Shown piece by piece: positions 1-64,000 of a DNA stretch of 64,000 nt. The position numbers and the translations under genes were made by a program. Positions within the stretch are counted from its first letter, which is position 1; each line of letters starts with the position of its first letter. The stretch covers positions 186,001 through 250,000 of the forward strand of contig NZ_PJNW01000011.1 of assembly GCF_002844595.1 (NCBI RefSeq), in the 5' to 3' direction. Origin of the DNA: Pleomorphomonas diazotrophica (GTDB lineage Bacteria > Pseudomonadota > Alphaproteobacteria > Rhizobiales > Pleomorphomonadaceae). The notes beneath the pieces are model-generated. The model was given only the letters and a program-made list of their open reading frames with translations. It made no database searches and was not told the DNA's origin.

Positions 1-59
1 GCTCGGCACTCCGGAAACGTCGAAAAGCGGCAGCCGTAAGCTGCCGGGGCACGCGTCAT
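1..59 (-). CDS. 5' end of an unidentified gene behind the cobalamin riboswitch (partial)
   Basis: An ATG at 59-57 on the minus strand opens a frame beginning MTRAPAAYGCRFSTFPECR that runs off the window edge. A good ribosome binding site, GGGAAAGGA, lies about 6 bases upstream, and the cobalamin riboswitch ends about 45 bases before it. Genes in this position are usually cobalamin or cobalt transport genes, cobalamin biosynthesis genes, or B12-independent isozymes. Nineteen residues are too few to identify this one. The call of a coding start rests on the RBS, the open frame and the riboswitch. Confidence 0.45.
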   Translation of the reverse strand, partial: MTRAPAAYGCRFSTFPECR

Positions 60-104
60 GATCTGGTCCTTTCCCGCCCCACCGGCGGTCTGACTTCCGC
101 GCGC

Positions 105-285
105 GGCGGCAGGTCTCCTGGCTCGCGGTTCGTCACCGGATGCGGCCTTCCCGGTCTTTCGACCAGTGGCACGCTGAGCATCCGGCTCGCCGCTCACAGT
201 TGCGGGGGCAGCCGCGGCTTTCGGAAACTCCGATTCCGCGTTCCCTCTTTCGCCCTCCTCCGGGAGGAGGGACCGTCGCGCCGGG
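105..285 (-). promoter_or_regulatory. cobalamin (adenosylcobalamin) riboswitch
   Basis: Read on the minus strand, the diagnostic blocks appear in the right order: AAGAGGGAA (about 248-240), CTGCCCCCGCAACTGTGAGC (about 211-192), GCCACTGG...CCGGGAAGGC (about 170-144) and GAGCCAGGAGACCTGCC (about 124-108). These are the conserved core of the B12 aptamer, so identity is clear. Between the aptamer and the ATG at 59 lies CCGCCGGTGGGGCGG, a small hairpin next to the Shine-Dalgarno. This suggests control of translation initiation, although I cannot exclude termination. High cobalamin would repress the truncated gene to the left. Confidence 0.93.
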
Positions 286-287
286 CC

Positions 288-316
288 ATTTGCGGCTTGT
301 TGCGAGCCAAAGTCAA
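288..316 (-). promoter_or_regulatory. possible promoter for the riboswitch transcript
   Basis: On the minus strand TTGACT (316-311) is followed after 17 bases by GCAAAT (293-288). The -35 element is close to consensus and the -10 is poor. Its position just ahead of the first riboswitch helix is what makes it plausible. Confidence 0.35.
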
Positions 317-347
317 CCGAGCGACGGAGTGGTTATCCTTTACGGCC

Positions 348-369
348 CCTTAAACTGCCGCATTTAAGG
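348..369. promoter_or_regulatory. inverted repeat CCTTAAA-N8-TTTAAGG ahead of the PBP gene
   Basis: Perfect 7-base arms (348-354 and 363-369) flank an 8-base spacer, within the gap between the riboswitch promoter and the penicillin-binding protein gene. The repeat could be an operator for either divergent gene or chance in an AT-richer spot. No regulator can be named. Confidence 0.3.
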
Positions 370-425
370 TGAATCGGATGCTCCATGGGCCAGCGTGGCC
401 GAGATCCAAGGAGTGGCGGCGGACG

Positions 426-2654
426 ATGCGGAGCGACAGACGTGACATTCGGCGCGACCGGGCCGAGCCGACGTTCGAGACGCCGTCCCGCGAGGGAGAC
501 TTCGCCGCGCGCGACGGCGACCGCTTCACGCCACCCCGTAGCCTGCCCAACTCGCGTGGCAGCCGATCAGCGCGACCGGAGCGGGTGGAGCCGCGCTTTG
601 ACGACGACCGCTACGACGAGGAGACGGAGATGGCCGAACGGCAGCCGCGTCGTCGCCGCAAATCCTCGAAACGCTCGGCGAAACGAGCCCGCCGGTCAAG
701 CATGGGACTGGTCGGTCGCCTTGTCTATTGGAGCATCGTGCTTTGCATCTGGGGGCTGATCGGGGTCGCCGGGATCATCGGCTACACCGTCGCCACCATG
801 CCGCAGATCGACGACTGGAAGGTTCCCGCCCGGCCGCCCAACGTCGAGATCGTCGACGCTTCGGGCACGATCATCGCCAATCGCGGCGACACCGGCGGCG
901 AAGAGGTGACGCTATCCGACATGTCGCGCTTCCTGCCCGAGGCTGTGGTGGCCATCGAGGATCGGCGCTTCTATCACCATTTCGGCGTCGACCCGATCGG
1001 CCTCTCTCGCGCGATGGTCACCAATCTCGCCGCAGGATCGGTGGTGCAGGGCGGCTCGACGCTAACCCAGCAGCTCGCCAAGAACCTGTTCCTGCAGCCG
1101 GATCGCACGCTCGAGCGCAAGCTGCAGGAGGCTGTGCTCGCCCTCTGGCTGGAATGGCGCTTCTCCAAGGATGAGCTCCTGGAGATGTATCTCAACCGGG
1201 TCTATCTCGGCGCTGGCGCCTATGGCGTCGATGCGGCGGCGCGGCGCTATTTCGGCAAGTCGGCCCGCGACGTCAATCTTGCCGAGGCCGCCACCATCGC
1301 CGGCCTTCTGAAGGCGCCGTCACGCTACGCGCCGACCAACTCGCCCAAGCTCGCCGCCGAGCGCGCCAAGGTGGTCCTCGCCGCCATGGTCGACCAAGGC
1401 TACGTCAGCCGCGACGAGGCGGCACGGGCCACCGCCGTCGGAGCGCCACCCCTGCCCACCAAGAGCGGATCGGCCGCCAATTACGTCGCCGACTGGGTGA
1501 TGGATCTGCTGCCCGGCTACGTTGCCCGCTACCGCACCGATCTCGTGGTGACGACAACCATCGATGCCCGCCTCCAGGTGGCGGCGGAAAACGCCATCCG
1601 CGCGACGCTCGACAAGGAAGGCGTCAAGTACAAGGTAAGCCAGGGCGCCCTGGTCGCCGTCGACAACGACGGCGCCGTCAAGGCGTTGGTGGGTGGCAAG
1701 GATTACGCGGCAAGCCAGTTCGATCGTGCCATCGAGGCGCGGCGCCAGCCCGGCTCGGCCTTCAAGCCCTTCGTCTACCTCGCCGCTATCGAGCACGGCT
1801 TCTCGCCCGATTCGATCGTCGTCGACGAGCCGATTTCCATCAACGGCTGGGCGCCCAAGAACTATGAGAACGAGTATCTCGGCCCGGTGACGCTGACGAC
1901 GGCGCTGGCCCGATCGCTCAACACGGTTGCGGCCCGTCTCACCGCCACGCTCGGACCGGACACCGTGGTACAGACTGCCCGTCGCGTCGGCATCGTCAGC
2001 CAGCTCCACGACAACCCGTCCATCGCCCTCGGCACGGGCGAGGTGACGCCGCTCGAAATCACCGCCGCCTACGTGCCTTTCGCCAACGGTGGCTGGGGCA
2101 TCATTCCCTATCTCGTCGAGGACATTCGCACCAAGGACGGCAAGGTGCTGTTCCATCGCCAGGGCGACGGGCCCGGCCGGGTGATCTCGGAGGTGGCCGT
2201 CGGCACCATGAACCGCATGCTGTCGACCGTCGTCACCGACGGCACCGGGCAGAAGGCGCTGCTCTCCGATCGGCCGGTGGCCGGCAAGACCGGCACCAGC
2301 CAGGATTTCCGCGACGCCTGGTTCATCGGCTACACTAACGGCCTTACCGCCGGCGTCTGGCTCGGCAACGACGACAACACGCCGACCAAGAAGGCAACCG
2401 GCGGCGCGTTGACCGCCCTGCTCTGGAACCGGTTCATGACCGAAGCCGCTCGCGACATGCCGGCCAGGCCACTACCGGGCGTCGAACTGGTGCCGCCGCC
2501 CACCAATGTCGGCGTCAGCTTTGGCGAGACGGACGGTCTGCCGATGCAGGGGCCGCAGTTGCCAGGCAACATGCCGGCACCGCCGCTCAACGTGCCGGTC
2601 ACCGAGGCAAGCCCTGCCGAGAGGGGACTGCTGCAGCGCCTGTTCGGCAACTGA
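426..2654 (+). CDS. class A penicillin-binding protein (transglycosylase/transpeptidase), PBP1A family
   Basis: Bifunctional peptidoglycan synthase of 742 residues that polymerises lipid II and cross-links the peptides in the periplasm. The order is a long basic cytoplasmic tail (1-92, rich in Arg), one membrane anchor (about 97-124), a glycosyltransferase domain with EDRRFYHHFG (catalytic Glu near 178) and GGSTLTQQLAKN (209-220), then a transpeptidase domain with SAFK (444-447), SLN (497-499) and KTGT (621-624). All catalytic motifs are intact. I chose the ATG at 426, with AAGGAG 12 bases upstream. A GTG at 369 in the same frame would add 19 residues. The final 60 residues are Pro-rich. It is preceded by a divergent riboswitch-controlled gene and meets a convergent peptidase gene after 7 bases. 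Confidence 0.95.
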   Translation: MRSDRRDIRRDRAEPTFETPSREGDFAARDGDRFTPPRSLPNSRGSRSARPERVEPRFDDDRYDEETEMAERQPRRRRKSSKRSAKRARRSSMGLVGRLVYWSIVLCIWGLIGVAGIIGYTVATMPQIDDWKVPARPPNVEIVDASGTIIANRGDTGGEEVTLSDMSRFLPEAVVAIEDRRFYHHFGVDPIGLSRAMVTNLAAGSVVQGGSTLTQQLAKNLFLQPDRTLERKLQEAVLALWLEWRFSKDELLEMYLNRVYLGAGAYGVDAAARRYFGKSARDVNLAEAATIAGLLKAPSRYAPTNSPKLAAERAKVVLAAMVDQGYVSRDEAARATAVGAPPLPTKSGSAANYVADWVMDLLPGYVARYRTDLVVTTTIDARLQVAAENAIRATLDKEGVKYKVSQGALVAVDNDGAVKALVGGKDYAASQFDRAIEARRQPGSAFKPFVYLAAIEHGFSPDSIVVDEPISINGWAPKNYENEYLGPVTLTTALARSLNTVAARLTATLGPDTVVQTARRVGIVSQLHDNPSIALGTGEVTPLEITAAYVPFANGGWGIIPYLVEDIRTKDGKVLFHRQGDGPGRVISEVAVGTMNRMLSTVVTDGTGQKALLSDRPVAGKTGTSQDFRDAWFIGYTNGLTAGVWLGNDDNTPTKKATGGALTALLWNRFMTEAARDMPARPLPGVELVPPPTNVGVSFGETDGLPMQGPQLPGNMPAPPLNVPVTEASPAERGLLQRLFGN

Positions 2655-2661
2655 CCGGAGA

Positions 2662-3411
2662 TCACGGCAGCCGGTGCAAACCGGCTCCGTTCTTTTTCAG
2701 CCAGTCCTTGGCCGCCTCCGTTGCCGGACAGAGCCGATGACAGATCGCCCAGAAACGGTCGGAATGGTTCATTTCCTTGAGATGGGCAACCTCGTGGGCG
2801 GCCACGTAATCGAGAACGAAGGGCGGTGCCATGACCAGCCGCCATGAGAAGGCCAACACGCCACGCGCCGATGCCGATCCCCAGCGGGACGTAGTGTCCT
2901 TGAGTCGGATGGCCGAGGGTCGGACGCCGAGCGCCGCTGCGTGGTGCGCCACGGCGGCAGCGAGATCGGCGCGTGCCTCTTTCTTCAGATGGTCGGCAAG
3001 ACGACGACGAACATGTGGCGTGTCGCCGGGCACCTCGATCGCCGGGCCCTCGTCGCTGGCAACGAGCCGGATGCGGCCGCGCGACAAGCCGGTGGAGATG
3101 ACGCGATGGACAACGCCACGGATCGGAACGGCGACCGGCAATTCAGGGGTGTCGGGCCTCGCCGCGAGCCGCTCGGCGATCCATTGGGCATGACGGGCGA
3201 CGAAAGCCTTGGCCTCGGCGAGCGTTCCGCGACGGGGAATGGTGACAACGGCGCCGTCGCCCCGCCGGTCGAGCCGCAAGGTGTAACGGCGAGCGCGGGC
3301 GTTCCGGCGCACCGCCACCTCGACCATGCTGTCGCCGGCCAGGATCGGAAAGCTCGCGGGCGCCGAGCGCTTCTTTTCGGGAGTTTGCAGGAAGGGCAGA
3401 CGAATCGACAT
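2662..3411 (-). CDS. YgjP/M48-type zinc metallopeptidase (DUF45)
   Basis: A predicted 249-residue protein of the YgjP-like metallopeptidase family. The key element is HEVAHLKEMNHSDRFW at about 206-221, an HExxH zinc site followed by the conserved N-H-x-x-x-F-W segment typical of this family. It is preceded by the RWGSAS motif near 176. There is no signal peptide, so it is cytoplasmic. The frame stays open far upstream to 4191, but that part has no family similarity and overlaps the next gene. The ATG at 3411 (MSIRLPFLQ) gives the usual family length. Its substrate is unknown; some relatives have been linked to SprT-like roles. Confidence 0.85.
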   Translation of the reverse strand: MSIRLPFLQTPEKKRSAPASFPILAGDSMVEVAVRRNARARRYTLRLDRRGDGAVVTIPRRGTLAEAKAFVARHAQWIAERLAARPDTPELPVAVPIRGVVHRVISTGLSRGRIRLVASDEGPAIEVPGDTPHVRRRLADHLKKEARADLAAAVAHHAAALGVRPSAIRLKDTTSRWGSASARGVLAFSWRLVMAPPFVLDYVAAHEVAHLKEMNHSDRFWAICHRLCPATEAAKDWLKKNGAGLHRLP

Positions 3412-3445
3412 GGCGAGAGTGTAGGGGCGGTAGCTGATATGACAA

Positions 3446-3476
3446 AGCCCCCGCGCTCGGTTGGAGCGCGGGGGCT
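3446..3476 (-). terminator. strong hairpin terminator after the DUF2852 gene
   Basis: A 13-bp perfect stem (AGCCCCCGCGCTC with GAGCGCGGGGGCT) and a 5-base loop. On the minus strand it is followed by TTTGTC, so it best serves the DUF2852 gene ending at 3507. It also separates that gene from the peptidase gene. Confidence 0.75.
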
Positions 3477-3506
3477 CTTGGCCTGCCGGTCGTGGAGGGA
3501 GCCGGG

Positions 3507-3917
3507 TCAGACCCCTGCATCCGGCGCCGGATTGCGGCTCGCCTTGAAGCGGTCGAACTCTTCCTGGTCCTTGGCGCGACGCAGGTTGGCGAGGAACTCG
3601 TCGAACTCGTCCCGCATCCGGTCGAGGGCCGCGCGCTCCTCTTCGAGGCGCTTCAGCTCGGCTTCGCGGTAGGCGTCGAAGGCCGTGTTGCCAGTCGAGC
3701 CGGCACGGTAGTGTTGAAAGCCGCCACGCTCGAAGCCGGCACGACGGGCGGCGCGTTCGAGGTCCGGGCGAAGGTCGTTCCAGCGGGCGCGCATGCGATC
3801 CCCCCAAAGTATATAGGCAAGTACTGCCAGGCCGATCGGCCAGAAGATCACGAAACCGACGATCATCGCCGCGATGGATAGCGGATGAAAGCCGGGCCTC
3901 ATCACGCAGCTTCTCAT
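3507..3917 (-). CDS. DUF2852 membrane protein
   Basis: A 136-residue protein with one hydrophobic segment near the N-terminus (PLSIAAMIVGFVIFWPIGLA, about 12-31). A charged, probably coiled-coil region rich in Glu, Arg and Lys follows (about 75-125, ...AELKRLEEERAALDRMRDEF...). This matches the alphaproteobacterial DUF2852 family, of unknown function. The ATG at 3917 has AAGGGAAG upstream. A second ATG five codons later (3902) with GAGAAG upstream is equally possible. It would sit in the inner membrane with its C-terminal helix in the cytoplasm. Confidence 0.8.
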   Translation of the reverse strand: MRSCVMRPGFHPLSIAAMIVGFVIFWPIGLAVLAYILWGDRMRARWNDLRPDLERAARRAGFERGGFQHYRAGSTGNTAFDAYREAELKRLEEERAALDRMRDEFDEFLANLRRAKDQEEFDRFKASRNPAPDAGV

Positions 3918-4442
3918 TTTTCTTCCCTTTCGGAGTGTTCCGAGCAACGATACCGAAGTGGCCCTGGTCAAAGCCGCCTTCAAGAGCCGTCGAGGACTTT
4001 TTTGGACGAGGGACTGGAACCATTCTGATCTTGCGAGAAGGGTGGGCACTGCTCGCAGGACGATTCGACTTGGCCAATGACAGCCAATCCTCGCTCCCCT
4101 CGGCCCACGGGTGGCCGACATCGGCGATTCGTTTGGGGATGCTCGCCTTTGGTCGGCGCACAGGGTGCGTCAAGCACGTAAAAAAACGCAAAAAGTGACC
4201 CGCCGGACACCCTCCACGCGATTTTCAAGCAGCAGAAACGCTAACTTCTGTGGTAAGACTAGGAGTGGAGCGGTTCTGAAGTGCGGGCGGTCTGGCGCGT
4301 CATTGCCATGGCGATGGCGCGATGTGCCGGGTAAAAAGACGAATTCGGCGGTGGAATAGCTCTTTTAGAAACAAACTGGCTCGATGCAGCTCTCCGCGGG
4401 CATCGGTCTGGGGCTATGTTTTGGCGGAGATGAGAAGACAGA
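3918..4442. other. 525-bp intergenic region with no recognisable gene
   Basis: Both flanking genes are transcribed away from this gap, so it must hold both promoters. Base composition is more mixed than in the genes, with A-runs at about 4180-4192. Short open frames exist but show no coding character or ribosome binding site. A long 5' leader for the cold-shock gene, as known for cspA-type mRNAs, would fit here, but I see no defined structure. Confidence 0.4.
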
Positions 4443-5171
4443 ATGGGTAAGGGTAAGGATTTCCGCCCGCCGCGGCGGCGTGGCGGATTTGATGACGACA
4501 TGATGCCGTCGTTCGACATTCGTCCCGAGCGGCCGGCGCGCAGTTTCGGCGGTCCTTCGCCGTATGACAGCGCCCCCCCGGCCGGTCCGGTGGTGGAAGC
4601 GACGGTATCCTGGTTCAACCCCGAGAAGGGTTTCGGCTTTACCGCGCTCACCGACGGTTCGGGCGATGCCTTCCTGCACATCGGCCAGCTGCAGGCGGTG
4701 GGGCGCGACAGCGTACCGCCGGGTGCCACGCTGAAAGTCCAGGTGGCGCAGGGCGCCAAGGGCAAGCAGGTTGTCAAGGTGGTCGAGGTCGACGAGTCCA
4801 CTGCGACGCCGCAGGCGCCGCGCGCGCCGCGTCCGGGTGGGTTCGGCGGCGGTGACCGTGGTCCGCGTCCGGGCGGCTTTGGTGGTGACCGCGGCGGCTT
4901 CGGCGGCGGCGGCTTTGGTGCTCCTCGCCCGCCGCGCCGTTCGGTCGACACGTCGTCTGCGACGCCGCTCGATGGCACGGTCAAGTGGTTCAACCCCGAG
5001 AAGGGCTTCGGCTTCGTGGCCGGCGAGGATGGTGGCAAGGACGTGTTCGTCCACATCTCCGTCCTGCAGTCGGCTGGCATGGGGCCGCTGACCGACGGTC
5101 AGCGCGTTGCCATGAAGATCGTCGAAACCCCGAAGGGGCGCGAGGCGGTCGAGATCAGCCTTCTCGACTGA
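4443..5171 (+). CDS. double cold-shock-domain protein
   Basis: A 242-residue nucleic-acid-binding protein with two cold-shock domains. The first is at about 55-115 (VSWFNPEKGFGFTAL, DAFLHI) and the second at about 180-242 (VKWFNPEKGFGFVAG, DVFVHIS). Both keep the RNP1 (KGFGF) and RNP2-like (VFVHI) motifs, the first with FLHI. The linker (about 125-165) is a Gly/Arg/Phe-rich low-complexity segment with repeated GGFGG and RPGGF units. Such two-domain CSPs are common in Rhizobiales and probably act as RNA chaperones. The start is the ATG with GGAGATGAG upstream. The N-terminal 50 residues are basic and disordered. Confidence 0.9.
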   Translation: MGKGKDFRPPRRRGGFDDDMMPSFDIRPERPARSFGGPSPYDSAPPAGPVVEATVSWFNPEKGFGFTALTDGSGDAFLHIGQLQAVGRDSVPPGATLKVQVAQGAKGKQVVKVVEVDESTATPQAPRAPRPGGFGGGDRGPRPGGFGGDRGGFGGGGFGAPRPPRRSVDTSSATPLDGTVKWFNPEKGFGFVAGEDGGKDVFVHISVLQSAGMGPLTDGQRVAMKIVETPKGREAVEISLLD

Positions 5172-5193
5172 TCGCCACGACAATCGATAACTC

Positions 5194-5220
5194 CGGGCGG
5201 CGGCACCCTGTCGCCGCCCG
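5194..5220 (+). terminator. hairpin after the cold-shock gene
   Basis: A 9-bp perfect stem (CGGGCGGCG with CGCCGCCCG) and a 9-base loop, 22 bases after the stop codon. The tail is only weakly T-rich (GTGTGTGTTT). Confidence 0.6.
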
Positions 5221-5333
5221 AGAGTGTGTGTTTGCAAGGCGTCCAGCCTCGCTTTTTCGCTTCTGCCTGTCCGTCGAATGCACGGGATTGCAGGCCTCTC
5301 CCCTACCCTCAGTCGTGTCTCTCGGTGACACGC

Positions 5334-5696
5334 TCAGGGCATGCGCACCACGAACATCTTTCGCGTGGTTTCCACCACTTCCCAGATGCCGGAGAAACCA
5401 GGCCGCAGGATGAAACTGTCGCCGGTCCTGAGGATGCGCGGCGTTTCCTTGCCCGTCTCATGCACGATGGAGACGCCGGAGAGGATGGTGCAGAACTCCC
5501 ACTCGTCATAGGCGACACGCCAAGCGCCCGGTGTCGATTCCCAGACGCCGGCATAAAGCTTTTCGGCGTCGCGCTCCTCGACGAGCCAAGTTCGGCTCCT
5601 CGGATTGCCCTTGATGATCCGGTCAGGGTCAGGCCCGCCGTCCTCCGGCTCAACGGCAGTGAGATCGAAGCCGAGGAACAGTGCGTCGTCTTCCAT
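5334..5696 (-). CDS. small cupin-domain protein (DUF861/cupin_3 type)
   Basis: A 120-residue single cupin barrel. The segment EWEFCTILSGVSIVHETGK...RILRTGDSFILRPGFSGIWEV resembles the C-terminal cupin of ureidoglycine aminohydrolase-like proteins (DUF861), which often accompany amidohydrolases and sugar or amino-acid catabolic genes. It starts 39 bases after the stop of the amidohydrolase gene, on the same strand, so the two probably form one transcript. The reaction is not known; a small-molecule binding or isomerising role is a guess. Confidence 0.75.
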   Translation of the reverse strand: MEDDALFLGFDLTAVEPEDGGPDPDRIIKGNPRSRTWLVEERDAEKLYAGVWESTPGAWRVAYDEWEFCTILSGVSIVHETGKETPRILRTGDSFILRPGFSGIWEVVETTRKMFVVRMP

Positions 5697-5735
5697 GGCG
5701 AACCTCCTTCTGCCGGCAGATCGCCGGGCTACGGA

Positions 5736-6593
5736 TCAGCCTATTCCATAGATGCGGGTGGCGTTGCGGTGGAACAGCTTTTCCCGCTCCGTTTCACTGG
5801 CGCTTTCAACCAAGCGCCACGTTGCCTCGATCCAGTCGGTCAGCGAGGCGCGCTGCGCCGACCACGGCCAATCACTTCCCCAGACCACACGATCCCAACC
5901 GAAGGCTTCGATGGTTGTCTCGACCACAGGCCTGAGGTCATCCACCGTCCAGCCATCGGCAACGGTGCCGATGACACCGGACACCTTCGCAACAACGCCT
6001 GGGCGGCGCGCGAGTTCAACGAGAGCCGTCTTCCAGGTGGCAAATAGATCCGGCCGCGAGGCCGAACCGCCGCCACAGTGATCGAGCACGAAGGCGACGC
6101 CGGGACAGGCGTCGACGAGCTCGGCGGCGATGCCGAGCTGATCGGGGCGGACGCAGATGTCAAAGGTGAGACCGGTGCCGGCGAGGCGGCCGACGTTCTC
6201 GCGGAAAAGCCGCGTACGAGAGACCTCATCCGGCACGACATGCAGGATACGTCTGAAGCCGCGGATGAACGGATCGGCGCAGGCACGCTCCACCTGTTGA
6301 GCGAACCCGGCATGCTCGGGCCGCGCATTGGAGATGGCGGCGCGGATGTGGCGAACGGGGCCGCCGGCAAGATCGCGAATGAACTCGATCTCCCGGTCGA
6401 TATCCGCCTCGACGACGTCAACCTCCATGTGAAGGCAGTCGGTGACGCCAAGCGGGTGCGCCTCGGCGGCATAAAGCTCATAGGTCCAGTCGTGAGCGGC
6501 AAGCGTCGGCTCGCTGCCGAGCCAGGGATAGACAAGACTGTCCCGGTAGACGAGGTGCAGATGCGTATCGATCAGGCGCGTCGGAACACTCAT
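5736..6593 (-). CDS. amidohydrolase-2 family protein, lactonase-like (COG3618)
   Basis: A 285-residue TIM-barrel hydrolase. It starts with the metal-binding DTHLHL motif (about 9-14), has FVLDHCGGG in the middle (His near 189), and ends with VVWGSDWPW (about 238-246), the pattern of L-fuconolactonase / L-rhamnono-lactonase-like amidohydrolases. It is the first gene of a two-gene minus-strand unit with the cupin. A sugar-type ABC importer and a fumarylacetoacetase-fold hydrolase next door support a role in opening sugar lactones. The exact lactone cannot be read from sequence. Confidence 0.8.
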   Translation of the reverse strand: MSVPTRLIDTHLHLVYRDSLVYPWLGSEPTLAAHDWTYELYAAEAHPLGVTDCLHMEVDVVEADIDREIEFIRDLAGGPVRHIRAAISNARPEHAGFAQQVERACADPFIRGFRRILHVVPDEVSRTRLFRENVGRLAGTGLTFDICVRPDQLGIAAELVDACPGVAFVLDHCGGGSASRPDLFATWKTALVELARRPGVVAKVSGVIGTVADGWTVDDLRPVVETTIEAFGWDRVVWGSDWPWSAQRASLTDWIEATWRLVESASETEREKLFHRNATRIYGIG

Positions 6594-6740
6594 CAGAAGC
6601 CTCGGGCTAGCAGGGCGTGGTCGGTGACAGCCGAACAGTAAAGGAAAAAGGCGGCCTCAGGAGTCCGACGAAGGTTGCAAACTCCCCCCTCGTCAGGAGA
6701 GATCGTTTGGCGCCTTCCCGGCATGGCCATCCTGCGATAG

Positions 6741-6755
6741 AAGCGGATACCGCTT
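6741..6755. promoter_or_regulatory. inverted repeat AAGCGG-ATA-CCGCTT before the hydrolase gene
   Basis: Perfect 6-base arms lie 19 bases before the ATG of the FAH-family gene, in the gap between two divergent catabolic genes. It could be a regulator site. GTTTT after it also makes it resemble a small terminator. Not assigned to any regulator. Confidence 0.35.
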
Positions 6756-6774
6756 GTTTTACGGGATGATCCTC

Positions 6775-7617
6775 ATGAAGTTCATTCGCCATGGCGCTGT
6801 CGGCGCTGAGAAGCCGGGCCTTGTCGACGCTGCCGGTCGCCACCGCGATCTCTCCGCCCATATCGACGATCTTTCCGGCGCTGCGTTGTCCAAGGCATCG
6901 CTTGCGAAGCTTGCCGCCATCGATCCGGAAAGCCTGCCCTTGGTGGCGGAAGGAACGCGTCTCGGCGCGCCGGTGGCCGGCACGCGCAACTTCATCGCCG
7001 TCGGCATGAACTATGCTGACCATGCCGCCGAGACCGGCGGCACGGTGCCACCCGAGCCGCTGCTGTTCAGCAAGGCGCCCAACTGCATCGTCGGCCCGAA
7101 CGACGACATTCTGATTCCCCCAGGAGCTACAAAGCTGGACTGGGAGGTGGAGCTGGCGATCGTCATCGGCGAGACCGCATGGCAAGTCGAGGAAGCCGGC
7201 GCCTTCGACCACATCGCGGGCTTTGTGTTGTGCAACGACGTATCCGAGCGTGCCTTTCAGATGGAAGGCACCGGCCAGTGGTTGAAGGGCAAGAGCGCCC
7301 CGACCTTCGGCCCGCTCGGCCCATGGCTGGTGACGCCGGACGAGATCACCGACGTCCAGAAACTTGCCATGGAGCTCGACCTCAACGGCGCGCCGCGCCA
7401 GCGCGGCAACACCGCGACGATGGTGTTCGGCGTCCGGACGCTGGTGTCCTACGTATCCCGCTTCATCAAGCTCGATCCGGGCGACGTCATCACCACCGGC
7501 ACGCCGCCGGGCGTCGGCATGGGCCGTAAGCCGCCGGAGTTTCTCAAGGCGGGCGATATGCTGCGCCTCACCGTCGAGGGGCTGGGCGAGCAGCACCAGA
7601 AAGTGGCGCTCTATTGA
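6775..7617 (+). CDS. fumarylacetoacetate hydrolase-family protein
   Basis: A 280-residue protein of the FAH superfamily, which hydrolyses or hydrates 2-keto and diketo acids at a Mg/Mn centre. The C-terminal catalytic domain shows DWEVELAIVIGE, FVLCNDVSER (metal ligands Glu, Glu, Asp), then PTFGPLGPWLVT and DVITTGTPPGVGMG. This subfamily includes 2,4-diketo-3-deoxy-L-fuconate (or L-rhamnonate) hydrolases, which would suit the lactonase-like neighbour and the sugar importer; that link is inferred. The ATG at 6775 (MKFIRHG) is the family start. Upstream in-frame ATG/GTG codons add only seven residues. It converges with the regulator gene 14 bases downstream. Confidence 0.85.
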   Translation: MKFIRHGAVGAEKPGLVDAAGRHRDLSAHIDDLSGAALSKASLAKLAAIDPESLPLVAEGTRLGAPVAGTRNFIAVGMNYADHAAETGGTVPPEPLLFSKAPNCIVGPNDDILIPPGATKLDWEVELAIVIGETAWQVEEAGAFDHIAGFVLCNDVSERAFQMEGTGQWLKGKSAPTFGPLGPWLVTPDEITDVQKLAMELDLNGAPRQRGNTATMVFGVRTLVSYVSRFIKLDPGDVITTGTPPGVGMGRKPPEFLKAGDMLRLTVEGLGEQHQKVALY

Positions 7618-7631
7618 GCGATGCCGTCCCC

Positions 7632-8519
7632 TCAAGCGGCGGTTGACAGCGATTGCATCAGCGAAAGGCGCGCCGATGAGAGATGCAGCCGGCAGGCGGC
7701 CTCGACGGCCTCCGGCCGGCGCGTCTTGAGGGCCTCGATATAGTCAAGATGCTCAAGGATCGCCTTGCCGTTACGCTCGCGGGCGTTCGCCTTGTTCCAC
7801 TGGTAATGATAGTGGAAGACGATGGCGATGATGTCGTAGAAGTCGATGATGAAGCGATTGCCCGAGGCTTGCTGGATGAGCCGGTGGAGGCGGTCGTCGA
7901 GTTCGGAAAATTCGAGATAGCGGCTGTCGATATCGGCGAGAACCTCGACATGAGCGCGACGCAGGGCTTCAAGCTCGACCCAGGCGGGATCCTCGGCGGG
8001 AAGGCTGACGAACGCGGCGGCCGACTTCAGCTCGAACATTTCGCGGACGTCGATCAGTTCCTCCGCAAACTGACGGGTGAAGCCCTTCAGCACCCAGTGG
8101 CTGTTCGGCCGCTTCTCGATCAGACCGAAGCGACTGAAGCGTATCAGAAACTCCCGCACTGATGTTGTCCCGACACCGATTTCGCGGGCCAGCTCCAGCT
8201 CGTTTATCTGCATGCCCGGTTCGCCGCCGCCAATCAAAATGCGCTTCATGAAGGTGCGCTCGATCACCTCGGACAGCGAGTTCGTTTCGTGTTCGGGAAA
8301 GAAATCGGCCTTGACGGGCGATCTCTGCACCGCCTTGGAGCGCTTGTTCCACTCGATGAGGCCGGCCTCGACCATTTGCGACAGAATCGAGCGCACCGTT
8401 GTCCGGGAAACGCCAAGCAGATTGCAAAGTTCGGGCTCGGACGGCAAGCTCTCGCCTACCACCAGCAACCGCAGACACCTGTTGTAGGCATCCTTGAAGA
8501 CGGTGTTCTGCTTCGGCAT
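7632..8519 (-). CDS. GntR/FadR-type regulator with two winged-helix segments and an FCD domain
   Basis: A 295-residue regulator. A first winged-helix segment (about 25-65, GESLPSEPELCNLLGVSRTT) is followed by a second one (about 105-155, ELELAREIGVGTTSVREFLI), and only then by an FCD ligand-binding domain of all-helical type (about 160-290) with the usual Asp/His metal positions (DDRLH near 210). Standard GntR/FCD proteins have a single winged helix and about 220-250 residues. The ATG at 8519 has AGGTG upstream. A longer frame to 8609 lacks an RBS. It faces the sugar importer operon across a 794-bp gap and is the obvious candidate to control it. Confidence 0.85.
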   Translation of the reverse strand: MPKQNTVFKDAYNRCLRLLVVGESLPSEPELCNLLGVSRTTVRSILSQMVEAGLIEWNKRSKAVQRSPVKADFFPEHETNSLSEVIERTFMKRILIGGGEPGMQINELELAREIGVGTTSVREFLIRFSRFGLIEKRPNSHWVLKGFTRQFAEELIDVREMFELKSAAAFVSLPAEDPAWVELEALRRAHVEVLADIDSRYLEFSELDDRLHRLIQQASGNRFIIDFYDIIAIVFHYHYQWNKANARERNGKAILEHLDYIEALKTRRPEAVEAACRLHLSSARLSLMQSLSTAA

Positions 8520-8711
8520 GTGCACCTCATATGACCATGCCCGATCACGGAAAGGCATGGCTCGGCGGATCGAACCGACCCGCACCCCAACTTCTTGCCG
8601 CAGCTCCACGCGGAAGCCCGCAACCAGCCCTGGCAGCCAGATGCTTTAGCCGGACGCTCCGAAGCGGATCTGCCAGGGCGCGGCGGACGGATGCGGCGGC
8701 GCCGGGCTGCA

Positions 8712-8725
8712 CTTTATCGACAAAG
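8712..8725. promoter_or_regulatory. operator candidate CTTTATCGACAAAG (copy 1)
   Basis: A near-perfect 14-bp palindrome (one mismatched pair) sharing the TTTATCGAYAAA core with the copy at 9235. It lies about 190 bases upstream of the regulator start codon. It is a likely site for the adjacent GntR-type protein (inferred). Confidence 0.5.
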
Positions 8726-9234
8726 AACACAAAACGGAACAAGTCTTTCGCAAGGGTCGGTAGCACGGGTTGCCAATCCATCCCAACTTGGTCGCGATGG
8801 TTATGAAGACGTCGAAGCAAGAGCTGCGCGGGCCACGCCGTCAATCAAAAGAGTCCCGCCTCGGTCTCGTTCAGCCTGCTGAAACCATTTTTGGCAGAAT
8901 ATATATTCCCTCACGTACCACACCGAGAACGTGAGTTCCAACTTGGATATTCGACAAAAGTCGATGTCTACATATAACATATTGATTTATAATGTATTGG
9001 TTGATATTGAAACGTTATGAAATGTTCTGAGAATTAGAAAATATGGAGGATGCCCGAAAGGCTGAAACAAGTTCGTTTCATTTTTGCGCGAAATGGGGTA
9101 AGAAGCTCCTGTCCAGCTTCGCTTGATGGCGGCATTGAGGAATGCGGGCGGTGTCGACCAAAGGGTCGGTCGCCTCGGGTCTGTGGGCCTTGCGTCGCAA
9201 AGGAGTTTCGGCTAATTGTCATCTGTCGCTGTTT

Positions 9235-9246
9235 TTTATCGATAAA
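9235..9246. promoter_or_regulatory. operator candidate TTTATCGATAAA (copy 2)
   Basis: A perfect 12-bp palindrome 68 bases before the importer's first start codon, where a repressor or activator of the operon would be expected to bind. It matches copy 1 at 8712 in 11 of 12 core bases. Confidence 0.55.
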
Positions 9247-9313
9247 GTCCGATGGCTGAGGAGCAAGATCGGGCCTTTGTTGAAGGCGACGCTGATCTCG
9301 GGAGGATCGCAAC

Positions 9314-10300
9314 ATGAAAGCTGTTGGCATTACACGTCGCACGCTCGTCGCGCTGGCTGGCGCCGTCGCGCTGTCGGCCGTCGCCCCGGTCGCCGCGCAT
9401 GCGGAAGACTACACGATTCCGATCATCGTTAAGGACACCACGTCCTTCTACTGGCAGATCGTTCTGGCCGGTGCCCGCAAGGCCGGCACGGATCTCGGCG
9501 TGAACGTGCCCGAGCTCGGCGCCCAGTCCGAGGCCGACATCAACGGCCAGATCTCCATCATTGAAAACGCCGTTTCTTCGGGTGCCAACGCCCTCGTCGT
9601 CGCGCCGACCGAGTTCAAGGCGCTTGGCAAGCCGATCGATGAAGCCGCGAAGTCCGTTCCGGTGATCGGCATCGACTCGGGTGCCGACTCCAAGGCCTTC
9701 ACGTCGTTCCTGACGACCGACAACGTCCAGGGCGGTCGCATCGCCGCTGACGGTCTCGCCGCCGCCATCGGCGCCGCCAATGGTGGCAAGGTGGAAGGCG
9801 ATGTTGCCCTCATCACCAACCTGCCGGGCGCCGGTTCGCTCGAGCAGCGCGCCCAGGGCTTCAAGGAACAGCTGGCGGCCAAGTATCCCGGCCTGAAGCT
9901 GGTGGCCGACAAGGTCGGCGACGGTCAGGCGACCACCGCTCTCAACATCATGACCGACCTGTTGACCGCCAATCCCGACCTCAAGGGCGTGTTCGCCTCG
10001 AACCTGATCGCCGCCCAGGGCGCCGGCCAGGCCATCGCCGAGAACAAGATGGGCGACAAGGTTGGGTTGATCGGCTTCGACAATGACGACAAGCTGGTCG
10101 GCTTCCTGAAGGACGGCGTGATCGACGCGCTCGTGGTGCAGGACCCCTACCGCATGGGCTACGACGGCATCAAGACGGCGCTCGCCGCCGTCAAGAAGGA
10201 GAAGGTCGAAGCCTTCGTCGATACCGGCGCCAATCTGGTGACCACGGCCAACATGAACGAGCCGCGCGCCCAGGAACTGCTGTATCCCAAGGTGAAGTAA
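9314..10300 (+). CDS. sugar ABC transporter substrate-binding protein (ribose-type)
   Basis: A 328-residue periplasmic binding protein with an N-terminal signal peptide (TRRTLVALAGAVALSAVAPVAAHA, cleavage near residue 30). The RR pair before the hydrophobic core is Tat-like but the full Tat consensus is not present. The mature part begins YTIPIIVKDTTSFYWQIVLAGARKAG and has DINGQISIIENAVSSGANALVVAPT, typical of the type-1 periplasmic binding fold used for ribose, xylose, allose and similar sugars. The RBS GGGAGGA lies upstream. It is the first gene of an importer operon with ATPase and permease genes. The sugar cannot be named; catabolic neighbours hint at a deoxy-sugar such as fucose or rhamnose. 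Confidence 0.93.
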   Translation: MKAVGITRRTLVALAGAVALSAVAPVAAHAEDYTIPIIVKDTTSFYWQIVLAGARKAGTDLGVNVPELGAQSEADINGQISIIENAVSSGANALVVAPTEFKALGKPIDEAAKSVPVIGIDSGADSKAFTSFLTTDNVQGGRIAADGLAAAIGAANGGKVEGDVALITNLPGAGSLEQRAQGFKEQLAAKYPGLKLVADKVGDGQATTALNIMTDLLTANPDLKGVFASNLIAAQGAGQAIAENKMGDKVGLIGFDNDDKLVGFLKDGVIDALVVQDPYRMGYDGIKTALAAVKKEKVEAFVDTGANLVTTANMNEPRAQELLYPKVK

Positions 10301-10308
10301 GCAAGGCT

Positions 10309-10350
10309 CCGGCGCCCGGCTAACCCTATACGGGGTCGGCCGGGCGCCGG
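10309..10350 (+). terminator. stable intercistronic hairpin between binding-protein and ATPase genes
   Basis: Arms CCGGCGCCCGGC (10309-10320) and GCCGGGCGCCGG (10339-10350) pair perfectly over 12 bp. The loop contains ACCC/GGGGT, which can pair further. There is no T-run, so it is more likely an mRNA-stabilising or partial-termination element that lets the binding protein be made in excess than a full terminator. Confidence 0.65.
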
Positions 10351-10485
10351 AAACTCCACGCCATCCTTTTCGGCGTCCCTGCATGCCGAGCGAGCCGCGG
10401 CTCGCCGCCGGTGCCGGCTGATGTCGGCATCTGTAGCCACGCTTGTGGCCGCATGCCCAGCATTTCCAACTGACGCGGGTCGATC

Positions 10486-12018
10486 ATGGTCGGAACCAAT
10501 CCCCACGGGCAGGCGGCCGAGGCCGTCGTCGCCACCGCGAGTGTGCCCATTCTCGAGCTGCGCGGCCTCGAGAAGCGCTACGGCGCCACTCATGCGTTGA
10601 AGCCAGCCGATCTCGCCTTCGTCAGCGGCGAAATTCACGCCATCGTTGGTGAGAATGGCGCAGGCAAGTCGACGCTCATCAAACTCCTGACCGGCGTCAT
10701 CACCCGTACCTCCGGAGAGGTGTTCTGGGAAGGACAGCCGGTGGCGCTCGCCACGCCGCACGAAGCCATCGAGTTCGGCATCAACGCCGTCCACCAGGAG
10801 GTGGTGCTTTGCCGTCACCTGACGGTTGCCGCCAACATGTTCCTCGGCGACGAGGCCGTCGGCTTCGGCCTTCTTCGCAAGGGTGAGATGACGCGGAAGG
10901 CGCAGGCGATCCTCGACGACCTCGGCTTCGATCTGCCGGCGCATGTGTTGCTCGGCGATCTGACGATCGGCCAGCAGCAGCTGATCGCCACAGCTCGCGC
11001 CGCCATCCGCGGCACCCGCTTCCTGATCTTCGACGAGCCAACCGCCTACCTCACGCGTACCGAAGCAGCACAGCTCTTCGCGCTGATCCGCCGCCTCAAG
11101 GAGCGTGGCGTCACCATCGTCTATATCAGCCATCGTCTCGAGGAAGTGTTCGAGTTGTCCGACCGCGTGTCGATCCTGCGCGACGGCACGCTGGTGGGCA
11201 CGCGCGTGACGGCGGAAACCAACGAGACCGAGCTGATCTCGCTGATGATCAACCGCTCGCTCGAGCAGATTTATCACAAGGAGTTCTTCCCGGCCGGCGA
11301 CGTGCTGATCGAGACGAAGAACCTCAGCGGTCCCGGCTTCCGCGACGTGTCACTCAGCGTTCGTGCCGGACAGATCGTCGGCCTCTATGGACTGATCGGC
11401 GCCGGTCGTTCGGAGTTCGTGATGTCGCTGTTCGGCCGCCATCGCAAGACCGGCGGCAGCATCTTCTGGCAGGGCAAAGAGGTAGACATCCGCTCCGAGC
11501 GCGAGGCGATGGACCTCGGCATTGCGCTCGCGCCGGAAAGCCGCCGCGACCAGGGCCTCTGCATCAACCTTCCGGTCGGCTTCAACCTCAACCTGCCGAT
11601 TTTCCCGCACATCACCATGGCTGGCCTGGTGCCGTTCTCTGCGGATCGACAGCGCGCAGATCGGCAGATCGCCGACCTCCAGGTGAAGACCTCCGGCCGC
11701 GGCGCGCTGGTGTCCTCGCTATCAGGCGGCAACCAGCAGAAGATCGTCATTGGCAAGTGGCTCAATCACGGTGCCCGGCTGTTCATCTTCGATGAGCCGA
11801 CGGTCGGCGTCGACGTCGGCACGAAGGCAGAGATCTATCGCCTGCTGGCGCGCCTCTTGGCCGAAGGGGCCGGCATCATCCTGATCTCGTCCTACCTGCC
11901 AGAAGTCTACGAGCTCGCTGACGAGCTGCACGTCTTCCGGCGCGGCGAGGATGTCGCCCGGCACGCCTATCATACGGCGAGCCACGAGGAAATTCTGTCC
12001 GAAGCGATCGGTGTGTGA
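10486..12018 (+). CDS. sugar ABC transporter ATP-binding protein (RbsA/MglA type, two nucleotide-binding domains)
   Basis: A 510-residue double ATPase for a ribose-type importer. Domain 1 has Walker A GENGAGKST (about 55-63), a signature-like LTIGQQQLI, and Walker B FLIFDEPTAYL. Domain 2 has a degenerate Walker A GLIGAGRSE, then the signature LSGGNQQK and Walker B LFIFDEPTVGVD. Degeneracy in the second P-loop is normal for this family. It follows the binding-protein gene after a 185-bp gap containing a strong hairpin, and the permease gene starts 28 bases downstream. Confidence 0.94.
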   Translation: MVGTNPHGQAAEAVVATASVPILELRGLEKRYGATHALKPADLAFVSGEIHAIVGENGAGKSTLIKLLTGVITRTSGEVFWEGQPVALATPHEAIEFGINAVHQEVVLCRHLTVAANMFLGDEAVGFGLLRKGEMTRKAQAILDDLGFDLPAHVLLGDLTIGQQQLIATARAAIRGTRFLIFDEPTAYLTRTEAAQLFALIRRLKERGVTIVYISHRLEEVFELSDRVSILRDGTLVGTRVTAETNETELISLMINRSLEQIYHKEFFPAGDVLIETKNLSGPGFRDVSLSVRAGQIVGLYGLIGAGRSEFVMSLFGRHRKTGGSIFWQGKEVDIRSEREAMDLGIALAPESRRDQGLCINLPVGFNLNLPIFPHITMAGLVPFSADRQRADRQIADLQVKTSGRGALVSSLSGGNQQKIVIGKWLNHGARLFIFDEPTVGVDVGTKAEIYRLLARLLAEGAGIILISSYLPEVYELADELHVFRRGEDVARHAYHTASHEEILSEAIGV

Positions 12019-12046
12019 ACGGGGAGCGTTCACGGGGGAGAAATAC

Positions 12047-13015
12047 ATGTCCACGGATACCAAGACGGCGACGGTCGCCCGCAAAAGCAGCGCCAACTGG
12101 CTGTTCGGCCTGACGCTGCTGGGACTTCTGCTTGCCATGTGCATTGTCTTAAGCCTGACGACCAAGAGCTTCCTGACCGAAGCCAACATTATGAACCTGA
12201 TGCGCCAGGGCGCCATGATCGCCATCCTGGCGGTTGGCGAAACCTTCGTCATCATCACCACCGGCATCGACCTGTCCGTCGGCGCGGTGGTCGGCTTTTG
12301 CACCGTCATCGCGGCCTGGCTGCTGACCCACGACTTTTCTATCATGACGACGGTGATCATCACGCTGGGCGTCGGCGTGGCCATCGGCATGTTCCATGGC
12401 TTCGGCATCGTGCAGATGGGACTGCCGCCGTTCATCATCACCCTGGCGACGCTGACGTCGCTGCGCGGCATCGGCCTCCTGATCACCAACGGTGCCACCA
12501 TCAACATCGTCAATGACACGTTCACCGAGTTCTCGCGCAACGACTTCATGGGCTTGCCGAACTTGTTCTGGATGGTGATCCTGGTCGGCGTACCCGCCTA
12601 CATTTTCCTCCACCACAGCCGCTACGGCCGCTACATCTTCGCCGTCGGCTCCAACATGGAGGCGGCTCGCCTTTCCGGCGTCAACGTCAAGCTGACCGTC
12701 TACCTGGCCTACACCCTGTCCTCGACCTGCGCCGCCTTCGTCGGCCTGCTGCTCGCCGCCCGCATCGGCGTCGGCAACGCCATGCAGGCCGACGGCTGGG
12801 AGCTGCAAGCCATTGCCTCCTCGGTGATCGGTGGTACGTCGCTGTTCGGCGCCATCGGTTCGGTGCATGGTCCGCTGATCGGCGCCTTCATCCTCGCCAC
12901 CATCAACAACGGCGCCAACCTCCTGAACGTCAACTCGTTCTGGCAGCGCATCATCACCGGTCTCCTGATCATCCTGATCGTCTACTTCGACCAGTTGCGC
13001 CGCCGCCGCGGCTGA
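12047..13015 (+). CDS. sugar ABC transporter permease (RbsC type)
   Basis: A 322-residue inner-membrane permease with about eight to ten hydrophobic segments and the family motif AILAVGETFVIITTGIDLSVGAV (about 60-82). The loop NMEAARLSGVNVKLTVYLAYTLSS (about 205-228) is the ATPase contact region. Only one permease gene is present, so it should form a homodimer as in RbsABC. The start ATG at 12047 has GGGGGAG upstream. The frame is open further upstream, but only inside the ATPase gene. It is the last gene of the operon, followed by a terminator. Confidence 0.93.
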   Translation: MSTDTKTATVARKSSANWLFGLTLLGLLLAMCIVLSLTTKSFLTEANIMNLMRQGAMIAILAVGETFVIITTGIDLSVGAVVGFCTVIAAWLLTHDFSIMTTVIITLGVGVAIGMFHGFGIVQMGLPPFIITLATLTSLRGIGLLITNGATINIVNDTFTEFSRNDFMGLPNLFWMVILVGVPAYIFLHHSRYGRYIFAVGSNMEAARLSGVNVKLTVYLAYTLSSTCAAFVGLLLAARIGVGNAMQADGWELQAIASSVIGGTSLFGAIGSVHGPLIGAFILATINNGANLLNVNSFWQRIITGLLIILIVYFDQLRRRRG

Positions 13016-13043
13016 GACCGGAACGAGGATAGTTCAAAGCAAG

Positions 13044-13080
13044 GAGGCGGGACCCGACGGTCCCGCCTCTTTCTTGTCTT
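13044..13080 (+). terminator. terminator of the sugar importer operon
   Basis: An 11-bp perfect stem (GAGGCGGGACC with GGTCCCGCCTC), a 4-base loop and the T-rich tail TTTCTTGTCTT, 28 bases after the permease stop codon. Confidence 0.88.
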
Positions 13081-13098
13081 CAGATCGTTTTCGACCAC

Positions 13099-15558
13099 TC
13101 AGGAGGCGTGAGCGACCTCGCCGTTGGCGCTGGCCTCCAGAAGCGACTCAAGGTCGGCCGGCCGCAGCGGCTTCGACAGCCAGGCGTCGAACAGGCCGTC
13201 TTCACAGCGCGCCCTCGTCTCCGGCAGCGCGTCGGCGGTCAGCGCGGCGATCACCGGCTGGCGACCGTCACGGTCGGCGATCATGGCGCGGATGCGCCGC
13301 GCCGCCTCGATGCCGTCCATTTCCGGCATGTGCAGGTCCATCAGCACCACGTCGAAGCCGCCGCCCGACGACAGCATGGCCGCGGTGGCCGTCAGCGCCT
13401 TCTGGCCATCGGCGCTCAGCGTGACGGCGTGGCCGGCCCGCTCGACCAGTGCCCGGCCGAGCAGAAGGTTGATCTCGTTGTCGTCGCAAAGCAGAACCGA
13501 GAGACGATGGGGCGGCGACGGCGGTTCGGCGAGAACCGGCTCGGCAGCGGCGGCGAATTGGCCATGGCCGAGCAGTGTTTCGATGACCGCCGAAAGAGAG
13601 CGTGCCCTGACCGGCTTGACCAGATAGGCACCATAGCCGGCAGCCTGAAGCTCCGGCAGCATCGGCCGCTCGGTGGCACTGATCAGGACGCCGACCGGTG
13701 TCGTCGAGAAGGCGCGGATGCGCTCGATGACCGCGAGCGGGTCGCCGGCGGCGGCGTCGATGAGAACGGCATCCGGCTGCCAGGATCCGACCACCTCCTG
13801 CTCGATGTCCTTCTGGGTTGCCAGCGTCACGTCGGCGCCGGCATCGAACAGGCGACGAATGAGGAACGGTCCCTCGATGAGCGCGTGCGACACCACAAGG
13901 ATGCGTCGGCCGGCGAAACGCCGATCGGTCGGCGGAGAGACCGATGGCGCCGGAAGCGGCGCGTCGCCCTTTGCCGCAAAGCTGGCGGTGAGCAGCGCCA
14001 GAGCGGCACGCGCCCCAACCGCATCGCTGGAAGACGGAACCTCGGCGATGTCTGCCGTCTCCACCGGAGCCGTCTGCGTCGGGATGGCGATAGGCATGCC
14101 CGCCTCTGCCAGCGGAAAGCGCAAGGCAAAGCTGAAACTTGCCCCCTCGCCGGGCGTCGATATCAAACGAATGTCACCGCCCATCAGGCGGGTCAGCTCG
14201 CGGGCAATGGCAAGGCCGAGACCGGTGCCGCCATGGGAGCGGGCCGGGCCGGGATCGGCCTGCTCAAACTCGCCGAAGATGCGCTGCTGGTCGGCTTCGG
14301 CGATACCGATACCGGTGTCGCGAACCAGAAAGGAGACACCAACCGCGCCATCCTCTTCGTTCGTCATCTGCAGTTCGATGGCAACACCGCCCTCGGCCGT
14401 AAACTTGATGCCGTTGCCGGCCAGGTTGAACAGTACCTGACGGACGCGGATTGGATCGGCCTGAACAAGGCGATCGAGCCGAGGGTCGATATAGGCGGCA
14501 AGCTCGATGCCTTTCATCTCGGCACGCGGCGCCATCAGTTCGACGAGGTCCTCGACGATGGTGGCAAGCGAGGTCGGTTCAAGCTGCAGGCTCAGCCGCC
14601 CCGCCTCGATCTTGGAGAAGTCCAGAAGATCTTCGATCAGCGTAAGCAAAGCCTCGCCGGACGTTTCGATGGCGCGGGCATAGGTCCGTTGCTCGGCCGA
14701 CAGCGGCGTCTTCTGCATCAGCGCGGTCATGCCCAGGATGCCATTGAGCGGCGTTCGGATTTCGTGGCTGACCATGGCAAGGAAGCGGCTCTTGGCGGCG
14801 CTCGCCGCCTCGGCCTCGTCGCGGGTCTTTTCGAGCGCCGCCTCGATGGCCTTGCGCTCGGTAATGTCGCGGCCAAGGGTGCGGGTTCCGGTCACCCTGC
14901 CGTCCTCGACGATCGGCGCCTCCGAGAAGGAGAACCAGCGGGGGCCGTCGACCGTCTCGATACGGATGTCGCCCAAGAGCCCGTTTATGCTCTGCTCACC
15001 CGCACCATGGCCGGACAGAGCGGCGAGCGCCGTCAGCCGGCGGCGCAGTTGCTGCCAAGGGTCGGCGCGCGGCTGATGCACGTCGCTTGCCACCACATCG
15101 GACGCGACGAACAGGTCGCCGGCGGCCAGATCAGCGGCAAAGGTTGAGAAATCCAGGCCGATGAACGCGCCCGGCGACTGGCCGAGGCGTGCGGTCGTGG
15201 CCGTGTTGGTGGAGGTGATCCGGCCGGCGTCATCGCGACAGATGACGAGGTCGCCGAGCCCTTCGCCCTCATCGGTCGGGCCGATGGCGGCATCATAAAG
15301 GCGACCGAGGGCGCGGCGGGCCGAGCGGCGACCCGCTTCAAACAGGCCGGCGCCTAACAGGGCAGCGCCGATGGCAACAACAAGCGCCGGCGACGCAGCA
15401 AGCGACACGAGAACGGTTCCGGCGGCAGCGGTCAGTGCCAGCGCCGCCGCACTGATGAACAGAGCACGACGCCACCGGCGACGCGACAGGCGCAACCGGC
15501 CGGCAGACGGGTGTGGCGACGAGGCGTCGTCGGACGAGCTATGCGGTTGGTTGGTCAT
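13099..15558 (-). CDS. hybrid sensor histidine kinase/response regulator
   Basis: An 819-residue membrane kinase. Two hydrophobic helices (about 31-53 and 57-74) are followed by a PAS domain (about 100-235), HisKA with [10 protein letters not shown] (phosphorylatable His265), and HATPase with N382, DTGIG (about 414-418) and GGTGLGL (about 443-449). A receiver-like segment (about 552-665) comes next, then a canonical receiver (about 687-805) with CDDNE and [11 protein letters not shown] (Asp741). The first receiver keeps Asp601 and Lys648 but lacks the acidic pair at its start (ILVVSHAL), so it is probably inactive as a phosphoreceiver. No cognate DNA-binding regulator is adjacent. Upstream lies the comM 3'-end fragment. 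Confidence 0.9.
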
Positions 15559-15716
15559 GTCCGTCCCGGAGGTGCGGCGCGATCCTGCGACGCTCCCGGC
15601 GGGGGAATGCGCCCACCCCGCCGCTTTCGACGGGGCATGCGAAGGCTAGGCCGGCAAGGTTGCCAATCGGTTGATGGCTTGGCGAAATATGAGCTTTTCC
15701 GTCCGATGCCTTTCGA

Positions 15717-15914
15717 TCACGCGGCTCGCGCCCGCCGATCGGGGCCGGTGCGATAGGCGAGCGCCTCGCCGACATGCAGGCAGCTGACTTCAGCCGCGCC
15801 GTCGAGACCGGCGAGGGCGCGGGCCACTCTCAGTACACGATGATAGCCACGCGCCGAGAGCGACAGCCGTTCAGCGGCCTGTTTCAGCAAGGAAAGGTCG
15901 GCTCTGTCCGGCTC
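15717..15914 (-). pseudogene. displaced 3' end of comM (YifB) gene
   Basis: The minus strand encodes a 63-residue segment (LSLLKQAAERLSLSARGYHRVL through the C-terminal RAA and a TGA stop) that matches the last 63 residues of the intact ComM ending at 19357. By eye 53 of 63 residues are identical, and the DNA also aligns closely. Nothing of the upstream 450 residues is present and there is no start codon for the segment. At about 15920 the sequence switches to a LysR remnant. It is not a recent copy, given the differences. It looks like the original gene end displaced by an insertion, or a fragment from a related strain. Confidence 0.85.
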
Positions 15915-15930
15915 GCGGCGCCGGCCAGAG

Positions 15931-16127
15931 ATAAGTGCGCTCAAATCGCAGCTAAGGGTTCGTCTACTGAACCGAACAACGCGAGAACTGGCACTGACCA
16001 AGGCGGGCCAGGTCCATCTGCCGCGCGCAAGGCCGTGCCGCTGAAGAAGCCGCAGAGTTGGCGGCAGGTGCCTTGGTGAACCTGTCGGGACAGTTGCGAA
16101 TCCATGCACCCACCGAATTTGGACAGA
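15931..16127 (+). pseudogene. LysR-family regulator remnant with a frameshift
   Basis: From 15934 the plus strand reads SALKSQLRVRLLNRTTRE then LALTKAGQVHL, the end of a LysR helix-turn-helix domain (compare the family pattern LGVRLLNRTTRxLxLTxAG). After 16020 the frame shifts by one, and from 16025 it continues as EEAAELAAGALVNLSGQLRI then HAPTEFG, the linker and start of the effector domain. A stop codon closes the first frame at 16042-16044. Both ends are missing: it abuts the comM fragment on the left and the kinase-like gene's stop codon on the right. It is a dead fragment of about 65 codons. Confidence 0.75.
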
Positions 16128-16871
16128 TCAGCCGAGCCGTTTGCACAGCCTCACAAGCTTTGGCGCGGCCAGCTCCGTGTTGTCGACCACAATGTCAGCA
16201 CAAACCGCTGGGTTCACTTCCTGGATGTAGATATCGTCAGCGGCTTCGTAGCGGCTTTTGTGCACATCATGAACTCTGCGAAGCGTCACTCCTTGACCAG
16301 CGTCGCGCTCAGTACCGCGTTTGAATGCCTCTTCTCTCTCCGCTTCGAGCCAGATTCTCACCTCCCAGAGGCCAACAAGTTCGGGGCGGAAGCCGAAGAC
16401 TCCGTCAACAACCAGTACCCCATTGGGAGGAATATAGATTGACTCTTTAGAGTAGTCTGTCTGCGTAATGGGATCGATGCTGCAGAGGGAGCAATTTCCG
16501 CTTCCTGCAGGTCCTAAGGGATTGAGAAGAAGGCTCCGAACAGCCTGGTAATCGTACGCATTTCGATAGTAACCCTCACCAGTTGACCGATCATACAGAT
16601 GACCGTCGTTCCAGGACTTCTTGAAATCGTCCAGGCAGGCTCTGAACGCCGGACGTCCAAGTTGTGCAAGATGCTGAGCAATCTCGTGGCCAAAACTGGT
16701 TTTTCCCGCGCCGGTCCGCCCGTCGATGCCGATTCTCAAACGTTGACCTGACGTGCGCGAGATGCAGCGGGCCAATTGTGCGAGCAGGGTTGATCGTACC
16801 GCCCAGTTTTTTGCCGGGAATGGCTGCTGCCATGTCGACTTCGAGCGCACAAATAGCTCAGTGAATACCAT
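16128..16871 (-). CDS. uridine-kinase-like P-loop protein
   Basis: A 247-residue protein with Walker A GRTGAGKTSF (about 51-60), a DDF segment near 80 as in uridine kinase/phosphoribulokinase-type enzymes, VLVVDGVFGFRPEL (about 152-165, Walker B-like) and a lid-like region with RDAGQG and Arg-rich motifs. This suggests phosphorylation of a nucleoside or a similar small alcohol. The substrate cannot be determined. The start ATG has AGGA 8 bases upstream. GC content is clearly lower than in neighbouring genes, consistent with acquisition by transfer. It sits in the accessory patch between the two comM ends. Confidence 0.75.
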   Translation of the reverse strand: MVFTELFVRSKSTWQQPFPAKNWAVRSTLLAQLARCISRTSGQRLRIGIDGRTGAGKTSFGHEIAQHLAQLGRPAFRACLDDFKKSWNDGHLYDRSTGEGYYRNAYDYQAVRSLLLNPLGPAGSGNCSLCSIDPITQTDYSKESIYIPPNGVLVVDGVFGFRPELVGLWEVRIWLEAEREEAFKRGTERDAGQGVTLRRVHDVHKSRYEAADDIYIQEVNPAVCADIVVDNTELAAPKLVRLCKRLG

Positions 16872-16953
16872 TACTGATCCTGGAACTGCGTGGCTCGACG
16901 TTATGCTGTGAGGTTGGAGTGGCCCTCAGGGCCGTGGCGAAGCCACCTATGAT

Positions 16954-16979
16954 GGTGAGGTGGAGACTTTCACCTCGCC
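16954..16979 (-). terminator. weak hairpin after the DHFR-fold gene
   Basis: GGTGAGGTG pairs with CACCTCGCC (9 bp with one G-T pair, 8-base loop) just after the minus-strand stop at 16987. There is no T-run, so it is only a possible terminator. Confidence 0.35.
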
Positions 16980-16986
16980 GGTGATC

Positions 16987-17628
16987 TCAGCGCGCGAAAG
17001 TCAGGTGAATGGTGCCGCTCTCGGCGACCTCGGACTTAACCGTGGGCAGACGGGTTTCGAGGCCTCGCTGGTTGTCCCACAGGCGGACGCCACTACCAAG
17101 CACGATCGGCGCGATGGCGACGTGCAGGTGATCAACAAGATCTGCCTCGAGGAAAGCTCGTACGGTGGTGGGGCCGCCGCCGATGCGAACGTCCTTACCA
17201 CCGGCGGCGGCCGTGGCCTGGGCCATCGCGTCTTCGATGTTGGCATCGATGAAATGAAAGGTCGTGTCGGAAAGCTTAAACGTGGGCCGCGGGTTGTGAG
17301 TGAGCACGAAAACCGGGCAGTGGAAGGGCGGCTCGTCGCCCCACCAGCCCTTCCAGTCCGGATCGTCGGGGTAGTTATGGAGGCCGAACTTGCCGGCGCC
17401 CATAATCTCGGCTCCGGTGTTCTCGAAATAAGCGAGTGCGTAGGCATCATCGAGGCCTGTGGTGCCAGCCCCAGAATTGTCATGGAAGACGCGCTCGCGG
17501 AAAGTGCGGGTGGCGACATAGGAAGCAGTGAGCCGTCCCCAATCGTCACCGAAGGGCTTTTCAGGGGTGATATCGGTGGTGGTGGCGAAGCCATCGAGCG
17601 AAATCATCAGGTCGACGCGAACAATCAT
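16987..17628 (-). CDS. dihydrofolate-reductase-fold protein (RibD C-terminal domain family)
   Basis: A 213-residue protein of the RibD_C / dihydrofolate-reductase-like family. It begins MIVRVDLMISLDGFATT, the family's strand-loop start, and has GAGKFG in the middle and ...DVRIGGGPTTVRAFLEADLVDHLHVAIAPIVLGSG, the NADPH-binding and C-terminal signature. Such stand-alone proteins are usually annotated as DHFR family but rarely act on dihydrofolate. I choose the ATG at 17628 with GGGAG upstream. A longer frame to 17754 would overlap the divergent ArsR gene. It is divergent from that ArsR gene, with a palindrome between them, so ArsR probably controls it. Confidence 0.82.
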   Translation of the reverse strand: MIVRVDLMISLDGFATTTDITPEKPFGDDWGRLTASYVATRTFRERVFHDNSGAGTTGLDDAYALAYFENTGAEIMGAGKFGLHNYPDDPDWKGWWGDEPPFHCPVFVLTHNPRPTFKLSDTTFHFIDANIEDAMAQATAAAGGKDVRIGGGPTTVRAFLEADLVDHLHVAIAPIVLGSGVRLWDNQRGLETRLPTVKSEVAESGTIHLTFAR

Positions 17629-17653
17629 GGATAAGCTCCCAAACGGGATTACT

Positions 17654-17667
17654 AAGGTAGTTACCTT
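17654..17667. promoter_or_regulatory. operator-like palindrome AAGGTAGTTACCTT
   Basis: Perfect 6-base arms with a 2-base centre lie in the 114-bp gap between the DHFR-fold gene and the divergent ArsR gene, 26 bases from the former's start codon. Position and symmetry suggest the ArsR binding site controlling both genes. Confidence 0.55.
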
Positions 17668-17742
17668 CATATTATGGCGCTGACAGTGAGGCAAGTGCCT
17701 TTTTATATTGACGGGGCAAACGGGTGGGGTTAGGCCTCGGCC

Positions 17743-18066
17743 ATGCCGTACCATTCGAGCCCGTTGGATTTAGCCTTTCACGCCCTGAGCGACCCGACGC
17801 GGCGCGCGGTAATATCGCAGTTGCGCGATGGCGAACTGCCGGTGACCAAGCTGGCGGAACCATACGATATGGCCCTGCCCTCTTTTGCGCAGCATCTTAG
17901 GGTGCTGGAGGAGTGTGGTCTGATCGTCAGTGAAAAGCGCGGACGGAGCCGCTGGTGCCGGCTGGTGCCGGAGCGTTTCGACGAGGCGGCAGACTGGATG
18001 GCTAATGAGCGCCGGCATGCTGAGGAGCGGCTCGATCGGCTGGAACGCTACCTCGACCGGATATGA
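17743..18066 (+). CDS. ArsR-family winged-helix regulator
   Basis: A 107-residue regulator with the typical opening FHALSDPTRRAVISQLRDGE (about 12-31), recognition helix region MALPSFAQHLRVLEECGLI (about 45-63) and wing KRGRSRWCRL. No metal-binding cysteine pair of the ArsR/SmtB type is visible. It belongs to the group that accompanies SRPBCC or DHFR-like genes. It is divergent from the DHFR-fold gene and likely represses it. Confidence 0.88.
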   Translation: MPYHSSPLDLAFHALSDPTRRAVISQLRDGELPVTKLAEPYDMALPSFAQHLRVLEECGLIVSEKRGRSRWCRLVPERFDEAADWMANERRHAEERLDRLERYLDRI

Positions 18067-18081
18067 AGGGAACCGATAACG

Positions 18082-18222
18082 ATACCGTTCGAGGACCTGC
18101 TTGATCCAAAGCGTCACTCCGCCAAAGCGAAAACCGATGCTTGCTTCGAGTTGGCGCACGACGTCCAAGCCGACACTATCCCGATAGAAGGCGACCGTCT
18201 CGCTCCGGCATGCAATGGCACC
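18082..18222 (-). pseudogene. glyoxalase/VOC-family remnant
   Basis: On the minus strand a frame reads RSETVAFYRDSVGLDVVRQL then EASIGFRFGGVTLWI, the first beta-alpha unit of a vicinal oxygen chelate (glyoxalase/bleomycin-resistance) domain. A TAG stop lies in frame at 18225-18223, no start codon is present, and the similarity ends near 18085 before the ArsR stop. About 45 of the usual 120 residues remain, so it is a dead fragment. Confidence 0.6.
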
Positions 18223-18255
18223 CTAGATTCCCATGTTTCGTCCAGGAGAAAGTTC

Positions 18256-18777
18256 CTACTTGCCGTCGAGTGCGTCTGTCATCGCACGCTTTCCCTCCGA
18301 GACCAGTGCCCAGAAATCCGCGACGCCCTCGCCGGCGATCCGCCGAGCAAGTGCGGCGAGGTGCGAGTGCCAACCGCTACCGAAGTCGATGGCATCCTCG
18401 CGGCCGCGCAGCCGCGAATGGGTCAGGACCAGTCGCGTGCCGGCACCTTCGGCAAGAAGACATATCTCGACCTCTCCGGCCGCGCCTTGTTCCCAGGTGA
18501 ACACCATGCGATGCGGCGGCTCGAAGGCCAGTATGCGTTCTGTCCAGCTTTGGCCGATGAAGTCACGGTACTGCGATGGCGTGGGAACCACCTGATCCGA
18601 CAACCGGTCGTGATCCATGGTGAGCCCGATGGTACCCTCGGGACGCAGGTCGTCGGGCGCCGCCATGAACCAGCGCGCCCGGAGATCCGGGTCGACAATG
18701 AACTGCCAGACCCTTTCGATGGAAGCGTCGAAATGGCGTTCCAGGACAAGCTTGGACGTCGATATGTGGTCGGCCAA
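18256..18777 (-). CDS. SRPBCC (AHSA1/START-like) domain protein
   Basis: A 173-residue helix-grip protein: LVLERHFDASIERVWQFIVDPDLRARWF (about 8-35), RPEGTIGLTMDHDRL, RILAFEPPHRMVFTW, and a C-terminal helix HSHLAALARRIAG. It binds an unknown small ligand. The best start is a TTG at 18777, eight bases after a perfect AGGAGG. Upstream in-frame codons overlap the ArsR gene and add non-homologous residues. It lies 41 bases after the ArsR gene on the same strand, a very common ArsR-SRPBCC operon pairing in which the regulator represses both. Confidence 0.85.
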   Translation of the reverse strand: MADHISTSKLVLERHFDASIERVWQFIVDPDLRARWFMAAPDDLRPEGTIGLTMDHDRLSDQVVPTPSQYRDFIGQSWTERILAFEPPHRMVFTWEQGAAGEVEICLLAEGAGTRLVLTHSRLRGREDAIDFGSGWHSHLAALARRIAGEGVADFWALVSEGKRAMTDALDGK

Positions 18778-18818
18778 ATCCGTGTCCTCCTGATGCTGGT
18801 CGCGAGGGAAGGTACCCT

Positions 18819-19142
18819 TCACTGGGGCTTGTCCCTCAAGGCAGCTTCCAGGGCGTCCAGTCTGCGCGTCCAGAAGCCTTCCCAGCGATGCAACCATTCC
18901 TCGGCATCCCGAAGGGGGGCGGCTTCCAATGTACAGACTTGCTGACGTCCTACCTTGCGGCGTCGAACCAAGCCGGCGCGAACCAGAACGCCGACATGCT
19001 TGGAAGCTCCCGCGAAGCTCATCGCGTGTGGCGCCGCAAGCTCTCCGATCGATTTCTCGCCGGTCGATAGCGCCGCGAGCATTGCCCGGCGGGTCGGATC
19101 GGCGAGAGCGGTAAATGTCGCATCGAGATTTCGTTCAACCAT
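18819..19142 (-). CDS. ArsR-family regulator paired with the SRPBCC gene
   Basis: A 107-residue winged-helix regulator: FTALADPTRRAMLAALSTGE (about 10-29), MSFAGASKHVGVLVRAGLV (about 41-59), RRRKVGRQQVCTLE (wing). No metal site is seen. It is the first gene of a two-gene unit with the SRPBCC protein. Its start codon ATG lies inside the palindrome AACCATATGGTT, and a second similar site lies 38 bp upstream, so self-repression is likely. Confidence 0.9.
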   Translation of the reverse strand: MVERNLDATFTALADPTRRAMLAALSTGEKSIGELAAPHAMSFAGASKHVGVLVRAGLVRRRKVGRQQVCTLEAAPLRDAEEWLHRWEGFWTRRLDALEAALRDKPQ

Positions 19143-19186
19143 ATGGTTTTATATCGACTCGACCTAGCATGGTCAACCACCTGGTT
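19137..19186. promoter_or_regulatory. paired ArsR operator candidates AACCANNTGGTT
   Basis: Site 1, AACCATATGGTT (19137-19148), is a perfect 12-bp palindrome that includes the start codon. Site 2, AACCACCTGGTT (19175-19186), has the same 5-base arms. The centres are 38 bp apart. The pair lies exactly where an ArsR/SRPBCC operon promoter should be. Confidence 0.6.
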
Positions 19187-19356
19187 TAATGACATTGCGT
19201 GGCGCGGATTCGGAATGCGCTCAAGTGGCATGAGCGGGAGGGCGGGCCGCCACCTCCGACCAGTTTTTACGCAGCGGTGTCAAATGGTTGAGTGTGCGGC
19301 CCGCCAGACGGCCGCGCCACGCCCGGTTGTCTTTCGCTCGGATCGCTGCGAGCCGG

Positions 19357-20892
19357 TTACGCCGCTCGCACCCGCCGATCGGGGCCGGTGCGATAGACGA
19401 GGGCCTCGCCGACATGCAGGCGGCTGACGTTATCCGCACCGTCGAGATCAGCGAGGGTACGGGCCACTTTCAGCACACGATGATAGCCACGCGCCGAGAG
19501 CGACAGCCGTTCAGCGGCTTGTTTCAGCAGGGAAAGGCCGGCGCTGTCGGGCTCGGCAACGCCGTCGATCACGGCGGCCGGCGCCGTGGCATTGGTGACC
19601 GAGGCATCGAGGCCGAGGGAGACGTAACGATCGGACTGAATGGCCCGCGCCGCCGCGACGCGAGCGGCAACCGTCGACGATGGCTCGCCGCTTCGACGCG
19701 CGCCGATCAGGTCGGATGCCGACACGGCGGGCACCTCGACGGTGAGATCGAAGCGGTCGAGCAGCGGGCCGGAGATGCGTTCCTGATACTCGGCGGCACA
19801 GGCCGGTCCGCGACGACAGGTATGGCCCGGCGTGCCGGCAAGGCCGCAGCGGCAAGGATTCATGGCGGCGACGAGCTGGAAGCGGGCCGGATAGGTGACG
19901 CGGTTGTTGGCGCGGGCGATCACCACGTCGCCGGTTTCCAACGGCTGGCGCAGGCTGTCGAGCACGGCCGGATTGAACTCCGGCAGTTCGTCGAGGAACA
20001 GCACACCGCGATGGGCCAGCGAGATCTCGCCCGGTTTTGCCCGCACGCCACCACCCACCAGCGCCGCCATCGACGCCGAATGGTGCGGCGCGCGGAACGG
20101 CCGCCGATCGGAAAGCCGCCCATCGGCGAGCGTGCCGGCAATCGAGGCGATCATCGAGATTTCCAGGAGCTCCTGCGGCCTCAACGCCGGCAGGATGGAG
20201 GGCAAACGGCTCGCAAGCATCGACTTGCCGGACCCTGGCGGGCCGACCATCATGAGATTGTGTCCGCCGGCTGCCGCCACCTCCAGCGCCCGCCGCGCGC
20301 TCTCCTGGCCCTTGACATCGGCGAGGTCGGGCAGCGCCGCCAAGGCATCGGCCACCTTCGGTTCGGGCCGCGACAGCACCTGGGTGCCCTTGAAGTGATT
20401 GACGACGGCGATCAGGCTGATCGGCGCCAGGATCGGCATTTCGGCATCCGCCCAGGCCGCCTCCGGTCCGGAGGCGCGCGGGCACATCAACCCCAGCCCT
20501 TCGGCATTGGCGGCGATTGCCGCCGGCAGCACGCCGGCCACCGGTGCGACGGTCCCGTCAAGCGAAAGCTCGCCGAGCACGACATAGTCGGTGAGGGCAT
20601 CACCCGGCAGTGCGCCCATCGCCACCATGAGGGCAAGCGCTATGGGCAGATCGTAATGACTGCCTTCCTTGGGCAAGTCGGCGGGCGCCAGATTGACCGT
20701 GATGCGCTTGGCCGGCAGGGCGAGGCCGGAGGCGGCCAGCGCAGCGCGGACGCGCTCGCGGCTCTCGGTCACTGCCTTGTCGCCGAGACCAACAATGTTG
20801 AACAGCACCTTGCCCGGCCCCATGTGGACCTGAACGTCGACCGGCGTCGCCTCGACGCCCTGAAAACACACGGTTCTGACGTGCGCAACCAT
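19357..20892 (-). CDS. comM: YifB/ComM family Mg-chelatase-like AAA+ ATPase
   Basis: A 511-residue hexameric helicase-type ATPase. The N-terminal Lon-protease-like fold (about 1-170) is followed by a Mg-chelatase AAA+ domain with Walker A MMVGPPGSGKSML (about 215-227), Walker B GVLFLDELPEF, and NPCRCG plus Cys-rich TPGHTCRRGPACA, then the C-terminal helical domain. In Vibrio, ComM drives branch migration during natural transformation; whether that applies here is unknown. The ATG at 20892 has GGGAGC upstream; a non-ATG start eight codons earlier lacks an RBS. The last 63 residues are duplicated at 15717-15914, and comM is a known insertion target in other bacteria. Confidence 0.93.
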   Translation of the reverse strand: MVAHVRTVCFQGVEATPVDVQVHMGPGKVLFNIVGLGDKAVTESRERVRAALAASGLALPAKRITVNLAPADLPKEGSHYDLPIALALMVAMGALPGDALTDYVVLGELSLDGTVAPVAGVLPAAIAANAEGLGLMCPRASGPEAAWADAEMPILAPISLIAVVNHFKGTQVLSRPEPKVADALAALPDLADVKGQESARRALEVAAAGGHNLMMVGPPGSGKSMLASRLPSILPALRPQELLEISMIASIAGTLADGRLSDRRPFRAPHHSASMAALVGGGVRAKPGEISLAHRGVLFLDELPEFNPAVLDSLRQPLETGDVVIARANNRVTYPARFQLVAAMNPCRCGLAGTPGHTCRRGPACAAEYQERISGPLLDRFDLTVEVPAVSASDLIGARRSGEPSSTVAARVAAARAIQSDRYVSLGLDASVTNATAPAAVIDGVAEPDSAGLSLLKQAAERLSLSARGYHRVLKVARTLADLDGADNVSRLHVGEALVYRTGPDRRVRAA

Positions 20893-20959
20893 CGTATTGC
20901 TCCCGAGCCGCTGCAACCTAAGCGGACATTTGAGCCGCTGTCAAGAACGAGAAGAGAAC

Positions 20960-20999
20960 AAAGCAAGGTCGTTTGTTCCCGCAGGGAAAGCCTTGCTTT
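20960..20999. repeat. nested inverted repeats upstream of the XRE-cupin gene
   Basis: AAAGCAAGG (20960-20968) pairs with CCTTGCTTT (20991-20999). Inside them TTCCC-GCA-GGGAA (20976-20988) forms a second perfect repeat. The structure lies between the divergent comM and XRE-cupin genes. It may be a regulator site or an RNA hairpin. Confidence 0.45.
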
Positions 21000-21019
21000 C
21001 TTGTTGCCTTTCACCCTTT

Positions 21020-21037
21020 CGTCTCTTAAAAGAGACG
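21020..21037. promoter_or_regulatory. palindrome CGTCTCTT-AA-AAGAGACG overlapping the XRE-cupin RBS
   Basis: Perfect 8-base arms end one base before the ATG at 21039. The right arm AAGAGA doubles as the Shine-Dalgarno. XRE-cupin regulators typically bind such palindromes in their own promoters, so this is a strong autoregulation candidate. Confidence 0.6.
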
Positions 21038-21038
21038 T

Positions 21039-21605
21039 ATGGATACTTTTGAAGACGAAACCAGCACCCGGCTTGCCGCCCGCATCCGCCTTGAACGCGA
21101 GGGACGTGGCTGGTCGCTGGCCGACCTTGCTGCCCGCTCCGGCGTTGGCAAGGCGACGATTTCCAAGATCGAGCGCGGCGACGCCTCGCCGACCGCCGGC
21201 ATCCTGGTCCGTCTCGCGGCTGCCTTCGATCTGACACTCGCAAGCCTGCTGGTGCGGGCCGAAGCCGGCGCCGACCGGCTGGTTCGTGCGTCGGATCAAT
21301 CCGTCTGGCGCGACCCGGATACCGGCTATCTCCGCCGGCAGGTCTTCATCCGTCCCGACCATCCGCTTGAAATCGTCGAGGTCTCCATGCCCGCCGGGAA
21401 GAGCGCGGTGCTGCCGGCGGCTTCCTACGCCTTCATCCGGCAGGTGGTCTGGCTGATCGAGGGCGAGCTCACCGTCAGCGACGCGGACGGTCGGCATGTT
21501 CTCGCCGCCGGCGACTGCCTCGGCTTCGGACCGCCTGCCGACGTGACCATTTCAAACGAGAGCGATGCGCCGGCCCGCTACGTGGTGGCGCTGTCGAGGA
21601 GCTGA
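21039..21605 (+). CDS. XRE-family regulator with C-terminal cupin domain
   Basis: A 188-residue protein with a helix-turn-helix (about 10-65: LAARIRLEREGRGWSLADLA and GVGKATISKIERGDASPTAG) and a cupin barrel (about 110-185: VWLIEGELTVSDADGRHVLAAGDCLGFGPP). Proteins of this layout sense small molecules through the cupin and repress nearby catabolic or transport genes. The next gene, an acetyltransferase, follows after one base and uses GAGGAG within this gene's end, so they form an operon. Confidence 0.92.
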   Translation: MDTFEDETSTRLAARIRLEREGRGWSLADLAARSGVGKATISKIERGDASPTAGILVRLAAAFDLTLASLLVRAEAGADRLVRASDQSVWRDPDTGYLRRQVFIRPDHPLEIVEVSMPAGKSAVLPAASYAFIRQVVWLIEGELTVSDADGRHVLAAGDCLGFGPPADVTISNESDAPARYVVALSRS

Positions 21606-21606
21606 C

Positions 21607-22125
21607 ATGTCGGACATCACCATTCACCCGCTCGGTCTCAATGCCGCCACCGTCGATGCGCTGGCCGCGCTGATCGTTGAGACGGTGGCCGGCGGCGGTT
21701 CGGTCAGTTTCATGCACCCATTCGCCTTGGAGGATGCACGCGCTTTCTGGCGTGGATCGCTGACGGCGGCCGACGAGGGGCAGCGCATCGTGCTCGGGGC
21801 CTTCGACGGCGGGATGCTGGTGGGCACGCTGACTCTGCTGCTCGACTGCCCGCCCAACCAGCCTCATCGGGCGGAGTTCGCCAAGATGATGACGCGGCCA
21901 AGCCACCGTGGGCGCGGCGTCGCTACGGCGTTGATCCGCGCTGCTGAGCAAATCGCCCGCGCCAAGGGACGGACGCTGATCGTGCTGGACACGGCGAGCG
22001 ACGGTGGCGCCGGGCCGCTCTACGAGCGTTGCGGCTTTCGTCTCGCCGGCGAGATCCCGAACTATGCGCTGAAGCCGCATGGCGGCTACACCGGCACGCT
22101 CTACTATTACAAGGAGTTGGCCTAG
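21607..22125 (+). CDS. GNAT-family N-acetyltransferase
   Basis: A 172-residue acetyl-CoA-dependent acetyltransferase. The acetyl-CoA loop is RPSHRGRGVATALIRAAEQIA (about 98-118, R/Q-x-x-G-x-G/A), followed by LIVLDTASDGGAGPLYERCGF (about 124-144), the beta5-alpha4 motif. The acceptor is unknown. The start ATG comes one base after the regulator's stop. The gene converges with the RNA methyltransferase gene, with a 4-base overlap at 22122-22125. The layout resembles the XRE-cupin plus GNAT pair common in Rhizobiales. Confidence 0.9.
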   Translation: MSDITIHPLGLNAATVDALAALIVETVAGGGSVSFMHPFALEDARAFWRGSLTAADEGQRIVLGAFDGGMLVGTLTLLLDCPPNQPHRAEFAKMMTRPSHRGRGVATALIRAAEQIARAKGRTLIVLDTASDGGAGPLYERCGFRLAGEIPNYALKPHGGYTGTLYYYKELA

Positions 22126-22949
22126 CTCAACTGGCCGCGCCGGAGCTCGTAGAGCATGACGCCGGTGGCCACCGCCAGATTGAGGCTGTCGGCACGACCG
22201 GCCATCGGGATCTTGACGCGAACGTCGCAAGCCCTAGTCATGTCCTCGGTCATGCCGGCCTGCTCGTTGCCCATCACCAGCACCGTCGGCGCGCGGCTCT
22301 CGATCTTGCGATAGTCGTGCGTCGCCTTGAGATGCGTGCCGACGAGGCGAACGCCCGCTCCCTTCGCCCAGGCGAGGAAGGCGTCACGGCCGGTTTTGAC
22401 CAGCGGCACATGGAACAGCGAGCCCATGGTGGCGCGCACTGTCTCGAAGGAGAAGGGATCGCAGGTCTCGCCAACCAGGATGACGCCCTTGGCGCCCACC
22501 GAATCCACGGTGCGGATGATGGTGCCGAGATTGCCGGGGTCGCGCACCTGCTCGAGCGCCACCCAGACCTCGCCCTCACCAACCTTGACCTCGGCCAGTG
22601 GCTTCAACCGCTGGCCGAACACGCCCACCACCATCTGCGGATTGTCGCGATGGGTGATCTTGGCGAGCACCGCCTCGCCCATTTCCAGCACGTCGCCGCC
22701 ACGCGCCCGCACGGCGGCGGCGGCCTTGGCGACATGCGGCTGGTCACGCACCGCCGGCGCATAGGCGATGGCGGCGATCGGCCAGTTTTCTTCCAGAGCA
22801 TCGGTGACGAGCTTCAGACCCTCGCCGATGAAGCGGCCCGTTTCCTCGCGCGCCTTCTTCATGGCGAGCGCCCGGATATCCTTGACCAGCGGGTTGGTCA
22901 GCGAGGTGATCTGCCGGACGGCGCCAGGCGCCCTTTCCCTGTCGGCCAT
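22122..22949 (-). CDS. TrmH/SpoU-family RNA 2'-O-methyltransferase
   Basis: A 275-residue SPOUT-class enzyme that methylates ribose 2'-OH in rRNA or tRNA. The N-terminal substrate-binding domain (about 10-95) starts ITSLTNPLVKDIRALAMKKAR. The SPOUT domain has LEQVRDPGNLGTIIRTVDSVGA (motif 1, about 130-151), LVMGNEQAGM (motif 2) and VKIPMAGRADSLNLAVATGVMLYE (motif 3, about 245-268), where the deep trefoil knot binds SAM. The specific target base is not determinable. It lies 3 bases downstream of the methyltransferase gene on the same strand, so the two are co-transcribed. Confidence 0.92.
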   Translation of the reverse strand: MADRERAPGAVRQITSLTNPLVKDIRALAMKKAREETGRFIGEGLKLVTDALEENWPIAAIAYAPAVRDQPHVAKAAAAVRARGGDVLEMGEAVLAKITHRDNPQMVVGVFGQRLKPLAEVKVGEGEVWVALEQVRDPGNLGTIIRTVDSVGAKGVILVGETCDPFSFETVRATMGSLFHVPLVKTGRDAFLAWAKGAGVRLVGTHLKATHDYRKIESRAPTVLVMGNEQAGMTEDMTRACDVRVKIPMAGRADSLNLAVATGVMLYELRRGQLS

Positions 22950-22952
22950 GGC

Positions 22953-23888
22953 TCAGGCTCCGAGAAAACGTGAGAACATCGAGGTGGCGAGCAATCGGCC
23001 CGGCCGTGTCGGATCGCCGGTTTCGCGCACGGCGAGTTCGCCCGAGGACAGCGTGCCGGCACGGTGGCCGAGGAGATCGGCCGTAATCTCGTGGATGGAC
23101 AGGAAGGAGGCGCGGATGGCGTAGGCCGTCAGCACCATGAAGGACGGACCGGGCGCGAGAATCTGGCGCGTCAGGTCGAGGAGATAGGGCAGGTCGGCTT
23201 CCAGCGACCAGACCTCGCCATCCGGTCCGCGGCCGAAGCGCGGCGGGTCGAGCAGGATGCCGTCGTAGCGTTTGCCGCGTCGTACCTCCCGTTCGGCGAA
23301 CTTGACGGCATCGTCGACGATCCAGCGGATCGGCGCCGCATCGAGGCCGGCGAGCGCCTGGTTTTCCCGCCCCCAGGCGACCGACTTCTTGGAGGCGTCG
23401 ACATGCGTCACCTCGGCGCCAGCCTGAGCGGCAATCAGCGAGGCGATGCCAGTGTAACCGAACAGGTTGAGCAGTCTCGGCTTTTCCGGGCCGCGATGGG
23501 CCTTGAGACGCTCGACCATCCAGGTCCAGTGGGCGATCTGCTCGGCGAAGATGCCAACATGACGGAACGAGGTCAGCTGGCAGACGACGGGGATATCCAT
23601 CACCCGCATTTCCCAGGCCGTGCCGATGCCGGGCTCGGTGCGCCAGCGGCCCGGACCATCCTCTTCGATATCGCCGGTGAAAGCGGCGCCGGCCGCGGCC
23701 CAGATCGACGGCGCCAGCCGTCGTGGTCCCATGGCCTGCGGCTCCGGCCGGATGACCGTCAGCGCGCCGTAGCGTTCGAGCTTCTCGCCCTCGCCCATGT
23801 CGAGAAGGCGATAATCGTCCCAACCCTCGGTGACGAGCAGGGATCCAACTTCCTCGCTGACGATACGCGGTCCGAGCACGGCGGGCAT
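22953..23888 (-). CDS. class I SAM-dependent methyltransferase, RlmI/RlmK-like
   Basis: A 311-residue Rossmann-fold methyltransferase with LLNLFGYTGIASLIAAQAGAEVTHVDAS (motif I, SAM binding), RWIVDDAVKF and YDGILLDPPRFGRG (motif IV, D-P-P-R/K). This resembles 23S rRNA cytosine/guanine methyltransferases. The start is uncertain: the frame is open to 24164, but only from MPAVLGPRIVSEEVG does it look like the family. There is no convincing RBS at 23888, and a GTG farther upstream may be used. It is co-directional with the SPOUT methyltransferase gene and divergent from rph. Confidence 0.82.
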   Translation of the reverse strand: MPAVLGPRIVSEEVGSLLVTEGWDDYRLLDMGEGEKLERYGALTVIRPEPQAMGPRRLAPSIWAAAGAAFTGDIEEDGPGRWRTEPGIGTAWEMRVMDIPVVCQLTSFRHVGIFAEQIAHWTWMVERLKAHRGPEKPRLLNLFGYTGIASLIAAQAGAEVTHVDASKKSVAWGRENQALAGLDAAPIRWIVDDAVKFAEREVRRGKRYDGILLDPPRFGRGPDGEVWSLEADLPYLLDLTRQILAPGPSFMVLTAYAIRASFLSIHEITADLLGHRAGTLSSGELAVRETGDPTRPGRLLATSMFSRFLGA

Positions 23889-24225
23889 GGGGCGCTTGAG
23901 CGTTGCGGCGCCCGACGGGCGGGCTGGGCCGCGCAACTCCTGAGTGCGCGCCTCCACCTTGGCCGCGTCTCCGGGTCTTTCAGGCCGGCGGGCGGCAGGG
24001 CGGCCAGTGCGAGGGGAGGATTTGGTGGGGAAGGGTGGCTTGGCCAAGGCGGTTGTCCGGCAGGAAAGGTACTTCGGCCCCTTATACACGCCCCCCGGCC
24101 GGAATGAAGCGCCGCATTCCTGGCCGTTCATTGATCGCCGCCCTTTACGGGACTTCCCCGACAAGGATACAAGGGCGCAAACCTCGCGCGGCTGCCGCCT
24201 CGCGACCAGTATCTATGGAGAGATC

Positions 24226-24948
24226 ATGCGTCCGTCCCGTCGCGCTCCCGACGAGTTGCGTCCCGTCAGCCTCGAGCGCGGCGTGTCGCGCCATGCCGAA
24301 GGCTCCTGTCTAGTGAAATTCGGCGACACCCACGTGCTCGTCACCGCCTCGGTGGACGAGAAGGTGCCGCCGTGGTTGAGGGGCGGTGGCAAGGGCTGGG
24401 TGACCGCCGAATACGGTATGCTGCCGCGTGCCACCGGCGAGCGCATGAAGCGCGAGGCGGCGGCCGGCAAGCAGTCCGGCCGCACGCAGGAGATCCAGCG
24501 GCTGATCGGCCGCAGCCTGCGTGCCGTCGTCGACCTGATCGCTCTCGGCGAGCGGCAGATTGTCATCGACTGCGACGTGATCCAGGCCGACGGCGGCACC
24601 CGCACCGCCTCGATCACCGGCGCCTACGTGGCGCTCTATGATGCCATCGAATGGATGCGCCGACGCAATCTGGTGCCCGCCAACGCCAAGGTGTTGCGCG
24701 ACCATGTCGCCGCCATCTCCTGCGGCATTTCCGACGGGGTGCCGGTGCTCGACCTCGACTATATCGAGGACTCCTCGGCCGAGACCGACGCCAATTTCGT
24801 GATCACCGGCTCCGGCGGCCTCGTCGAGATCCAGGGTACCGCCGAAGGCGCGCCCTTCTCCGAAGCCGAGCTGCAGCAGTTGCTCGGGCTGGCCAAGGGC
24901 GGCATCGCCAAGCTGGTCGAGCTGCAGAAAGCGGCCATCGCGTCCTGA
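24226..24948 (+). CDS. rph: ribonuclease PH
   Basis: A 240-residue phosphorolytic 3'-5' exoribonuclease that trims tRNA 3' ends and forms a hexameric ring. Family landmarks are [20 protein letters not shown] at the start, [61 protein letters not shown] (phosphate and metal site) and [27 protein letters not shown]. The ATG has GGAGA upstream. It is followed by rdgB after 11 bases and hemW after 4 bases, the usual alphaproteobacterial trio. Upstream, the frequently found hrcA is absent; a methyltransferase is divergent instead. Confidence 0.97.
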
Positions 24949-24959
24949 AGGGGCTTGAT

Positions 24960-25625
24960 ATGACCGAACAGCGCCGCATCGACGGCAAGCGTCTCATCGT
25001 CGCGACGCACAACAATGGCAAGCTCCGGGAGTTCTACTTCCTGCTGGGCGGCCTTTCCATCGAGCTGGTGTCGGCCGGCGATCTCGGCCTGCCGGTGCCG
25101 GTGGAAGATGGCCAGACCTTTGTTGAGAACGCTCGCATCAAGGCGTTGGCCGCCGCCCGCGCCGCCGGCGAAGTGGCGCTTGCCGACGATTCCGGGCTAT
25201 GTGTCGAAGCGCTCGACGGCCGGCCGGGGGTTTACACCGCCGATTGGGCCGGACCCAACCGCGACTGGTCGATGGCCATGCGCCTCGTCGAGGAAGAGCT
25301 ATACAAAGCGGGCGCCACGACGCCGGAGCAGCGAAAAGGCACCTTCGTGTCGCTGCTTTGTCTTGCCTGGCCGGATGGACATACCCAGGAGTATCTTGGC
25401 AAGCGGGATGGTACGCTGGTCTGGCCGCCGCGCTCGGGCGACTTCGGCCACGGCTACGACCCGGTCTTCATGCCGGATGGCGAAACCAGAACCTTCGGCG
25501 AAATGACCGAAGCTGAAAAGCACGGCTCCATCTGGGGTCCGCCAGGCCCCCTGTCGCACCGGTCACGCTCATTGAAGCTGCTGGTCGAAGGCGCTTTCCC
25601 TATCGGCTTCGGACCGCAGGGCTGA
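24960..25625 (+). CDS. rdgB: RdgB/HAM1-type XTP/dITP pyrophosphatase
   Basis: A 221-residue enzyme that removes ITP, dITP and XTP from the nucleotide pool. Motifs are IVATHNNGKLREF (about 13-25), DGQTFVENARIKALAAAR, ALADDSGLCVEALDGRPGVYTADWAG (catalytic Asp in ADDSG) and FGHGYDPVFMPDG...TFGEMTEAEKHG. The family C-terminal signature SHRxxA is read here as LSHRSRSLKLL, slightly divergent. It starts 11 bases after rph and ends 4 bases before hemW. Confidence 0.95.
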   Translation: MTEQRRIDGKRLIVATHNNGKLREFYFLLGGLSIELVSAGDLGLPVPVEDGQTFVENARIKALAAARAAGEVALADDSGLCVEALDGRPGVYTADWAGPNRDWSMAMRLVEEELYKAGATTPEQRKGTFVSLLCLAWPDGHTQEYLGKRDGTLVWPPRSGDFGHGYDPVFMPDGETRTFGEMTEAEKHGSIWGPPGPLSHRSRSLKLLVEGAFPIGFGPQG

Positions 25626-25629
25626 ACCG

Positions 25630-26832
25630 ATGAGCGAGCGGGATCTTCTTTCAGGTGTGGAAGCAGCGATTGAGGGCACGCCGGACATCGGTTTCGGCGT
25701 CTATATCCATTGGCCCTTCTGTGCCCGCAAGTGTCCCTATTGCGACTTCAACAGCCACGTCCGCCCCAAGGGCATCGACGAGGCCGGCTATCTCCAGGCC
25801 ATGGAGCGGGAGATCGCCGCCCATGCCCGCCTGACGCCGAACCGTACGGTGACCTCGGTCTTCCTCGGTGGCGGCACGCCATCGCTGATGAAGCCCGAAA
25901 GCGTCGGCCGTCTCCTCGAACTGATCGGCAGTCACTGGCAAATATCGGCCGATGCCGAGATCACGCTTGAAGCCAATCCGTCGTCGGTGGAAGCCGAGCG
26001 ATTCCGGGGTTACCGCTCAGCCGGCGTCAACCGCCTGTCGCTCGGCGTGCAGGCGCTCAATGATGCCGATCTCAAATTCCTCGGGCGGCTGCACAATGTT
26101 GGCGAAGCGCTCCGGGCGCTTGAGTTGGCGCGCGAGACGTTTCCTCGCCTGTCCTTCGACCTCATCTACGCCCGGCCCGACCAGAGCCTTGAAGCTTGGG
26201 AAGCGGAGCTGAGGCGTGCCATCGGCTTTGCGGCCGATCATCTGTCGCTCTACCAACTCACCATCGAGCCGGACACCGCCTTCGAGAAGCTTCACGCCGC
26301 CGGAAAGCTGGTGGTACCCGATGCCGACGCGGCGGCCGACCTCTACGAGCTGACGCAAGCGGTCGCCGGGGCGGCGGGCCTGCCGGCCTATGAGATTTCA
26401 AACCACGCCACGCCGGGCGGCGAGAGCCGGCACAATCTCCTCTACTGGCGCTATGGCGAGTATGTCGGCCTCGGGCCGGGCGCCCATGGCCGAATCGTCC
26501 AGGGTGATGATCGCGGCCGCCTCGCCACCATTGCCGAGCGCAACCCGGAAGCCTGGATGAAGCGGGTGGCCGAGACCGGCCATAGTGTGATCGAGACCGA
26601 AGAAATCTTCGGCGAAACGGCCGGTGACGAAATGCTGCTGATGGGTCTCCGCCTCGTCGAGGGTATCGACGCGGCCCGGTATCAGCGGCTATCCGGCCGG
26701 CGTTTCGATCCGGCACGGATTTCCGACCTGGTGACCCACGGCATGGTGGAGGTGCTACCTGATGGCCGCATCCGCACCACACCGGCCGGCGCCTTTGTCC
26801 TGGATGCCGTGGTCGCCGATCTTGCCGCGTAA
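25630..26832 (+). CDS. hemW: HemW-type radical SAM heme chaperone
   Basis: A 400-residue radical SAM protein formerly annotated as oxygen-independent coproporphyrinogen oxidase-like. The [4Fe-4S] motif is CARKCPYCDFNSH (Cys-x3-Cys-x2-Cys, about 31-43), preceded by YIHWPF. SVFLGGGTPSLM follows, and LSLYQLTIEPDTAF comes later, with the HemW C-terminal domain after it. The CxxxCxxCxF form, instead of CxxxCxxCxC, indicates HemW rather than HemN. It converges with the oxidoreductase gene, leaving 5 bases between stops. Confidence 0.93.
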   Translation: MSERDLLSGVEAAIEGTPDIGFGVYIHWPFCARKCPYCDFNSHVRPKGIDEAGYLQAMEREIAAHARLTPNRTVTSVFLGGGTPSLMKPESVGRLLELIGSHWQISADAEITLEANPSSVEAERFRGYRSAGVNRLSLGVQALNDADLKFLGRLHNVGEALRALELARETFPRLSFDLIYARPDQSLEAWEAELRRAIGFAADHLSLYQLTIEPDTAFEKLHAAGKLVVPDADAAADLYELTQAVAGAAGLPAYEISNHATPGGESRHNLLYWRYGEYVGLGPGAHGRIVQGDDRGRLATIAERNPEAWMKRVAETGHSVIETEEIFGETAGDEMLLMGLRLVEGIDAARYQRLSGRRFDPARISDLVTHGMVEVLPDGRIRTTPAGAFVLDAVVADLAA

Positions 26833-26837
26833 GGCCT

Positions 26838-28166
26838 CTACAGTCGCGAAGCCGGCTTCGGCTTCGACCCGTCGGAGAAGCGCGACAGACGGAAATGCCT
26901 GGAATCGACGAAGGGCGTCGCCCCCGTGACGAGGTCGGCGACCAGCCAGCCGGCACCTGGCCCGATACCGAAGCCGTGGCCTGAGAAGCCGGTGGCGACG
27001 ACGAGGCCCGAGAACCCGTCCACTTCCGAGATCACCGGCACCACGTCGGGCGTCACGTCGATATAACCGGCCCAAGCCTGAACGATGCGCGTCTCCTTGA
27101 ACGAAGGGAAGCGCCGCTTCAGCTCGGTCATGGTGCGGCGCAGGAAGCGGACGTCGGGTTTCGGATCGAGGACGCGGGTCTTCTCATAGGGCGACGTCTT
27201 GTCGAGCGGCTTGGTCGGCCAATCATCGATTTCGCGGAAGAAGCGCGAGCCGAAGGAGAGCGACACGTGCTTCCAGTCGGCCATCAGCGCCGGCAGGAAA
27301 TCCAGGGTAAAGCGGATATGGTCGGGCGTGAGGTCGGCGACATTGGCAACGCCGTTCGCCACCGTCAGGCCGCCATCGGCCCGCTTGCGGATGCCGATCA
27401 CGTCGTCCCAGACGCCGGCATCGGGTCCGCCCGTCACCGGATTGGTACGCGACACCGTCGAGCGCATCTTGAGCTGCGGCAACGTGACGCCGAGATCCTT
27501 CAGGAACCGCCGCGACCAGGCGCCGGCGGCGAGCACCACGCGCTTGGTCTTGATGACGCCGCGCTCGGTAACCACCGAGACGATCTCGCCCAATGCCGTC
27601 TCGAGGCCGCGCACCGCGCAATCGGTGACGATGATGGCGCCCTTGGCGCGAGCGGCGAGCGCGATAGCCGGCGCCGCCTTCTGCGGCTCTGCGCAGCCGT
27701 CGCTCGGGCACCAGAGACCGGCCGGAGGCGGCGCAGTATCGTCCTTCATGACGGCTCGGGCTGCCTCGCCTTCAATCACTTCGGCAGCGATGCCATGTTC
27801 GGCCGCCGCCTTCACCCAGGCGCGGTAGCCATCGACCTCCCGGGCCTTGCGGGCGGCGAAGAAGATGCCCGTCTCCCTGAAGCCGGGATTACCAACGCCA
27901 TGGGCGCCCATTTCCCGCCATAGACGAAGCGCCTCGCGGATCAGATCGAACTCGCGCGGATCGCGGTCGGCCTGCCGCACCCAGCCCCAGTTGCGGCTCG
28001 ACTGCTCGCCGCCGACATGGCCTTTCTCGAGGAGCGCCACCTTGAGGCCCCGCTCGGCCAGATAGAGAGCCGACGTGGTGCCGATGATGCCACCGCCGAC
28101 AATGACGACGTCGGCCTCCTTCGGCATGGCGATGTCGGACGGAACGGGATCGACCTGCGGACCCAT
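26838..28166 (-). CDS. FAD-dependent oxidoreductase, DAO family
   Basis: A 442-residue flavoprotein of the D-amino-acid-oxidase/glycine-oxidase fold. An N-terminal GxGxxG Rossmann motif ADVVIVGGGIIGTTSALYLAERGLKVALLEKG (about 15-46) is followed by the SSRNWGWVRQ segment and a C-terminal GYIDVTPDVVPVISEVDGFSGLVVATGFSGHGFGIGPGAG (FAD and substrate end). It would oxidise a secondary or primary amine such as sarcosine or an amino acid. The substrate and electron acceptor are unknown. I use the ATG at 28166, ten bases after GAGGAG; a TTG three codons earlier is possible. Divergent from it lies the nitrilase-family gene. Confidence 0.88.
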   Translation of the reverse strand: MGPQVDPVPSDIAMPKEADVVIVGGGIIGTTSALYLAERGLKVALLEKGHVGGEQSSRNWGWVRQADRDPREFDLIREALRLWREMGAHGVGNPGFRETGIFFAARKAREVDGYRAWVKAAAEHGIAAEVIEGEAARAVMKDDTAPPPAGLWCPSDGCAEPQKAAPAIALAARAKGAIIVTDCAVRGLETALGEIVSVVTERGVIKTKRVVLAAGAWSRRFLKDLGVTLPQLKMRSTVSRTNPVTGGPDAGVWDDVIGIRKRADGGLTVANGVANVADLTPDHIRFTLDFLPALMADWKHVSLSFGSRFFREIDDWPTKPLDKTSPYEKTRVLDPKPDVRFLRRTMTELKRRFPSFKETRIVQAWAGYIDVTPDVVPVISEVDGFSGLVVATGFSGHGFGIGPGAGWLVADLVTGATPFVDSRHFRLSRFSDGSKPKPASRL

Positions 28167-28369
28167 CTTTTTCAAACTCCTCGGAAGGCACCGGTCACCG
28201 CCGGTAGCGTCGCTACCGTTTTAAGCCAAAACCGGGAGCGATCCAGTCCGTCAGGACGCCAAAGACGCCTGTAATCGGAGCATTTTTTGCTCTGCGGACC
28301 GCAGCGGCTTGAGCCAGGCTTTCCCCGCCTGTATGCCTCGCTGGCTCACCTTCTTCCGTGGAGCTGCCG

Positions 28370-29140
28370 ATGCTTCTCGCCGCCTTGCAGATGCGATCCC
28401 GACCGTCCGATGTCGCCGCCAACCTAGACCGGCTGGACAGGGCTGCCGGCGAGGCGGCGGCCGGTGGTGCCCGCCTTCTGGTAACGCCGGAACTCGGTCT
28501 TGTCGGTTATGGCACGGGACCGGATCTGCCGCTTCTTGCGGAACCGCCCGATGGCTCGCTCGTCGAAAGCGTCGCAACCATCGCCCGGCGGCACTCCCTG
28601 GGCATCGTTGCGGGATTTGCCGAACGCGACGGCGACGCGGTCTACAACAGCGCGCTGTTCGTTGCCGGCGACAGCCGGACGGTCTACCGCAAGAGCCACC
28701 TCTACGGTCCCTATGAGAAGCGTTGGTTCCGAGCTGCGCCACCGTCGGCCCAACTTTTCCGCCACGAGGGGCTGAACTTCGGCCTTCTCATTTGCTATGA
28801 TATTGAATTCCCTGAAAATGTTCGCCGTCTGGCGAAGGCCGGTGCCGACGCGGTGCTGGTGCCGACGGCCCTGCCGGCCGGCGGGTCGGGCGATTTCATC
28901 GCCGCGCACATGATCGCCGTGCGCGCCTTCGAGAATCAGGTCTTCGTCGCCTATGTCGACAACTGCGGCCGGGATGGCGATTTCGCCTATGCCGGCCTCA
29001 CCCGCATCGCCGCGCCTGACGGCGCTATTCTCGCCGCGCCGAGCGGCCGAGACGAGGCGCTGCTGTTCGCGCCGATCGTCCCCGAAACCTATGCCCGCTC
29101 GCGCGCCGAAAATACCTATCTGTCCGATCTCAAAGCCTGA
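28370..29140 (+). CDS. carbon-nitrogen hydrolase (nitrilase superfamily)
   Basis: A 256-residue amidase-type enzyme with the full Glu-Lys-Cys triad: LLVTPELGLVGYG (Glu near 42), VYRKSHLYGPYEKRWF (Lys near 107) and LLICYDIEFPENVRRLAKAGADAVLVPTA (Cys near 139). The RRLA-GADAVLVPT context fits aliphatic amidase or N-carbamoyl hydrolase branches of the superfamily. The acyl substrate is unknown. The ATG at 28370 follows GTGGAG; a GTG four codons earlier is less likely. It may act with the divergent amino-acid-type oxidoreductase, which is inference only. Confidence 0.88.
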   Translation: MLLAALQMRSRPSDVAANLDRLDRAAGEAAAGGARLLVTPELGLVGYGTGPDLPLLAEPPDGSLVESVATIARRHSLGIVAGFAERDGDAVYNSALFVAGDSRTVYRKSHLYGPYEKRWFRAAPPSAQLFRHEGLNFGLLICYDIEFPENVRRLAKAGADAVLVPTALPAGGSGDFIAAHMIAVRAFENQVFVAYVDNCGRDGDFAYAGLTRIAAPDGAILAAPSGRDEALLFAPIVPETYARSRAENTYLSDLKA

Positions 29141-29159
29141 TGGAGAGGCCAACATGCAA

Positions 29160-29186
29160 ACGGCGCGCCCTTGCGGAACGCGCCGT
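29160..29186. terminator. hairpin between the amidase and secB genes (convergent)
   Basis: An 8-bp stem ACGGCGCG/CGCGCCGT with an 11-base loop, between two convergent stop codons. It lacks a clear T-run on either strand, so it may be a weak bidirectional terminator. Confidence 0.4.
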
Positions 29187-29210
29187 CGCGAAATCCAGCC
29201 AGCGTCCGCC

Positions 29211-29705
29211 TCAGTTGGCGGCAGCGGCGCCCTGCTGCTGCTGCATCTGCTGCAGGCGAGCGAGATACTGCTGATAAAGAGCGACAAAATCGATCGGGTC
29301 GATCAGCAGCGGCGGGAAGCCGCCACGGATGACGGCATCGGCGATGATCTGGCGAGCAAAGGGGAACAGAAGGCGCGGCCCCTCGATGTTGACGTAAGGA
29401 TGCAGGTGCTGCGCCGGCACGTTCTGCACGGTGACGAGGCCGCCGTAGGTCAGTTCGACGTTGAAGACCACTTCCTCACCGATCGCCGCCTTGGCCTCGA
29501 GATGCAGCTCGATCTCGTAGTCGCTCTGGCTGCGCTGGCGCGAATTCACGTTGACGCCGATGGAAATCTGCGGCGCGGCTTCGCGAGCCCTGAGGCTGTC
29601 AGGCGCCTTCGGGTTTTCAAAGGACAGGTCCTTGACGTACTGGGCGACGACGCTCATCGACGGCTGGGCTTCAGCGGCCCCGTTTTCGGGCTGAACCGAA
29701 CTCAT
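29211..29705 (-). CDS. secB: protein-export chaperone SecB
   Basis: A 164-residue cytosolic tetrameric chaperone that keeps preproteins unfolded and passes them to SecA. Family hallmarks are VVAQYVKDLSFENPKAPDSL (about 19-38), EIELHLEAKA...FNVELTYGGLV, LLFPFARQIIADAVIRGGFPPLLIDPIDFVALYQQ (about 110-144) and a Gln-rich tail. The ATG at 29705 has GGAG upstream; a longer frame is spurious. It follows fxsA on the minus strand 136 bases away, and dnaQ and other origin-proximal genes lie farther right, a common Rhizobiales arrangement. Confidence 0.96.
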   Translation of the reverse strand: MSSVQPENGAAEAQPSMSVVAQYVKDLSFENPKAPDSLRAREAAPQISIGVNVNSRQRSQSDYEIELHLEAKAAIGEEVVFNVELTYGGLVTVQNVPAQHLHPYVNIEGPRLLFPFARQIIADAVIRGGFPPLLIDPIDFVALYQQYLARLQQMQQQQGAAAAN

Positions 29706-29841
29706 TCTCCGCACTCCTCCGGCCAGCCGGGGCACCAGCGCCCACAAGGATGACCCGTTGTTTTGTTGGAACCGGCGGCTGTTGGTGGCCGTTTCCCGGT
29801 TTTCCTGCGGGTCCGAGCGCTATCAGGCTTGGCGGATGAGA

Positions 29842-30351
29842 TCAAGGCCGATTGCCGTTGCGATCCGGCGGCGGGATGGGCGGGCGATCCGACCAGGGCG
29901 ACTCATCGCTGCTCCGGCTTTCCCACTGGTCCTCATCGAGATCGACGACGCCGTCTTCCTTGGGACGGGCGCGGCCGGGCGAAACGGTCGAAACCACAAA
30001 TCGGGTGGCGATCGCCGCGATGATCAGCCGCCGCAGCGGGGCGAAAAGCAACAGGAAGGCCAGTACGTCGGACAGGAAGCCCGGCAGGATCAGCAGCACG
30101 CCGGCCACAAGCACCACAAAGCCTTCGAGCAGCGTCCCGGTCGGCATGCGGCCGCCGGCAAGCTCGGCCTGCACCCGGCGCAGAAGACCGAAGCCGACAT
30201 AGCGAAACAGCACCAGACCGCCGAACGCGGCGAGCAGGACCAAGGCTATGGTGTTGATGACGCCAAGATGGCCGCCTACCCAGACGAGCGCCGCGATCTC
30301 GGCAATCGGCCAAGCGATGAGAAGAAGAGGCAGGTAAGGCGAAAGGCGCAT
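29842..30351 (-). CDS. fxsA: FxsA-family cytoplasmic membrane protein
   Basis: A 169-residue protein with three or four hydrophobic segments: LPLLLIAWPIAEIAALVWVGG, LGVINTIALVLLAAFGGLVLF, and LLEGFVVLVAGVLLILPGFLSDVLAFLLLFAPL, the last containing the family-typical LxPGFLTD-like motif. The C-terminal 50 residues are charged and Pro-rich. FxsA was first seen as a modulator of phage T7 exclusion; its cell function is unclear. Start uncertain: MRLSPYL (30351) matches family starts; an ATG at 30384 is alternative. Confidence 0.85.
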   Translation of the reverse strand: MRLSPYLPLLLIAWPIAEIAALVWVGGHLGVINTIALVLLAAFGGLVLFRYVGFGLLRRVQAELAGGRMPTGTLLEGFVVLVAGVLLILPGFLSDVLAFLLLFAPLRRLIIAAIATRFVVSTVSPGRARPKEDGVVDLDEDQWESRSSDESPWSDRPPIPPPDRNGNRP

Positions 30352-30594
30352 GGCGGTTCCGGTTCGATCGGCGTGGTTAGACATGATGCGCCGCCCGGCC
30401 CGCCCGGCGCAAGGGTAGGCATCGCTCCATATGGTCGGAGTGATGGAGACTGCAAGCGGTGGCGCCATCATAGAAGTCGCCGCAGATTCACCGCATGTCC
30501 GTCTTTCCCTCGCCGCCGCGGTCGCCTACATAGGCAGACGACACAAACGCGATGCTGCGCCCTGTTGGCGCCAACTGAGGGAAACGAAGCTCGG

Positions 30595-31296
30595 ATGAAC
30601 GCCTTCCTCGATCTGACCAGCCTCATCTTCCTCGTGATCGCCGTTGTCATCTTCTGGCGCCTCAGAAGCGTTCTCGGCACGCGCACCGGCAATGAAAAGC
30701 CACCCTTCGATCCCTTTGCCGGTCGCAAGGCGGAAGTCGAGGCGCCGCCGGCCGGCGACAACGTGGTGACGCTGCCACGCGAGGGCCGGTCCGATCCGCG
30801 GGAGACGGTGCTCGCCCGCATCGACGAGATGATCCCTGAGGGCAAGGCCAACGCCGGCCTCAAGGCCATCGCTGCCGCCGATCGGAACTTCGACATCGAC
30901 AGCTTCATGGGTGGCGCCAGCGCCGCCTATGAGATGATCGTCTCGGCCTTTGCCGCCGGCGACCGGGCGACGTTGAAGCCGCTGTTGTCGCGCGAAGTGT
31001 TCGATGGATTTTCCGGTGTGATCACCGAGCGTGAGGGACGCGGTGAGAAGATCGACTTCACCTTCGTCGGCATCGACAAGTCGGACGTGGTCGACGCCGG
31101 GCTTGAGGGCGGCGTGGCACAGGTGACGGTGCGCTTCTCCTCGCAGCTCATTTCGGTCACCCGCAGCCGCGACGGCTCGGTGATCGAGGGCGACCCACAG
31201 AAAGTCGCCGAGGTGACCGACGTCTGGACCTTCGCCCGCGAAGTCAGGTCGTCCGACCCGAACTGGAAGCTGGTTGCCACCGACGCCGGGGGCTGA
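30595..31296 (+). CDS. Tim44/TimA-like domain protein
   Basis: A 233-residue protein with an N-terminal membrane anchor (LIFLVIAVVIFWRLRSVLG, about 10-28), a polar linker and a Tim44-like domain (about 85-230: FDIDSFMGGASAAYEMIVSAFAAGDRATLKPLLSREVFDGF). Alphaproteobacterial homologues of the mitochondrial import motor subunit (TimA/TimB) are described in Caulobacter. The role here is unproven. It is divergent from fxsA and directly followed by mltA, Smr and XRE genes, a conserved block. The RBS GAGG lies ahead of the ATG. Confidence 0.9.
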   Translation: MNAFLDLTSLIFLVIAVVIFWRLRSVLGTRTGNEKPPFDPFAGRKAEVEAPPAGDNVVTLPREGRSDPRETVLARIDEMIPEGKANAGLKAIAAADRNFDIDSFMGGASAAYEMIVSAFAAGDRATLKPLLSREVFDGFSGVITEREGRGEKIDFTFVGIDKSDVVDAGLEGGVAQVTVRFSSQLISVTRSRDGSVIEGDPQKVAEVTDVWTFAREVRSSDPNWKLVATDAGG

Positions 31297-31303
31297 CAGC
31301 ATC

Positions 31304-32398
31304 TTGGCCGACGCTTTTTCCGCCGCCCGCCTCGTCGCCGTGGCCTTCGCCGATCTTCCTGGCTGGACCGATGACGATCACGCTGCCGCTTTCACGGCCT
31401 TCCGTCGCTCGGCGGTCCGCCTCACCGATAAGGCGCCCACCACCAAGGCGCTTGGTCCGGAGGGCGCGGCGCTGGTCAAAAAGGGTCGGTTGGCTCTTGA
31501 ACTGGGCGAGGCGGTTGGCCCTGCGGATGCCCGTGCCTTTTTCGAGACCCATTTCAAGCCGTTCCGCGTCGAGCCGATCGCCGGAGAAGGCTTCGTCACC
31601 GGCTTCTTCGAGCCAGAGGTGGATGCGCGGCTTCAGCCTTCGCTCGCCTTTCCGGTGCCCTTGCTTGCGCCGCCGCGTGGCCTCAGAGAAATCGGCACGG
31701 ACGACGATCGGCGAAACCTCGATCCGGCGCTGACCTGGGCGCTCGAGGATGGACTGGGGCGCCTTGCCGCCTGCCCCGACCGGGGAGCGATCATGGCCGG
31801 AGCCCTCGACGGGCGGGCACGACCGGTCGCCTATGTGAAGAGTGCCGTCGAGGCCTTCTTCATCCATGTGCAGGGCGCGGCGCGGCTGCGCCTGCCGGAT
31901 GGCGATCTCCTACGCATCACCTTCGCAGCCAAAAGCGGCCACCCCTATTTTCCGGTGGCGCGCCTGATGCTCGAACGCGGCATCGTCACCAGCGCCGCCG
32001 AAGCCACCGCCGATGCCCTGCGTGCCTGGCTCGAAGGCCTCGCTCCTCAGGAACGACGGGCCGCGCTGATCCGAAACCGCTCCTACATCTTCTTTCGCGA
32101 GGCGCCGGTCGATGATCCTGCTCTAGGGCCGGTCGCCGCTGCCGGCGTGCCACTGACACCGGGACGATCGCTGGCCGTCGACCGATCGCTGATCACCTTT
32201 CATGCGCCGGTCTTCGTCGAAGCCGATCTCGCCGCCGGGCCGTTCCGCCACCTGATGATGGCGCAGGATACCGGTTCGGCGATCATCGGTCCGGCGCGCG
32301 GCGACATCTTCTTCGGCTCAGGTGACGCCGCTTTCGCGCTGGCGGCGCGGGTCCGCGATGCGGCCCGCTTCACCTTGCTCGTGCCGCGGGAGGGCTGA
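31304..32398 (+). CDS. mltA: membrane-bound lytic murein transglycosylase A
   Basis: A 364-residue lytic transglycosylase. The MltA core has VTGFFEPEVDARL (about 98-110), VAYVKSAVEAFFIHVQGAARLRLPDGDLLRITFAAKSGHPY, and a C-terminal 3D domain with LMMAQDTGSAIIGPARGDIFFGSG (the three conserved Asp). Both known catalytic regions are present. The start is a TTG at 31304 or 31274; no ATG is available. No signal peptide or lipobox is evident at the N-terminus (MADAFSAARLVAVAFADL), which is odd for a periplasmic enzyme. The 31274 TTG would overlap the upstream gene by 23 bases. Confidence 0.9.
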   Translation: MADAFSAARLVAVAFADLPGWTDDDHAAAFTAFRRSAVRLTDKAPTTKALGPEGAALVKKGRLALELGEAVGPADARAFFETHFKPFRVEPIAGEGFVTGFFEPEVDARLQPSLAFPVPLLAPPRGLREIGTDDDRRNLDPALTWALEDGLGRLAACPDRGAIMAGALDGRARPVAYVKSAVEAFFIHVQGAARLRLPDGDLLRITFAAKSGHPYFPVARLMLERGIVTSAAEATADALRAWLEGLAPQERRAALIRNRSYIFFREAPVDDPALGPVAAAGVPLTPGRSLAVDRSLITFHAPVFVEADLAAGPFRHLMMAQDTGSAIIGPARGDIFFGSGDAAFALAARVRDAARFTLLVPREG

Positions 32399-32401
32399 CC
32401 G

Positions 32402-32965
32402 ATGTCCCGCCGCAGAGGTCGGCCGCTCGCCCCCGAGGAGGAAGACCTCTGGCGGGCGGTGAAGAAGACCGTGACGCCGCTCTTTCCCGAGAAGATAGGG
32501 CCACCACCACCCGCAGCGCTTTCGGCCGCCGAGCCCGAAGCGCAGCGGCCGCTTGTCCACGCACCGCCTACAGCAGCCCCCGCCCCGCCGCCCAAGCCGA
32601 CCCTGCCGAAGCTGCACCCCTTCGGCAAGCGCGAGCGGCAAGCCGTCAATCGCGGTCGCATCGCCATCGACGGCCGCCTCGACCTGCATGGTTACCGGCA
32701 GGACGAGGCGCATGCCCGCCTTTCCGGTTTTCTTTCCCACGCCCAGGTCATGGGCTGGAAGGTGGTGCTGGTGATCACCGGCAAGGGGCGGCCGGGAGGG
32801 GATTTCCAGAGCCTGCACGATCATGAGCGTGGCGTGCTGAGACGCGTCGTGCCACTCTGGCTGAGCCTGCCGGAGTTCCGCCGGGTCGTGCTGGGCTACG
32901 AGGATGCCGGGCCGGGGCACGGCGGCGGCGGCGCGCTCTATGTGCGGATCCGCAAGAGGAAGTGA
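32402..32965 (+). CDS. Smr/MutS2-domain protein
   Basis: A 187-residue protein with a basic, Pro-rich N-terminal half and a C-terminal Smr domain (about 95-185). The domain shows RLDLHGYRQDEAHARL and VVLVITGKGRPGG (LDxHG and TGKG motifs), plus the end GHGGGGALYVRIRK. Smr domains are nucleases acting on branched DNA or on mRNA at stalled ribosomes. It begins 3 bases after mltA and ends 1 base before the next gene, so all are in one transcript. Confidence 0.92.
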   Translation: MSRRRGRPLAPEEEDLWRAVKKTVTPLFPEKIGPPPPAALSAAEPEAQRPLVHAPPTAAPAPPPKPTLPKLHPFGKRERQAVNRGRIAIDGRLDLHGYRQDEAHARLSGFLSHAQVMGWKVVLVITGKGRPGGDFQSLHDHERGVLRRVVPLWLSLPEFRRVVLGYEDAGPGHGGGGALYVRIRKRK

Positions 32966-32966
32966 C

Positions 32967-33320
32967 ATGACCCCGTTCGGCGCCCGCCTGCGCGAGCTGC
33001 GTGAGGCGCGCGGCATGACCCTGAAGTCGATGGCGGCGGCGATCGGTGTGTCGCCGGCCTATCTGTCGGCGCTGGAGCACGGCCGACGGGGCCGCCCGAC
33101 CTGGGATCTTCTGCAGCGGATCATCGGCCACCTCAACATCATCTGGGACGAGGCCGAGGAACTCGAACGGCTGGCCGACCTGTCGCATCCGCGCATCGTC
33201 ATCGATACCGAGGGCCTCACGCCAAAGGCCACCGAGCTCGCCAACCGTCTTGCCGAACGCATCGGCAGCCTCGACGAGAGCCGGCTCGATCAAATGATCG
33301 ACCTCCTGGGCAGACGCTGA
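32967..33320 (+). CDS. small XRE-family DNA-binding protein
   Basis: A 117-residue protein with one helix-turn-helix: FGARLRELREARGMTLKSMAAAIGVSPAYLSALEHGRRGRPTWDLLQRI (about 4-52). The C-terminal 60 residues form a helical tail without ligand domain. It is the last gene of the Tim44-like/mltA/Smr run and its ATG follows the Smr stop by one base. Its targets are unknown. Confidence 0.88.
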   Translation: MTPFGARLRELREARGMTLKSMAAAIGVSPAYLSALEHGRRGRPTWDLLQRIIGHLNIIWDEAEELERLADLSHPRIVIDTEGLTPKATELANRLAERIGSLDESRLDQMIDLLGRR

Positions 33321-33332
33321 CCCGACAAGGAT

Positions 33333-34502
33333 TCAGCCACCCACGGCCTTCACCGGCAGCGTCAGGAGATAAGCCGGCAAGGTCACCACGGCTCCGGCCG
33401 TCGTGCCGAGGAGGCTGCCGAAGGAGCCGGTCAGGCTGCGGGCCGACTCCGAAAGGCTGCTGCGCCCCGTTGCCAGGCGGTCGCCATGCCGCAGGCGCTC
33501 GCCGATCCTGTTCACGAACTCGGGCAGGACGACGGCGAACTTGTTGTGGGCAAGCGAGTCTTTGGCCTCGGTACCCGATATGTCGATGACGATGACGCCG
33601 AGATCGGCGATGGCCTTCTTGTCTTCCGTATAGGCGCCGAGACGCGGCTTTTCGCCGGCGATCAGGCCGGACAGCCAGAGCGCCTGATCGTCGGATGAAG
33701 AAAAGAGAATGAAGGGATATTTCGGCCGGCCGATCACCTGCATCTCAGACTTGAACACGTCGACGTCGATGTCGGGTGCGGCCAGCACCACGGTGCGGAG
33801 CTTGCCCTTGAAATCGCCATTGCCGGCGATCTTGGCCTGACGCAGCGCTTCAACGGTCGCCCAGGTTCCCATGGAATGGGCAAACACATAGAGGTCTTCG
33901 ACGCCGCTGTCGGAGGCAATGCGCAGCAGCTCTTCCAGGCCATCGCGAGCGATGGTGGCACTGTCGCGGTCGTAAACATAGTCGAACACTGAACCGCGCG
34001 AAGCCCAGGTGAACAGTACGGGGACGCCGTCAAACCCCGTGTCATGGACGATCTGAGTGGCGCGGAAAACGGCTTCGTCGAAATCGTTGTTGAAACCATG
34101 GACGATCACCGCCACGGCGCGCCGCCCCTTTGGCAAGGCGGCGACCCGTTCCGAAAGACGCTTCTTGAAAGTGCTGGCACCGTCGACATAGGCGAGCGAC
34201 CGCGCCACGAACTGCGTCTTGGGGTCGCCCGGCAGCGGTGACGGCCATTCGATGTCGCCGGACCGATGCTTTGCCGGCACCGAGATGGAGAGATCGGCGA
34301 AATCGAGCCGGCTTGCCCGCTCGCCATTGAACATTGCCGGTCCGCTCGCAGCACGCTCGCGGGTGGCCGCCACCAGCAACTCATGCTCGATGGCGCCGGA
34401 GGCCGGTAGCGCCGTCACCTCAAGGGCGCCGCCATCGGGGCGCGACCCGGCGCAAGCCGCGAGGAACAGCAGGGAAAGGACAAGGGCAAGGCGAAAGCGC
34501 AT
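33333..34502 (-). CDS. DUF900 alpha/beta-hydrolase lipoprotein
   Basis: A 389-residue lipoprotein precursor. The signal MRFRLALVLSLLFLAACAGS contains lipobox LAAC (Cys17). The hydrolase domain has AVIVHGFNNDFDEAVFRATQIVHDTGFDGVPVLFTWASRG (about 130-170), YVFAHSMGTWATVEAL (nucleophile Ser in HSMG, near 218) and a C-terminal His region. This is the DUF900/COG4782 family of putative esterases. The ATG at 34502 is preferred because it starts the signal peptide. It converges with the XRE gene, with 12 bases between stops. Confidence 0.88.
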   Translation of the reverse strand: MRFRLALVLSLLFLAACAGSRPDGGALEVTALPASGAIEHELLVAATRERAASGPAMFNGERASRLDFADLSISVPAKHRSGDIEWPSPLPGDPKTQFVARSLAYVDGASTFKKRLSERVAALPKGRRAVAVIVHGFNNDFDEAVFRATQIVHDTGFDGVPVLFTWASRGSVFDYVYDRDSATIARDGLEELLRIASDSGVEDLYVFAHSMGTWATVEALRQAKIAGNGDFKGKLRTVVLAAPDIDVDVFKSEMQVIGRPKYPFILFSSSDDQALWLSGLIAGEKPRLGAYTEDKKAIADLGVIVIDISGTEAKDSLAHNKFAVVLPEFVNRIGERLRHGDRLATGRSSLSESARSLTGSFGSLLGTTAGAVVTLPAYLLTLPVKAVGG

Positions 34503-34666
34503 GGCGACCTGCAACAAGAACAATGCAGTTCTAGCGGAGCGAATGCCAAGAGACCATGCCGAACTCGCCGGCTGGACAACGGCCGGCGGGAAATGCCATG
34601 ACAGCCTGGTTCTTCATCCTGTCGCCGCCGGCTCTTCCGGTTGCCGACATGTCGGGGCCGTCATTC

Positions 34667-36040
34667 ATGTCCGCCGCCAAGATCGCCGATGTCGCCGAGG
34701 CCGAAGCCTTCCTCGCCGCCAACTCCGACGTCGTTCAGTTCGAGTGTTTTCTGACTGATTGCTCCGGCGTGCAGCGCGGCAAAATCTTGCGTCGATCCGA
34801 GCTTCTCGGCGCCTACCGCGCCGGCCGCCCGCTACCCTGTTCGGTGCTGTCGCTCGACATCAAGGGTGCCGACGTCGAGGAAACCGGCCTTCTCTGGGAG
34901 CAGGGCGATGCGGACCGCATGTGTCGGCCGGTTGCCGGCACGCTCGTCCGCTCGCCCTGGCGGCAGGCACCCACCGCCCAGTTTCTTCTCACGTCCTTCG
35001 AGGGCGACGGAACGGGATCGGCGAGCGATCCTCGCCACGCACTCGCCCGGGTCGTCGATGAGGCAAGAAGCCTCGGCTTCCGGCCGGTCGCCGCGGTCGA
35101 GTTGGAATTCTATCTGATCGATGGTCGGGCGGCGGCCGAGGGCAGGGTGGTGCCGCCGGCGGCGCCGAATGGATTCCGCCAGACCGACCTCCAGGCCTAT
35201 CTCGTTCAGGATCTCTCCGATTTTTCCGAGTTCCTGGAAGCCGTCTACGCCGCCGCCGAGGTGGCCGGTCTGCCAGCCCGCACGTTGATCTCGGAATACT
35301 CGCCCGGCCAGTTCGAGATCGTGCTGGAACACCGCGACGATGCGCTCCGCGCCGCCGATGACGCCATTCTCTGGAAGCGGCTGGTCAAGGGCGTCGCCGA
35401 ACGCCACGGCTTCGTCGCCACGTTCATGGCCAAGCCCTACGAAGCCTTCGCAGGCTCCGGCGCCCATTTCCACGTCAGTCTCTGCGATGAAGCCGGCAAC
35501 AACCTTTTCGCCGGCAGCGAACCGGAGGGCAATGCGCTTCTCCGCCACGCCATCGCCGGTCTTGAGGCGACCATGGCCGAGAGCATGGCGATCTTCGCCC
35601 CCAATGCCAACAGTTTCAGGCGCTTCAAGCCCAACTCCTACGCGCCGCTCGGCCCGGCTTGGGCAATGGACAACCGCTCGGTGCCGATCCGCGTCACCGG
35701 CGGCCCACCGCAAGCGCGCCATCTCGAACAGCGGGTGGCCGGCGCCGACGCCAATCCCTATCTGGCGCTCGCCACGGTGATCGCCGGCATGATCGAGGGC
35801 ATCGAGGCAAAGCGCGAGCCGTCGAAGCCGGTCACCGGTAACGGCTATTCGCAGGTGCCGCCGTCGCTGCCACGCTTCTGGCCGGAAGCGCTCCGGCGCG
35901 CCCGTAGCTCCGACTTCCTGAAGCGACGGCTCGGCGAACGGCTCACCGACATCTATCTCACCATCAAGGAGACGGAGTGCGACCGCTTCTTCGCCGAAGT
36001 GAGCGATCGCGACATCCACTGGTACCTGAGGCTGGCCTGA
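34667..36040 (+). CDS. glutamine-synthetase-fold ligase (gamma-glutamylpolyamine synthetase-like)
   Basis: A 457-residue ATP-dependent ligase of the GS type III/PuuA-like group. It has FLTDCSGVQRGKIL at the N-terminus, AVELEFYLID (metal-ligand Glu), SEYSPGQFEI, GSGAHFHVSL (GSGxHxH), FRRFKPNSYAPLGPAWAMDNRSVPIRV and EQRVAGADANPYLALA (ATP-site Arg). All active-site elements are intact. In this family the acceptor is commonly putrescine, spermidine or ethanolamine, not ammonia. The start is uncertain among 34598, 34649 and 34667; I take the last, where GGGG precedes MSAAKI. It converges with ppk2 (9 bases). Confidence 0.88.
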   Translation: MSAAKIADVAEAEAFLAANSDVVQFECFLTDCSGVQRGKILRRSELLGAYRAGRPLPCSVLSLDIKGADVEETGLLWEQGDADRMCRPVAGTLVRSPWRQAPTAQFLLTSFEGDGTGSASDPRHALARVVDEARSLGFRPVAAVELEFYLIDGRAAAEGRVVPPAAPNGFRQTDLQAYLVQDLSDFSEFLEAVYAAAEVAGLPARTLISEYSPGQFEIVLEHRDDALRAADDAILWKRLVKGVAERHGFVATFMAKPYEAFAGSGAHFHVSLCDEAGNNLFAGSEPEGNALLRHAIAGLEATMAESMAIFAPNANSFRRFKPNSYAPLGPAWAMDNRSVPIRVTGGPPQARHLEQRVAGADANPYLALATVIAGMIEGIEAKREPSKPVTGNGYSQVPPSLPRFWPEALRRARSSDFLKRRLGERLTDIYLTIKETECDRFFAEVSDRDIHWYLRLA

Positions 36041-36049
36041 TGCCGCTCC

Positions 36050-37036
36050 TCAATCCTTGCCCTTGGCATCCTTGATCTTCAGGAACTTCGGACCCTTGCC
36101 GAGAATCTTGTCGTCGATCTCACCGATGGCGGCCAGGTTCTTGCGGTCGTAGTCAAGCCTCGACAGCAGGTAGCGGATGGCATTGAGACGAGCCCGCTTC
36201 TTGTCGTTGGAGCGAACGACGACCCAAGGGCTGAGGTCGGAATGGCTGGCCTTCAACATGCGGTCGCGGGCAGCGGTATACTGATCCCACATGCCCAGCG
36301 CCTTGAGGTCGACCGGCGACAGCTTCCAGATGCGCAGGGGATCGTGACGGCGGTCGTGGAACCGCTTGAGCTGCATCTCGCGGCCGATGTCGAGCCAGAT
36401 CTTGATCAGCACGATGCCGTCGTGGATCAGCATGCGCTCGAAATGCGGCACCTCCTCGAGGAACAGCTCGGCTTCCTCGGGCGTGCAGAAGCCCATCACC
36501 GGCTCGACGACGGCGCGGTTGTACCAGGAGCGGTCGAAGAACACGATTTCGCCCTTGGTCGGCAGCTCCTTGACGTAGCGCTGGAAATACCACTGGCCTC
36601 GTTCGACGTCGGATGGCTTGGCCAGCGCCACATGGCGGGCCGAACGCGGGTTCATGTATTCGAGGAAGGTGCCGATGGTGCCGCCCTTGCCGGCCGCGTC
36701 GCGGCCCTCCAGCAGCAGCACGATGCGCTGGCCGGTGTCGTTGGCCCATTTCTGCAGCTTCACCAGTTCGATCTGCAGCACCCGCAGTTCTTCGAGATAG
36801 GCCTTTTCCTTCAGGCTTTCCTTGTAGGGGTAGCCGCCGGAGCCGAGCGCCTCCATCTCGATCTCCTCCGGGAGATAAGGGTTATCGAGATCGAAGGTAA
36901 CCTTGCCGAGCGTGATCGGCGGTGCGTCGGGCGCCTGCGTCGCCAGCACGGCGGCCCCTTCCCGGGCAGCGATCAGCTCGACGCTCGATACGAAGCGACG
37001 CGTCATGTCGTTCGTCGATTTGTCTTTCTTTCCCAT
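36050..37036 (-). CDS. ppk2: polyphosphate kinase 2 (PPK2)
   Basis: A 328-residue kinase transferring phosphate between polyphosphate and nucleoside diphosphates. Motifs are IVLLLEGRDAAGKGGTIGTF (Walker A, about 105-124), EIVFFDRSWYNRAVVEPVMGF (Walker B/lid, about 164-184), and KIWLDIGREMQLKRFHDRRHDPLRIWKLSPVDLKA. One catalytic domain makes it class I. It lies next to phoR on the opposite strand with 126 bp between starts, which links polyphosphate metabolism to the phosphate regulon by position. The ATG has a GGGGGAAA-type RBS. Confidence 0.94.
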   Translation of the reverse strand: MGKKDKSTNDMTRRFVSSVELIAAREGAAVLATQAPDAPPITLGKVTFDLDNPYLPEEIEMEALGSGGYPYKESLKEKAYLEELRVLQIELVKLQKWANDTGQRIVLLLEGRDAAGKGGTIGTFLEYMNPRSARHVALAKPSDVERGQWYFQRYVKELPTKGEIVFFDRSWYNRAVVEPVMGFCTPEEAELFLEEVPHFERMLIHDGIVLIKIWLDIGREMQLKRFHDRRHDPLRIWKLSPVDLKALGMWDQYTAARDRMLKASHSDLSPWVVVRSNDKKRARLNAIRYLLSRLDYDRKNLAAIGEIDDKILGKGPKFLKIKDAKGKD

Positions 37037-37162
37037 CGGCTTTCCCCCAGAATCCGCGCGCTCTCAATCGGCACGGGCACGGCAAACCACGCTACAAGCG
37101 TCATAAAAGACGTTTATCAATATGACAGAGTCCGCTCTTCCGCTTAAGGACCAATAAACATC

Positions 37163-38542
37163 ATGAGTTCCACGCCGGACAGGCCGGAGGATACGCCGCG
37201 CGAGGGGCGGGGGCGTCTCGCCGAGGCGATCACCGAAGGACGCTTGCAGACGGTGCTCGCCGCCGCGGCCGCCTTCTGGCTGATCATGCTGTTCATCGCC
37301 GACCTGCCGACGGCCGTGGCGCTTATGGGGTTCGTTGCCACCGCCATTGCCGCCGTCTCGGTGTTGCCGACCGGCGGAAAGACGGCGCAACCTCGGCCGG
37401 CCGACCGACTGCCGGCCCGCCGCTGGCCGGACACCGGCATGAAGCTGTTGCTCGACGGGATGGAGGAGCCGGCTTTTCTGACCGATGCCGATGGCACGCT
37501 GCGCTACCAGAACGCTGCCGCGGCCGCCGAGTTCGGGTCGGCCCGCATCGGCGACCCGCTCGCCTTCCGCCTGCGCGCGCCGGAGATCCTCGACGCGCTC
37601 CAGCGTGCCGGACGAGGGGAGACCCTGCCGCCGGTGCGCTTCATCGAACGGGGCATTGGTGGCGAACGGCACTTCGTCGTCCGCTGCTCTCCGTTGCGTT
37701 TGCCGCGTCCCGAGCCGCGCAAACGGCCGGACTTCGTGTTGCTGCGCCTGCGCGATGAAAGCGAGGCCGTCCGGCTCGACCGCATGCGGAGCGATTTCGT
37801 CGCCAACGCCAGCCACGAACTCCGGACGCCGCTTGCTTCGCTGACCGGCTTCATCGAGACGCTGCTCGGTCCGGCCCGGCGCGACGAAGCCAATCGCGAG
37901 CGCTTCCTCACCATCATGCTGGAGCAGGCGCGGCGCATGGGGCGATTGATCGACGACCTGATGTCGTTGTCGCGCCTCGAAATGAAGGCACATGTCCGCC
38001 CGACTGGCGCCGTGGACCTTGCCGAGGTGCTGCCGGCGGTCGCCGACATGCTGGCACCGGTGGCAGCCGACCGACACGCAGTCGTCATTGCGGAAAACAC
38101 CCTTGCTGCCGCGCCGACCGCCGGCGACCGCGACGAGTTGACACAGGTGTTCGCCAATCTCGTTGAGAATGCCGTCAAATATGGTCGCGACGGCGGACGC
38201 ATCACGCTGGAAATTCGCGAGGAGATCGGTGACGACGGCCGTGCCGGCTTCCGAGCCAGCGTGTCCGACGACGGCCCCGGCATAGCGGCGGAACATTTGC
38301 CGCGCCTTACCGAACGCTTCTACCGGGTCGACGCGGCGAGGAGCCGCGAACAGCGCGGGACCGGCCTGGGCCTTGCCATCGTCAAGCATATCGTCAACCG
38401 GCACCAGGGGCGCCTCGTCATTCGCTCCGAAGTGGGCGTCGGCACCACGGTCAACGTCTGGCTGCCCCGCCGATCCGACCTGGTGGAAGCCGAGATGACG
38501 AAAGAGACGAAACTCGTCACCGACGAGCGGCTCGAAGCATGA
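37163..38542 (+). CDS. phoR: phosphate regulon sensor histidine kinase PhoR
   Basis: A 459-residue membrane kinase. A transmembrane pair (about 30-68) is followed by a PAS-like domain (about 95-195), HisKA FVANASHELRTPLASLTGF (phosphorylatable His near 219) and HATPase with N-box FANLVENAVKYG, SDDGPGI and [12 protein letters not shown]. The lack of a large periplasmic domain and the adjacency to pstSCAB-phoU-phoB identify it as PhoR. It would autophosphorylate and control PhoB when external phosphate is low, with PhoU and PstSCAB providing the signal. It starts the operon. Confidence 0.93.
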   Translation: MSSTPDRPEDTPREGRGRLAEAITEGRLQTVLAAAAAFWLIMLFIADLPTAVALMGFVATAIAAVSVLPTGGKTAQPRPADRLPARRWPDTGMKLLLDGMEEPAFLTDADGTLRYQNAAAAAEFGSARIGDPLAFRLRAPEILDALQRAGRGETLPPVRFIERGIGGERHFVVRCSPLRLPRPEPRKRPDFVLLRLRDESEAVRLDRMRSDFVANASHELRTPLASLTGFIETLLGPARRDEANRERFLTIMLEQARRMGRLIDDLMSLSRLEMKAHVRPTGAVDLAEVLPAVADMLAPVAADRHAVVIAENTLAAAPTAGDRDELTQVFANLVENAVKYGRDGGRITLEIREEIGDDGRAGFRASVSDDGPGIAAEHLPRLTERFYRVDAARSREQRGTGLGLAIVKHIVNRHQGRLVIRSEVGVGTTVNVWLPRRSDLVEAEMTKETKLVTDERLEA

Positions 38543-38569
38543 TTATCTGTTTTTCTTCAATATATTATA

Positions 38570-38598
38570 CTGTCACAATATTGTAGTCGGTTTGTCAT
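38570..38598 (+). promoter_or_regulatory. Pho box upstream of pstS
   Basis: CTGTCAC (38570-38576), TTGTAGT (38581-38587) and TTGTCAT (38592-38598) are three PhoB half-sites at exact 11-bp spacing, with AT-rich linkers. It lies about 110 bases before the pstS start codon, inside the 164-bp gap after phoR. Confidence 0.8.
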
Positions 38599-38706
38599 AG
38601 AAGGGTAGTGCCAGGTCGCTAGGGTCCGCGACGTGACGGGGACGAGACAGCCAACGGGCTTTCAGTGATCCCACCGTCAAGATCCTAAACCGTTAGGAGT
38701 ACTCCC

Positions 38707-39741
38707 GTGAAATTCTCCACCGCCGCCAGCGCCTTCGTGCTCGGCCTCTCCGTCACCGGTACGGCCGCCTTCGCCGCCGAGCAGATCCACATCGCCGGCT
38801 CCTCCACCGTTCTGCCCTACGCGAACATCGTCGCCGAGGCCTTTGCCGAGGCGAACACGAACTTCAAGGCGCCGATCGTCGAGGGTGGCGGCTCCGGTGC
38901 CGGCCTCAAGGAGTTCTGCAAGGGCGTCGGCGACGACACCATCGACATCGCCAACGCCTCCCGCAAGATCAAGGCGGAAGAGCTTGACGCCTGCAAGGCG
39001 GCCGGCGTCACCGAGGTGCAGGAAATCCGCATCGGCTATGACGGCATCGTCTTCGCCTCCGACATCAAGGGCCCGGACTTCGCCTTCGAGCCGGCCGACT
39101 GGTTCAATGCCATCGGTGCCAAGGTTCTGAAGGACGGCCAGCTCGTCGACAACCCGAACGCCAAGTGGTCGGACGTCAAGGCTGGCTTCCCCGACTGGGA
39201 AATCGCCGCCTATATCCCCGGCGAGAAGCACGGCACGCGCGAAGTGTTCGAGCTGAACGTGCTCGTCGCAGGCTGCAAGGCCACCAAGGCCTATGACGCC
39301 TTCATCGCCTCGGGTCTTGCCAAGGGCGACGCCGAGAAGGCCTGCGCCAAGGTGCGCAAGGATGGCAAGGCCGTCGACATCGACGGCGAGTACAACGAGA
39401 CGCTCGCCCGCATCGACTCGAACAAGACCGGCATCGGCGTGTTCGGCCTCGCCTTCTACGAGAACAACCAGGACAAGCTGAAGGTCGCGACCATGAACGG
39501 TATCGCGCCGTCGGTGGAGACCATTGCCAAGGGCGAGTATCCGGTGTCTCGTCCGCTGTTCTTCTACGTCAAGAAAGCCCACCTCGGCGTCGTTCCGGGC
39601 CTCAAGGACTATGTCGAGTTCTTCCTGGCCGACCAGATGATCGGCCCGCGGTCGCCGACCGTCGCCAAGGGCCTCGTCCCGGCGCCCAAGGAAGAGCGGC
39701 AGCAGGTGCTGGCCGACTTCCAGGCCGGCAAGACCCTCTGA
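38707..39741 (+). CDS. pstS: phosphate ABC transporter substrate-binding protein PstS
   Basis: A 344-residue periplasmic phosphate-binding protein. The signal peptide is MKFSTAASAFVLGLSVTGTAAFA (cleaved near residue 23). The mature protein starts EQIHIAGSSTVLPYANIVAEAFAE, where GSSTV contacts phosphate, and continues with VEGGGSGAGLKEFCKG and DDTIDIANASRKIKAEEL. It is the longer PstS type common in alphaproteobacteria. The start is GTG at 38707 with AGGAG upstream. It is the first gene after the Pho box and is followed by a hairpin before pstC, consistent with excess production. Confidence 0.95.
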   Translation: MKFSTAASAFVLGLSVTGTAAFAAEQIHIAGSSTVLPYANIVAEAFAEANTNFKAPIVEGGGSGAGLKEFCKGVGDDTIDIANASRKIKAEELDACKAAGVTEVQEIRIGYDGIVFASDIKGPDFAFEPADWFNAIGAKVLKDGQLVDNPNAKWSDVKAGFPDWEIAAYIPGEKHGTREVFELNVLVAGCKATKAYDAFIASGLAKGDAEKACAKVRKDGKAVDIDGEYNETLARIDSNKTGIGVFGLAFYENNQDKLKVATMNGIAPSVETIAKGEYPVSRPLFFYVKKAHLGVVPGLKDYVEFFLADQMIGPRSPTVAKGLVPAPKEERQQVLADFQAGKTL

Positions 39742-39759
39742 TCGATCGCTACACGTCCT

Positions 39760-39792
39760 GGAGGGGCCTCTCGTCGGAGGCCCCTCCTTCTT
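39760..39792 (+). terminator. hairpin with T-tail between pstS and pstC
   Basis: An 11-bp perfect stem (GGAGGGGCCTC with GAGGCCCCTCC), a 6-base loop and TTCTT. It probably terminates part of the transcripts after pstS, giving more binding protein than membrane components. Confidence 0.75.
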
Positions 39793-39832
39793 GCGCCGCG
39801 CCGGTGGGCGGGCGAAACATCCGGGAGGCCGC

Positions 39833-41290
39833 ATGGGTCCGCTCTGGCTGCTCGCGCTGATCGCGGGTCTTTCCTTCTTCGGCTTCGTATTGGGCCGCTG
39901 GAAGTCTGTCGTCCTCTCCGGCAAAGGGCGCGGATCGCTCGCTGCCCGGCCTGGCTATTACGGCGCTTACGTGCTGATCTGGACGGCGATGCCGGCGCTG
40001 CTCATTCTCGTCGCGCTGTCGGTCGCCAAGCCGTTTCTCATCGAGCAGACCGTGCGCACCAACCTGCCCGAGCAGGTGCTGGCCAACGCCGCGCAACTCT
40101 CGCTCGAAGTATCCGGCGTGCAGCAGGTGGCGGCCGGCCTCAAGCTGGTAACCCCTGAGGAGCTTGAGGACATCCGCATTGGCGTCGTGGCGGCGCGCTC
40201 GACATTCGCCCGTCATGGGCTGCCGCTCGGGCAGGATGTCAAACCCTATCAGTTGGTCGCCGCCGCAGCGCTCAATCTTGTTTCCGACGGGCTCGATACC
40301 GCTGTCGACGCTGCCGTTGTCGCCGCCCTCGGCTTCGGCCTGATCTTCGCCTTCGTCCGGGTGAAGCCGCGTCTCAGGGCACGCAACCTCGTCGAAAATA
40401 CCGTTCTGGCGTTGCTCATCGCCGCCTCGTCGGTAGCCATTCTCACGACCGTCGGCATCGTGCTCAGCCTGCTGTTCCAGGCCTTGCAGTTCTTCTCGAT
40501 GGTGTCGCCGGCCAACTTCTATCTCGGCACCGTCTGGGATCCGCGCTTCGCCGCCGCCGGCTCATCGGAGAGCGGCCAGTTCGGCTTCCTGCCGCTGTTC
40601 TGGGGCACGCTCTACATTTCCTTCTTCGCCATGGTGGTGGCCGTGCCGATCGGTCTCTTCTCGGCCGTCTACATGGCAGAATATGCAACCTCGAAGGTGC
40701 GTTCGATCGCCAAGCCGCTGATCGAAATCCTGGCGGGCATCCCGACCATCGTCTACGGCTTCTTCGCCCTGACAACCGTGGGGCCGATGATCCGCGACTA
40801 CATCGCCCTACCGCTCGGCCTCGGCACGTCCGGCAACAACGTGCTCACCGCCGGTCTGGTGATGGGCATCATGATCATTCCCTACGTGTCCTCGCTCAGC
40901 GACGACATCATCACCGCGGTTCCCCGCTCACTGCGCGACGGTTCGCTGGCCCTCGGCGCCACACGGTCGGAGACCATGCGGCAGGTGATCCTGCCGGCGG
41001 CGCTGCCCGGCGTGGTCGGAGCGGTCCTGCTCGCGGTATCGCGAGCTATCGGCGAGACGATGATCGTCGTGTTGGCGGCTGGTGTCGCCGCCCGTGCCTC
41101 GCTCAATCCCTTCGAGGAAATGACGACCATCACCGTGAAGATCGTCAATCAGCTGACCGGCGACCTTGAGTTCACCAGCCCGCAGACACTGGTCGCCTTC
41201 GCGCTGGGCATCACGCTGTTTGTCATCACGCTCGGCCTCAACGTGCTGGCGCTGACCATCGTCCGCAAGTACCGGGAGCAATACGAATGA
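39833..41290 (+). CDS. pstC: phosphate ABC transporter permease PstC
   Basis: A 485-residue inner-membrane permease. An unusually long N-terminal region (about 1-210, with two extra hydrophobic segments and a soluble part) precedes the binding-protein-dependent transport domain with the EAA loop SLALGATRSETMRQVILPAALPGVVGAVLLAVSRAIGETM (about 375-414). The conserved Arg and Glu residues of PstC helices are present. Rhizobial PstC proteins of this size are common. The ATG at 39833 has GGGAGG upstream; the upstream in-frame ATG is less likely. Four bases overlap with pstA. Confidence 0.94.
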   Translation: MGPLWLLALIAGLSFFGFVLGRWKSVVLSGKGRGSLAARPGYYGAYVLIWTAMPALLILVALSVAKPFLIEQTVRTNLPEQVLANAAQLSLEVSGVQQVAAGLKLVTPEELEDIRIGVVAARSTFARHGLPLGQDVKPYQLVAAAALNLVSDGLDTAVDAAVVAALGFGLIFAFVRVKPRLRARNLVENTVLALLIAASSVAILTTVGIVLSLLFQALQFFSMVSPANFYLGTVWDPRFAAAGSSESGQFGFLPLFWGTLYISFFAMVVAVPIGLFSAVYMAEYATSKVRSIAKPLIEILAGIPTIVYGFFALTTVGPMIRDYIALPLGLGTSGNNVLTAGLVMGIMIIPYVSSLSDDIITAVPRSLRDGSLALGATRSETMRQVILPAALPGVVGAVLLAVSRAIGETMIVVLAAGVAARASLNPFEEMTTITVKIVNQLTGDLEFTSPQTLVAFALGITLFVITLGLNVLALTIVRKYREQYE

Positions 41291-42624
41291 CGGAAGCAAC
41301 GTCCTCCCTTTCCGCCTCGCGGATCGGCGGTTCGGAAACCCGCTCCATCTCCAAGCTCGACATCGGCCTCAAGCGCCGTTACGCCGCCGAACGCCGCTTC
41401 CGCACCTACGGACTCGTGGCGGTAACCATCGCCATCTGCTTCCTCGTTGCGCTGTTCGGATCGATCGTGGCAAAGGGCTACACTGCGTTCCAGCAGACAC
41501 GCATCAGCATGATCGTCAACTTCGATGCGAACATCATCGCGCCGGATGGCGACCGCTCACCCGCCGCCATCATGGCCGGCAACGCCTTCCGCTTCGACGA
41601 TCTGATCGCCGCGTCGCTGCAGAGCACCCTCGAACTCGACCCCAATGACGAAGACGCGCTCTACGACGGTCTCGACCTGCTCTCCAAGGGGTCCGCGCCG
41701 ATGCTCCGGACGATGATCGCCAAGGATCCATCACTGATCGGCACCAAGAGAAACGTCGACTTCTACGCCACCGGCGACGTCGACTCCTTCGTCAAGGGCT
41801 CGATCCGCGCCGACATCCCGGAAAGCCAGCGCCTCGTCAAGGACAGGCATATCGCGATCATCCAGAAGCTCGAGAAGGAGGGAGCGTTGCGCCTTGCCTT
41901 CAATACCGGCCTGTTCACCAACGGCGCCTCGACGCGGCCGGAACTGGCCGGTGTGGGCGTGGCGCTGGTCGGCTCGCTCTACATGATGCTGGTCGTCCTG
42001 GTGCTGTCGTTGCCCCTCGGCGTGGCAGGCTCGATCTATCTGGAGGAGTTCGCCCCGAAAAATCGCTGGACCGACCTGATCGAGGTCAACATCAACAACC
42101 TCGCCGCGGTGCCGTCGATCGTCTACGGTTTGCTAGGCCTAGCGGTCTTCATCAACTTCGCCCACCTGCCGCGCTCGGCGAGCCTCGTCGGCGGCCTTGT
42201 CCTGACGCTGACCACCCTACCGACCATCATCATCGCCACCCGCGCGGCGCTGAAGGCAGTGCCGCCTTCGATCCGCGAGGCCGGACTCGGGGTCGGCGCC
42301 TCGAAAATGCAGACCGTCTTCCACCACGTGCTGCCGCTCGCCATGCCCGGCGTGCTTACCGGCACCATCATCGGCCTCGCCCACGCCCTCGGCGAGACGG
42401 CGCCGCTCCTGATGATCGGCATGAAGGCCTTCATCGTCGAATACCCGACGACGCCCTTCGACCCCGCCACGGCGCTGCCCACCCAGATCTACATGTGGGC
42501 GACCGAGCCCGAACGTGCCTTCACCGAGCGCACCTCGGCGGCAATCATCGTGCTGCTCGCCTTCCTGCTCGCCATGAACAGCCTCGCCATCATTCTTCGC
42601 CGCGCCTTCGAGCGCCGCTGGTAA
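41287..42624 (+). CDS. pstA: phosphate ABC transporter permease PstA
   Basis: A 445-residue permease partner of PstC, also with a long N-terminal region (membrane segment at about 40-62, soluble part to about 215). The transmembrane domain follows, with the EAA loop IREAGLGVGASKMQTVFHHVLPLAMPGVLTGTIIGLAHALGETAP (about 330-374). It overlaps pstC by four bases (ATGA), indicating translational coupling. pstB starts 21 bases downstream. Confidence 0.94.
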   Translation: MTEATSSLSASRIGGSETRSISKLDIGLKRRYAAERRFRTYGLVAVTIAICFLVALFGSIVAKGYTAFQQTRISMIVNFDANIIAPDGDRSPAAIMAGNAFRFDDLIAASLQSTLELDPNDEDALYDGLDLLSKGSAPMLRTMIAKDPSLIGTKRNVDFYATGDVDSFVKGSIRADIPESQRLVKDRHIAIIQKLEKEGALRLAFNTGLFTNGASTRPELAGVGVALVGSLYMMLVVLVLSLPLGVAGSIYLEEFAPKNRWTDLIEVNINNLAAVPSIVYGLLGLAVFINFAHLPRSASLVGGLVLTLTTLPTIIIATRAALKAVPPSIREAGLGVGASKMQTVFHHVLPLAMPGVLTGTIIGLAHALGETAPLLMIGMKAFIVEYPTTPFDPATALPTQIYMWATEPERAFTERTSAAIIVLLAFLLAMNSLAIILRRAFERRW

Positions 42625-42645
42625 TCGTTTCCCGGAGTTTTCGCC

Positions 42646-43464
42646 ATGTCCGCAGTTCAGGTCGCGACGACCTTCGAGACCGTCCGCACCCCCGATCCGG
42701 CGAGCCGCCCGGTCAAGATCCACGCAGCCAAGGTCAAGGTGACCTATGGCCAGAAAGAAGCCCTGCATGGGGTTTCCATCGACATCCCCGAGAAGGCGGT
42801 CACCGCCTTCATCGGCCCGTCCGGCTGTGGCAAGTCGACCTTCCTGCGCTGCATCAACCGCATGAACGATACCATCGCCGGCGCCCGCGTCGAGGGCACC
42901 ATCAAGCTCGATGAACGGGACATCTACGATCCCGACCTCGACGTGGTGGAGTTGAGAGCCCGCGTCGGCATGGTGTTCCAGAAGCCGAACCCGTTCCCGA
43001 AGTCGATCTTCGACAATGTCGCCTACGGACCGCGCATCCACGGCCTTGCCCGCTCGAAGGCCGACCTTGAGGAGATCGTGGTCACCTCCCTGCAAAAGGC
43101 CTCGCTGTTCAACGAAGTGAAGGACCGGCTCAACGAACCCGGCACCGGGCTTTCCGGCGGCCAGCAGCAGCGCCTTTGCATCGCCCGCGCCATCGCCGTG
43201 TCGCCGGAGGTGATCCTGATGGATGAGCCCTGCTCGGCGCTCGACCCGATCGCCACCGCCAAGGTGGAAGAGCTGATCGACGAGCTGCGCGCCAACTTCA
43301 CCATCGTCATCGTCACGCACTCGATGCAGCAGGCGGCACGCGTGTCCCAGCGCACCGCCTTCTTCCATCTCGGGCACCTGATCGAGGAAGGCCCCACCGA
43401 CCATCTCTTCACCAATCCGCTGGAACAGCGGACGCAGGATTACATCACGGGCCGCTTCGGCTGA
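42646..43464 (+). CDS. pstB: phosphate ABC transporter ATP-binding protein PstB
   Basis: A 272-residue ATPase. It has Walker [22 protein letters not shown] (about 63-83), [16 protein letters not shown] (signature), [16 protein letters not shown] (Walker B) and [15 protein letters not shown] (switch His). The sequence is close to canonical PstB, including the CINRMND after the P-loop. It powers phosphate import and, with PhoU, passes phosphate status to PhoR. Confidence 0.97.
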
Positions 43465-43486
43465 CCGGAAACGGCAGGAGATTTCC

Positions 43487-44194
43487 ATGGAACATACGGT
43501 TTCCGCCTATGACGATGACCTCAAGGCGATCGCCCGCCTGGTCACCGAAATCGGCGGCCTCGCCGAGCGCGCGGTCGGTGATTCGGTGGCAGCGCTGACC
43601 CGCCTCGACCTTGCCCTCGCCCAGCGCGTGATCGCCGGCGACAAAGAGCTCGATCGGTTGCAGCACGAAATCGAGGAGAAGGCGATCCTGGTGATTGCCC
43701 GTCGCCAGCCGATGGCCAATGACCTACGCGAAATCGTCGGCGCCATGCGCATCGCCAACGATATCGAGCGGGTCGGCGACCTCGCCAAGAACATCGCCAA
43801 GCGTGTCGTCGCCATCAACGGCGTCTTCCCGCACAAGCAGCTCATCACCGGCGTCGAGCATTTGTGCGAGATCGCCCTGCAGCAGCTCAAGCGGGTGCTC
43901 GATGCCTATGCCAGCCAGGACGATCAGGCGGCCGGCAGCGTCCGACAGCGCGACGATGAGATTGATGCGCTCTACACCTCGCTGTTCCGCGAACTCCTCA
44001 CCTACATGATGGAGGATCCGCGCAACCTCACCTTCTGCATCCACCTTCTGTTCTGCGCCAAGAACATCGAGCGAATCGGCGATCATGCCACCAACATCGC
44101 CGAATCGGTGCACTATATGGTGACGGGCCGGTCCTACGAGGAGGAGCGGCCGAAGGCCGACGCCTCCATCGCCAGCACCATCGCCGGTTCCTAA
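43487..44194 (+). CDS. phoU: phosphate signalling protein PhoU
   Basis: A 235-residue protein with two PhoU three-helix repeats. The first is at about 8-100 (EIGGLAERAVGDSVAAL...RIANDIERVGDLAKNIAKRVV). The second is at about 115-210 (HLLFCAKNIERIGDHATNIAESVHYMVTG). Both metal-binding E/DxxRxxD-type sets (NDIERVGDLAKN and NIERIGDHATN) are intact. It inhibits PhoR kinase output under phosphate plenty and dampens Pst uptake. It begins 22 bases after pstB. Confidence 0.96.
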   Translation: MEHTVSAYDDDLKAIARLVTEIGGLAERAVGDSVAALTRLDLALAQRVIAGDKELDRLQHEIEEKAILVIARRQPMANDLREIVGAMRIANDIERVGDLAKNIAKRVVAINGVFPHKQLITGVEHLCEIALQQLKRVLDAYASQDDQAAGSVRQRDDEIDALYTSLFRELLTYMMEDPRNLTFCIHLLFCAKNIERIGDHATNIAESVHYMVTGRSYEEERPKADASIASTIAGS

Positions 44195-44218
44195 CAAGCT
44201 CGGGAGTTGAGGACCACC

Positions 44219-44914
44219 ATGGCCAAGGTGATGATCGTCGAGGACGAGGAGGCGGTGTCGCTGATGCTGCGCTACAACCTCGAGGCCGAGGGTTTCGAGG
44301 TGGAGCAGGCTTTCCGCGGTGACGAGGCCGACATTCGCCTCAAGGAGATCACGCCGGACCTGTTGCTGCTCGACTGGATGCTGCCGGGCCTCTCCGGCAT
44401 CGAACTGTGCCGTCGTCTCAGGGCGCGGCCGGAGACCGAGCGGCTGCCGGTGATCATGCTGACCGCACGTGGCGAGGAGTCGGAACGGGTGCGCGGGCTC
44501 GCCACCGGCGCCGACGATTATGTGGTGAAGCCCTTCTCGGTTCCCGAGCTGATCGCCCGCGTCAAGGCAATGCTGCGTCGGGCCAAACCGGAGACGGTGT
44601 CCAGCCTGCTGACGGCGGGCGATATCGAACTCGACCGCGAGACACGCCGCGTGCGCCGTTCGGCGCGGGAAATCCATCTTGGGCCGACCGAGTTCCGCCT
44701 GCTGGAGTTCCTGATGCAGTCGCCGGGCCGGGTCTTCTCGCGCGAGCAGCTTCTCAACGGCGTCTGGGGCCATGACGTCTATGTCGACGAGCGGACCGTC
44801 GATGTCCATGTCGGCCGTCTCAGGAAGTCGATCAACCGCGGTCGCGTCCGCGACCCCATTCGCACGGTACGCGGCTCCGGTTATTCCTTCGACGAGAAGT
44901 TCGCCACCAGCTGA
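44219..44914 (+). CDS. phoB: phosphate regulon response regulator PhoB
   Basis: A 231-residue OmpR-type regulator. The receiver (about 1-122) has acidic VEDEE, phospho-acceptor Asp in LLLLDWMLPGLSG (near 53) and VKPF (switch Lys near 105). The DNA-binding winged helix (about 140-228) has FRLLEFLMQSPGRVFSREQLL, RTVDVHVGRLRKSI and TVRGSGYSF. It is the last gene of phoR-pstSCAB-phoU-phoB, and the Pho box before pstS implies autoregulation. The ATG at 44219 has TTGAGGA upstream. Confidence 0.96.
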   Translation: MAKVMIVEDEEAVSLMLRYNLEAEGFEVEQAFRGDEADIRLKEITPDLLLLDWMLPGLSGIELCRRLRARPETERLPVIMLTARGEESERVRGLATGADDYVVKPFSVPELIARVKAMLRRAKPETVSSLLTAGDIELDRETRRVRRSAREIHLGPTEFRLLEFLMQSPGRVFSREQLLNGVWGHDVYVDERTVDVHVGRLRKSINRGRVRDPIRTVRGSGYSFDEKFATS

Positions 44915-45016
44915 GGGGGCTTTCGTTTCTGCCTCAACAGCTGGCCGCTTCCTGCCGCTTACCTTCTGCGCCGCAATGGTCTAGGGTCCCCTCCAACACG
45001 CGAGAGAGGGCCTGAG

Positions 45017-46222
45017 ATGCTGGCGGGCAAGCGCATTCTGATCGTCATCGGCGGCGGCATCGCCGCCTACAAGGTGCTCGAGGTGATCCGGCGGCTCAAG
45101 GAGCGCGGCGCCGCGGTGCGGGTGATCCTGACGCGGTCGGGCAAGGAGTTCGTGACGCCGATGACGGTGGGCGCTCTCTCCGGCGAGAAGGTGTTCAGCG
45201 ACCTGTTCGACCCCACAGAAGAGCAGGATATTGGCCACATCGTGCTCTCGCGCGACACCGACCTGATCCTGGTGGCGCCTGCCACCGCCAATCTCATCGC
45301 CCGCATGGCCAACGGCATCGCCGACGAACTCGCTACCGCCAGCTTGCTTGCAGCCGCCGCACCGATCATCGTCTGCCCGGCCATGAACCAGCGCATGTGG
45401 GCGCACCCGGCAACCCAGCGCAACGCGGCGCAACTGGCCGCCGACGGCGTCCGCTTCATCGGACCGGCCGAGGGTCGGATGGCCGAGCGCAACGAGGCCG
45501 GCGTTGGCCGATTGACCGAACCGGTGGAGATCCTGGCGGGCGTTGAGGCGTTCTTCGCCGAAGCGGCAGAGCCGAAGCCACTTGCCGGGCGGCACGTGCT
45601 TGTCACATCCGGACCCACCATCGAGCCGATCGACCCGGTGCGCTTCATCACCAACCGTTCCTCGGGCAAGCAGGGGCACGCCATCGCCGCCGCCGCTGCC
45701 CGCGCCGGGGCCCGGGTAACGCTCGTCTCGGGTCCGGTCGCGATCCCTGACCCTGAAGGCGTCGACGTCGTCCGTGTCGAGACAGCGGCGGAGATGCTCA
45801 CAGCGGTGTTTGCCGCCCTACCGGCCGATGCCGCGGTGATGGCCGCCGCGGTGTCCGACTGGCGGCCGGCGGACGTGGCATCGGAGAAGATCAAGAAAGC
45901 AGCCGGCCATGCGCCGCCCCTCTCCTTCATCGAGAATCCGGATATCCTGGCGACGCTTGGCCACGACGCACAGCGCCCGAAGATCCTGGTTGGATTCGCT
46001 GCCGAAACAACCGATGTCGAGACGAATGCCGCCTGCAAGCTGGCGACCAAGGGAGCCGACTATATCGTCGCCAATGACGTGTCCCCGGCCGGCGGCGTGT
46101 TCGGCGGCGACCGCAACAGCGTGCGCGTCCTTTCGTCGGCCGGCGTCGACATCTGGCCGACGCTGTCCAAGGATAAAGTGGCCGAGCGGCTCATTTCCCT
46201 GATCGCCGAACAGCTCGGCTGA
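45017..46222 (+). CDS. coaBC: bifunctional phosphopantothenoylcysteine decarboxylase/phosphopantothenate-cysteine ligase
   Basis: A 401-residue coenzyme A biosynthesis enzyme. The N-terminal flavoprotein CoaC domain (about 1-185) has [34 protein letters not shown] and [10 protein letters not shown] (PXMNxxMW; catalytic residues). The C-terminal CoaB ligase (about 190-400) has [27 protein letters not shown] and, late, a YIVANDVSP segment and lysine-rich SEKIKK. coaE, a later step in the same pathway, lies 4 kb away on the other strand. It begins about 100 bases after phoB and is probably independent. Confidence 0.96.
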
Positions 46223-46264
46223 TTTCGATTCGCTTCTGCAACAAACCAGCTTTTGAGGTTATCG

Positions 46265-46711
46265 ATGGTCGAGGTTGCCCTTTTGCGTCTGCCGCATGCT
46301 CGGGACCTGCCGCTTCCGGCCTACCAGAGCGAAGACGCGGCTGGTCTCGATCTCTTGGCAGCGGTCGACGAACCGGTGACCTTGCCCCCACTCGGGCGAG
46401 CCCTGGTGCCGACCGGCCTCGCCATGGCGCTGCCCTCTGGTTACGAAGCGCAAGTGCGGCCGCGGTCGGGGCTGGCCGCCAAACATGGCGTCACCGTTCT
46501 CAACTCGCCCGGCACCGTCGATGCCGACTATCGTGGGGAAGTGAAGGTGATTCTGATCAATCTGTCCGATACGTCCTTCACAATCGGTCGCGGTGAGCGC
46601 ATCGCCCAGATGGTGATTGCGCCGGTCAGCCGCGCCCGTCTCGTCGAGACCGAAGCGCTCGACGCCACCACGCGTGGATCAGGTGGTTTCGGATCGACGG
46701 GTCGCTCGTGA
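46265..46711 (+). CDS. dut: deoxyuridine 5'-triphosphate nucleotidohydrolase
   Basis: A 148-residue dUTPase that cleaves dUTP to dUMP and pyrophosphate. All five motifs are present in order: EDAAGLDL (motif 1), [13 protein letters not shown] (2), [21 protein letters not shown] (3, with catalytic Asp), [10 protein letters not shown] (4) and [12 protein letters not shown] (5). It follows coaBC by 42 bases, the common coaBC-dut arrangement. The ATG at 46265 has TTTTGAGG upstream. Confidence 0.96.
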
Positions 46712-46746
46712 GGGTGGAGCAATCCATCCTCGCTTATCGGCTCTCG

Positions 46747-46763
46747 TTGGAATCATTTTCCAA
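46747..46763. promoter_or_regulatory. inverted repeat TTGGAA-N5-TTCCAA upstream of cysK
   Basis: Perfect 6-base arms with an AT-rich spacer (TCATT) lie about 100 bases before the cysK ATG, in the gap after dut. It is a plausible regulator site, for example of a sulfur or iron-sulfur regulator, but no specific factor can be assigned. Confidence 0.4.
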
Positions 46764-46861
46764 TCCACTTGCGGGTTGCGACCTCGGTTGACTGGTGGCG
46801 TTCCACGGCCACCGGTAGAATGGTGCCAATTTCACAGCGCCTGCACCAACGAGGACTTCCC

Positions 46862-47827
46862 ATGAGCGATCTTTCCCGCCGCGGTCGCGGCAAGATCTAC
46901 GCCTCCATCACCGACACCATCGGCGATACGCCGCTCGTCCGTTTCGACAAGCTCGCCAAGGAGAACGGCGCAAACGCGACCATTCTCGGCAAGCTGGAGT
47001 TCTTCAATCCCATTGCCTCGGTCAAAGACCGCATCGGTGTGGCGATGATCGAGGCGCTCGAAGCGCAGGGCAAGATCAAGCCCGGCGAATCCACCCTGAT
47101 CGAGCCGACCTCCGGCAACACGGGTATCGCGCTGGCTTTCGTCGCCGCCGCCAAAGGTTACCGGCTGATCCTGGTCATGCCGGAGTCGATGTCCATCGAG
47201 CGGCGCAAGATGCTGAAGCTGCTGGGCGCCGAACTGGAGCTGACCGAGGCAGCCAAGGGCATGAAGGGCGCCATCGCCAAGGCGGGCGAGCTCGCCGCCA
47301 GCATTCCCGGCGCCGTCATCCCGCAGCAGTTTGAAAATCCGGCCAACCCCGAAGTGCACCGCGTCAGCACCGCCGAGGAGATCTGGAACGACACCGATGG
47401 CAAGGTCGACATCTTCGTCGCCGGCATTGGCACCGGCGGCACGATCACCGGCGTCGGCCGCGTGCTGAAGGAGCGCAAGCCCGGGGTCAAGGTGGTTGCC
47501 GTCGAGCCGACGGAAAGCCCGGTTCTCTCTGGCGGCAATCCCGGTCCGCACAAGATCCAGGGTATTGGTGCCGGCTTCGTGCCGCCGGTTCTGGACACTC
47601 ATGTTTACGACGAAATTCTGCCGGTTCCCTCGGAAGAGGCGCTGGCAACGGCCCGTCAGGTGGCAAAGCTCGAAGGCGTGCCGGTCGGCATCTCCTCGGG
47701 CGCGGCGCTGGCGGCGGCCATCAAGCTCGGGCAGCGGCCAGAAAACGCCGGCAAGACCATCGTGGTGATCGTGCCGTCCTTTGCCGAACGCTATCTGTCG
47801 ACCGCATTGTTCGAGGGGCTCGCCTGA
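46862..47827 (+). CDS. cysK: cysteine synthase (O-acetylserine sulfhydrylase)
   Basis: A 321-residue PLP enzyme forming cysteine from O-acetylserine and sulfide. Motifs are [19 protein letters not shown] (PLP Lys in SVKDR, near 47), [41 protein letters not shown] (PLP phosphate loop) and [12 protein letters not shown]. The ATG at 46862 has GAGGA upstream. Its last 37 bases overlap the 3' end of the convergent Nudix gene, and its terminator hairpin lies inside that gene. Confidence 0.95.
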
Positions 47828-48354
47828 TCCGTCTCGCCGGACGAGGCAGGCGCATTTTCAGCGGCCGGTTCCTTCAAGGTGCCGGCCGCTTTCTTTTTCG
47901 CGAGATCGACGAAGAAGCTCAGGATGAGATCGCCGACACCGGTGTCCGAGACCAGCGCCGCGGCATCGACCGGGTTGAAGAAGCGCACCTCGCGCTGACC
48001 TTTTTCCTGCCAGTCGTCGAGCTGCCGCTCGATGGCCAGCGGAAAGACATCCACCAGCACCTTCTCCTGACGCTTGGGGAACTGCTTCACGTAGGTAAAG
48101 CGGCCAATCGGCTTCTGAGCCGCGCTGCCGATCAGGCCGGCTTCTTCCATCGCTTCGGTTTCAGCGCTTTCATGCCGCTTGAGGCCTTTGATTGGCCAAC
48201 CCTTGGGCAATATCCAGCGACCGCTATCGCGGGTGGTGATCATCACCACCTCATATCCATAGGGTGTCAGGCGATAGGGCAGGGCAGCGACCTGCCGAAA
48301 CTTCTCAAGCGTCGCCTTCGCCACAACGGACCCTTTCGGAGACTTGATCACCAA
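47791..48354 (-). CDS. Nudix hydrolase
   Basis: A 187-residue pyrophosphohydrolase. The Nudix box is seen as [25 protein letters not shown] (about 52-76), matching G-x5-E-x7-RE-U-x-EE-x-G-U except that the usual R of REU is replaced by T (ETEAMEE). WILPKGWP is typical of the diphosphoinositol/diadenosine polyphosphate group. The C-terminal 45 residues are Ala/Lys-rich and low-complexity. The reading frame ends inside the last 37 bases of cysK, so the tail could be non-essential. Confidence 0.82.
47860..47898 (+). terminator. cysK terminator located inside the Nudix gene
   Basis: AGCGGCCGG (47860-47868) pairs with CCGGCCGCT (47882-47890), followed by TTCTTTTT on the plus strand. It lies 32 bases after the cysK stop. 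The DNA also encodes the C-terminal tail of the minus-strand Nudix protein. Confidence 0.8.
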
Positions 48355-48463
48355 GCGCGCCCTCCAATCGCCGGGTAAGCGAGAACGAGCGCCGTTGCGC
48401 TCTATGACATGATTTGCCGGCTAATAACACCCCAAGCAGCCCGACTGGGAAAAACACCGACTC

Positions 48464-49183
48464 TTACGCGGTTTCCGCCCGCTCATCGCTGCCGGAGTAA
48501 GCGTTCCAGAGCGCCTTTTCGCCAATGGCAGCGATGAAGGCAGCGTGCGCGTCTGCCTCGGCCGGCGAAAGGCGGGACGGCAAAGGCACGGGACGCGGAC
48601 GCAGGGCGACGCGGCCGCCCGTTTCGCTCGCCGATGCCGCCTGTACGGCTACCGTGAGATCGAGGCCGGCCTGACGGCCGCCGGTCAGCTCCAGATAAAC
48701 CTCGGCAAGCAGTTCGGCGTCGAGCAAGGCGCCATGCTTGATACGCTTCGAGCGGTCGATACCATAGCGATTGCAGAGCGCATCGAGGCTGGCAGGCGCG
48801 CCGGGGTGCTTGCGGCGGGCCATCATCAGCGTGTCGATGACGCGTTCTGCGCCAAAGACTGAACGCCCTGACGCCTTCAGCTCGAAATTGATGAAGCCCA
48901 TGTCGAAGCTGGCATTGTGGGCAACCAGTTGGGCCTCGCCGACAAAGGCGATGAAATCGTCGGCAACTTGTTCAAAGCGCGGCTTGTCGGCCAGAAACTC
49001 GTCGGACAGGCCGTGGACGTCGAAGGCTTCCTTGGGTACCGATCGTCCAGGGTTGATATAGACATGAAAGTTGCGGCCGGTCGGAAAACGATTGACCACC
49101 TCGACACAGCCGATTTCGACCAGACGGTCGCCGGTCTTGGGATCGAGGCCAGTGGTTTCGGTATCGAAGACGATTTCGCGCAT
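48464..49183 (-). CDS. dnaQ: DNA polymerase III epsilon subunit (3'-5' exonuclease)
   Basis: A 239-residue DEDDh proofreading exonuclease. ExoI is FDTETTGLDP (Asp6, Glu8), ExoII is LVAHNASFDMGFI (Asp near 96) and ExoIII has KIKHGALLDAELLA-like HGALLDAELLAEVYLELTGGRQ (His and Asp). The C-terminal 60 residues contain the alpha-subunit-binding tail. The gene lies in the origin-proximal minus-strand run dnaQ, coaE, aroE, maf-like, regulator. Confidence 0.94.
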   Translation of the reverse strand: MREIVFDTETTGLDPKTGDRLVEIGCVEVVNRFPTGRNFHVYINPGRSVPKEAFDVHGLSDEFLADKPRFEQVADDFIAFVGEAQLVAHNASFDMGFINFELKASGRSVFGAERVIDTLMMARRKHPGAPASLDALCNRYGIDRSKRIKHGALLDAELLAEVYLELTGGRQAGLDLTVAVQAASASETGGRVALRPRPVPLPSRLSPAEADAHAAFIAAIGEKALWNAYSGSDERAETA

Positions 49184-49252
49184 GGGCGAATCCTGCCTGC
49201 CGCCGTCGTGGATTTCAAGAAAATCCGGCTGCCTTGTCCCCTGACAATTCCC

Positions 49253-49834
49253 TCAGGACAGCAATTGACGCAAAAAGGCGTCCACCGCCGCCTTGGCTGT
49301 CGCAATGCCGGCGCCCGTGGGTATGACGACGTCTGCTCGCGCTCTTTTTTCGGCGTCCGACATTTGCCGAGCGAGCAGCGCCTCGAGTTTTTCCGCCGTC
49401 ATGCCCGGACGAGCAAGCACCCGGGCTCGCTGCATCTCGGCCGGGGCCGACACCACCACCAGCTTGTCGACATCGTCCTGGCGGCCGGTTTCGAGGAGGA
49501 GGGGGATGTCGAGCACGACCGCCGCTGCTCTACCAGCGCGCGCCCGTTCCAGAAACTCGGCCTCGGCGCGACGCACCGCCGGATGGACGATGGCTTCCAG
49601 CCGGCGAAATGCGTCGTTGTCACTGGAAAGCCGATCGGCCAGTCGGGCACGATCCACCCTTCCACCCGTTGTGGTTCCCGGAAAGGCTGCCTCGATCTCC
49701 GCGGCGAGCGGACCGTCATAGAGGGCATGCACCGTCGCATCGGCGTCGAACACCGGCAGACCCGCTTGTCGGAACAGATCGGCGGTGGTGGTCTTGCCCA
49801 TGCCGATTGAACCGGTGAGGCCGATGACGATCAC
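49253..49834 (-). CDS. coaE: dephospho-CoA kinase
   Basis: A 193-residue kinase for the last step of coenzyme A synthesis. P-loop GLTGSIGMGKTTTADLF (about 5-21), then PVFDADATVHALYDG, HPAVRRAEAEFL and VVLDIPLLLETG are diagnostic. It overlaps aroE by four bases, so translation is coupled with aroE and maf. Confidence 0.95.
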   Translation of the reverse strand: MIVIGLTGSIGMGKTTTADLFRQAGLPVFDADATVHALYDGPLAAEIEAAFPGTTTGGRVDRARLADRLSSDNDAFRRLEAIVHPAVRRAEAEFLERARAGRAAAVVLDIPLLLETGRQDDVDKLVVVSAPAEMQRARVLARPGMTAEKLEALLARQMSDAEKRARADVVIPTGAGIATAKAAVDAFLRQLLS

Positions 49835-50649
49835 AGATCGGCCTCGATCAGTTCGCGAAGTTCGGGCGTCACCGTCGGCCGGTGACCGAACCAGCGTGTG
49901 AAGCCCGGCACCGCCTGATGAAGCAGCATGCCAAGGCCGTCAACGATGGGAAGGCCGCGTGCCGCCGCGGCGGCGAGGAATGGCGTTACGAGCGGTACAT
50001 AGACGATGTCGGTCACCACGCTGCCAGCCGGCACGACTGTCATGTCGAGATCGATGGTGCCTTCGCCCTTCATGCCCAGCGAGGTGGTGTTGACCAGGAA
50101 ACCGGCCGTCGCCGCGTATCGATTCGTTGCCGAAAGGACATCGGCAGAGGCACGACCGGGGTATCGCCCGGCCAAGGCTTCGGCTCGCGACAGGGTGCGA
50201 TTGACGATGCGGACCATGAAGCCGCGTTCGACCAGGGCATCCACGACGGCAGCGGCGGCGCCACCGGCGCCGAGCACCAGCGCCTCGCCGGATGCCCTGT
50301 CCCAGCCGGGGGCACGTTCGTCGAGGTTGGCGAGAAAGCCGATTCCGTCGGTATTGTCGGCGCACAGAACCCCATTTTCGATCCACAGTGTGTTGGCGGC
50401 GCCAATCCGCTCCACCACCGGCTCCCTGTGATGGGCCGCACGGGCGGCGATCTCCTTATAGGGAATAGTGACGTTGCCGCCCGCCAAGCCGCTCTCGGCA
50501 AAACGGGCAAAGAAGGCATCGGCCCGTTCCGGTTCGACGGCGACCCGTCGATAGTCACCGTCGATGTCGAGTGTCGTCAGCCAATGGCCGTGGATCAGCG
50601 GCGAGCGCGAGTGGCTCACCGGCCAGCCGATGACGGCGGCGCGGATCAT
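49831..50649 (-). CDS. aroE: shikimate dehydrogenase
   Basis: A 272-residue NADPH enzyme reducing 3-dehydroshikimate. N-terminal substrate domain: VIGWPVSHSRSPLIHGHWL (about 6-24) and NVTIPYKEIAARAAH (catalytic Lys in IPYK, near 67). Nucleotide domain: ALVLGAGGAAAAVVDALVERGF (about 125-146) and NTTSLGMKGEG. The C-terminus has DGLGMLLHQAVPGFTRWFG. It overlaps the coaE and maf-like genes by four bases each. Confidence 0.95.
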   Translation of the reverse strand: MIRAAVIGWPVSHSRSPLIHGHWLTTLDIDGDYRRVAVEPERADAFFARFAESGLAGGNVTIPYKEIAARAAHHREPVVERIGAANTLWIENGVLCADNTDGIGFLANLDERAPGWDRASGEALVLGAGGAAAAVVDALVERGFMVRIVNRTLSRAEALAGRYPGRASADVLSATNRYAATAGFLVNTTSLGMKGEGTIDLDMTVVPAGSVVTDIVYVPLVTPFLAAAAARGLPIVDGLGMLLHQAVPGFTRWFGHRPTVTPELRELIEADL

Positions 50650-51233
50650 TGTTCGATCATCCTTTCCTCGCGCAGGAACTCCAGAAGCGGCAACAGGGGC
50701 AGACCAAGAATAGTGAAATGATTGCCCTCGATGGCCTCGAACAACTGAACGCCATAGCCCTCGAGCTGGTAGGCGCCGACCGAACCCAGCACTGTGTCGC
50801 CGACCACCGCCAGATAGTGGCTGATGAAGCGCGTCGACAGCGGCCTCATGGTCAGCCTCGCCCTGTCGACAGCACGATGGAGGACTTCCCCATTTCTGGC
50901 CAGCGACAGGGCCGAATGAAGCTCATGGGTGCGGCCCGAGAGGCGAGCGAGTTGCCGGCCGGCTTCCTCGCGATCGCCGGGCTTGTGGAAGCGTTCGTCG
51001 CCGAGCGACAGCGTCTGATCGGCGCCGATCACCAGATCGCCGGGCCGGCGCAACGACACCTCCACCGCCTTGACGTCGGCCAGCGCCTGCGCCACGTCGG
51101 CAGCGCAAAGACCGACGAGATCCTCCTCGATGAGGCGTTCGTCGACGTCGGCCGGAACCCGCTTGAAGATCAGGCCGGCACCGGTCAGGAGGGCGGCGCG
51201 GGCGGCGCTCGCCGAGGCAAGAACGAGGCTCAT
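50646..51233 (-). CDS. maf: Maf-like nucleotide pyrophosphatase
   Basis: A 195-residue Maf/HAM1-fold protein that hydrolyses non-canonical or UTP/dTTP nucleotides. It begins MSLVLASASAARAALL (the family LASxSxxR), has GADQTLSLGDERFHKPGD (catalytic Asp) and LSGRTHELHSALSLARNG, and ends with AYQLEGYGVQLFEAIEGNHFTILGLPLLPLLEFLR. It overlaps aroE and lies 3 bases after the kinase-regulator gene. Confidence 0.93.
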   Translation of the reverse strand: MSLVLASASAARAALLTGAGLIFKRVPADVDERLIEEDLVGLCAADVAQALADVKAVEVSLRRPGDLVIGADQTLSLGDERFHKPGDREEAGRQLARLSGRTHELHSALSLARNGEVLHRAVDRARLTMRPLSTRFISHYLAVVGDTVLGSVGAYQLEGYGVQLFEAIEGNHFTILGLPLLPLLEFLREERMIEQ

Positions 51234-51236
51234 CTT

Positions 51237-52094
51237 TCACCCGGCGTCGGAGAAGGGGTCGAGCACCTTGCCATAGCGGTGCTGGTCCCAAAGGGCGAGG
51301 ATGGCGGCGGCGGTTTCCTCGATCGACCGACGCGTGACGTCGATCATCGGCCAGCCATGTTCGGTGCAAAGGCGCTTGGAATAGAGGATTTCCTGGGCGA
51401 TCGACGCCTTGTCGACATAGGCCGAGTCCTGGTTCTGGTCGGCGAGCGCCAGCAGGCGATTCTGCCGGACGTGCATGATGCGCTCGGCCGTGGCGATCAG
51501 GCAGACCACCAGGGGCCGCCGCGCGGCGACCACCTTGTCGGCGATGGGGATGCCGGGTACCAGCGGCACGTTGGCGGTGCGGATGCCGCGGTTGGCGAGA
51601 TAGATCGACGTCGGTGTCTTCGACGTGCGGCTGATGCCGATCAGGATGACGTCGGTTTCCTCGATATCGTCGGGCAGGGCGCCATCGTCATGGGCCAGGG
51701 TGAAGTTCAGCGCGTCGATGCGCTTGAAATAGTCGGCGTCCATGGCGTGCTGGGCGCCAGCCTTGCCGATCGCCTGCACATTGAAGAAGGAGCGGAACAC
51801 GTCGAACACCGGCCGGAGCACGTCGATGCAGGGAATGGCCGCCGCCTGGCAGGCTTCCTCGAGCCGAACGGCGAGATCCTGTTGCACCAGCGTGTAAAGG
51901 ACGATGCCGGGCGCCGCTTCGATGTCGGCGATGACGCGCTCGATATGCCGCACCGAGCGCACCAGCGGATAGATATGCTCGATCGCCACCATCGATTCAT
52001 ATTGGGCGGTGGCCGCCCGGCCGACGGCGAGCAGCGTCTCGCCGGTGGAGTCGGACACGAGGTGGATATGGAAATAGGTCTGGCCCCGCTTCAT
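51237..52094 (-). CDS. pyruvate,phosphate dikinase / PEP synthase regulatory protein (DUF299)
   Basis: A 285-residue bifunctional Ser/Thr kinase and phosphorylase that switches PEP synthase or pyruvate phosphate dikinase on and off with nucleotide state. It opens FHIHLVSDSTGETLLAVGRAATAQY and carries the P-loop-like VILIGISRTSKTPTSIYLANRGIRTANVPLVPG (about 148-180). PpsR and PpdR cannot be separated without knowing the partner enzyme. It is the first gene transcribed leftward from the putative origin, a place held in Caulobacter by the gene on the far side of Cori. Confidence 0.9.
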   Translation of the reverse strand: MKRGQTYFHIHLVSDSTGETLLAVGRAATAQYESMVAIEHIYPLVRSVRHIERVIADIEAAPGIVLYTLVQQDLAVRLEEACQAAAIPCIDVLRPVFDVFRSFFNVQAIGKAGAQHAMDADYFKRIDALNFTLAHDDGALPDDIEETDVILIGISRTSKTPTSIYLANRGIRTANVPLVPGIPIADKVVAARRPLVVCLIATAERIMHVRQNRLLALADQNQDSAYVDKASIAQEILYSKRLCTEHGWPMIDVTRRSIEETAAAILALWDQHRYGKVLDPFSDAG

Positions 52095-52366
52095 GGCCGC
52101 ATGCTCCGAGAGACGGCGGGCAGCATCTCAGATGAGGCCATGCTTGGCGAGTTCTTTTTTGCCGCTTGCGATCAAGGACTTGGATGCTTTCGCCGGACCG
52201 CTGTCCACAGCCTGCCACCGACCTCGTGGACGGACGTGAACAAGCGAGACCAAGACGGTGCCTCCGACCGGGCCCTGTGGGCAACCCGCCAAACCGTCAA
52301 CAGGCTGATGAAAATCGTCTCTCTTCGGCGGTGCCTGTGGGCGCTGTGCAAAAGCGATGCTGGTGC

Positions 52367-52381
52367 TTAACGGTTCATTAA
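52367..52381. promoter_or_regulatory. CtrA box 1, TTAA-N7-TTAA
   Basis: TTAACGGTTCATTAA is an exact match to the CtrA consensus, with 7-base spacing. It lies in the origin region, 20 bases before a second exact box. In Caulobacter CtrA binding to such boxes blocks initiation. Confidence 0.72.
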
Positions 52382-52401
52382 CTCTTCGACGGCCGTCCCC
52401 A

Positions 52402-52416
52402 TTAACCATTCGTTAA
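52402..52416. promoter_or_regulatory. CtrA box 2, TTAA-N7-TTAA
   Basis: TTAACCATTCGTTAA, an exact consensus match. The neighbouring CATTCGTTAAA at 52435-52444 repeats its right half (CATTCGTTAA), so the segment may be a degenerate tandem of sites. Confidence 0.72.
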
Positions 52417-52445
52417 GACTTGCGGCATTCCGCCATTCGTTAAAG

Positions 52446-52454
52446 TTTTCCACA
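52446..52454 (+). promoter_or_regulatory. DnaA-box-like TTTTCCACA
   Basis: Matches the general DnaA pattern TTNTNCACA. It is 30 bases from CtrA box 2 and next to a TTAAAG half-site. Other, weaker matches are noted under the origin. Confidence 0.55.
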
Positions 52455-52595
52455 AAAGCCACAGGCTCCAGGCCGCCATGCTGCCGGCAAGACCCGCCGA
52501 TGCGCCCTGATACGGTTCGGATTGTGGAGAGGCGACAATCCCTGCTATCCCTCGCCAATAAGAAAAAGAAAATCTCTTCAAATAGGATTCTTGAC

Positions 52596-53657
52596 TTGGA
52601 AACGGCCGACGGCGCGACGACAGACGGGACGGCAAATGGCCGTCGCCTCATCAGGGTTCTCGACGGCGAGCGGTTATGGCCGCCACCGGTCTGGATGATG
52701 CGGCAAGCCGGCCGCTATCTCCCGGAGTATCGCGCCACACGCGCCAAGGCGGGTTCCTTCCTGGATCTCTGCTATGCGCCTGCGCTTGCCACGGAAGTGA
52801 CGCTACAGCCGATCCGCCGCTTCGGCTTCGATGCGGCCATTCTGTTTTCCGACATTCTGGTGGTACCTCATGCGCTGGGCCAAAAGGTCTGGTTCGTGGA
52901 AGGCGAAGGGCCACGGCTCGAACCGGTCGATCTCTCACGCCTCAGCCTTGAACCCGATCGCCTGTTGGCGCGGCTCGAGCCGGTCATCGAGACGGTGTCG
53001 CGCATCCGCGCCGAGCTTCCCGAGGAGACGACGCTGCTCGGCTTCTGCGGGGCACCCTGGACGCTGATCACCTACATGATCGCTGGTCACGGCACGGCGG
53101 ACCAGTTGCCGGCACGACGGGCGGCTCTGATCGACCCTGAGGGTATGGATCGGCTGGTCGACGTCCTTGTGAACGCGTCCATTGACTACCTGACGGCGCA
53201 GCTTCGAGCCGGCGCCGACGCCGTACAGATTTTCGACACCTGGGCAGGGGTACTCGACGACGCCGGTTTCCAGCGGCTGGTTATCGAGCCAACCAAACGG
53301 ATCGTTGCAGGCCTACGTGAACGGGTACCTGATGCACGGGTGATCGGTTTTCCGAAGGGAGCGGGCGGTCACCTGCCGGCCTATGTACAGGAGACGGGCG
53401 TCGATGCGGTTGGCATCGACTGGCAGGCGTCGCTCGATTTCGCGCGGGATGCGGTGCAACCGCTCGCCGCGGTGCAAGGCAACCTCGACCCGCTGCATCT
53501 CGTCACGGGTGGAGAGGCGCTGGATGCGGCGGTCGATCGCGTTCTCAACCGGCTTGGCGGGGGACGGTTGATCTTCAACCTCGGCCACGGCATCACGCCG
53601 GACGGATTGATCGACAATGTCGCGCGCATGCTGGCACGCGTTCGCGGGAGGCTGTGA
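52596..53657 (+). CDS. hemE: uroporphyrinogen decarboxylase
   Basis: A 353-residue heme enzyme converting uroporphyrinogen III to coproporphyrinogen III. Family landmarks are [20 protein letters not shown] (about 36-55), [18 protein letters not shown] (catalytic Asp), [18 protein letters not shown] and IFDTWAGVL, then a GNLDPLHL segment near the C-terminus. I favour the TTG at 52596, eight bases after AGGA. An ATG at 52500 would add 32 residues and lie within the origin, but has no RBS. It overlaps hemJ by the TGATG junction. Confidence 0.93.
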
Positions 53658-54091
53658 TGGGCCTCGCCTACGACTGGATCAAGATCGGCCACCTGTTTTC
53701 GGTGTTCGCCTGGATGGCTGGCGTTTTCTATCTGCCGCGTCTTTTCGTGTATCACGCCGACGCCGAGACGAGATCGGTACAGTCGGAAACCTTCAAGGTG
53801 ATGGAGCGCCGGCTCCTTCGGGGCATCATGCGGCCGGCCATGTATGGCACCTGGGGTTTCGGCCTCTGGCTCGGTTTGAAGGGAGGTTGGTTCTCAGGCG
53901 CGTCCTGGCTCTGGCTGAAGGCTCTTCTGGTGTTGGCCCTCACCGTCTACCACTATCAGCTCGATGCCTGGCGAAAGGCTTTCGAGATCGACGCCAACCG
54001 GCACAGTTCGCGTTTCTTCAGGATGATGAACGAGCTGCCAACTCTCGTTCTTTTCGGGATTCTGGTCCTGGTGGTACTGAAGCCGTTCTGA
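53657..54091 (+). CDS. hemJ: protoporphyrinogen oxidase HemJ
   Basis: A 144-residue membrane protein with about four helices. It starts with YDWIKIGHLFSVFAWMAGVFYLPRLFVYHADAE (about 4-36), containing the conserved His used for heme binding, and has RPAMYGTWGFGLWLG and LKALLVLALTVYHYQLDAWRKAF. HemJ replaces HemY/HemG in many alphaproteobacteria. It starts within the hemE stop (TGATG), following GGGAGG. It completes the hemE-hemJ-rho order typical of the origin region. Confidence 0.93.
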   Translation: MGLAYDWIKIGHLFSVFAWMAGVFYLPRLFVYHADAETRSVQSETFKVMERRLLRGIMRPAMYGTWGFGLWLGLKGGWFSGASWLWLKALLVLALTVYHYQLDAWRKAFEIDANRHSSRFFRMMNELPTLVLFGILVLVVLKPF

Positions 54092-54343
54092 CGTCGAGGA
54101 TACGCCACCAACCGCTGCCGTCTTGCCGCGCCGGTCGGAACAGAGTATAGCGGACTTCGTCCCACGCTTCGCGGACAGGCACCTTCCGGACGAGGAGGTT
54201 CGGAAAGCTTTTCCCGCGGCGGCTCCCCGCCGTCGCTGCCAGCCCGCGTCTTTCGGAAAAGATCGTCGATGCGTATCCCCAGCAGGGGAACTTTGTGTTT
54301 TCGAGATCGATTCCCTTTTTTCCAGCCAAGAGATGCCTTGTCC
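54092..54343 (+). other. long leader between hemJ and rho
   Basis: A 252-bp gap with no coding evidence, although an in-frame open stretch runs from 54269 into rho without a family match. rho genes often have long leaders that allow Rho-dependent autoregulation; C-rich, G-poor stretches are not obvious here. A GANTC site (54309-54313) is present. Confidence 0.4.
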
Positions 54344-55609
54344 ATGTCGGAGATGAAACTCCAGGATCTCAAGAAGAAGACTCCCACCGAACTTCTCGCC
54401 GTTGCGGAAGAAGTCGAGGTGGAGAATGCCTCGACCATGCGCAAGCAGGAGCTGCTGTTCGCCATTTTGAAGCAGCTTGCCGAGCAAGAGGTCGACATCA
54501 TCGGCGAGGGCGTCGTCGAGGTGCTGCAGGACGGCTTCGGCTTCCTGCGCTCTCCCGACGCCAACTACCTGCCGGGTCCCGACGACATCTACATTTCGCC
54601 GGCCCAGATTCGTCGCTTCTCGCTCAGGACCGGCGACACCGTCGAAGGCCAGATCCGAAGCCCGAAGGAAGGCGAGCGCTATTTCGCGCTGCTCAAGGTC
54701 AACACGGTCAATTTCGAGGATCCCGAGAAGGCGCGGCACAAGGTTCATTTCGACAACCTCACACCGCTCTATCCCGACGAACGCTTTCGCATGGAAGTCG
54801 AGGGCGTGCCGTCGAAGGATTTTTCCGCCCGCGTCATCGATATCGTGGCGCCGCTTGGCAAGGGCCAGCGCGCGCTGATCGTGGCGCCGCCGCGCACCGG
54901 CAAGACGGTGCTGCTGCAGAACATCGCCCATTCGATCACCACCAACCACCCTGAGTGCTACCTGATCGTTCTCCTGATCGACGAGCGTCCGGAAGAGGTG
55001 ACCGACATGCAGCGCTCGGTGCGCGGCGAGGTGGTGTCGTCCACCTTCGACGAACCGGCGACGCGTCACGTTCAGGTGGCCGAGATGGTCATCGAGAAGG
55101 CCAAGCGTCTTGTCGAACATGGCCGTGACGTGGTGATCCTGCTCGACTCGATCACCCGCCTGGGCCGCGCCTACAACACGGTGGTTCCGTCCTCCGGCAA
55201 GGTGCTGACAGGCGGTGTCGATGCCAACGCGCTGCAGCGTCCCAAGCGCTTCTTCGGTGCGGCGCGCAATATTGAACAGGGCGGGTCGCTGACCATCATC
55301 GCCACGGCGCTGATCGACACCGGCAGCCGCATGGACGAGGTGATCTTTGAAGAGTTCAAGGGCACCGGCAACTCGGAAATCATCCTCGACCGCAAGATTT
55401 CCGACAAGCGCGTGTTCCCGGCGATCGATATCCAGCGCTCCGGCACTCGCAAGGAAGACCTCTTGGTCGCGCCGGACAAGCTCAAGAAAACCTTCGTGCT
55501 TCGCCGCATCCTCAACCCAATGGGGACCACCGACGCCACCGAGTTCCTGCTCGACAAGCTGCGGCAGACCCGGACCAACGGCGACTTCTTCGATTCCATG
55601 AACACATGA
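54344..55609 (+). CDS. rho: transcription termination factor Rho
   Basis: A 421-residue hexameric RNA helicase. The start [43 protein letters not shown] gives the N-terminal domain, followed by the CSD-like RNA-binding segment [43 protein letters not shown] (about 52-95). Walker A is [21 protein letters not shown], then [15 protein letters not shown] (Walker B) and [20 protein letters not shown]. The ATG at 54344 has AAGAGAT upstream. A terminator hairpin follows, and mnmE begins 184 bases downstream. Confidence 0.97.
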
Positions 55610-55633
55610 CGTGACGGGCTGGCAGATCGCCGG

Positions 55634-55649
55634 TGTTTCACGTGAATCA
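55634..55649. promoter_or_regulatory. parS-like site, one mismatch
   Basis: TGTTTCACGTGAATCA differs from the 16-bp parS consensus TGTTTCACGTGAAACA at one base. It lies just after rho, 1.5 kb from the perfect site at 57181 and about 3 kb from the putative origin. Confidence 0.75.
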
Positions 55650-55693
55650 GTGAACACAGATCGATTCGTCTCCGTTCCTTCTGAATCGACCGA

Positions 55694-55720
55694 CAAAGGG
55701 CCCTCGGGCCCTTTGCCTTT
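55694..55720 (+). terminator. rho terminator
   Basis: CAAAGGGCC/GGCCCTTTG pair over 9-10 bp around a CTCG loop, followed by CCTTTT, 85 bases after the rho stop. Confidence 0.75.
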
Positions 55721-55793
55721 TCGGAATGGCCTGCCGGTCGACTTCCTAGACGGGCGCTGTTTAGAAACCTGAATCCAGCCGAAGGATTGAGTC

Positions 55794-57092
55794 GTGTCCG
55801 ATACGATATTCGCATTGTCGTCGGGTGCGTTGCCAAGCGGGATCGCGGTGGTCCGACTATCGGGGCCGGCGGTTCGATTCGTAGTCGAAACATCGGCCGG
55901 GAAGCTACCGAAACCTCGTCAAGCGACCTTGAGCGCTCTGCGCGCTGGTGATGGCCGCGTCATTGATCAAGGCTTGCTCCTGTTCTTCCCTGGTCCTGCC
56001 AGCTTCACCGGCGAGGATGTTGCCGAGTTCCACCTGCATGGCGGACGTGCGGTCGTGGCGGCCTTTCTTGGATTTCTTGGAGACTTGCCGGGGTTAAGGT
56101 TGGCCGAGGCCGGGGAGTTTACCCGCCGCGCCTTTGAGAATGGCCGGATCGACCTGACGGAAGCCGAGGGGCTCGGCGACCTGATCGCTGCCGAGACCGA
56201 AGCGCAAAGACGTCAGGCTTTGCGGCTGGCTGGGGGCGCTTTTCGGGAGCGGGCAGAGGATTGGAGGCGGCGCCTCATCGATCTCAGGGCACATATCGAA
56301 GCCGACCTCGATTTCTCGGATGAAGATGACGTTCCGGATGACCTGTCGCATGAGGTCGGCGTCGGCATCGCCAATCTGCGGAAGGAGATGGAGCGTGAGC
56401 TCTCGGCGGGCCAACGTGGCGAGCGCGTTCGTGACGGCCTGGAGGTGGTGGTGCTTGGTCCGCCCAATGCTGGCAAGTCCAGCCTGGTCAATGCCCTTGC
56501 CGAACGCGAGGTTGCCATTGTCACGGACATCCCCGGAACCACCCGCGACCTTCTTGAAGTTCGTCTCGATCTCGGGGGCTACGCGGTCTTGCTGGTCGAC
56601 ACAGCCGGTCTCCGGGAGGGCGGCGACGTCATCGAAGCCGAGGGGATCCGGCGGGGCAGGGCGCGGGCGACGGCGGCCGACCTGATCCTGTGGCTCGATG
56701 AGAACGGGAATGCTCCGCCGCAAGATGTGCTGGCGCTTGGCGTGCCGGTCATGCGCTTACGGACGAAAGCCGATCTGGCTGGCATTTCCGAGGGGGTCAA
56801 GGCGGTGTCCGTTCGCGATCGCACATCGGTCGATAGGCTCCTGGACCTCCTGACGCGAGAAGTCGCCAGTCGACTTGGAGGTGAGAGCCCGTTAGTTAGC
56901 CGCGCGCGCCAGCGGGATTGTCTCTCAAGGGCGGTAGCAGCCTTGAGAAATGCCGAAGGAAAGGCGCTTCCGGCGGAGGTCGTCGCCGACAACCTGCGTC
57001 AGGCTGGTGATGCGCTTGGCCGCCTGACCGGCCGCATTGATATCGAGGAAGTGCTCGGCTCCATCTTCTCGACCTTCTGCATCGGCAAGTAA
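55794..57092 (+). CDS. mnmE: tRNA uridine-5-carboxymethylaminomethyl modification GTPase MnmE
   Basis: A 432-residue GTPase acting with MnmG on wobble uridine 34. The N-terminal formyl-THF-binding domain (about 1-115) has TIFALSSGALPSGIAVVRLSGPA and SFTGEDVAEFHLHGG. The G domain (about 220-370) has VVLGPPNAGKSSLVNAL, TTRDLLE and DTAGLREG. The C-terminus ends FCIGK (the conserved CxGK). The start is GTG at 55794. It follows rho and precedes mnmG, the standard order. mnmG is separated by a 340-bp gap that carries parS. Confidence 0.95.
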   Translation: MSDTIFALSSGALPSGIAVVRLSGPAVRFVVETSAGKLPKPRQATLSALRAGDGRVIDQGLLLFFPGPASFTGEDVAEFHLHGGRAVVAAFLGFLGDLPGLRLAEAGEFTRRAFENGRIDLTEAEGLGDLIAAETEAQRRQALRLAGGAFRERAEDWRRRLIDLRAHIEADLDFSDEDDVPDDLSHEVGVGIANLRKEMERELSAGQRGERVRDGLEVVVLGPPNAGKSSLVNALAEREVAIVTDIPGTTRDLLEVRLDLGGYAVLLVDTAGLREGGDVIEAEGIRRGRARATAADLILWLDENGNAPPQDVLALGVPVMRLRTKADLAGISEGVKAVSVRDRTSVDRLLDLLTREVASRLGGESPLVSRARQRDCLSRAVAALRNAEGKALPAEVVADNLRQAGDALGRLTGRIDIEEVLGSIFSTFCIGK

Positions 57093-57432
57093 CCGATTCC
57101 TATCCGAAACGATTCCCAAGGCGACGCATGCGCCTACGCCGCTGGCGCCACTGTGCAAGCTCAGTGGTGAAAAATTAACGGTGTTTCACGTGAAACACTC
57201 CACAGGCTGTGGAAAAGTCTTTGGATTCGCCACCGAACCGAATTGGGAAATCCGGCTTCGGGACGTAGATCTGACCCGAGAATCCCAGAAAACGGCGCTT
57301 TCGGCTTTGACCTCGGCACTCGAAATGCCTTATTAAGGCCCACCTGATCCCGACCGACACGACCTGAACGCTGCGGAGAGTTGGGATACCAAGGCCGACG
57401 CCAGTGTCGAGCCACTTCAAGAAAACTCGGGA
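57093..57432 (+). other. mnmE-mnmG gap carrying parS
   Basis: 340 bases without coding evidence. The only clear feature is the perfect parS site at 57181-57198, downstream of AT-rich AAAATTAAC. The rest, including TTATTAAGG near 57331, shows nothing recognisable. Confidence 0.55.
57181..57198. promoter_or_regulatory. parS centromere site
   Basis: GTGTTTCACGTGAAACAC is an 18-bp perfect palindrome containing the universal parS core TGTTTCACGTGAAACA. It lies between mnmE and mnmG, 3.7 kb before parB in the same segment. ParB should load here and spread. Confidence 0.95.
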
Positions 57433-59319
57433 ATGATAGTGAACGCGCTGGAACGCTTCGACGTGATTGTGATTGGCGGTGGTCACGCGGGCACCGAGGC
57501 AGCCCATGCGGCGTCGCGCAGTGGTGCCAAAACGGCGTTGATCACGCATGCTTTGTCGACTGTCGGCGCCATGTCCTGCAATCCGGCCATTGGCGGTCTC
57601 GGCAAAGGGCACCTCGTTCGGGAAATCGACGCGTTGGACGGCCTGATGGGCCGGGTGGCCGATGCCGCCGGCATTCAGTTCCGGCTGCTCAACCGGCGCA
57701 AGGGGCCGGCCGTGCGTGGCCCGCGTGCCCAAGCCGATCGCAAACTCTACAAGGCGGCGATGCAGGCTGAGATCGCGTCGGCTGCCAATCTCACCGTCAT
57801 TGAGGGCGAAGCCGACGATATCGAGCTGTCGAGCAACCGAGTTGCGGCGGTCATCATGGCCGATGGACGCCGGTTGACCTGCGGCGCGGTCGTCCTGACC
57901 ACAGGCACGTTCCTGTCTGGCCTGATTCATCTCGGCCCCAGAACGACGCCTGCTGGCCGTATCGGCGAAAAGCCGGCGCTTGGCCTGTCCCGGACTCTTT
58001 TACGGCTTGGCCTGCGTCTCGGCCGGTTAAAAACCGGCACGCCGCCTCGTCTTGACCGGCACTCGATCGATTACGCGTCGCTGGAAGCACAGCCGGGCGA
58101 CGATGAGCCGGAGCCCTTCTCCACGCTGACCGCTGCGATCGCCCAGCCGCAGGTTGCCTGCCATATCACGCGAACGACCGAAGCGACGCACAGGGTGATC
58201 CGCGATAACGTCCATCGTTCGCCCATGTATTCCGGTCAGATCGGCAGCCGCGGTCCTCGCTATTGCCCGTCGATCGAGGACAAGATCGTTCGTTTCGGCG
58301 ATCGTGACGGCCACCAGATCTTTCTGGAGCCGGAAGGTCTGGACAGCGATCTCGTCTATCCCAACGGAATTTCGACGTCCCTGCCTGAAGACGTGCAGGA
58401 GGCCATTATCGCGTCCATCCCGGGTTTGGAGCGGGCGCGCATTGTCCAGTATGGCTATGCCATCGAGTACGACCATGTCGATCCGCGCGAGCTGCAGCCG
58501 ACGCTCGAGGCCAAGAAACTGCCCGGATTGTTCCTGGCCGGCCAGATCAATGGCACGACAGGCTATGAGGAGGCCGCTGCCCAGGGACTGGTCGCCGGCG
58601 TCAACGCGGCGCGTCGGGCGGGCGGGGCGGAGGGAGCGGTGTTCGACCGTGCCGAGGCCTATCTCGGCGTGATGATCGACGATCTCGTCACCAAGGGAAT
58701 AAGCGAGCCCTACCGCATGTTCACCTCGCGTGCCGAGTATCGGCTGTCGCTCAGGGCCGACAACGCGGACCAGCGGCTGACGGCGCGTGGACTTGCCCTC
58801 GGTATCGTCGGATCGGCGCGCGCCGGTGCTTTCTCGGCAAAAATTGCCGCTCTCGAGGCGGCACGGCAAATCGCGCGCTCGCTGTCCCTCAGCCCGCGTG
58901 AGGCGGAAGATCACGGTCTTTCGCTCAATCAGGACGGGGTGCGCCGGACGGCCTACGAACTTCTGTCCTATCCGGATATGTCATTGGCGCGGCTTGCCGC
59001 CATCTGGCCGGATCTCGGCCGTTTCGATGCCGTGACGACTGCTGCGCTCGAAACCGAAGCGCTCTATGCGGTGTACCTCAACCGACAGGAGGCGGACATC
59101 GCCGCTTTCCGGCGCGATGAGGCTCGTGCGCTGCCTGTTGATCTCGACTATCGAGCGGTGACCGGCCTTTCCAACGAAGTGCGACAGAAACTGGAAACAG
59201 CGCGGCCGGCGACCCTCGGCCAGGCCGGCCGTATCGACGGCGTGACGCCGGCCAGTCTGACGCTGCTTCTCGCCCATCTGCGCAAGCTTGCGGCACGCCC
59301 GCAAGGGGAGGTTGCCTGA
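57433..59319 (+). CDS. mnmG: tRNA uridine-5-carboxymethylaminomethyl modification enzyme MnmG
   Basis: A 628-residue FAD/NADH protein partnering with MnmE. The N-terminal FAD motif is [23 protein letters not shown] (about 10-32), followed by [27 protein letters not shown]. The middle has [22 protein letters not shown] and [10 protein letters not shown], and later [22 protein letters not shown] with conserved Cys residues. The start is ATG at 57433 with GGGA nearby. A GTG at 57439 is alternative. It overlaps rsmG by one base. Confidence 0.96.
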
Positions 59320-60019
59320 TGGGCGCCAAGGTAGCGAACAGGGCTGAGGACGCCGTCGATCTCGAGGCCGTCCGCGCAATCTATCCGCTCGATGCCGCCA
59401 TGGAAGAGCGTCTCGCCCGCTACGTCGAACTCGTTCGGAAATGGCAACCGGTCAAGAATCTTGTGGCGCCGTCAACGCTTCCTGACATCTGGCGGCGACA
59501 CGTTGCCGATGGCGCCCAGGCTCTCGCTGCGTTTCCGTCGGCCAAGCGCTGGCTGGATCTCGGTTCGGGCGCCGGTTTTCCGGGGCTTGTGACCGCGATC
59601 CTGCTGGCCGACGTTGACGGTGCTTCGGTGACGCTGGTCGAAGCCAATGGGCGCAAGGCTGCTTTTCTGCAAACGGTCGCCCGCGAGCTGAAGCTGCCGA
59701 CGAAAATCGTATCGGAGCGCATCGAGTCGCTTCCGGAACGATTGGTGTCCAGTGAGTATCGATTCGAGGCCGTTTCGGCGCGGGCACTGGCATCGCTGGA
59801 TCAGCTTCTCAGCTACGCCGAGCCTTGGCTGGTGGCAGGCGCCACCGGCGTTTTCCACAAGGGGCAGGATTTCGCTTCGGAACGACAGCAAGCCGCTCTC
59901 TCGTGGAGCTTCGATCTGGTAGAACGAGAGAGCCGGATCGAACCCGACAGCCGCATCGTTCTTGTCGATCATGTCCGCCGGCTGCCGATTGCCGGTCTTC
60001 CAGCACAGGATGCCCGCCG

Positions 60020-60023
<4 letters not shown>
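59319..60023 (+). CDS. rsmG: 16S rRNA m7G527 methyltransferase RsmG
   Basis: A 234-residue SAM-dependent methyltransferase of 16S rRNA; loss confers low-level streptomycin resistance in other bacteria. It has RKWQPVKNLVAPSTLPDIWRRHVADGAQAL, then RWLDLGSGAGFPGLVTAI (SAM motif I), LVEANGRKAAFL and VSARALASLDQLLSYAEPWL. Its start codon overlaps the mnmG stop (TGATG) and its stop overlaps the parA start (ATGA). Confidence 0.95.
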
Positions 60024-60853
<830 letters not shown>

Positions 60854-60935
60854 GAACGCGGTCGACCGGTGGCAACAGACCAAAGGCCTTAGTTCGGCGT
60901 TCGGACACGAGGCTGAAGAAAGTGAAGGGAAAGTC

Positions 60936-61820
60936 ATGAGCAGCGTCAGCGACGAGAGCGGACGTCGGCGGCTCGGCCGGGGACTGGCGGCGCTGATCGG
61001 CGACGCCAGTTCAGAGTTCGAGGTGGTGGAGCGGGTGCGCGGTATCCGCAAGGTGGCGATCGACCTCATCAAGGCCAATCCCAAGAACCCACGCCGGCTG
61101 TTCAAGGAGGAAGACCTTGAGGAACTGGCGGGTTCCATCCGCCAGCACGGCATGATCCAGCCGGTGGTGGTCCGGCCGGCGCCCAATGGCGGCAATGGTT
61201 ACGAGTTGATTGCCGGCGAGCGGCGGTGGCGGGCAGCTCAGAAGGCCGGGCGGCACGAGATCCCGGTCATCATTCAGGACGTGACCGACCGCGAGGCGAT
61301 GGAAATCGCCATCATCGAAAACGTCCAGCGGCAGGATCTCAACCCGCTGGAAGAGGCGATGGGCTATGACCAGCTCATCCAGGAGTTCGAGTATACGCAG
61401 AACGATCTCGCCGCGGTGATCGGCAAGAGCCGTAGCCACGTTGCCAACACGCTGCGTCTTCTCAAGCTGCCAGAGCCGGTGAAACAGTATCTCAACGACG
61501 GCGCGCTGACCGCCGGTCACGCCCGCGCGCTGATCGCCGCGCCCGACCCGGCAGCGCTGGCCAAGCGCATTGTCGAGGAGGGCCTGACGGTGCGTTCGGC
61601 CGAGACGCTGGCCCAGGCGACCATTTCCGAGCCGCATGGCCGGGCGAAAGTGGCGAAGCCGGACAAGGACGCCGATACGCGCGCGCTTGAGAAGCGGCTG
61701 TCCGATGCGCTGGGGCTGTCCGTCCAGATTCGCCACAAGCCCAGTGGAGCCGGTGAAGTGCGGTTGGGCTACGCAAACCTCGATCAGCTCGACGAGATCA
61801 TCCGCCGACTGGAGGCCTGA
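60936..61820 (+). CDS. parB: chromosome partitioning protein ParB
   Basis: A 294-residue CTP-dependent DNA clamp. N-terminal GRGLAALIGD (ParA-stimulating region), then box I NPKNPRRLFKEEDLEELAGSIRQHGMIQPVVVRP (about 52-85) and box II with GYELIAGERRWRAAQKAGRHEIPVII (CTP-binding GERRWRA). The helix-turn-helix for parS is ...QNDLAAVIGKSRSHVANTLRLLKLP (about 152-176), and a C-terminal dimerisation tail follows. It would bind the parS sites at 57181 and 55634. Confidence 0.96.
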   Translation: MSSVSDESGRRRLGRGLAALIGDASSEFEVVERVRGIRKVAIDLIKANPKNPRRLFKEEDLEELAGSIRQHGMIQPVVVRPAPNGGNGYELIAGERRWRAAQKAGRHEIPVIIQDVTDREAMEIAIIENVQRQDLNPLEEAMGYDQLIQEFEYTQNDLAAVIGKSRSHVANTLRLLKLPEPVKQYLNDGALTAGHARALIAAPDPAALAKRIVEEGLTVRSAETLAQATISEPHGRAKVAKPDKDADTRALEKRLSDALGLSVQIRHKPSGAGEVRLGYANLDQLDEIIRRLEA

Positions 61821-61850
61821 TCAGAGCGACTGGACGGAGATCGATTCGCA

Positions 61851-61891
61851 AACGAAACGCCCCGACGGAGATCCGCCGGGGCGTTTCGTTT
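61851..61891 (+). terminator. parB terminator
   Basis: AACGAAACGCCCCG pairs perfectly over 14 bp with CGGGGCGTTTCGTT. A 12-base loop contains CGGA/TCCG. A short T-run follows, 30 bases after parB. Its symmetry allows it also to serve the convergent C-S lyase gene. Confidence 0.85.
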
Positions 61892-61945
61892 CGGCTTCGA
61901 AAATGGCGTTTCTGAAGCTACCTCAAATGCTTAATGGAGAACCTA

Positions 61946-63094
61946 TCAGCGCTGCGACAGCGCCTTAACCATCCGATCGATCCCCTCGTCGAGCAGGGTG
62001 CGCGGACAGCCGAAGTTCAGTCGAACGTGATGATCGTCGCCACCGAAACTTGGACCCGGATTGAAGGCGACCTTGGCTTTGTCGAGGAAGAAACGGTAGG
62101 CATCGCCCAGTTCGAGGGCGGAGCAATCGAGCCACGCGAGATAGGTCGCTTCCGGTGAGTTGAGGCGGATACCGGGAAGTTCCCGTGCAAGACGGGCGAC
62201 AAGATGGTCGCGATTGGCCTCAAGATAGGAGAGGAGTGCCTGCTTCCAGGGCCGGCCGTGGCGAAGGGCCGCCTCGGTGGCAACGAGGCCGAGCACGTTG
62301 GCGCCCTCGCTCATGCCGAGGTTGGCGGCGACGAAGCGACGGCGCAGGTCGGCGTCGGGAATGATGGCGTAGGCGGTCTTCAGTCCAGCGATATTGTAGG
62401 TCTTGCTGGCGGCCATCAGGGTGATGGTTCGGCGGGCGACCTCCGGAGACAGGGCGGCGACCGGTATGTGCCTGGCGCCGCCGTAGACGATGTCGCAATG
62501 AATCTCATCCGAAATGATCACCGCGCCGGAGGAAAGGCTGGCCTCGGCAACCGCTTCGAGCTCGGTCCGGGTCCGTACCCGCCCGGTGGGATTGTGTGGA
62601 TTGCAGAGCAGGAAGGCGGCGGCGCCGGCGAGGGCGCCGGTCAGGCGGTCGACATCGACAGCCGATCCCTCGGCGACCGGCAGCACCGGAACATCGACGC
62701 GGTTGAGGTCCCAGTGGCCTGCGGCGGCGAGGATCGGCGGATAGACGGGTGTCTCGATTACCAGGCTGTCGCCGGGTTGGGCGATGGCCTTGAGGGCCTG
62801 GTTGAAGCCGGGCACGACGCCCGGCAGAAACACCACGTCGGCAGGCGATATGGTCCAGCCATAGAGATCCCGCATGTCCTCGGCGATCAGATCGCGCAGC
62901 GATGCCGGTCCGGGGCCGCCGTAGCCGAATACAGGATGCTCTAGGCGATCGCGCAAGGCGGCAGCGATCGGCTCGGCGACCGAGAAATCCATATCGGCCA
63001 CCCACATCGGCAACACGTCCTCGGGATAGCGGTCCCATTTGGAAGTGGGCACCTGCCGTCGATCGATGACGGTGTCGAAGTCGTAGGCAGCCAT
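61946..63094 (-). CDS. PLP-dependent C-S lyase (MalY/PatB family)
   Basis: A 382-residue fold-type I aminotransferase-like enzyme, probably a cystathionine beta-lyase. It begins YDFDTVIDRRQVPTSKWDRYPEDVLPMWVADMDFSVAEPI (MalY/PatB signature), has FLLCNPHNPTGRVRTRTEL, DEIHCDIVYGGARHIP and TLMAASKTYNIAGLKTAY (PLP Lys in ASKTYN), and late RLNFGCPRTLLDEGIDRM. The substrate could also be another cysteine conjugate. The ATG at 63094 has GGACT; the TTG two codons earlier is unlikely. It converges with parB. Confidence 0.9.
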   Translation of the reverse strand: MAAYDFDTVIDRRQVPTSKWDRYPEDVLPMWVADMDFSVAEPIAAALRDRLEHPVFGYGGPGPASLRDLIAEDMRDLYGWTISPADVVFLPGVVPGFNQALKAIAQPGDSLVIETPVYPPILAAAGHWDLNRVDVPVLPVAEGSAVDVDRLTGALAGAAAFLLCNPHNPTGRVRTRTELEAVAEASLSSGAVIISDEIHCDIVYGGARHIPVAALSPEVARRTITLMAASKTYNIAGLKTAYAIIPDADLRRRFVAANLGMSEGANVLGLVATEAALRHGRPWKQALLSYLEANRDHLVARLARELPGIRLNSPEATYLAWLDCSALELGDAYRFFLDKAKVAFNPGPSFGGDDHHVRLNFGCPRTLLDEGIDRMVKALSQR

Positions 63095-63197
63095 GAACAA
63101 AAGTCCTTATCGTCGAAACGGATCAGGCGACACTAGCCCCAAAGGCCGGAGCTGATCCAGCCTTTGGATGCAAGGAACCGATGGGAAACGGAAGCTG

Positions 63198-63590
63198 TCA
63201 GGCTCGCTTGGGTTCGATGAGGTCCCAGCGATTGCCGTAGAGATCCTCGAAGACGGCGACAGTGCCGTAGGCCTCATGGCGTGGTTCTTCAAGAAAACGA
63301 ACGCCCCGGGCCGAGAACAGCGCGTGATCGCGGGCGAAGTTATCGGTCTCCAGGAAAAGGAAAACCCGGCCGCCGGTCTGATTGCCGATATGTGCCGCCT
63401 GTTCGGGGCCGTCAGCGCGAGCGAGCAGCAAAGCTGTGCCGCCTCCGGTGGGGGCGACCCGCACCCAGCGCTTGCCGTCGCCGAGCGGCGTATCGTCGAT
63501 GAGCGAGAAGCCGAGATTGTCGACGTAGAAGGCGATCGACTCGTCATAGTCGGCAACGAGCAGCGCCAGGCTGGCAATCGTGCTTGTCAT
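63198..63590 (-). CDS. glyoxalase/bleomycin-resistance (VOC) family protein
   Basis: A 130-residue metal-binding protein of the vicinal oxygen chelate superfamily with two beta-alpha-beta units: [27 protein letters not shown] (about 7-33) and [51 protein letters not shown]. It acts on an unknown substrate. It overlaps the yciB-like gene by four bases and is probably co-transcribed with it. Confidence 0.88.
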
Positions 63591-64000
63591 GCCGCGTCCT
63601 TGGAAATGTCCGGTTGCTCGATGGCGTGGCGCGACAGAAGCGGCAGTTGGGCGATCGAGAACAACAAGGTCAGCGGCATGATGCCCCAGACCTTGAAGGC
63701 GATCCAGAACTCGGTCGTCTGGGTGCGCCAGATCAGTTCGTTGAGGATGGCGAGCAGAAAGAAGAACAGGCCCCAGCGAATGGTCAGCTTGCGCCAGCCC
63801 GCTTCGTCAAGGTGAAAGGCGCCGTCGAAGACATAGCCGAGCAGCGTCTTGCCGAAGAGGAGTCCGCCGAGAAGCGCGCTACCGAACAGGCCGTTGACGA
63901 TGGTGGGCTTCATCTTGATGAACGTGTCGTCGTGCAGCACCAGCGTCAGCGTGCCGAAAACGGCGACGACGACGCCAGTGACCAGCGGCATGATGGCGAG
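63587..64000 (-). CDS. yciB: YciB/IspZ-type septation membrane protein (N-terminus beyond window)
   Basis: The C-terminal 137 residues of an inner-membrane protein with about four hydrophobic segments here: [55 protein letters not shown], then [51 protein letters not shown]. The motif KPTIVNxLF plus NEIxWR-type NELIWR is typical of YciB (IspZ), implicated in septation and envelope stability. The frame remains open at the right edge. It overlaps the VOC gene by four bases. Confidence 0.9.

Follow-up and report, generated by a model that had tools for sequence, protein, structure and literature searches.

Paired CtrA boxes conserved at the predicted hemE-side chromosome origin of Pleomorphomonas point to probable gating of replication by CtrA

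Whether CtrA directly blocks chromosome replication outside Caulobacter is an old question, and it is raised again by a short intergenic gap in a Pleomorphomonas-type member of the Rhizobiales. The Caulobacter origin contains a CtrA-regulated hemE promoter, and the origin of Sinorhizobium meliloti likewise adjoins hemE; Brucella belongs to the same order as the genome studied here, and Hyphomonas neptunium lies outside it. Two reports from the Rhizobiales are negative: the S. meliloti origin carries no CtrA motifs and is unbound by CtrA (PMC4433202), and Brucella abortus CtrA does not bind the origin (work cited in PMC2877005), so that the preliminary description of this DNA was fair in calling CtrA control in the order unsettled. 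ChIP-seq placed CtrA binding next to the origin of H. neptunium, a stalked budding species (PMC7200025), and hemE-side origins were predicted in Rickettsia, Wolbachia, and relatives, a far lineage in which most of these origins have CtrA boxes (0 to 7) and some have neighbors other than COG1806 (PMC1914354). The TTAA-N7-TTAA motif itself is described as conserved and functional across the class (PMC9437464). Passages from PMC8116508 and PMC6090056 dealt with matters other than the boxes, and among the open-licence titles listed none concerned CtrA at the origin in Pleomorphomonas or its family, which is a weak negative.

The window (the whole 64,000-nucleotide stretch analyzed, G000:C3:186001-250000) belongs to a genome of 4,526,482 b in 40 contigs. 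Its predicted chromosomal origin is a 501-bp gap (52095 to 52595) between divergent genes, recognized by gene order, GC skew, parS, and DnaA-like boxes, with an AT content of 43%, higher than its surroundings. As first described, the gap holds two exact TTAA-N7-TTAA sequences with 20 bases between them, CtrA box 1 (TTAACGGTTCATTAA, 52367 to 52381) and CtrA box 2 (TTAACCATTCGTTAA, 52402 to 52416), located 180 to 230 bp upstream of the likely hemE start. A Cori-type origin was taken to combine a position between hemE and COG1806, a strand-composition switch with parS, a cluster of DnaA boxes with an AT-rich stretch, at least one exact conserved TTAA-N7-TTAA box, and the genes of the CtrA phosphorelay.

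The right-hand gene is hemE, as had been proposed, encoding uroporphyrinogen decarboxylase (52596 to 53657, plus strand; PF01208) with a likely TTG start at 52596. The left-hand gene (51237 to 52094, minus strand) had been called PpsR-type, a label that Pfam does not bear out: it matches Kinase-PPPase (PF03618, COG1806/DUF299), a kinase/pyrophosphorylase family, not the photosynthesis repressor PpsR. A longer hemE reading frame opens at 52500; because congeners carry indels directly upstream of TTG 52596 in the genus alignment, the sequence suggests that the stretch ahead of this codon is not coding, and therefore that the gap bounds of 52095 and 52595 are right. A coding feature inside the gap was rejected, since reading frames there are interrupted by indels in congeners. 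When relatives' contigs were scanned for HemE and the best 80 of 590 relatives were kept, the nearest named match among them was a Pleomorphomonas MAG (86% identity). Sixty genomes, including the window's own, yielded a HemE match in 59; 30 plus 20 were taken as loci, and nine with a weaker match (G022, G023, G026, G028, G036, G040, G048, G051, and G054) were left out. The genus set (n = 14, genus by automatic grouping) consisted of the window's genome and 13 further genomes, with HemE 74 to 89% identical to that of the window.

Strand composition and partitioning sites both mark this part of the chromosome. Along the window's contig (310,000 of 310,367 b covered), the cumulative GC skew reaches its minimum (−1204) 3.9 kb from the boxes, at window position 48,493; a second dip near contig position 120,000 (−1114) comes close to it in depth. 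In G012, a congener assembled as a single contig of 5,476,363 b, the skew minimum of a contiguous 177-kb stretch is at 601,010 and hemE is at 605,119, so that the expected skew flip was found about 4 kb from hemE in both genomes. A genome-wide two-segment fit in G012 placed the switch at samples 557 to 626 kb (R2 of 0.64, 80 samples of 20 kb), and the sampled cumulative minimum fell near 489 kb, about 115 kb from hemE, a coarse estimate good to roughly 2% of the chromosome. The only parS sequences of the window's genome at one mismatch or fewer are a perfect site (TGTTTCACGTGAAACA, 57182 to 57197) and a one-mismatch site (TGTTTCACGTGAATCA, 55634 to 55649, G000:C3:241634), 3 to 5 kb from the gap, and no parS match in the five other family genomes searched lay more than 7 kb from hemE. 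The two parS-type sites flank an mnmE-like gene downstream of hemE. A parB gene (60936 to 61820, plus strand; PF02195/PF17762/PF23552) and a parA-like open reading frame, read by eye, follow 8 to 9 kb from the gap.

DnaA-like motifs, pointed out in the preliminary description, are enriched in the gap, with seven at two or fewer mismatches to TTATNCACA (1.0 expected from the window average) where four had been counted, none of them perfect and two at one mismatch; a second consensus, TTATCCACA, was also searched at one mismatch. The two better motifs stand on either side of the CtrA boxes in the window's genome: TTTTGCACA (52345 to 52353, minus strand), 13 bp left of box 1 and present as TGTGCAAAA in 12 of 14 genus genomes, and TTTTCCACA (52446 to 52454, plus strand), 29 bp right of box 2 within a block conserved in the genus. 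Motif search and genus alignment placed two-mismatch motifs at 52276 to 52284 (TTGCCCACA, minus strand; TTACCCACA in most congeners) and 52201 to 52209 (CTGTCCACA, plus strand), and one of the seven, also a two-mismatch motif, overlaps CtrA box 1. The A-rich stretch noted earlier was located at 52557 to 52572, in a segment (52540 to 52595) that is 61% AT. It belongs to a block highly conserved in the genus alignment (52520 to 52595) that also includes GATTGTGGAG, ATCCCTGCTATC, and one GANTC (52586 to 52590), and that is possibly an unwinding region and/or a hemE leader. This part beside hemE, where GATTGTGGA and ATCCCTGNTATC precede the A-rich stretch and GANTC, ranks with the best conserved in the gap and may be the unwinding core; a similar block is legible by eye in the gaps of sister genera that have no CtrA boxes (L016 to L021). 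The exact IHF consensus is absent from the window's gap, and WATCAANNNNTTR occurs exactly, at a similar position each time, in 3 of the 14 genus genomes. An origin elsewhere was set aside on the evidence of skew, parS, and DnaA-like boxes at the hemE gap, and these features, together with the nearby parB, indicate that the gap between hemE and COG1806 is very probably the chromosome origin.

Could two TTAA-N7-TTAA sites have arisen in such a gap without a function? The gap is AT-richer than its surroundings, which would favor such an accident, yet the two sites are the only exact ones in the window, where dinucleotide shuffles gave an expectation of 0.01 and none of 100 shuffles contained two. 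Across the genome (4.53 Mb) there are 21 exact sites, and the hemE gap holds the sole pair less than 10 kb apart on one contig. Given these shuffles, the spacing control, and the register conserved throughout the genus described below, chance is a very improbable explanation. Per-genome counts of exact boxes and of a reversed control pattern, which were complete, show the motif to be mildly commoner than the control, at 21 versus 14 in the window's genome and 27 versus 20 in G012. A lone TTAA half-site at 52440 to 52443, where the right part of box 2 is repeated (CCATTCGTTAA), is conserved only partly in the genus.

Conservation of the boxes in relatives, which had been put forward as a check, held throughout the genus: both boxes were found at one mismatch or fewer each, and always 35 bp apart, in 14 of 14 genomes, the window's included. 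Both were exact in eight genomes, one was exact and the other mismatched in five, and both had one mismatch in one (G007), leaving at least one exact box in 13 of 14; box 1 was exact in 12 and box 2 in 9, with one mismatch in the other 2 and 5. When the spacing between TTAA halves was varied in the genus, N7 gave 21 sites and N20 gave 11, with zero at all other spacings; 20 bases is what separates the inner halves of box 1 and box 2. The boxes could have been kept merely as part of a conserved origin block, through another factor or DNA shape, with CtrA inactive there. Consistent with such a passive role, the two box windows come within the most conserved 6% and 4% of 486 15-bp windows, and other stretches of the gap are equally conserved. 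Identity to the window, averaged with its own row counted, was nonetheless higher in the half-sites (0.969, 16 columns) than in their own spacers (0.913, 14 columns) or the gap (0.740, 500 columns), and passive retention seems improbable to us. Overlap of a CtrA box with a DnaA box is a feature of Cori. In the two most distant genus members, G006 and G007, another near-box (ATAACCATTTGTTAA or ATAACCATTCATTAA) begins where a DnaA-type box ends, sharing its last base, a layout (TT[AT]TCCACATAACC; L014 and L015) about 190 to 200 bp upstream of HemE that is absent from the window.

The regulator and its partners are present. CtrA in the window's genome scored 425 bits against a cut-off of 350, ChpT was found in 20 of 20 genus and family genomes, and genes for GcrA, SciP, and a RAMA-domain (CcrM-type) protein are present as well in the window's genome, a likeness to Caulobacter. 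The gcrA gene (G000:C3:112574-113101) shares its contig with the origin, at a distance of about 125 kb. Based on Pfam scans of ten proteins near sites, four of the 19 other exact boxes in the genome adjoin genes of a type commonly under CtrA, a type described in part in PMC2877005: a flagellar rod gene, flhA, an ftsE-like ABC ATPase gene (so called by reading, as Pfam gives only ABC_tran), and an L,D-transpeptidase gene, and the other 15 had no clear CtrA-type neighbor by eye, with chemoreceptor-like and primase-like genes among those beside them. The 500 bp ahead of ctrA contained no exact TTAA-N7-TTAA in any of eight family genomes (L255 to L262). All eight keep TTAACCA(T/C) at nearly one distance, 107 to 112 bases upstream of ctrA.

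Comparison with characterized origins shows both agreement and difference. The gap resembles Cori in its flanking genes and in having, among its DnaA boxes, CtrA boxes with the Cori consensus; it differs from Cori, for which five CtrA sites are reported (PMC1914354), in having two, lacking an exact IHF consensus, and belonging to a different order. S. meliloti shares the order and has CtrA, and its origin differs from this gap in being reportedly without CtrA motifs; B. abortus also has CtrA, like the window's genome, and its origin is reportedly unbound. We favor the view, which is likely but well short of certain, that the gap is a Caulobacter-type, CtrA-gated origin, in which occupancy, repression, and timing are inferred. 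Binding of CtrA to the two boxes is the firmer part and is to be expected with good confidence, and repression of initiation by CtrA at the gap is also probable. Under such gating, DnaA would load onto the weak boxes on either side and melt the A-rich stretch beside hemE, and the pair of CtrA boxes, 35 bp apart, would sit between two DnaA-like boxes. Phosphorylated CtrA at the boxes would either exclude DnaA or lock the DNA in a closed shape, and a nonreplicating cell would stay in G1 until CtrA was inactivated or degraded.

In favor of CtrA gating we counted the rarity in shuffles, the 35-bp register in 14 of 14 genomes, the N7 spacing, and the conservation of half-sites over spacers. Against it we counted two boxes rather than five, distances of 13 and 29 bp to the better DnaA-like motifs, no perfect DnaA box, no exact IHF consensus, sister genera without boxes, no exact box upstream of ctrA, a mild genome-wide excess, and few clear CtrA-type neighbors; the second skew dip, the G012 minimum 115 kb off, and the equally conserved other stretches of the gap were also set against it or against the origin assignment. 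A different role for the boxes would leave the gap as the origin and have CtrA control the promoter of hemE or COG1806, with any effect on replication being indirect. The divergent flanking genes, the nature of CtrA as a promoter-binding regulator, the CtrA-regulated hemE promoter within the Caulobacter origin, and the distance of the boxes from the likely hemE start would all suit this role. A promoter scan of the gap found nothing, which says little, as it covers only sigma-70-type sites. The evidence from other families, presented below, makes promoter control unlikely, although less so than passive retention.

Direct CtrA gating, if it operates in Pleomorphomonas, need not extend to the whole family. 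No exact box was present within 1500 bp upstream of the HemE match in six genomes of five sister genera, and the feature is therefore dispensable in the family. All six gaps together contain one TTAA (for G016, whose fetched flank showed no COG1806 gene, the gap was taken as the 800 bp ahead of hemE), and G018 has one near-box by the A-rich stretch. Elsewhere in these genomes, exact boxes number 17 to 33 each versus 4 to 29 for the reversed control. The hemE region is likely also the origin in these genera, judging from parS by hemE in the four genomes searched (G014, G017, G018, and G019) and from G017, where 20 samples showed a skew sign change between those starting at 5.04 and 5.07 Mb and hemE is at 5.0645 Mb. 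CtrA of G014, G016, G017, G018, and G019 differs from that of the window by few residues (G015 ctrA, two broken matches at a contig start, was left out of the alignment). Near-identical CtrA and missing boxes place the difference, in the genomes compared, in the DNA of the origin rather than in CtrA itself; the same combination would also suit boxes that CtrA does not use.

Outside the family, the N7 spacing stands out again. In 78 non-family hemE gaps there were 16 N7 sites in 15 loci, against 0 to 3 for each other spacing from 0 to 20 and a shuffle mean of 0.69 (largest 5 in 300 shuffles); the 78 loci are mutually related, and the 16 sites should therefore not be counted as independent events. 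This preference for N7 in other families speaks against passive retention within a conserved block. The non-family loci number 109 in all, and the spacing test took the 78 in which COG1806 was found next to hemE, leaving out 31 (8 with a box); L032, an apparent duplicate of L006 (both 22,170 b), was dropped from the spacing, conservation, position, and tree analyses, from the survey of box-bearing loci, and from the comparison of boxes with DnaA-type cores. Named loci with COG1806 had 6 sites in 21,107 b of gaps versus 4 in the remaining 423,306 b, a contrast that partly reflects noncoding versus coding DNA. Of the non-family sites within 420 bp of hemE, 17 of 27 were 130 to 260 bp upstream (31% expected; P = 0.0007 versus uniform), which is rather far for control of hemE and argues against a promoter role, but the range was picked after seeing the sites and single TTAA is denser there too, making this weak by itself. 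Also at odds with promoter control, at least one DnaA-type core accompanied the box in 23 of 23 non-family loci, and was present in 71 of 86 such loci without a box (P = 0.04), and boxes were found in 0 of 13 Bradyrhizobium-clade loci, none of which had COG1806 found beside hemE.

Boxes occur in, among others, Cohaesibacter (two species), Aurantimonas, Pelagibacterium, Methylobacterium, and a Beijerinckiaceae MAG, and within Devosia one was present in D. crocina and none in D. equisanguinis. Rhizobiaceae/Phyllobacteriaceae-like loci with COG1806 had a box in 1 of 24 cases, and L065, a Rhizobiaceae MAG without COG1806 beside hemE, also has one. None of 18 loci outside the Rhizobiales had a box; they include one Caulobacteraceae MAG with no COG1806 beside hemE, which says nothing about Cori. 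These groups of 24, 13, and 18 were assigned from record titles and the tree; for some of the 18, the title went no further than Alphaproteobacteria or Proteobacteria. On a HemE tree of 109 of 129 loci (20 with too little hemE being omitted), 30 had a box and at least 14 changes were needed, a patchy trait in which gain and loss are indistinguishable; the tree is a quick one from a single gene, and 34 of its 106 inner branches are open.

The distribution raises the idea, for and against which we see the case as evenly poised, that direct gating of the origin by CtrA can be switched on or off in cis across Rhizobiales: many families would have it, the Rhizobium/Mesorhizobium group of the model species would almost entirely lack it, and sister genera with a near-identical CtrA and an unchanged origin position would differ in it. 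If this is true, the two published negatives would not stand for the whole order, and the pattern warns against extending the Sinorhizobium and Brucella results to all of it. A genus with constrained-looking boxes beside box-less sister genera with almost the same CtrA makes the question testable in close relatives. Other sequences are also enriched in the 78 non-family gaps, and we know of no protein for the 8-mers concerned: CCTGTTGA was present in 19 of 78 loci (0.6 expected), CTGTTGAT in 18 (0.6 expected), and its reverse complement ATCAACAG in 11 (0.5 expected).
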